DNA of 23,564 nucleotides from a virus. The notes beneath the pieces were generated by a model that saw only the letters and a program-made list of their open reading frames with translations, was not told where the DNA came from and made no database searches. The number at the start of each line of letters is the position of its first letter. Position 1 is the first letter of the stretch. Location: positions 1 to 23,564 of IMG/VR virus record IMGVR_UViG_3300042352_000846; one strand, given 5' to 3'. A program made the position numbers and the translations under genes. This document shows, one piece after another, positions 1 to 23,564 of this stretch.

Positions 1-780
1 CATAGTTGTTGTAGATTCTACATCATTACTATATACATATCCACCTTTTTCACTATCCCATTTTGGAGTTTCTCCACGAGCAATAGCTTCAAGATATTCA
101 ACAGGTTTTTTAGAATAAACATCCAACCAAGTTAATTCGTCATTAACCCAAGCGTTAGCTTGTTCTTTTTCTTCGTGAACCGGGTTTGGGTCATCGTACA
201 TAATCGTCGACACACTTGTATATTCTTTACCTGCCGGTGTTTTAGACTTCGTAAGTTCTATGATAAGGTCACGACCTTTTTCAGGGTCTGTGATATCTCC
301 TTTATTTCTCCAAATAGGAATAATCTTATCTAAGATACCATCATTTTTGTAGTTATGTTTAAATCTCCAAAATTTAGGTCCATCCGCTTCGTTATCTCTA
401 TCAATAACTTTAACGATATAGAACTTACGAGATTTATATTGTTTCGCCAATTCTTTATCAGACTCTTTACCCGTAGACATCAACTCCTCATAAACTTCAT
501 TTAATGGAGAACGCTCATTGTCATTCTTTCCCGGGTCGTAGAATTTTTGCCATTGTCCACCTACTTGGATTTCGTGATACCAAGCTTCTTTAAATGGTGA
601 ACTTCCATCATGTGTGGGTAGGATACGAACTCTTCGTTGTCCTGATTTTTCTTTTTCCCCAAGAATAAGAGCGAAATACTTTTTCATTCTTTCATCTTGA
701 GACATTTTACCTTGGGCCCCGCCCCCTCCTTGTTGTGCTTTTTCGTACTGTGCCAATACGGCGTCTAATGAACTCATCAT
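1..780 (-). CDS. 32: gp32-like single-stranded DNA-binding protein (3' end cut by window edge)
   Basis: Read by hand from the minus strand; 260 codons are visible and the frame runs off the window at position 1. The product resembles phage T4 gp32, which coats ssDNA during replication, recombination and repair. Matching segments, in the same order as in T4, are RVRILPTHDGSSPF (about residues 50-63, T4 VIRFLPSKNDEQAPF), WYHEIQVGGQW (67-77), KFYIVKVIDRDNEADGPKFW and the following KHNYKNDGILDKIIPIW. A Gly-rich stretch (residues 18-21) follows the N-terminal helix. The T4 zinc module cysteines are absent: the corresponding region reads FYDPGKNDNERSPLNEVYEE, and no Cys occurs in the visible part. 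Two adjacent ATGs (780 and 777) are possible starts; the leader is A-rich with no Shine-Dalgarno sequence. The gene has its own sigma70-like promoter directly after a terminator. The acidic C-terminal tail expected of gp32 lies outside the window. Confidence 0.8.
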   Translation of the reverse strand, partial: MMSSLDAVLAQYEKAQQGGGGAQGKMSQDERMKKYFALILGEKEKSGQRRVRILPTHDGSSPFKEAWYHEIQVGGQWQKFYDPGKNDNERSPLNEVYEELMSTGKESDKELAKQYKSRKFYIVKVIDRDNEADGPKFWRFKHNYKNDGILDKIIPIWRNKGDITDPEKGRDLIIELTKSKTPAGKEYTSVSTIMYDDPNPVHEEKEQANAWVNDELTWLDVYSKKPVEYLEAIARGETPKWDSEKGGYVYSNDVESTTTM

Positions 781-817
781 GTTTTTTTTACGTTTTAAAT
801 GTTATATAATTAAGTTA

Positions 818-846
818 ATTATAAACCAAATCTATGGATTAGTCAA
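818..846 (-). promoter_or_regulatory. sigma70-like promoter of the gp32-like gene
   Basis: The minus strand carries TTGACT (846-841), a 17-nt spacer and a perfect TATAAT (823-818). Predicted transcription start is near 811, giving a leader of about 30 nt before the ATG at 780. It differs clearly from the AT-rich late-type element before the tail genes, and suggests that the replication gene is transcribed by host-type polymerase. The spacer also contains TAGATTTG, which fits the Bacteroidota -7 box TAnnTTTG, but no partner -33 box is at the right distance. Confidence 0.6.
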
Positions 847-848
847 AT

Positions 849-876
849 AAAAAAAACCACCTTTTGGGTGGTTTTT
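849..876 (-). terminator. rho-independent terminator at the end of the tail operon
   Basis: CCACC/GGTGG core stem (857-861 with 867-871), extended by five A-T pairs (852-856 with 872-876), around a 5-nt loop. On the minus strand it is followed by a run of eight T (856-849). It lies 20 bases after the stop of the 225-aa gene and abuts the -35 box of the gp32-like gene, so it separates two transcription units. The plus strand also carries a T5 run, so it could work both ways, but no plus-strand gene leads into it. Confidence 0.85.
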
Positions 877-895
877 CAAATCATAAATGTTTTTT

Positions 896-1573
896 TTATT
901 TGTATTGTAACTTATCACTAGTTCCTCCACCTTGAAATGAATTTTTAATATCATTCACATTTATGTCTGTTACATCATCCGATGTTAAAACATAATCATT
1001 TTTTCCGGTTTTTTCCATCTCTTCATGTTTGTCATCAAAAAATTGTGATAATTTTTGATTGAATGGATATGAGTCATAACTTCTTAATTCCAATTTTTCT
1101 TGAGGGGTTTTTTCTCTGTATTTCTCAATCTTATTTTCAAGTGAATTAAGTTTATTCATTATAGTGTCCATCTCACCCAATTTTTGTTCCAAAGTATTTA
1201 ATTGGTTAAATAAATTTTCAAAATAATCGTCTTGTTTGGTTTGGATATTTTTTTGAGCGTCAACCAATTCTGTGATGTCCAATTCCTCTGAACCAGATTC
1301 CTCATCTTGATTTTCTTCAGAATTTCCTTCATCATCAATTTTTTCAACATCTGGGTCAGATTCAACATCAATTGGTTCAGGTGATGTTTCCGCTCCGGGT
1401 GCAGGTGCTGTCTCCTCTCCGGGTAATGGTGGTGTTTCAGCTCCGAGTGCCGGTGCAACATCATCCCCAGGTAATGGTGCTGTTAAAGCATCAATAGCAT
1501 CCTGTTCTGAAATATAGTTATTAATACTTCTATATCTTTGGATTTCTTCTAATATTTTTTTATCTAAACTCAT
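896..1573 (-). CDS. acidic, coiled-coil protein of unknown function (225 aa)
   Basis: I do not recognise the family with certainty. Order in the protein: a short N-terminal helix (residues 1-30, MSLDKKILEEIQRYRSINNY); a Pro/Ala/Gly/Glu region with two copies of a 16-residue repeat (33-64); a strongly acidic stretch rich in Glu and Asp (65-100); a heptad-like coiled coil (about 100-155, many Leu/Ile with Lys/Glu/Gln); and a polar C-terminal part ending in GGGTSDKLQYK. There is no signal peptide or membrane segment. It is the last gene of the tail operon, 4 nt after the tandem stop of the 74-aa gene, and is followed by a terminator. The place after the baseplate genes and the coiled coil suggest a virion or assembly protein, but this is inference. 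Confidence 0.8.
   Translation of the reverse strand: MSLDKKILEEIQRYRSINNYISEQDAIDALTAPLPGDDVAPALGAETPPLPGEETAPAPGAETSPEPIDVESDPDVEKIDDEGNSEENQDEESGSEELDITELVDAQKNIQTKQDDYFENLFNQLNTLEQKLGEMDTIMNKLNSLENKIEKYREKTPQEKLELRSYDSYPFNQKLSQFFDDKHEEMEKTGKNDYVLTSDDVTDINVNDIKNSFQGGGTSDKLQYK
1382..1477 (-). repeat. two 48-bp in-frame repeats coding a Pro/Ala-rich linker
   Basis: Residues 33-48 (PLPGDDVAPALGAETP) and 49-64 (PLPGEETAPAPGAETS) of the 225-aa protein are near copies. The repeat probably forms a flexible, extended linker between the N-terminal helix and the acidic/coiled-coil part, and copy number may vary between relatives. Confidence 0.75.
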
Positions 1574-1577
1574 TTTA

Positions 1578-1802
1578 TTATCCGTTTAATAATTGTTTAA
1601 TTCCTCTAGACGTTTCTACTCTAACCTTTCTATTGGCAGTTGTTTGATGTCCGGCCCTTTCGATTAGTCCATCTCTTTCTCTTACAGTATAACAATCTCC
1701 GGTATCTAAATCACAAACTTGTTTAGTTCCGTCTCCATTGTCTTCTTCAGAATATCTAACCGATTTTCCAAGATAGTTGTCTAATGTCGTTTTTAAATTC
1801 AT
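1578..1802 (-). CDS. small protein of unknown function (74 aa)
   Basis: The open frame extends upstream to an ATG at 1838, but the extra residues (MVFGIFIYKNNF) are coded by the promoter-like AT element, so the start MNLKTTLDNYLGKSV at 1802 is preferred. The product is hydrophilic, with two Cys close together (VCDLDTGDCYTV) and a basic C-terminal half (RAGHQTTANRKVRVETSRG). The D-x-D-x-G-D-C-Y-T-V segment looks like a short beta hairpin. There is no recognised domain. It ends in a tandem TAA TAA, 1 nt before the ATG of the 225-aa gene, so the two are probably co-translated. It lies 41 nt after the giant hub-like gene and has its own late-type element. Function unknown; a small virion or assembly factor is possible. 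Confidence 0.7.
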   Translation of the reverse strand: MNLKTTLDNYLGKSVRYSEEDNGDGTKQVCDLDTGDCYTVRERDGLIERAGHQTTANRKVRVETSRGIKQLLNG

Positions 1803-1808
1803 AAAATT

Positions 1809-1825
1809 ATTTTTATATATAAATA
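1809..1825 (-). promoter_or_regulatory. T4-late-like promoter element
   Basis: Minus strand TATTTATATATAAAAAT, identical over 17 nt to the element before the tape measure gene. The TATAAAAA core resembles the T4 late promoter TATAAATA. Only 6 nt separate it from the ATG at 1802, so a start at the usual late-promoter distance would give a leaderless or nearly leaderless mRNA. Confidence 0.5.
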
Positions 1826-1843
1826 TACCGAAAACCAAATAAA

Positions 1844-4800
1844 TTAATTTGGTATTACTCTAAATGAAAATGTTTGTGAAACATCTCTAATAATATCATT
1901 CGGATTATTAGTTACATTAAATTTAATATTTCTATCTACGGGTTCCGCAAGTAATGATATTTTGTTATTGATTTTGTAGTTATATACATCGTTATTATTA
2001 GGGAAATTCAAACTAACCTTACCAATAATGTCTGTCGCAGTAATGGAGAAACTTTTCTTATTAGAACTAACATAAGTTTGGAATTCAGGTATAAAACTAC
2101 CTTCTCCAACTTTTTCTTCAATTATAGTGTTATTTGGACCTACAGTCGTTTTATACGCAATCCAAGACCATAAAGTATTTCCAGATAAGATATTCCAATC
2201 TCCCGAAGCCGGATTTATAGTAATGGTCATTTGTTCATCACCCCCAAATTGATTTGTTGTTTTATTTGCAATTAATACAACAGGTTGAGGTTGGGTATTA
2301 ACATTAGGTGGTAACCCCGGTGGTGTTGATGGTGTTGATGGTGTCAATTGTTCGGGATTATATGTGAACTCACTGAGACTTATACCATCCCCATTTACTC
2401 CTCTAGCTATTATTGGATTTTGTTGTTGAACTGGTGTATTACTAAATGGAACAACAACACTAATATTAAATGAATTATTAATTGTTATATTACTAGTTGT
2501 GGTAACATTATTAATTGTAACCCCCGTTATTTGGTCTAAATCTTTACCGACTATTGTTAGTATGGTTCCACTAACACCTGTTAATGGTGAAAATGATGTT
2601 ATTGTCGGTGGAGAACATCCAACGGGAACATTAAATGTATTTAAATTATTTGGTGGGTTGGTGTTTCCACTATTAGTGTTTTTAATATTTTTTTGTTGAG
2701 TTTTATCATTTTTTTGAATTTCTTTAACATTTTCTATAGGTAGTCCGAATAAACCAGCAGAACTATAAGCGGAATTAAACGTTTTTTCTAACTCAGAATA
2801 TTGACTAATATTTTGGTCAAAATAATCTGATGAGATTGTATTCTGAATTGGCCAACTACAAACATAGTATTTTGTAAGACCAATCCCCGTAGTCGTATTA
2901 GTTATTTGTGGTAGATTTGGAACTAATCTTGATATCATAAACTTCAAGAAATTTGTTATATTATCAAAATGAGCAATAGGTTGTGAAGTTTTTTCCGGAG
3001 TTAAATTAGAGATATTAAGACACGAATATTTATTTTTTGAAAAATTACTAACACTTTCTCCATAATTGTCTGTCGTTAATGTGATGTTTGCAAAATTGTT
3101 ATTAAACCCTTTAAATTGTCCGGATTCAAATGTTTTAACATAACATATCATATAAATAACAACTTGTAAATAAGGGTCAATTGTTTGTTTTTTAATTTCA
3201 TCAACTAAACTTTGAGGACTTAGGAATGTTGGTGTTGGCGTTTGAGCCTCACCCCATAGTTGGAAGTTTGGTGATAGATTATTACGGCATGAGTTAGTTG
3301 TCGCAACAGTATTATTACCACTTTGAGTAACAAATTTTGATTTATCTATGTCTGTAATACCAATTCCTGTTTTACTATCTTTAGTATTTTTAATTATACT
3401 TTCAACTTTAGTTAGTAAATTTTGGTTAACACTTTGAAGGTATTTGTCTATTGATGGTAAATTATACATCCCTTGTCTCGTACCTTTAAATGTTGTTTCA
3501 AAATTACCAGGTGTTATCACATGGTTCACTTCCGTTATGAAATGTGGTCCATAAAACATGGGTATATTTCTCAAATTGAAATACATTGTGGGTTGTAATA
3601 ACGCATTTCCCATACATTGTACCGTACACTCATAACTTCTATTCTTATAATAATTATATAATCCATTATTCTGTGTTGTAACATTTCTACCTGAAGCTTG
3701 ATTGACCATATTCAAATCAGCTTGTATCGTTTCACTAGTCGCTTTTCCTGTATCCATTGAAACTTGTATTGAATGAAATACATTTTGATTTCTAATCCCA
3801 GCATCAACATTAAATCCAACACATTTATTTGAAATCGCCCAATCTTTCTTATTTGTAATATCTTCAATCAGAGGGTTATCTGAATATCGTCTTAAATCAA
3901 AACTATCATTTCTAAACCTTGAATTACCTTTAGGTAAGTCCAAAATTTCAGAAGGTTTATCGGTGAAGAAACAAACCATTTTAGGACTTGAGTCCCTATA
4001 ATCAACATCAAGGTACGTCCCCCACATTCTATCACCAAATTCTAAACTTCCGTTGGTGACAGGTGTTGTAATCCCTGAAACATCCTGTACATTATAAAAA
4101 TTAACATACGATGGTAATGGCATGACATTAAACTTATTCATAATAAGAAGACCACTTAAAAAAGTGAATACACTCATTCTCATGTTTAAGGCATTCTCAT
4201 TTAAAATATTCCTTAAATCAAAAATATTTAAAATAATTGTGTCTCCGATATTTCTTGATGCTCTATCCAAGAACAAGAAATCTTCAAATAGTGTTTTACT
4301 TGAGTAATCCGAACCCGCAATCCATTTATCATTCAAAGATTTAAATAATTCCCAGTATTCAACCTTACTCTGGTCACCATCAATAACACTTTTAATTGTT
4401 CTTTCAGGTAACTCTTGTTGTGGGGGTAAATCTTTTCTTACCCTGGATAAAACCGAATTTAAAATATTACTCTGAAAATTAGAATTTTTTGTTAAGTATT
4501 CTTGAATTTTAGTTTTAAATTGATTGGTTGTTATTGTTGGTAATAATAATTTTTGGGTGGCATACATTTTTATTATTGGCGATAATAACCTAACATTGTT
4601 TGGTGTGAATTCAATATTATTATCAATGAAGAAGTCCGTAATATACGACCCAGTATCAGTATATTTTAAGTTTGTTATTGTTGAAAACCCTACTTCTGTC
4701 TCTAATTCTAACCAAGCATCCGGATAATTCGATTTTGATGTGGATACTGTGATATTATTTAATTTTGAAGGTAAACTATTTTTAACATAAGGATTAAATG

Positions 4801-7800
4801 TTATTGGGTTTACGATTGGGTTATTTCCACCTCCTTGGGCGAGGTAAGAATCCATAACTCTTCGATTGTATTGAGTAGGATTACCATTCCTCAAAATAAC
4901 GTCATACTCTAAAAACGCTTTAACCGTACTTGAAAATGACGATAATTGTGTTTCTCCAATAGTACTAAAATATTCTTCCGTTGTTATTGAGGGTCTTTTC
5001 GATTCAATTTCCATTAAGTTTCTAAACAAATACTGGAAATTTCTAAACAGAGTATTTGGTTCACTTAATGATTGTCCAACCGGAACAATTACATTAGGTC
5101 CTAACTCAATATTCGCAATTGGTTTAGACCAATTTAAAAATTCTTGTTCAAATTTGTCCAAAATGGTTTTGTCGAAGACTGAAAAAATCTCTTCAATTTT
5201 AGAATACTCATCAGTGGTTAATAACTTAAATGGTGATTGTTGTGTTGTTCCTGTCTCAAATTTATTTAAATAAGAATCCGGTTGTGGTTTAACTATTTCG
5301 TCATTATTGAAATACCCATAATTTGATGATGACCATAATAGTCTAATAGAACCATTATAAATGGAATTATTATTATTAAAATTACAAATAGGTTGATTAT
5401 TATTAACACATTCGGTTCTAACTTGATTAAATTGGGTACCAAATGAAGGAACCACATAGTATTTAAATGAACTTGTATTATCACTTGGGTTACACTCCGC
5501 TCCTTGTGTTATTTCATCACCTAACCCATTAGGTATGATAACAGACCAAGTTTGAATATTTTGGTAGTTGTAGGTTGTCGCACTCTGTGTTTGTACATTT
5601 GAATTGGTAAAATTAAATACTTGTAATCCGTAATTTACACTTTCTTGTATTTCACTACTAGTATACCCAGTATACAAATCGTAACCATTATAAAAGACAT
5701 TGAAATCATTTATAACTTTAGGGTAAAATCCTGTCTGTATTGTTGTGATATTGTTTGCAACATTTTGTAATGTGATATTTTTCTCACCTTCAAATTTGAA
5801 ACTATATGTCTTGGTATCCGAACTTGCGATTGGGTCAAAATTTTCTTTATAATTAAAATTTTTCCAAGCGGAATCAAGTATGTCAACATTGTTGGTTTTA
5901 TACTTTTTATATCTGTACCAAACTGAACCCATTTTTAATACCCAAGCATACGGCATTTTATGAATTGCACCAAATTTTTTGAAGCAAGATGCAATATAAT
6001 CTAAGTCGGTTGACGTATCTAATGTTTTATATTTTTCTTTTAACGACGCAATTGGCAATGAATTAATAAAAAGATAGGCCGCCTGAACATATGGATATGG
6101 GTCTTGTCTTCTCCAATTATAAACTCCGTTTTGTATTGCATTTACAAAGTAAGGTGTGTTTAACATTGAGGTTGTTGACTCAGCTATTTTAACCCTACTC
6201 GGTGAAAAATAATTAACATAACTTTCTGTTGGTATAAAAGTTGTTGGGTTTTTTCTTGTTTCATAGAATGCCGATAATCCAACAAGATTGATTTCATTCG
6301 TTGGATTTGAAACTTTAATATATGAAAAATTAGTAACGGGTCTATTAACATTATAATTATAAATGTCGTTAAAATTTGAAATAACGTCTCTATCCTCAAA
6401 AACCGTTAATACTCGACTTGTGTTATATACCGAATTTTTTGTTGAGTTGATACTGTTCGCCATATTACGACTAACCCAAGTTGGGTCTGTAAACGGGTAT
6501 GTATCCACAATTATTGGTTCGTTTGTTACATTTTTAACTAATTGTAATAGTCCGTCCATATTTACCGGAATTTGAGGTTCTTTACCTAATTCATTCAAAC
6601 TCAAAATACTAAATGAATTTTCGGTTATGGCCTTGATATATGGTGTTACAAAAAAATCTCTGATGAAATCTTGGTATGCTCTTCCCGTACCCTGATTTGA
6701 AATGTTATTCAAAAAATTTGGGTAGTTTTGAGATGTTAAGTCATAATTCTTTAATTTTAATGTTAGGAAAGGTGAACTAACCCCTAACGATGTTTTAATA
6801 TTACTAGATTCAGACTCAATAATTGATTTTGATAGTTGGTCAATTTGATTATCACTACCTCTAGTGTAGAGAGAATAGTTTGAAGTTAAGAATTGTCTCT
6901 CCCATATTTCATAAAAAAACTTTATCTCATTTTTATTAACATACGCTATACCGTTGGATGGGTATTCAATAGCATTAAAGTTAACAATATTAGTTGTATT
7001 TTGACTATCGATTGGTGGTTGGGTTACAGGTAGAACAAACTTCTGTGTAATCCCTTTCATGTATTCTTCCACGAATTCCACTTCAGGCCATACTTCATAC
7101 GACCATCCACCCGTTAAATCAACATATTTTGGGTCTCCAGGATATTTTAATTGGAACCTTCCCTTTTTATCATCATTGGTCTCGACGAAAAATTGAGGCC
7201 ATGGATATACCGGTTGTTGTCCATTAACTAATCCCTGATTTGAATTTTTGGCGGATTGGGATATATTAAAATTTTCCACGTTATCGGAACCGGGTGCTGA
7301 GGATGGATTATCATATACAACACTAACTCTTTTAGGATTATTTTTAACATTCCAAGCGTTAGTATGTACCTCATCTAATAACCGAATAAACCCTTCGGCA
7401 GATGCCATAATAACCGCAACTATGTTTCTAACAGTAGGTTTAAATCCTATACCATTTGAAGATGTTTCAATTTTTTCCGATAAATCCGTAGTAATTTTAG
7501 TTTCATATTCTAATAAATTCTTATTACTTTCTGTTTCCATTTTAGATAATAACTGTTGGAATATATCAAAAACATATACAGGTCGAGCAACTTGATTTAC
7601 ATCATTATTTTGTGTTCTACCATTGACGGTTGTTTCAAAAACAGGGTAAAGTTGTTTTTTAATTAATTTTAGAATTAGTTCTTCATTATCCTTAGTTGGT
7701 AATAAAACACCAGTTTGTGATTTTACAGTCTCAGTTAAATTAATTTCATTTATTGAAAGTTGTAACTTGAAGGTATTCTCGGTTATACTATTCTTAATCT

Positions 7801-9124
7801 TATCACCTAAAGTCGTATTAGACTTTAATAATTCATTATATTCTTTAACATATCCCGTCAATAAGGTATTCGCCTCTTCTCGTTTTGTTGGGTCTTCAAG
7901 GTATTCTTGTTTAAAGATATAAACATTTCCAGCATTACCATTTAACTTTATTGGTTTAGGGTTCATATATGTTTTAAACCACGAATTTGGTCCAGCATAA
8001 ATTGTATTAAAGTAATTAGTTAATACTGTTTTATAGTTTCTAATGTTAGTTAGGGGTTCAATTAAAACAGGTGGGTAATTTATTTGAATTGTTTGTTCAA
8101 ATGTTTGTAATTTATCCATTAACTGTGCTACCGTCCATTCGGGGAAATCAGGACTAATCAACCCTTTTGATTTGTACTCACTATAAACTTCAAGAATTTT
8201 TTGATACCCCTTTTCTGTTACAAGTTCAGTTATTACATTATTGGTTGATATTGTAGAATCTTTTGATATTACATCACTTTTTGATTGTGATTCGATGGTT
8301 TTATTTGACCCTCCTTCCGGTGAAGTTATTGATGTTGCGATGTCAAAAGTTTTACTATACATATGAGGTGTTGCAAATAAACTCCCCATCGATATTTCAT
8401 TCAATATGTTAAATTTATATCCCACAAAGTCTAACTCAATTGTGTAATTTCCACTGGTAGTGTTAAATCGAGCGTTAAAAGTTCTTAAATTCAATTGATA
8501 TCTAACCGCTTGTCCATAATAACCTTTAAGTGTTAAATAAAAAGGACAATAAGGTAAATTAAAAAACGCGGCATATGGTGAATCATCACCGAGTTGAAAT
8601 AGGGCTCTTCCTTGTACATCTTCTAACGTCATAGTTACCGTTGGTACAAATGAAGTATTGGTTTTAATACTTATATTTGTAATACCCAATAATCCGTTAT
8701 CTGTTGATTTATTACCCGGATTAACAACGGATGTTTTAAGGTAAGGTGTATCACCATTTTTTGGGTTTACAATTTCATTTTGGATTTGATTTACACCTAA
8801 ACCGTTGGTAGAATTTTTACCGGTTATTTCATCCAGATATCCTGTTGTTAAAAAAGTTTTTTCAGTTGGTTTTAAAAAATTCATTTTAGCAACCGAAATA
8901 GTTTTAACCCTATCATTTGGTGCACCTCCAACAGATAATTTTGTTCTCGGTACAACTTCAGCTTCAAGATTAGCATACATAACCAAATTTTCATGGTCAA
9001 CTAATCTTTCTTTAATATTACCAAATGTATCTATTGTCTTATTTGGGTCAACAACTACGATGTTTTGATAGTCAAATTCAACTAAAATATTACCACTTTT
9101 ATCCCCTTGTAAAATACCTGCCAT
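1844..9124 (-). CDS. giant baseplate hub / tail fibre-like structural protein (2426 aa)
   Basis: This is the largest gene in the window. The N-terminal part has KTNTSFVPTVTMTLEDVQGR and LPYCPFYLTLKGYYG (about residues 150-205), resembling hub/ring domains of myovirus baseplates. At about residues 1825-1885 lies YECTVQCMGNALLQPTMYF, then RNIPMFYGPHFITEVNH and FETTFKGTRQGMYNLP, a beta-rich hub-type signature as in gp27/gpD-like proteins. After it come an IPT/TIG-type Ig fold (about 2165-2257: PPTITSFSPLTGVSGTILTI...), a Pro/Thr linker (2257-2285) and a last beta domain (2285-2426). The middle is Asn/Thr/Tyr-rich beta sequence without recognised motifs. T4 gp27 is 391 aa, so this is either a fused hub or a large accessory baseplate/fibre protein; the terminal Ig-like domains suggest surface exposure and glycan or cell-surface contact. 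It follows the LysM gene by 32 nt. The start at 9124 has no Shine-Dalgarno sequence. Function is partly inferred. Confidence 0.75.
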   Translation of the reverse strand: MAGILQGDKSGNILVEFDYQNIVVVDPNKTIDTFGNIKERLVDHENLVMYANLEAEVVPRTKLSVGGAPNDRVKTISVAKMNFLKPTEKTFLTTGYLDEITGKNSTNGLGVNQIQNEIVNPKNGDTPYLKTSVVNPGNKSTDNGLLGITNISIKTNTSFVPTVTMTLEDVQGRALFQLGDDSPYAAFFNLPYCPFYLTLKGYYGQAVRYQLNLRTFNARFNTTSGNYTIELDFVGYKFNILNEISMGSLFATPHMYSKTFDIATSITSPEGGSNKTIESQSKSDVISKDSTISTNNVITELVTEKGYQKILEVYSEYKSKGLISPDFPEWTVAQLMDKLQTFEQTIQINYPPVLIEPLTNIRNYKTVLTNYFNTIYAGPNSWFKTYMNPKPIKLNGNAGNVYIFKQEYLEDPTKREEANTLLTGYVKEYNELLKSNTTLGDKIKNSITENTFKLQLSINEINLTETVKSQTGVLLPTKDNEELILKLIKKQLYPVFETTVNGRTQNNDVNQVARPVYVFDIFQQLLSKMETESNKNLLEYETKITTDLSEKIETSSNGIGFKPTVRNIVAVIMASAEGFIRLLDEVHTNAWNVKNNPKRVSVVYDNPSSAPGSDNVENFNISQSAKNSNQGLVNGQQPVYPWPQFFVETNDDKKGRFQLKYPGDPKYVDLTGGWSYEVWPEVEFVEEYMKGITQKFVLPVTQPPIDSQNTTNIVNFNAIEYPSNGIAYVNKNEIKFFYEIWERQFLTSNYSLYTRGSDNQIDQLSKSIIESESSNIKTSLGVSSPFLTLKLKNYDLTSQNYPNFLNNISNQGTGRAYQDFIRDFFVTPYIKAITENSFSILSLNELGKEPQIPVNMDGLLQLVKNVTNEPIIVDTYPFTDPTWVSRNMANSINSTKNSVYNTSRVLTVFEDRDVISNFNDIYNYNVNRPVTNFSYIKVSNPTNEINLVGLSAFYETRKNPTTFIPTESYVNYFSPSRVKIAESTTSMLNTPYFVNAIQNGVYNWRRQDPYPYVQAAYLFINSLPIASLKEKYKTLDTSTDLDYIASCFKKFGAIHKMPYAWVLKMGSVWYRYKKYKTNNVDILDSAWKNFNYKENFDPIASSDTKTYSFKFEGEKNITLQNVANNITTIQTGFYPKVINDFNVFYNGYDLYTGYTSSEIQESVNYGLQVFNFTNSNVQTQSATTYNYQNIQTWSVIIPNGLGDEITQGAECNPSDNTSSFKYYVVPSFGTQFNQVRTECVNNNQPICNFNNNNSIYNGSIRLLWSSSNYGYFNNDEIVKPQPDSYLNKFETGTTQQSPFKLLTTDEYSKIEEIFSVFDKTILDKFEQEFLNWSKPIANIELGPNVIVPVGQSLSEPNTLFRNFQYLFRNLMEIESKRPSITTEEYFSTIGETQLSSFSSTVKAFLEYDVILRNGNPTQYNRRVMDSYLAQGGGNNPIVNPITFNPYVKNSLPSKLNNITVSTSKSNYPDAWLELETEVGFSTITNLKYTDTGSYITDFFIDNNIEFTPNNVRLLSPIIKMYATQKLLLPTITTNQFKTKIQEYLTKNSNFQSNILNSVLSRVRKDLPPQQELPERTIKSVIDGDQSKVEYWELFKSLNDKWIAGSDYSSKTLFEDFLFLDRASRNIGDTIILNIFDLRNILNENALNMRMSVFTFLSGLLIMNKFNVMPLPSYVNFYNVQDVSGITTPVTNGSLEFGDRMWGTYLDVDYRDSSPKMVCFFTDKPSEILDLPKGNSRFRNDSFDLRRYSDNPLIEDITNKKDWAISNKCVGFNVDAGIRNQNVFHSIQVSMDTGKATSETIQADLNMVNQASGRNVTTQNNGLYNYYKNRSYECTVQCMGNALLQPTMYFNLRNIPMFYGPHFITEVNHVITPGNFETTFKGTRQGMYNLPSIDKYLQSVNQNLLTKVESIIKNTKDSKTGIGITDIDKSKFVTQSGNNTVATTNSCRNNLSPNFQLWGEAQTPTPTFLSPQSLVDEIKKQTIDPYLQVVIYMICYVKTFESGQFKGFNNNFANITLTTDNYGESVSNFSKNKYSCLNISNLTPEKTSQPIAHFDNITNFLKFMISRLVPNLPQITNTTTGIGLTKYYVCSWPIQNTISSDYFDQNISQYSELEKTFNSAYSSAGLFGLPIENVKEIQKNDKTQQKNIKNTNSGNTNPPNNLNTFNVPVGCSPPTITSFSPLTGVSGTILTIVGKDLDQITGVTINNVTTTSNITINNSFNISVVVPFSNTPVQQQNPIIARGVNGDGISLSEFTYNPEQLTPSTPSTPPGLPPNVNTQPQPVVLIANKTTNQFGGDEQMTITINPASGDWNILSGNTLWSWIAYKTTVGPNNTIIEEKVGEGSFIPEFQTYVSSNKKSFSITATDIIGKVSLNFPNNNDVYNYKINNKISLLAEPVDRNIKFNVTNNPNDIIRDVSQTFSFRVIPN
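2322..2346 (-). repeat. 9-bp tandem repeat coding the STP linker
   Basis: GGTGTTGAT on the plus strand occurs twice in tandem and partly a third time. It encodes the STPSTP part of the Pro/Thr linker between the TIG domain and the last domain of the 2426-aa protein. A short repeat of this kind can vary in copy number by slippage. Confidence 0.6.
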
Positions 9125-9156
9125 AATTATTTAATAATATAATCCCTTTTCTAAAA

Positions 9157-9480
9157 TCATCTACCATAATAATAAAAATATTCATCAATGGCTCCTTTAT
9201 AATCTTGTAATGAGGGTAGTAATGGAAAAGGTACGATTAACACCGCTCCATCATATATGTTATTCTCTAAACCACCAAACTCAGGATTTGCCTGTAAAAT
9301 CAACCAACCAAAAAAAGGTGAGTTATAAAATTCTTGGGACACAACATCTAATCTACTTCTACCGACTTTATAGATATATGTTTTGTCTGTTGTCTTTGGG
9401 GCAATTCTCACAAAAGGGACAACGGTTTGTTCCCCATTAATTAAAAAATTACTATATCTATTCCAATATTGGTATGCCAT
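9157..9480 (-). CDS. LysM-type baseplate protein, gp53 / gpX-like (107 aa)
   Basis: Residues about 35-90 have the layout of a LysM-type domain: YIYKVGRSRLDVVSQEFYNS, then FGWLILQANPEF and a final VLIVPFPLLPS. This matches the pattern of phage tail protein X and of the LysM domain in T4 gp53, a wedge protein that joins the inner baseplate to the hub. The length is close to a single LysM domain plus a short N-terminal arm with aromatic residues. No signal peptide. The ATG overlaps the stop of the preceding 1677-aa gene by one base (TAATG), so translation is probably coupled. In tail particles the domain usually binds protein rather than peptidoglycan. The fold assignment is fairly sure; equivalence to gp53 is inferred from order and size. 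Confidence 0.75.
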   Translation of the reverse strand: MAYQYWNRYSNFLINGEQTVVPFVRIAPKTTDKTYIYKVGRSRLDVVSQEFYNSPFFGWLILQANPEFGGLENNIYDGAVLIVPFPLLPSLQDYKGAIDEYFYYYGR

Positions 9481-12400
9481 TAGTTAAGTTTTGCTTTTGA
9501 TATAAATACATCCACAGGGTTTTCATCATTCCATGTTTTATTATTTGTGTTTTGGTTTTCAGTCCAACCTAAACCTTTAATTAATTTTTCTCGGTTTGCA
9601 CGACTCGCACTACCAATTTCTTCTGTTTCATACTCTAATATTCTTTTCTTCTTTAAGTTAAATGAAGGTGTATATTTTAAGAAAGTTTTTAATTTTTCTT
9701 TTTCCATATAGTCAATAAATTCATTGGTAATATTATTTTCATTAACAAATATTTGTTTTGTGTTTTTTATCCAATAATCATCGAATACATCACTAATCCC
9801 TTTCATACCATCTTTTGAATTTTTACTAATTAAACTACTATTAGAAAGTATATTACCAATTAACGCATTTTTAAATGATTCGTATTTTTTAGAATCAACA
9901 ACATCATTGGATATTATCATATAAACTCTTCGAAATGTTAAATCAGAAAAATCATCTTCATTAAATGGTTCAAATACTTTATCGGTGTCTAATTTGGTTA
10001 AAGGACTGAAAACTAATGTACCTATATATTTTTTAGAATTTTTTGCGACGAAATCGGTGGGTTTCCAAATAATCCCATTAAACTCTGTAACACCACTATT
10101 AAGTATTTTTACATCTTGTTGTAATTCTTTAAAAGTATCACTAACATCTTTAGAACTTGGGTCAATCTCTGTTGTTCCTTTTGTGATGTAAGTAATAACT
10201 TTACCGTCAGAGGTTTGATATCCGTCCGTACCAAGATTTAAATTTGAACTATCCGTATAGGTTATAGTATTAAGTCTACCCCAATATCCCATATAGTTCT
10301 GTTGTACGTTAACCATACCATTTGTTATGTTTGTGGCAGCGTTTAAAAATGAACCTTTTTTATTTGTTACAAAATTTACATAATTCTCTTTAACTTGTCT
10401 TATTAAAGGTTTTGTAAAGTTATATTCCGGGTTTGAAATAAATTTGATAAATCCTTCATCATCACTTTTAATATCATCAATTAATTGATTAAATATTTCA
10501 TCAACTCTCTTTTCTAAATTATTAGGTTTACCAAACAAAATTAAATTTTGGTGTTGTTTATCCACAAAAGATTTACCATTTTGATATATTCTTTCTGACA
10601 TCCATTGTTGTCTAACAGCATTGTTATATTGAGAAGTAACTTCTTTATTTTTATTAACAACATTGATAAAATAATTTTGACTTTCTTCAACCGATTTATC
10701 CATAAAGGCACTGTAACTGGTTGTTCCTGTTTGTCTAGACTCAATAACAACATTTGTGATAATATCACCAATTGTTTTATCATTACTTTGACCGTTGTTT
10801 GGTGTTGACTGATTAATTGTTGGTGGAGTCACACTATTAATTACCGACTTTAAAAAATCTTGGTCAATAACTTTATAACTCAAGTCTGTTGAGTCCGCTC
10901 TATCGTCATATATTTCAGTATTAGCGTAATAATTAAATGTTAAAGCGTTTTGTAATTTATCAACAGATTCTTTTAATCCACTACCCCCAACAAAATCGAA
11001 TGTTAAATTAATATTCGCAATCATAGGTTGTACCCCAATACCTTCAGGATTTATATCTAAATCTTCATAAGTTAACGATAAGTTTTTTGGTATTATTTTA
11101 GTATTGTAAAAATCTCCAATTCTTAATATTAAGACAGGTGGGGCACCAAATGATGTATTTGTCGCATCATTATAAGTTACCACCCTTGAACCATTATCAT
11201 TCCTAATTGTGGGTATTGTGTCACCAGGTCTCATACATTGTTGTAAGAACGTTAATCTAGAATTAAGACCTTCCGGAGTCATTGAATGGAATCCCGGTTG
11301 GAAAAATTTTAATTTATCTTTTAAATTATCATAAACTAACGGACTTTCTTCTTTAATTGTTTCAAAATAGTCACATTCACTTAATAACGACCTCAAAACT
11401 TTTTTACTAATATTATCTCTTATGGTTACATTTGTTTCAATAACAGGTATTGTTTCGGTCTTTGTTACAACATTTCCAGTTACAACTGTTGTCTTTTTTT
11501 CAGGTAATACCGCAGGAGGTGCTTTTAAAGTAGATTTAATACTTGAGATGTATGCTCGTCTACAAGCCATTGCACTTGTGGTAAAAATCTCATTATTTAT
11601 TGTTTGACTATCTCCGCCATCTTTATCGGTACAAGTAATATTACCCTTAACAAAAAATGTTTTTGTTTGTTCATCGTAAGATTCAGGTTGAGCGTTCTCT
11701 CCTCTTGCAGTTCCCGGTATAACACTTAATGTTTTAGGTGAACCACCGTTAACATATTTGGTCATTTTACTATTACCTGTGATATAACTAATTGCAGAAT
11801 CAATCCTTCTTGCAGATAATTCATCATTAAAAGACAAACTGGCTTTAGCCGATGTCGTTGCGTCAATAACAATTGTCACATTACCTTCACTACTATTTGT
11901 GAATTGTTTATCCAATTCATCAATCAACTTATCAATCACATTTTTATTTGGGGTAATTACCGTGTCAAAAAATGAGGTAGTTAAATTTCCCTTTGATTGT
12001 TCCTCGTATTCGGTTTTTTGTTGTATGTAACTATCGTATAACACTCCGAAATTTTCATTTCCTTTTGGTTTTGGAATGGCGTTATTAAAATAAAATGACT
12101 TATTTAAAAATTGTTTAAAAGTATCCTCGGGTGCGCCTCCAGTACTATTACTACTCGAAACTTGAGGTATTGTTGAGATTTGATTTACCGCATATTGTAT
12201 TTGTTCTCGTGTCGATTCTTTTGAACCAATTGCTTGTTGTATTTGGAATAAATCATTTGGAGGTATTGTATAATATTTTTTTGCAAGTTCATATAAATCA
12301 TATTTTCTACATCCAGCGAAGAATGATTCTAATATAGAGTCAATTCTTGTTTTATTTGTTTCATTTGCAATAACTTTATTAACAATTACATTTAAAACCG

Positions 12401-14513
12401 ATGGATGGTCAACAACTATTTTCCACTCTAAAGTACCACCTCTACTTGTATTTTTATACGTATATATGGGTTCAGGTCTACCAATAAAATCGGTTTGGTT
12501 CCAATTCGCGGTCGTACTTTCATTAAACTTTAAACCATAGGGTGGAAACCACATGACTCTACCCCCGTTTGGTCCTCTCTCACATACTGGTAAATCGGAA
12601 ACCGTATAACCAGGCGTATTTGATGTTGCCCACGCTAAGTTTTCTAAAGAGAACATATATTTTTTAGCCTTAGCATTATCATATGACCCAATTAAATTAG
12701 TAGAATCTTGACCCCCCTCTTGTTTGTTTGGTACGATATTAAGATTATATGTCTTATCTAAAACAGAGTACGAAAATCTTCTCCCTTCAGTAACAATACC
12801 GTCAGTTTTTTGAAGGTCATTATATTGTAGATATGGTGTGTCTTTAGTAAATATTCTACAATATTCAGTTCCAACCTCTTGGCCTATTGAACCAACATAA
12901 CTCAATACTCTTGAACCCTTGGTAATTTCTTTGTATCCATCATTAAAAACTTTAGACACTTGGTCAATTGCATTACCAACATGCTGTAATCTTCTCCCCC
13001 CTTGTGGTTGGCTATTTATGATTCTTTGGGTTTCATCCAGAATGGAACCTTGTTTTAATACCCGTTCGGTAGATTCTGTTGAATTATAAGATGAAGGTTT
13101 AAAGTCTTCATCTTGATTTACTATAACACCTCCTACACCAACTTTCTTACCAGCATTTCCTCTATATTTTGTGGAAGTCCAAGTAAACCCTCCTTCAATA
13201 CCACCACCATTACTATATGTTGGTCCGTTAGCACCTAACCTAATTTCTTTACTTGGTCCTTCGTATAATTGTGCTAATTCTTGAGGACCATAAACCGGTG
13301 ATTGTTGTTCATTACCAAACGAATCGACAGGTAACTCTCTACTTGGTGAAAATACTCTTGACGGGTCTGAGGTTGTTGAACCAACATAAAAATTGGCATT
13401 ATTTGTTTGGGTTCCAACAATCACACCTCCCAGTCTATCTAATAATGTTCTATCGTAGTTTGGTTTATATCGATTAAAATTAATATTTTTCCATAAGATA
13501 GACTTTTGTCCTCCTCCGGTATTATTGTAAAAAATTTGAGACCCTGTTTTTCCCGCCCCCAATAAATTTGATACAAAATTACCCACGGCCGCAATTGGGT
13601 TAGCAAGTAAGGATTGGGCAATTGTTGACGGTCTTGGAGGATTAATGTTTGGGTCAAAGTAAGAACCAGGTATTAATGAAAAAGGAAGTTCGCTTCCCGC
13701 CAATCTAAGTGAAAAGTCCGCGGCTGCGGTTATAGGATTAGACGGGACAGTAATTTGGTAATTGGGTTCAATTAATGGGACTCTACCCGTTAAAATGTTA
13801 ACAACATTCGTACTACTATTAATATTTAAAATATTTGCACGACCTATAGTTTCTCGAATAATTGCTCGTCCAATTCTTTCCTCAAACTCTCTTTTTAATG
13901 TTTTAGCCCCTAATCGAGCAATAAAGGAATCTTGACTCAAAAGTCCATTACTACCTTGTGGGTCTGGAGATAATAGTATTGATAATGGTGAATAAGATGA
14001 CGAATTAAAAGTTGTTGGGTATGGTTGATTGTTATATAAATTTAACGCTCCACCTGTAAGTCCGTTATTTATCGAATCCGGAGACACAATCGCTTCTCCA
14101 GCGTCTAATTGTTGAAGACTATTACTACCATAGGCATTTAATGGTTGCCATGCAGGTGCAATACCCGGAAATCCAATCTTTGCCGCAATTTGGGCTTCTT
14201 CTAAAAGTTTTGCGTCTTGTTGTCCAGGTCCATATTCCCCTTTATTAGGTGCAATAGTATTAACCGCTAAATCGGGTAATTGTTCATATCCCCCATCATT
14301 ACCCCATTTATTAAGTGGGTATAATTTATCAGCAAAAAATGGTGTATCTATAAAAGAGTCCGGACTATCAACAGGTACTAAATCAGATTGAACAATCTCA
14401 TATGTTGTTGGTTGTACAACTTTAGTTGGAGATTTGGAATATGGTACCAAATTTCTCGTAATAAGTTTTTTTCTAAACCCTTCGGTGCTAATATAATCTA
14501 ATGGACTACCCAT
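9480..14513 (-). CDS. giant baseplate protein with tube-like and OmpA-like segments (1677 aa)
   Basis: A large structural protein placed between tape measure and LysM protein, where T4-like phages carry baseplate proteins that start the tube. Visible parts: a Pro-rich N-terminus (MGSPLDYISTEGFRKKLITR...); at about residues 640-710 MWFPPYGLKFNEST, FIGRPEPIYTYKNTSRGG and LEWKIVVDHPSVLNV; at about 875-1000 an OmpA-like segment (TIVIDATTSAKASLSFNDEL then SARRIDSAISYI); at about 1122-1197 VLILRIGDFYNTKIIPKNLS, NPEGIGVQPMIANINLTFDF and YYANTEIYDDRAD, which look like tube-fold strands; then a Lys/Asn-rich C-terminal region. I read it as a fused baseplate protein, possibly doing the job of T4 gp48/gp54 plus a cell-wall contact, but the match to any single T4 gene is not certain. 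It has a late-type element 7 nt before the ATG. Confidence 0.75.
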   Translation of the reverse strand: MGSPLDYISTEGFRKKLITRNLVPYSKSPTKVVQPTTYEIVQSDLVPVDSPDSFIDTPFFADKLYPLNKWGNDGGYEQLPDLAVNTIAPNKGEYGPGQQDAKLLEEAQIAAKIGFPGIAPAWQPLNAYGSNSLQQLDAGEAIVSPDSINNGLTGGALNLYNNQPYPTTFNSSSYSPLSILLSPDPQGSNGLLSQDSFIARLGAKTLKREFEERIGRAIIRETIGRANILNINSSTNVVNILTGRVPLIEPNYQITVPSNPITAAADFSLRLAGSELPFSLIPGSYFDPNINPPRPSTIAQSLLANPIAAVGNFVSNLLGAGKTGSQIFYNNTGGGQKSILWKNINFNRYKPNYDRTLLDRLGGVIVGTQTNNANFYVGSTTSDPSRVFSPSRELPVDSFGNEQQSPVYGPQELAQLYEGPSKEIRLGANGPTYSNGGGIEGGFTWTSTKYRGNAGKKVGVGGVIVNQDEDFKPSSYNSTESTERVLKQGSILDETQRIINSQPQGGRRLQHVGNAIDQVSKVFNDGYKEITKGSRVLSYVGSIGQEVGTEYCRIFTKDTPYLQYNDLQKTDGIVTEGRRFSYSVLDKTYNLNIVPNKQEGGQDSTNLIGSYDNAKAKKYMFSLENLAWATSNTPGYTVSDLPVCERGPNGGRVMWFPPYGLKFNESTTANWNQTDFIGRPEPIYTYKNTSRGGTLEWKIVVDHPSVLNVIVNKVIANETNKTRIDSILESFFAGCRKYDLYELAKKYYTIPPNDLFQIQQAIGSKESTREQIQYAVNQISTIPQVSSSNSTGGAPEDTFKQFLNKSFYFNNAIPKPKGNENFGVLYDSYIQQKTEYEEQSKGNLTTSFFDTVITPNKNVIDKLIDELDKQFTNSSEGNVTIVIDATTSAKASLSFNDELSARRIDSAISYITGNSKMTKYVNGGSPKTLSVIPGTARGENAQPESYDEQTKTFFVKGNITCTDKDGGDSQTINNEIFTTSAMACRRAYISSIKSTLKAPPAVLPEKKTTVVTGNVVTKTETIPVIETNVTIRDNISKKVLRSLLSECDYFETIKEESPLVYDNLKDKLKFFQPGFHSMTPEGLNSRLTFLQQCMRPGDTIPTIRNDNGSRVVTYNDATNTSFGAPPVLILRIGDFYNTKIIPKNLSLTYEDLDINPEGIGVQPMIANINLTFDFVGGSGLKESVDKLQNALTFNYYANTEIYDDRADSTDLSYKVIDQDFLKSVINSVTPPTINQSTPNNGQSNDKTIGDIITNVVIESRQTGTTSYSAFMDKSVEESQNYFINVVNKNKEVTSQYNNAVRQQWMSERIYQNGKSFVDKQHQNLILFGKPNNLEKRVDEIFNQLIDDIKSDDEGFIKFISNPEYNFTKPLIRQVKENYVNFVTNKKGSFLNAATNITNGMVNVQQNYMGYWGRLNTITYTDSSNLNLGTDGYQTSDGKVITYITKGTTEIDPSSKDVSDTFKELQQDVKILNSGVTEFNGIIWKPTDFVAKNSKKYIGTLVFSPLTKLDTDKVFEPFNEDDFSDLTFRRVYMIISNDVVDSKKYESFKNALIGNILSNSSLISKNSKDGMKGISDVFDDYWIKNTKQIFVNENNITNEFIDYMEKEKLKTFLKYTPSFNLKKKRILEYETEEIGSASRANREKLIKGLGWTENQNTNNKTWNDENPVDVFISKAKLN

Positions 14514-14520
14514 CTATTTT

Positions 14521-14537
14521 CTATTTATTTATAAATA
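14521..14537 (-). promoter_or_regulatory. T4-late-like promoter element before the 1677-aa gene
   Basis: Minus strand TATTTATAAATAAATAG. It contains an exact TATAAATA, the T4 late promoter consensus, in the reading direction of the gene; the palindromic TATTTATAAATA also gives the same octamer on the plus strand. It lies 7 nt before the ATG at 14513, in the 53-nt gap after the tape measure gene. Confidence 0.55.
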
Positions 14538-14566
14538 GGTTAATGTCATCTTTTTTTAATAAAAGA

Positions 14567-16411
14567 TTATTTTGTTCTTTCAAGTTTTTTATTTTGTTTA
14601 TCAATAATTTCGGTTATCGCTCTTGCGAATTCCGGACCTTCAAAATATTCTTTCCATTGTTTTTGTTGTTCAAGTGTGTAATTTGAGGGTGGAGATGGAA
14701 CATTAATTGGACCTAATTGACCTATTAGTGGACTTCCGGTATTAGTTGGTGTCGAAGTTTCAGTGTAATTTTTTAATTTAGTCCCGTAACCCATAATAGT
14801 ACTTTTAGAAACAGCACTTGTTTGAGTTACATTTGTTTGTTTAGGAACATTCTTAAGTGAAGCGTTATATTCACTACCCGTTATTTCTTTTCTAAATAAC
14901 TTTTCAATTTCACTTGACCCTTTAACTTTCTTAACACTTTCATTGAGTATCTCTTTAACAACTTCCATTGCGTTACCAGGTAACTTCTCAGCTTTTTTTT
15001 CTAAATCATTTTTTATTGAAAGGAATTTTGTACCTAAAGTAAATAAATCAAAATTATTACTATCAAAATCTTTGACTAAGTTTACAAGTTTATCTACCCC
15101 TTCACCGACTAATTTAGTAATTTGTTCATCTTTACCTTGTAATTTATCCGCAGATGTACTACTAATACTACCAATAACACTTCTAACCCCTTCGAGATTG
15201 GTTCTAACCTTCTCTTGTTTAGGTAGTGCGTATTTCAATAATTGTAACATTGATGCCGCATCTGAAGCGAGATTATTAATTAAGGATAATTGACTTTTTT
15301 GAATTTCTTCTAAAGATTTTGGTGAGTTTTTTTGTTGTTCTATTAGTTTATCAAATTCCTCTTGGTTAAGATTTTGTAATTCTTTTTTAGTTCCATCTTC
15401 CAATTTAACCTCATACTTACCTCCTTTACCCATCGCAGCAATATTTGCCAAGTATTGTTTGTCCTCTTCATTTTCAAATTTTAACCCCGCAGTACTTACT
15501 TGTGATAATCTCCTGTCTAAATCAGCCGCCGCCAATCCCATTTTACTCATTTCCTTCGCACTAACACCTGTTTGGTCTTCTATTTGTCTTAAAGTTAAGA
15601 CACCTTGTGGATTTATTTTGAATGATTGTGTTTGCTCGTCAAAATATGTAAAAGATTTTGCAACGTCCTCTAAACTTTTTTGTAATCCTGATGGGTCATT
15701 AATGGACTGATTCATTAATTGAAATGGGTCAATTAAATTCCCTGCAGACACACCCAACCTTTGGAATGCTGACGCAACGTCAATAGCACCTGCCGGGTCT
15801 AAAACTTTTTCGGCTAAAGTAAACGTTTGATTCATATCAAATCTTAACATTGAGGCATGTGCTGCCATTTTAGCTAAACCTAAAACACCTCCTTGAAATT
15901 GGTATCGATTCATTTGTTCCATATTCGAAGATACGTCTGACATAACTTCTCGAGCATTTAAACCAACACTTTGAATATATGTTATTGAGCCTTCAAGGTT
16001 AGTACCTATTTGTGATGTCTCATATCCAACGTCTTTGAAATTATTAACTAATTGTTTGGCGGTTGTATCTAATATTTTAGACGCGGCATAAAGTTCACCA
16101 ACCACTTCTTTATTTTCAATGACATTTCTTTTTGACGCACTACCAATCTCAACCATAGTTTGGAGTGTGTTATCCAAATTACCCCCTAACTTTAAAACTT
16201 GGACTGAGGACTCGGCGTATGCAAGATTCATCTCCTGAATTCGACTCCTACTTAATGTAAAATTTTTATTTAAGGCGTTTGAACCCGCAGTCATTTCACC
16301 AAATGCGGAAACCAATGTACCAACAGGACTAAGTAACGATTTAAAAACATCCGTTAATTTACTTAAGTCATTCTTAATACCACTAGGGTCTATATTTTCC
16401 GCTGTACTCAT
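14567..16411 (-). CDS. tail tape measure protein (gp29-like)
   Basis: 614 aa, close to T4 gp29 (590 aa). It sits directly after tube and tail assembly chaperone, the conserved place for the tape measure. The sequence is largely helical: an N-terminal SKLTDVFKSLLSPVGTLVSA stretch, repeated Ala/Leu/Met/Gln-rich helices (about residues 60-330, for example LAKMAAHASMLRFDMNQ and SAKEMSKMGLAAADLDRRLS), a Lys/Glu-rich middle and a Pro/Ser/Thr-rich C-terminal part (about 535-585) before a basic helix. The protein fills the tube, fixes its length and is expelled with DNA on infection. Taking the usual rule of about 0.15 nm per residue, a tail near 90 nm is expected (inference). A late-type element lies 5 nt before the ATG, and a long palindrome just upstream separates it from the chaperone. 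No lysozyme or peptidase motif was seen. Confidence 0.8.
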   Translation of the reverse strand: MSTAENIDPSGIKNDLSKLTDVFKSLLSPVGTLVSAFGEMTAGSNALNKNFTLSRSRIQEMNLAYAESSVQVLKLGGNLDNTLQTMVEIGSASKRNVIENKEVVGELYAASKILDTTAKQLVNNFKDVGYETSQIGTNLEGSITYIQSVGLNAREVMSDVSSNMEQMNRYQFQGGVLGLAKMAAHASMLRFDMNQTFTLAEKVLDPAGAIDVASAFQRLGVSAGNLIDPFQLMNQSINDPSGLQKSLEDVAKSFTYFDEQTQSFKINPQGVLTLRQIEDQTGVSAKEMSKMGLAAADLDRRLSQVSTAGLKFENEEDKQYLANIAAMGKGGKYEVKLEDGTKKELQNLNQEEFDKLIEQQKNSPKSLEEIQKSQLSLINNLASDAASMLQLLKYALPKQEKVRTNLEGVRSVIGSISSTSADKLQGKDEQITKLVGEGVDKLVNLVKDFDSNNFDLFTLGTKFLSIKNDLEKKAEKLPGNAMEVVKEILNESVKKVKGSSEIEKLFRKEITGSEYNASLKNVPKQTNVTQTSAVSKSTIMGYGTKLKNYTETSTPTNTGSPLIGQLGPINVPSPPSNYTLEQQKQWKEYFEGPEFARAITEIIDKQNKKLERTK

Positions 16412-16416
16412 ATTAC

Positions 16417-16433
16417 ATTTTTATATATAAATA
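16417..16433 (-). promoter_or_regulatory. T4-late-like promoter element before the tape measure gene
   Basis: Minus strand TATTTATATATAAAAAT, the same 17 nt as at 1809-1825. Five bases separate it from the ATG at 16411, so a start at the usual distance falls on or just before the ATG. The perfect 17-nt identity between two distant sites supports a functional element. Confidence 0.55.
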
Positions 16434-16434
16434 G

Positions 16435-16463
16435 AAGAAGGACTAAAATTTTTAGTCCTTCTT
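16435..16463 (-). terminator. long palindrome overlapping the end of the +1-frame extension
   Basis: AAGAAGGACTAAAA (16435-16448) is repeated inverted at 16450-16463 around one T; as RNA about 11 pairs with a 7-nt loop would form. It includes the TAA stop of the +1-frame ORF and lies directly before the tape measure promoter element. The bases after it on the minus strand are C-TATTTATA rather than a clean T run, so it may be a weak terminator or an mRNA end-stabilising or processing hairpin. Confidence 0.5.
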
Positions 16464-16604
16464 ATTATCTTCAACCCATTTATCAAGTAAGTATCGTCTT
16501 AAAAACACAGGCATTTGTAGAAAATCCTGATAAGTGATTTTCATTAAGGTATTCAAATAGTAAAATTCATCTATTTGATTTTTTCTATAATCAGAAGAAA
16601 GGAC
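16452..16604 (-). CDS. +1-frame C-terminal extension of the tail assembly chaperone (50 codons)
   Basis: An open frame overlaps the end of the chaperone gene in the +1 frame. It opens after a TAG at 16616-16614 and runs to TAA at 16454-16452. From the likely slip point it reads VLSSDYRKNQIDEFYYLNTL and then MKITYQDFLQMPVFLRRYLL before DKWVEDNKKD. The pattern of a short helix, L-x-M-P and R-R-Y-L-L resembles the small C-terminal 'T' parts of tail assembly chaperones. The first ATG (16544) would give only 30 aa and leave out the coherent RKNQIDEFYYLNTL part, for which no ATG exists. I therefore favour translation by +1 frameshifting from the upstream gene, giving a 293-aa fusion. An independent 30-aa gene or a one-base sequence error in the T7 run are the alternatives. 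Confidence 0.6.
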   Translation of the reverse strand, partial: VLSSDYRKNQIDEFYYLNTLMKITYQDFLQMPVFLRRYLLDKWVEDNKKD

Positions 16605-17334
16605 GAAAAAAATCTACCCCAAACCCAACATTCACTGTTAGATTTTCTCCGGACGGGGCCATAATTGTTTTAGTCATATCTAGTCTTGGTTCATTCTCAT
16701 TCATAAATTTTCTAACATATTTTGAGTCAGCAATTGGCATTGATTCAACAAATTTGGCGATAACCGATTTATCAGTAGAACCATCAACTTCAACTATTTC
16801 TTTTTGTAATCTCCAAGTAATTTTTGGTACTACTCTACCTTGGGGGTATGAGTCCGATAATTTACTAATCTCCGTAATTTCACCATAATTTAATGGTTTT
16901 ATTTTCAAAGTAGATTGAGATTTTGGTAATACTATTGTAAATGTTCCATCCTCAGTAGGTTGTTTACCTTCAATAATCGGTAATTCATTTAATTGTACTG
17001 TAGTTTTAAATGGTTTTTTGGTTGTTGGGTCAATTAAATTTAACTCCATTTCCGGACCAAACGCGGTATTTCTTAAGAAGATTAAAATAGATTCGACATC
17101 ACCTTCAATTAAATCTTCAACTCTAATATCTGGTTCATATATCTTTGAACGCAATAAGTTAATTGTCAAATCATCGGCACCTCCCATTAGAATATTTTCA
17201 TCGGAGGCTGTTAAATAACCAACTTTTAACGACTTTTTTTTATTTTTATAAAAAATCCCTTTTGAAGGTAGTTGAACCACGTCATGTGGTAATGTAAAAT
17301 TTTCTTGACCGTAGTCTCTTGATTGTGTTTCCAT
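16591..17334 (-). CDS. tail assembly chaperone, T4_baseplate family (gp26/gp51-like)
   Basis: 247 aa. The N-terminal half has the signature of the T4_baseplate family: VVQLPSKGIFYKNKKKSLKVG (about 19-39), LTASDENILMGGADDLTINL, LLRSKIYEPDIRVEDLIEGD and ILIFLRNTAFGPEMEL. The family includes T4 baseplate hub assembly proteins and resembles tail assembly chaperones. The gene lies between tube and tape measure, the place of lambda G/GT, which supports a chaperone that holds the tape measure while the tube polymerises. The zero-frame product ends FFRPFF just after a T7 run, and a second open frame continues in +1 (see the extension). The start at 17334 is only 4 nt after the T run of the terminator behind the tube gene, so expression probably depends on read-through and is kept well below that of the tube. 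Confidence 0.75.
   Translation of the reverse strand: METQSRDYGQENFTLPHDVVQLPSKGIFYKNKKKSLKVGYLTASDENILMGGADDLTINLLRSKIYEPDIRVEDLIEGDVESILIFLRNTAFGPEMELNLIDPTTKKPFKTTVQLNELPIIEGKQPTEDGTFTIVLPKSQSTLKIKPLNYGEITEISKLSDSYPQGRVVPKITWRLQKEIVEVDGSTDKSVIAKFVESMPIADSKYVRKFMNENEPRLDMTKTIMAPSGENLTVNVGFGVDFFRPFF
16603..16614 (-). other. candidate +1 ribosomal frameshift site
   Basis: Zero frame reads GAT TTT TTT CGT, with seven T at 16612-16606. tRNA-Phe on the second TTT can move one base forward to TTC and keep full pairing; decoding then continues GTC CTT TCT and joins the 50-codon extension. The zero-frame stop TGA follows four codons later. A -2 shift would reach the same frame. Loss of one T from the run would fuse the two frames outright, so a homopolymer sequencing error must be excluded. 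Confidence 0.5.
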
Positions 17335-17338
17335 ATGT

Positions 17339-17377
17339 AAAAAAATTAACCGTAAAGGGTTTATACTTTACGGTTAA
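17339..17377 (-). terminator. rho-independent terminator after the tube gene
   Basis: A perfect 12-bp stem, TTAACCGTAAAG (17346-17357) with its complement at 17366-17377, closes an 8-nt loop and is followed on the minus strand by seven T (17345-17339). It lies 41 nt after the tube stop and ends 4 nt before the chaperone ATG. It probably limits read-through from the very highly expressed tube gene. Confidence 0.85.
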
Positions 17378-17418
17378 AAATAAATTAAATAAAAATATTT
17401 GTAAATGTTAAATATAAA

Positions 17419-17907
17419 TCAATAAACTAACACACATCTATCCATTCGTAAAGTAGCGGTAATTTCAGCTAAAGCGTCATCACTATATCCTAAAGAACCA
17501 AAATTAACATCAGTTAAAAATGTTCCATAAAGAATCCATTTCTCAACAACAACACCTGTCGGGTCTAACATTTCAAGGTCAATATCTTTTTTATAACCTG
17601 CAGCATAACCCATACGACCGGTAACCGATTCAGCATGTAAACGAACCCATTCCATAAGTGCTTGAGCCGCAGAAGGTCCGATTGGGTCACGGAATTTAAC
17701 TTGGATTGGGTCCCAATTAAATCTACCCGCAACGAATGTGGATGTATTTAAAAATTCAATTTCTTTTGAGTTAATTTTAATTGACGGTCTAGCCGCAGTC
17801 TCAATAAACCATTCGTTAATTCCTAAACTTGATGGGAACCTTAGTATAAATCGATTCTTTCTCTTTGGTTCATAAGGAATCGGCATTTTCATTAATAAAT
17901 CAGCCAT
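17419..17907 (-). CDS. 19: tail tube protein (gp19-like)
   Basis: 162 aa, close to T4 gp19 (163 aa). The sequence has the typical order: a short N-terminus, then NRFILRFPSSLGINEWFIET, ARPSIKINSKEIEFLNTSTF, FNWDPIQVKFRDPIGPSAAQ and ALMEWVRLHAESVTGRMGYA, and a C-terminal strand region (VVEKWILYGTFLTDVNFGSL). These are the tube-fold strands, the loop and the single helix of the T4 tube family. The subunits form stacked hexameric rings inside the sheath. The gene is preceded by the HAD gene and a late-type element and followed by a perfect terminator, as expected for a high-copy protein with its own transcript. The start is the only ATG at the 5' end, 25 nt after the element; no Shine-Dalgarno sequence is seen. 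Confidence 0.9.
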   Translation of the reverse strand: MADLLMKMPIPYEPKRKNRFILRFPSSLGINEWFIETAARPSIKINSKEIEFLNTSTFVAGRFNWDPIQVKFRDPIGPSAAQALMEWVRLHAESVTGRMGYAAGYKKDIDLEMLDPTGVVVEKWILYGTFLTDVNFGSLGYSDDALAEITATLRMDRCVLVY

Positions 17908-17932
17908 GTTATTTCAATTTTGTTTTTTTTTG

Positions 17933-17949
17933 TTTATATCTAATAAATA
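17933..17949 (-). promoter_or_regulatory. late-type promoter element before the tube gene
   Basis: Minus strand TATTTATTAGATATAAA, followed by CAAAAAAAAA. It shares TATTTAT and a TATAAA core with the other elements, but the two halves are three bases further apart. It lies 25 nt before the ATG at 17907. Confidence 0.4.
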
Positions 17950-18000
17950 TAGTCTTGATGAAAATTTTTCTATTTACTTTTATTTTTAAGAAATTATTCT

Positions 18001-18828
18001 CTAGTTATATAACTTCTTAATACCTCCAGCCGTAGAATAAGTCTTAACTATATTATCTGGTTTATCTTTAAAATGTTTACTCATTACTTCTACGTTTTTA
18101 ATATCATCATCTGAAAATCCTATTACTGGTTCATTTGGTATGAAGTTATTTGATACCTCATTTTTTATAAATGCTCTTTTATTAAGTTTACTAGCCATTT
18201 TTTTAATATAAGAAACAAATTTTTCCATGGCTTTAACTTTTAACTCTTCCGGATTCGCGGCACTACCTTCTCCAAAAGTTACTGGATGATATTTATTAAG
18301 GTTTAAATATGATTTTATTAATTCATCATCACTCATATCTTCTTCACCAACAAATGTTCTATATTTTTTCAAATTCTTAATTAAAGAATCTTTGTCAATA
18401 CCATTAAACCCTTTAATAATATAGTTATAAATTGCTTGTTTTAGTGTGCTAGGATTATGTCCTCTTGCGGTAATAATTGAAAAGATAGAACCATTATTAA
18501 TTGCTTCTCTAAAATCATCGAATGCCGGTCCTTCTTTTGCCCTCATAGCATCAATTATAAAATCTTTATCACCTTCCGTTTTAAAATTTCTAAATGGATT
18601 ATCTGCAAAACCAACAATAGTTTCACCTTTATATTGAACTGGGTTTTTTCCCAAGTCATGTCTATATTCCGCAAAATCATCGGTACTCATACCTATCTCA
18701 TCACCATCTTCAGTTTTTAACATTATCTTAGTTGGCATATGAACAATATTATCATCCCAATCGAATGCGTAATATTTCATATCTGGTGTTCCTTCGGGTT
18801 TAAATCCTTCTTTAAGTTGTCTTTTCAT
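18001..18828 (-). CDS. HAD-superfamily phosphatase-like protein (275 aa)
   Basis: All four HAD motifs are visible: motif I YYAFDWDDNIV with nucleophile D23 and acid D25; motif II SIITARG with T120; motif III Lys in EELKVKAMEKF (about K198); motif IV GFSDDD with D240-D242. About 90 residues between motifs I and II probably form a cap, so small phosphorylated molecules or nucleic acid ends are possible substrates; the sequence does not tell which. There is no signal peptide. The gene lies between sheath and tube, normally adjacent in T4 (genes 18 and 19), so an enzyme has been inserted in a structural block. It starts 15 nt after a stable hairpin behind the sheath gene and ends 93 nt before the tube ATG. 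It could be a cytoplasmic enzyme of the infected cell or a virion-packaged enzyme. The family is sure, the role unknown. Confidence 0.85.
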   Translation of the reverse strand: MKRQLKEGFKPEGTPDMKYYAFDWDDNIVHMPTKIMLKTEDGDEIGMSTDDFAEYRHDLGKNPVQYKGETIVGFADNPFRNFKTEGDKDFIIDAMRAKEGPAFDDFREAINNGSIFSIITARGHNPSTLKQAIYNYIIKGFNGIDKDSLIKNLKKYRTFVGEEDMSDDELIKSYLNLNKYHPVTFGEGSAANPEELKVKAMEKFVSYIKKMASKLNKRAFIKNEVSNNFIPNEPVIGFSDDDIKNVEVMSKHFKDKPDNIVKTYSTAGGIKKLYN

Positions 18829-18843
18829 ATTAAAATAATTAAA

Positions 18844-18863
18844 GGGGATACTTTCGTATCCCC
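18844..18863 (-). terminator. GNRA-loop hairpin after the sheath gene
   Basis: On the minus strand GGGGATAC and GTATCCCC form a perfect 8-bp stem around a GAAA tetraloop, followed by TTTAATTATTTT. It lies 10 nt after the sheath stop and 15 nt before the HAD start codon. The broken T run suggests partial termination or an RNA-stabilising 3' end rather than a full stop. Confidence 0.7.
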
Positions 18864-18873
18864 GTTAAATTTA

Positions 18874-21800
18874 TTAGATATTTTCAAATGAAGCCCCTGT
18901 CGGAGTAATGAAGAACTCAATATCGATGAATTCTAATGCCTTCGTAGGTTTCAAATATATTTTACCTGTTAATGTGTTTCTATCTAAATCTTCAGGTGAA
19001 GACGATACTGTTACACGGAAATCGTAAAGACCTCTATCTCTTCTAATTGAATCTAAAATAGGGTTAACACTATCTAAGAATTGTTGTCTAACGATTTGGT
19101 CATTTTGTTCAAATAATAATCTTACAGCCACTGCCGAAATCAATTTACGAGCTTGAAGTAACAATCTTCTTACATTCAATCTGTTAAGTGCCGTATCGGC
19201 AACTTGTAGAGTTTTGTTACCCCAAATTACAGTCCCAACATCAGAGAAAGTTGCAATAGGGTTAATTCTACCTTGATACAACGTATCTCTATCAGTCTGT
19301 GTAAGTTTTTGTCTTGCTTTGATTGAATTTACAAGACCTCTTGTATAACCCGCAGATGCAAACCAAGGGAATGAAATGTTATCAGTCAATGCCAAGTTTC
19401 TACAAACCTCACCTGTTGGTGGTAAATAAATTTGTGTGTTATTCACTGTGTCACGAACTAATATCCAAGGATAGTAGGTTGCGGTGTAGTTAGAGTCAAT
19501 TCCTGTGTTATCCAAATTATCAACCGCTTCTTGAGAGTAAATAATATCTTGAGGGTTAGTTGAATCTGGTGTATACATTCTATAATCAGGTGTTGTTGCA
19601 ATATAAACTGAATCCGCTCTTGAGTATTGTACCATATCAATTGCTTCTTCAACAAGGTTTGAGTTATTAATATAATCAATACTTGAAGTTGCAAATATGT
19701 TTATATTTGTTGATTCAGGGTTAGAGAATGTTAAAATACCTAATAAATAAGCGTAATAATCAGTATTAGCAAAATCTTGAGTGTTATTTTGAACTGTAAT
19801 TCTTTTGAATAAACCTTCACCTGTTGCTGTAGGATATCTTGAAGATGGTGAAGCACCCGCTAAATAACCTGAAGACCCTAATTGGAATCTATCTTCATTT
19901 GTTCTCCACTCTCTATAAATGTCCCATCCGTCAAAACCTCCCGCAAAACATACGGTATATTTTCTTGAATATATGAAGTAGTAAGGATTTTCTTGTGTTT
20001 CGGGGTCTCTCGTAAAATTAGCAACACCACATTCAAAAGCTGTTTCTCCACTTGACATTGATGTGTTTGAGATTGTAACAACCGTTGCTCCTGAGTCCAT
20101 GTGGAATCCCTTACTTATTACATTCCAAGGTCGACCCTCAACACTTGGGTCATTCACCCAATTCGAAGGTGTTTGTTTTCCTTTGTATGTTAAGAAAGAT
20201 TCGTCAATTCCAAATTGTGTTGAAAACCCTAAGTAATTTCTTCTTACAATATCTCCTGCAGATTCTACAGGTGCTCCGCCAGCATTTGTACCAAATGGTG
20301 GGTTTGAAATAACTTCACCCGGATAATAATATTTTGTTTTAAATTTAGGGTATGGTGAAGGATAGGTATTATAATCCAAATATTCTCTTTGAGTATATCC
20401 GTAAAATCCACATGGTAAGGCATCAATTGGTGCCTCATCTGCCATCTCAACCATAACATATCTTGAAATCAATGCGTACTCACCATTAGATGACCCGATT
20501 TTTTTTGCGATAAAATTATTTGATAATGGGTCTAAATTACAATTTGTGAATTTTTCAATTACAACAGGATTTGCGTCAGTATCAAAGAAATTTCTAACTA
20601 ATACATCAAATGACATATTATTAAATGAAAGATTTGCAATTGATACTTTTATCTCAGTATTTGCTGAATCTCCATCTGAGATTGATATGAATTTAAATAA
20701 CTTATAAACTTTATTACCTCTTAACTCTGAAACCAAATATGGTGTTTCAGGTGATTGATATCTTTCTAAATTGTAAGCGATTGATGTTGGATTTTGACTT
20801 CTAGCACTTGGTAATGCAATTAAATCACAAGACAAACCTCTAATATAACCTTGATTATATGCGTAATTTAATGAACCTTGATACGACTCCTCAACATAAA
20901 TCGGGACTTCGAATCTTGATTTTCCAAAATTATCAACACCTAAAACTTTTGTGATATATTTTGACGATGACGATAACATTGAAGTTTCGAATGAGAATAC
21001 CTCATTATCTTTGGTTACCCCTGATAATAAAAATGTCGCAAAAGGTGATTTTGAAATTTCCGAATATTGTCCGGTGCAAATCAATTCCAAATTATTTGGA
21101 GCCCAAGCTCCTCCGTTATTATAATCGATACCTACTTGATATATTTGTCCATGATTTATACTTGAAGACTCATTTGAATAAAGTGATATACCTCTTGAAC
21201 GAATTGTTGCAACAACCATGTTATTAAACTCATCATACGGTGTTCCTGTAAATGTATATGAATTACCGGTTACAGTTCCTGTAAATGTGTTTGATGTTCC
21301 TGAAGTTAAACTAGAAACCGCATAGTAGAATGAGTACCCGGTATAACCTAATGTAGAATTATTATTTTCAAAATCAAAATTAGCGTAATACCAAGAATCG
21401 TTAGAATCTGCCGTTAAATCATTTTGTGTAAAATCATTTTCACACCCATATGGGTTTTGAATTCTTCCATATTGGGTTGATACAACATTATAATTATTTT
21501 CAGGGATTGCACCATATATTACTGCAGTTGTTGCAGACAAAGAAGGTGAATTCATGATTGCCCCCAAATAACCATTAAAATCATCTTGAAGTGTTGAGGT
21601 TGAACCATCGTTTAATCTATATTGAGTGTTCAAATTAGAACTAACTTGATTCGGTAATGAACCTGAAATAAATTGAATTGTACCCAATGCTGAATTACCA
21701 GTAAACGTTGAAGTAAATGTAGTTCCGGTTGAAGGATTCCCAATAGTTGTTGGGTCTACATTTGATGTTACGGTAAGAGACCAAGATGGTCCTGCGTCAT

Positions 21801-22113
21801 ATCCTGATAATCCAAGAATTCTTGTTACAAATAATTGGTTTGATTGTTGTAGATATGATTTTGCAATATACGCTGCCTCATATTTTGGGATTTGAGTGTT
21901 ATAAAATTTGACAGGTTCCGTTCCGCCGAAATATGCTTGGAACTCATCATAATTAGTTATAAATATCGGTTCAAATGCTGGACCTTTAATAGTTTCTCCA
22001 ACTAAACCTAACGTTGTTACACCCACACTTTGGGCTACGAAAGATAAGTCCGTTTCTGATGTATATACACCCGGAGATACGTATACTTTTTGGTTTGCTT
22101 GTGCTGTTGCCAT
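18874..22113 (-). CDS. 18: contractile tail sheath protein (gp18-like, enlarged)
   Basis: 1079 aa; T4 gp18 has 659. The N-terminus VYVSPGVYTSETDLSFVAQS (about 10-30), then GVTTLGLVGETIKGPAFEPI and the following DEFQAYFGG, is typical of sheath proteins. The conserved C-terminal domain lies at about 910-1079: FPWFASAGYTRGLV, GRINPIATFSDVGTVIWGNK, LNRLNVRRLLLQARKLISAV and a final strand KALEFIDIEFFITPTG. These parts form the sheath core and the arms that link neighbouring subunits. The extra length is in the middle (about 110-750), Ser/Thr/Asn/Tyr-rich beta sequence that probably forms domains on the tail surface. The gene follows the tail completion gene across a gap that holds a plus-strand gene and has its own late-type element 23 nt upstream. 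A hairpin follows the stop. Confidence 0.92.
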   Translation of the reverse strand: MATAQANQKVYVSPGVYTSETDLSFVAQSVGVTTLGLVGETIKGPAFEPIFITNYDEFQAYFGGTEPVKFYNTQIPKYEAAYIAKSYLQQSNQLFVTRILGLSGYDAGPSWSLTVTSNVDPTTIGNPSTGTTFTSTFTGNSALGTIQFISGSLPNQVSSNLNTQYRLNDGSTSTLQDDFNGYLGAIMNSPSLSATTAVIYGAIPENNYNVVSTQYGRIQNPYGCENDFTQNDLTADSNDSWYYANFDFENNNSTLGYTGYSFYYAVSSLTSGTSNTFTGTVTGNSYTFTGTPYDEFNNMVVATIRSRGISLYSNESSSINHGQIYQVGIDYNNGGAWAPNNLELICTGQYSEISKSPFATFLLSGVTKDNEVFSFETSMLSSSSKYITKVLGVDNFGKSRFEVPIYVEESYQGSLNYAYNQGYIRGLSCDLIALPSARSQNPTSIAYNLERYQSPETPYLVSELRGNKVYKLFKFISISDGDSANTEIKVSIANLSFNNMSFDVLVRNFFDTDANPVVIEKFTNCNLDPLSNNFIAKKIGSSNGEYALISRYVMVEMADEAPIDALPCGFYGYTQREYLDYNTYPSPYPKFKTKYYYPGEVISNPPFGTNAGGAPVESAGDIVRRNYLGFSTQFGIDESFLTYKGKQTPSNWVNDPSVEGRPWNVISKGFHMDSGATVVTISNTSMSSGETAFECGVANFTRDPETQENPYYFIYSRKYTVCFAGGFDGWDIYREWRTNEDRFQLGSSGYLAGASPSSRYPTATGEGLFKRITVQNNTQDFANTDYYAYLLGILTFSNPESTNINIFATSSIDYINNSNLVEEAIDMVQYSRADSVYIATTPDYRMYTPDSTNPQDIIYSQEAVDNLDNTGIDSNYTATYYPWILVRDTVNNTQIYLPPTGEVCRNLALTDNISFPWFASAGYTRGLVNSIKARQKLTQTDRDTLYQGRINPIATFSDVGTVIWGNKTLQVADTALNRLNVRRLLLQARKLISAVAVRLLFEQNDQIVRQQFLDSVNPILDSIRRDRGLYDFRVTVSSSPEDLDRNTLTGKIYLKPTKALEFIDIEFFITPTGASFENI

Positions 22114-22136
22114 TATTAATTATTCTATTACAGATT

Positions 22137-22153
22137 TATTTTATAGATAAATA
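22137..22153 (-). promoter_or_regulatory. late-type promoter element before the sheath gene
   Basis: Minus strand TATTTATCTATAAAATA, matching the common element (TATTTAT, one base, TATAAAA). It lies 23 nt before the sheath ATG at 22113, so the expected leader is about 17 nt. It gives the sheath gene a start independent of the genes upstream, which are interrupted by the plus-strand gene. Confidence 0.5.
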
Positions 22154-22190
22154 TTCTATATTTTATGAAAAAACTTTACTTTTGCTGAAC

Positions 22191-22203
22191 TATTTATAAA
22201 TGG
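22191..22203 (+). promoter_or_regulatory. possible promoter of the plus-strand gene
   Basis: TATTTATAAATGG on the plus strand is the same type of element, including a TATAAATG close to the T4 late consensus. It lies 29 nt before the ATG at 22233. Because the motif is nearly palindromic, its direction is not certain. Confidence 0.35.
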
Positions 22204-22226
22204 TAGGAATTAATTCTACCTTTTTT
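22202..22226 (+). promoter_or_regulatory. dyad before the plus-strand gene: operator or leader terminator
   Basis: GGTAG and CTACC flank AATTAATT with one extra G, and six T follow (22221-22226). As DNA it is a near-perfect inverted repeat beside the start site of a small DNA-binding-like protein, which fits an autoregulatory operator. As RNA it would form a stem of about 7 pairs plus a T6 run, which fits a short terminator or attenuator. The sequence alone does not decide. Confidence 0.45.
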
Positions 22227-22232
22227 CTCACT

Positions 22233-22394
22233 ATGAAAATTAAGAAAGAAATTAAGAATATTAAAATATCCCCTGAATCACATAATATACTGAAAAAGTA
22301 TTGTGATAAAAGAGGAATTAAAATTTATAAATTTTTGGAAAATCTTATTATGGAAAATTGTAAAGAGAAGAGAGATATCTATGGTGAAGATTAA
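22233..22394 (+). CDS. small ribbon-helix-helix-like protein (53 aa)
   Basis: This is the only supported gene on the plus strand. The sequence (MKIKKEIKNIKISPESHNIL, then KKYCDKRGIKIYKFLENLI) has the layout of small ribbon-helix-helix regulators: a basic strand, KISPESHNILKKYC as the first helix, a RG-I turn and a second helix KIYKFLENLI. Such proteins bind operator DNA as dimers. An in-frame ATG at 22200 exists, but its extra residues would be coded by the dyad and promoter-like region, so 22233 is preferred. The stop overlaps the stop of the opposing 347-aa gene by 4 bases (TTAA). It is antisense to read-through from that gene towards the sheath. It may regulate itself or phage late genes. 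The fold is likely, the target unknown. Confidence 0.7.
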   Translation: MKIKKEIKNIKISPESHNILKKYCDKRGIKIYKFLENLIMENCKEKRDIYGED

Positions 22395-23434
22395 ACCAAC
22401 TTGTTATCAAAAACAATTAACGCCTCGTTATTACTATCTATTTTAGTAACCTCAATTCTTAAAACATCGTTTGTAGTGATTTGAATCACCTCAACATCAC
22501 TACCATAATAGTTGTTATTTATGAATACATCAAATGTATCAACATTATTTAAATTCACAACACTCATATTTGCTCTAAAATCAATAACATCCACTAATGT
22601 CGTATTACCTGTAACAAATAAAAAATCTAATTTAAATTCATCCGGATTTTTTGGGAATTGATTTCTCTTTTGTTTTCTTGTTGTGGTATCTAATTCAATT
22701 AATTGAGTAACCCTTTGAATCGCGGGTTTCACCTCAAACTCCTCCTCATCGATTAGATAACCTAACATTGTGAAATCATAATTCTGAACATAATATTTTC
22801 TCGCGTCTATGGTCATTTGAGATTCGTCTGAAACATTATCTAAAATAATTGGAACATATTGGCCCTTAATAAACGTGTATGATTGTCGTGACGAAAATGT
22901 TTGCATTACAATTTTATTTAATTGATTCAATTCCCTCATTCTATTACAAACGATTTTAACACTATACTTGATATCAACAGGGACCGGTTGTGGTATTGTA
23001 TAGATATCCATACCTTGTTCATTACCATTCCAAGTCGGAACCGATGCGTAATAAAATTGTTTTCTATTTGGTATTGTATATTGAAGTGATGGGTTTGTAC
23101 CATACTTAACTTCAGGACTTCTAACGACTGTGATATATGGTGGGTCTGGGTTATAATCTAAGTCTACAAATTTATAAGTTTCAACATATTGAGACCAGTT
23201 TTGAGTAGTGATAATAATATCCACCATTGGAACTATTTCTCCTGCGGTAACAACCTTCAACTCATTTTTAACGAAATCCAACATACCTCTATCTAAATCC
23301 GCATGCAATACCGATTTGGGTAAATAAGTCCCATCTTCTTTGATGTATTGTAATAGTTCTTGTCTGCGAGCGGACAACTCTTTTCGAGGAACTAGTGGTA
23401 AGGTTGGTTTAACTATATTTTTTGGTAATGGCAT
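22391..23434 (-). CDS. probable tail terminator / tail completion protein (347 aa)
   Basis: Placed directly before the sheath gene in reading direction, where T4 order has neck and tail terminator genes (13, 14, 15). The N-terminal part (MPLPKNIVKPTLPLVPRKEL...) contains a long segment rich in aromatic residues. The middle has VDIKYSVKIVCNRMRELNQL, KIVMQTFSSRQSYTFIKGQY, VQNYDFTMLGYLIDEEEFEV and KPAIQRVTQLIEL (about residues 150-245), a compact alpha/beta domain that fits a head-tail or tail-end ring protein. The C-terminal 90 residues are beta-rich (VDTFDVFINNNYYG...) and look like a separate small domain. There is no enzyme motif. A gp15-like role is inferred from position and general structure, not from a clear sequence match. 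It starts 5 nt after the preceding gene, so the two are probably co-translated. Confidence 0.6.
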   Translation of the reverse strand: MPLPKNIVKPTLPLVPRKELSARRQELLQYIKEDGTYLPKSVLHADLDRGMLDFVKNELKVVTAGEIVPMVDIIITTQNWSQYVETYKFVDLDYNPDPPYITVVRSPEVKYGTNPSLQYTIPNRKQFYYASVPTWNGNEQGMDIYTIPQPVPVDIKYSVKIVCNRMRELNQLNKIVMQTFSSRQSYTFIKGQYVPIILDNVSDESQMTIDARKYYVQNYDFTMLGYLIDEEEFEVKPAIQRVTQLIELDTTTRKQKRNQFPKNPDEFKLDFLFVTGNTTLVDVIDFRANMSVVNLNNVDTFDVFINNNYYGSDVEVIQITTNDVLRIEVTKIDSNNEALIVFDNKLV

Positions 23435-23439
23435 AATTC

Positions 23440-23564
23440 TTAAATACCTTTAAATTCATTCTCCGAAACCCAAGTTGCGGTTATGGTACGATAAAAGGGA
23501 CGATAGCCACCGTATGTGTGTTTATTGTCCGACTTAACATATCCGTCATCACTAACAACATAAT
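23440..23564 (-). CDS. C-terminal end of an unidentified gene (cut by window edge)
   Basis: Forty codons in frame from the window end to a TAA at 23442-23440: YVVSDDGYVKSDNKHTYGGY, then RPFYRTITATWVSENEFKGI. The segment is rich in aromatic and beta-forming residues and continues beyond the window. The 5-nt spacing to the 347-aa gene and the shared direction place it in the same operon; by T4-like order it could be a neck or connector protein, but the fragment is too short to say. Confidence 0.55.
   Translation of the reverse strand, partial: YVVSDDGYVKSDNKHTYGGYRPFYRTITATWVSENEFKGI

Follow-up and report, generated by a model that had tools for sequence, protein, structure and literature searches.

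Introduction

The tail assembly chaperones gpG and gpGT of phage lambda are encoded between the tail tube and tape measure genes. The short and the long form share their N-terminal part, and the C-terminal domain of the long form lies in a shifted frame, which is entered by a -1 shift near the end of the gene. Vladimirov, Gautam and Davidson reportedly identified the tail assembly chaperone (TAC) genes of T4-like phages in 2022, and the title of their paper is said to argue for a mechanism other than frameshifting.

A review of recoding published in 2016 described G-T frameshifting as widely conserved 'except T4' and considered a +1 shift very likely in HSTV-2 (PMC5009743). The tail chaperone gene of HSTV-2 and genes of Listeria phage PSA resemble the locus described here in being phage structural or assembly genes that use +1 shifting; they belong to other phages, and PSA differs further in that other genes and CCC slip codons are also involved (PMC5009743). 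Hub assembly chaperone is the function listed for the T4 proteins gp26 and gp51 (PMC3004832). A 2025 paper that cites Vladimirov et al. gives polyT -1 signals as known in the TAC-N genes of T4-like phages (PMC12846349). We found no description of +1 shifting in the gp26 family in the literature that we searched, in which Vladimirov et al. 2022 was represented by its title and by papers citing it. The +1 form in this family may be new, though part of it may already be known.

In this study we analyzed a stretch of DNA of 23,564 nucleotides from a T4-like phage (IMG/VR record IMGVR_UViG_3300042352_000846), further called the window. Comparison of its gp26-family gene with homologues indicates that programmed +1 ribosomal frameshifting very probably gives rise to short and long isoforms of a tail assembly chaperone.

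Results and Discussion

The gp26-family gene and its two reading frames

The gene lies on the minus strand (17334..16591) and encodes a T4_baseplate protein (gp26 family; PF12322/phrog_150) of 247 aa, the putative short, TAC-N-like isoform. The match of this protein to PF12322 reached 29.8 bits (gathering score 24.5), and the match to phrog_150 (1.6e-11) covered profile positions 12-233 of 282. The chaperone gene is located between the tail tube gene, which lies upstream (17419..17907, minus strand, phrog_4542), and a downstream gene of 614 aa (14567..16411, minus strand), which occupies the place of the tape measure. The latter gave no significant Pfam or PHROG match; it was assigned by its position and length, and the gene at the same position in relatives is annotated as tape measure.

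At the end of the gene the minus strand reads GGG GTA GAT TTT TTT CGT CCT TTC TTC TGA TTA TAG. The 0-frame stop is TGA (16591..16593, minus strand), which is replaced by TAA or TAG in relatives. A TAG (16616..16614, minus strand) closes the +1 frame just upstream, and from there this frame is open for 53 codons (16613..16452, minus strand) and ends with TAA (16452..16454, minus strand). Within it, 16455..16604 (minus strand) encodes a C-terminal domain of 50 aa (VLSSDYRKNQIDEFYYLNTLMKITYQDFLQMPVFLRRYLLDKWVEDNKKD), which together with the 0-frame part would form a TAC-NC-like long isoform of 293 aa. No ATG occurs in the +1 frame until 30 codons before its end, and a TTG lies a few codons ahead of that ATG. 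An earlier note on this DNA had pointed to a T7 run at the end of the 247-aa ORF, to an overlapping open +1 frame and to the lack of ATG in that frame until its final 30 codons; all of these are present in the window. It had also proposed that a slip of tRNA-Phe from TTT to TTC would give a 293-aa fusion; in our computation, a shift at TTTTTTC likewise yields 293 aa.

The arrangement is like that of lambda gpG/gpGT in its position between the tube and tape measure genes, in the N-terminal part shared by the short and long forms and in the C-terminal domain that is frame-shifted near the end. It is unlike lambda in the direction of the shift, which is -1 in lambda and would be +1 here, and in the N-terminal protein, which here belongs to the T4 gp26 family. 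Three features of frameshifted TAC genes (TAC-N/TAC-NC), namely the position, a selected overlapping frame without its own start and a conserved slippery site, were found at this locus.

The putative slip site

We compared the site in 36 non-redundant members of the window's clade. They read GGG, GTN/GCN, Asp/Glu, TTT TTT CGY CCT TTC TTY, and the GGG, the TTT TTT, the CCT and the first TTC are invariant. The putative slippery site TTT TTT C of the window lies at 16605..16611 (minus strand), and TTT TTT is present in 36/36 clade members. It runs into the A-site codon CGT (16603..16605, minus strand; CGY in 36/36), which is a rare Arg codon: the genes of the window contain CGT 13 times and CGC once, versus 167 AGA codons.

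Further, we examined the site codon pair in 181 loci from a wider set of homologues. The pair was TTT TTT in 133 loci, TTT CTT in 29 and TTC TTT in 11; rarer pairs were TTT CTA (4), CTT TTT (3) and CTG TTT (1), and the codon that follows was mostly TGG or CGY. Every pair includes a 0-frame TTT whose next base is T or C. The general rule that these sequences yield is a 0-frame TTT (or CTT), then T or C. Phe as the second residue of the pair was encoded by TTT in 147/147 loci, versus 57-94% TTT in other well-filled Phe columns. In the Streptomyces phages TTC is preferred by about 2:1, yet TTT is found at the site in 4/4.

The anticodon GAA of tRNA-Phe pairs equally well with TTT and, one base further on, with TTT or TTC. 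The slip of tRNA-Phe from TTT to TTC, as put forward in the earlier note, fits the window site and stands; sites of this kind are not restricted to this phage, and a long T run is dispensable, because the rule is only that a 0-frame TTT (or CTT) is followed by T or C. The codon pair is directly preceded by the nearest +1-frame stop, and about 4 codons past its second codon comes the nearest 0-frame stop. The two stops box the site and a shift would therefore be confined there. The C-terminal domain was not in the -1 frame, as it would be after a classical heptamer; the window and 180 other loci have it in +1. A stop codon acting as a stall signal was rejected as a general rule, since the stop may be TGA, TAA or TAG and its distance after the slip varies.

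Conservation of the two frames

We identified 80 viral contigs encoding proteins 78-91% identical to the 247-aa protein. All of these close relatives that were long enough had a 0-frame stop (TGA or TAA) at the same place, and their +1 frame read the same protein (...DYRK.QIDEFYYL...TYQDF..MP.FVRKYLLDKW.E...). A further 181 contig loci came from scans in which immuto, Mel-JY01, SP-15 and a huge-phage homologue served as queries, and the homologue set comprised 184 non-redundant loci from viral contigs and isolates. A 0-frame stop, a +1-frame extension and a 0-frame TTT at the overlap were present in 181 of the 184 (these are related loci and the counts are not independent). One of the remaining three was cut off by the contig end past the stop, and two (L266 and L267) were without the +1 extension.

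The +1 extension is under purifying selection in the window's clade (pS 0.62, pN 0.10, dN/dS 0.08), with zero stops in 33 sequences. The other two frames over the same extension gave dN/dS of 1.0 and 1.6 and contained stops in all sequences. The earlier note had named conservation of the slip site and of the +1 frame in homologues as a check of its proposal, and a +1 frame that is not conserved as a refutation; the slip site turned out to be conserved, and the +1 frame strongly so. It had also held that a plain fused gene with six T or a separate gene started by ATG would speak against a shift. We observed that the domain remains in +1 even where relatives have six T, and that an ATG-started gene occurs in only 2 of the 184 loci, exactly those without the slippery TTT.

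The same layout was found in isolated phages, namely Flavobacterium phage immuto, Microcystis phage Mel-JY01, Streptococcus phage GXN1, Listeria phage LIS04, Bacillus phage SP-15, the Streptomyces phages BRock, LuckySocke, GiJojo and pSt2308, and Rhodothermus phage RM378. Identity was approximately 23-31% for the annotated isolates immuto, Mel-JY01, GXN1, LIS04, SP-15 and BRock. In none of the retrieved isolate records were the two frames joined in the annotation; the extension appears as a small hypothetical ORF or is absent. Judged by sequence, the layout is kept in hundreds of related phage sequences and is unannotated there.

Alternative explanations

The +1 frame could be a separate small gene with its own start, in or just after the T4_baseplate gene, that is translated by re-initiation or translational coupling. 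Many clade relatives do have a +1-frame ATG upstream of the slip site (MLGLG...), the domain gene of L266 and L267 is started by ATG, and partial ORFs are annotated in immuto, SP-15, LuckySocke, GiJojo and BRock. However, in the window, L024 and L027 a TAG stands between the place of the relatives' upstream ATG and the domain, and in the window initiation at such an ATG is excluded because the TAG at 16616..16614 intervenes. Moreover, the +1 frame lacks ATG, GTG and TTG from its last upstream stop to residue 15 of the extension in 39 of the 181 loci, of which the window is one, and a separate gene leaves both the invariance of TTT and the G-run upstream of the site unexplained. We consider this explanation unlikely. 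The sequences of L266 and L267 are a natural control: their sites read TTC TTG TAT and TTC CTT TGG, respectively, so that the slippery TTT is lost, and their C-terminal domain is a separate ORF that starts independently at its own ATG after the 0-frame stop.

It is very unlikely that RNA polymerase, and not the ribosome, changes the frame by slipping on the T run. Runs of T6-T7 are present in most loci, but there are sites without a long run (TTTCTTTGG, TTTCTATGG, TTCTTTTGG and CTGTTTCGC), and polymerase slippage does not explain the upstream G-run either. A -2 slip of the ribosome, which we regard as still a little less probable, would reach the same downstream frame and give a product one residue longer, with the predicted junction ...DFFFVLSS instead of the ...DFFVLSS predicted for +1. 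The T runs of the window and of the T7 relatives permit re-pairing after -2, whereas at TTC TTT TGG, CTG TTT CGC and TTT CTT TGG re-pairing is good by +1 only; the upstream G-run, too, resembles the stimulator of a +1 site (RF2).

With a homopolymer at the junction in one metagenomic contig, one might suspect that an indel from sequencing or assembly has disrupted a single in-frame gene at its T run, or that the extension is the tail of a decayed pseudogene. The chance of this is negligible: the frames are related in the same way at 181 non-redundant loci and in the genomes of isolates that infect several bacterial phyla, the T count is usually six and the +1 frame is under purifying selection. 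Nearly all close relatives read GAC/GAG/GAA-TTTTTT at the site; the T7 run of the window is not a homopolymer error because its extra T comes from the Asp codon, whose third base it forms (GAC>GAT), and the frame relation in the relatives is identical. Sequencing error, transcriptional slippage and the -2 slip were thus rejected on the comparative sites.

Possible stimulators of the +1 shift

If the frame is changed by +1 ribosomal frameshifting, the GGGG upstream of the site (16617..16620, minus strand) is a possible stimulator, either Shine-Dalgarno-like or as part of a hairpin. GGGG is invariant in the clade; a GGG codon precedes the site in 36/36 clade members, while GGG accounts for approximately 7% of Gly codons elsewhere. 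We found GGG within 18 nt upstream of the site in 36/36 loci of the window's clade, 39/60 loci of the immuto group and 25/66 loci of the Mel-JY01 group, and the background rate of GGG in the same genes was 3-7%. The G-run was missing from the 13 loci of group H and from many other loci. The rare CGT in the A site may also promote the shift. RNAalifold gave a weak consensus around the site, with few compensatory changes and little covariation, and the sole hairpin at the site is formed by GGGG and CGYCC on either side of the T run.

The possible stimulation by the G-run recalls the RF2 gene (prfB). The site is like that of RF2 in its NTT codon followed by T or C, which allows re-pairing one base downstream, in its probably slow A-site codon and in its upstream G-run. 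It is unlike RF2 in that no stop codon occupies the A site (CGY in the window's clade and TGG in most relatives), in that the gene is a structural phage gene and in the distance from the G-run to the second slip codon, most often 8 nt (in some loci 3 nt).

Relation to T4 gp26 and gp51

Both gp26 and gp51 of T4 matched PF12322 (8.8e-64 and 3.9e-52, respectively). The phrog_150 profile was covered over positions 14-235 by gp26 and 13-280 by gp51; therefore gp26 has the length of the short form and gp51 that of the long form. For the 293-aa fusion of the window, the end of the phrog_150 match moved from position 233 to 252 (of 282) with a gain of 6 bits, and for the fusion of Mel-JY01 it reached 274 of 282. 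In hhalign, a profile of the long form was collinear with gp51 up to the last residues of the latter (P 4.5e-4). The C-terminal domain alone matched the C terminus of gp51 weakly (P 0.03), and an HMM search of T4 proteins with the profile of this domain gave no significant match to gp51.

We modelled the short form and the C-terminal domain separately with AlphaFold2. The model of the short form (pLDDT 87) matched the folds of gp26-type and hub-assembly-chaperone viral proteins. In VIA-align it had weak matches to the HK97 tail assembly chaperone gp13 (2OB9; Z 5.0, 95 residues) and to YqbN (Z 5.6, 83 residues), a phage tail assembly chaperone (PMC9603447); these were the only PDB entries above Z 3, the next, unrelated one being at 2.9. 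The C-terminal domain was modelled as three helices (pLDDT 89.5). Its fold search gave nothing significant, with one of 16 weak hits named tail assembly chaperone, and the sequence search against solved structures gave no match.

The T4 pair is like the forms described here in belonging to the same Pfam family and in having short- and long-form lengths. It is unlike them in that the two T4 forms are separate genes on opposite strands and the frameshift is absent. The likeness to frameshifted chaperones drawn in the earlier note is supported, with T4 itself as an exception: it has two PF12322 paralogues, a short one (gp26) and a long one (gp51).

Proposed mechanism

We propose that most ribosomes would stop at TGA and release the 247-aa short form. 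In a minority of cases, while tRNA-Phe sits on TTT in the P site and the rare Arg codon CGT waits in the A site, the tRNA would slip one base forward and re-pair with TTT/TTC. The shifted ribosomes would then read the three-helix C-terminal domain in the +1 frame and produce the 293-aa long form. If lambda G/GT is taken as a guide, the tape measure protein may be coated by many short copies, and few long copies may recruit tail tube subunits via the extra domain. The frames, their conservation and the selection on them, the boxed slip site, the upstream G-run and the lack of an alternative start are read from the sequence; from these we infer the occurrence of the shift, its efficiency, the role of the stimulators and the chaperone function.

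Variation within the family

Reading of six sequences placed the C-terminal domain in -1, following T TTT TTC or T TTT TTT, in the jumbo phages Atu_ph07, Vibrio 2.275.O, XacN1, Munch and PA5oct, and apparently also in LR756511. They are like the window in having a gp26-family gene, a C-terminal domain in another frame and the same Phe-Phe site, and unlike it in that their domain is reached by -1 at a classical T TTT TTY heptamer, whereas that of the window lies in +1. The jumbo gp26-family loci L282, L283, L284, L288, L289 and L088 carry the -1 heptamer and are annotated without a frameshift.

These comparisons suggest that solutions differ within one gene family: +1 shifting, -1 shifting, a pair of genes in T4 and a split gene in L266 and L267. 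We lean towards the view that a very widespread, unannotated +1 cassette, made of the G-run, an NTT-Y slip codon and the C-terminal domain, is the normal route to the long chaperone in many T4-like phages, and that its Phe-Phe site is also used for -1 shifting in jumbo phages and was abandoned for duplication in T4 or for a split gene in L266 and L267.

If this is true, the rule of short and long tail chaperones would extend to the T4 branch, its stated exception, and a recoding signal would be seen to switch between +1 and -1 at a single site of a single gene family. For annotators, the small 'hypothetical' ORFs ahead of the tape measure gene would be the end of the chaperone. The same layout in the isolated phages SP-15, immuto, BRock and RM378 makes a direct test possible.

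Other features of the window

An inverted repeat, AGAAGGACTAAAA/TTTTAGTCCTTCT (16436-16462), overlaps the last codons and the stop of the +1 frame. It resembles a terminator or processing hairpin between the chaperone gene and the tape measure position, and is kept in nearly all clade members, with L007 and L009 as exceptions. Just past this hairpin, on the plus strand and antisense to the tail genes, we observed the conserved T4 late promoter-like octamer TATAAATA (16426-16433); octamers of this type occur 8 times in the window, versus 6.2 expected by chance.

Two very long tail-module proteins of 2426 and 1677 aa flank a baseplate wedge-like protein of 107 aa (phrog_7145) at 1844-14513. A gene of 275 aa (18001-18828), without Pfam or PHROG matches, lies between the sheath and tube genes; it has YYAFDWDDNIVHMP near its start and looks by eye like a HAD phosphatase. 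An ORF of 64 aa on the opposite, plus strand (22200-22394), between the sheath gene and a 347-aa gene, possibly encodes a small DNA-binding protein, as judged by eye.
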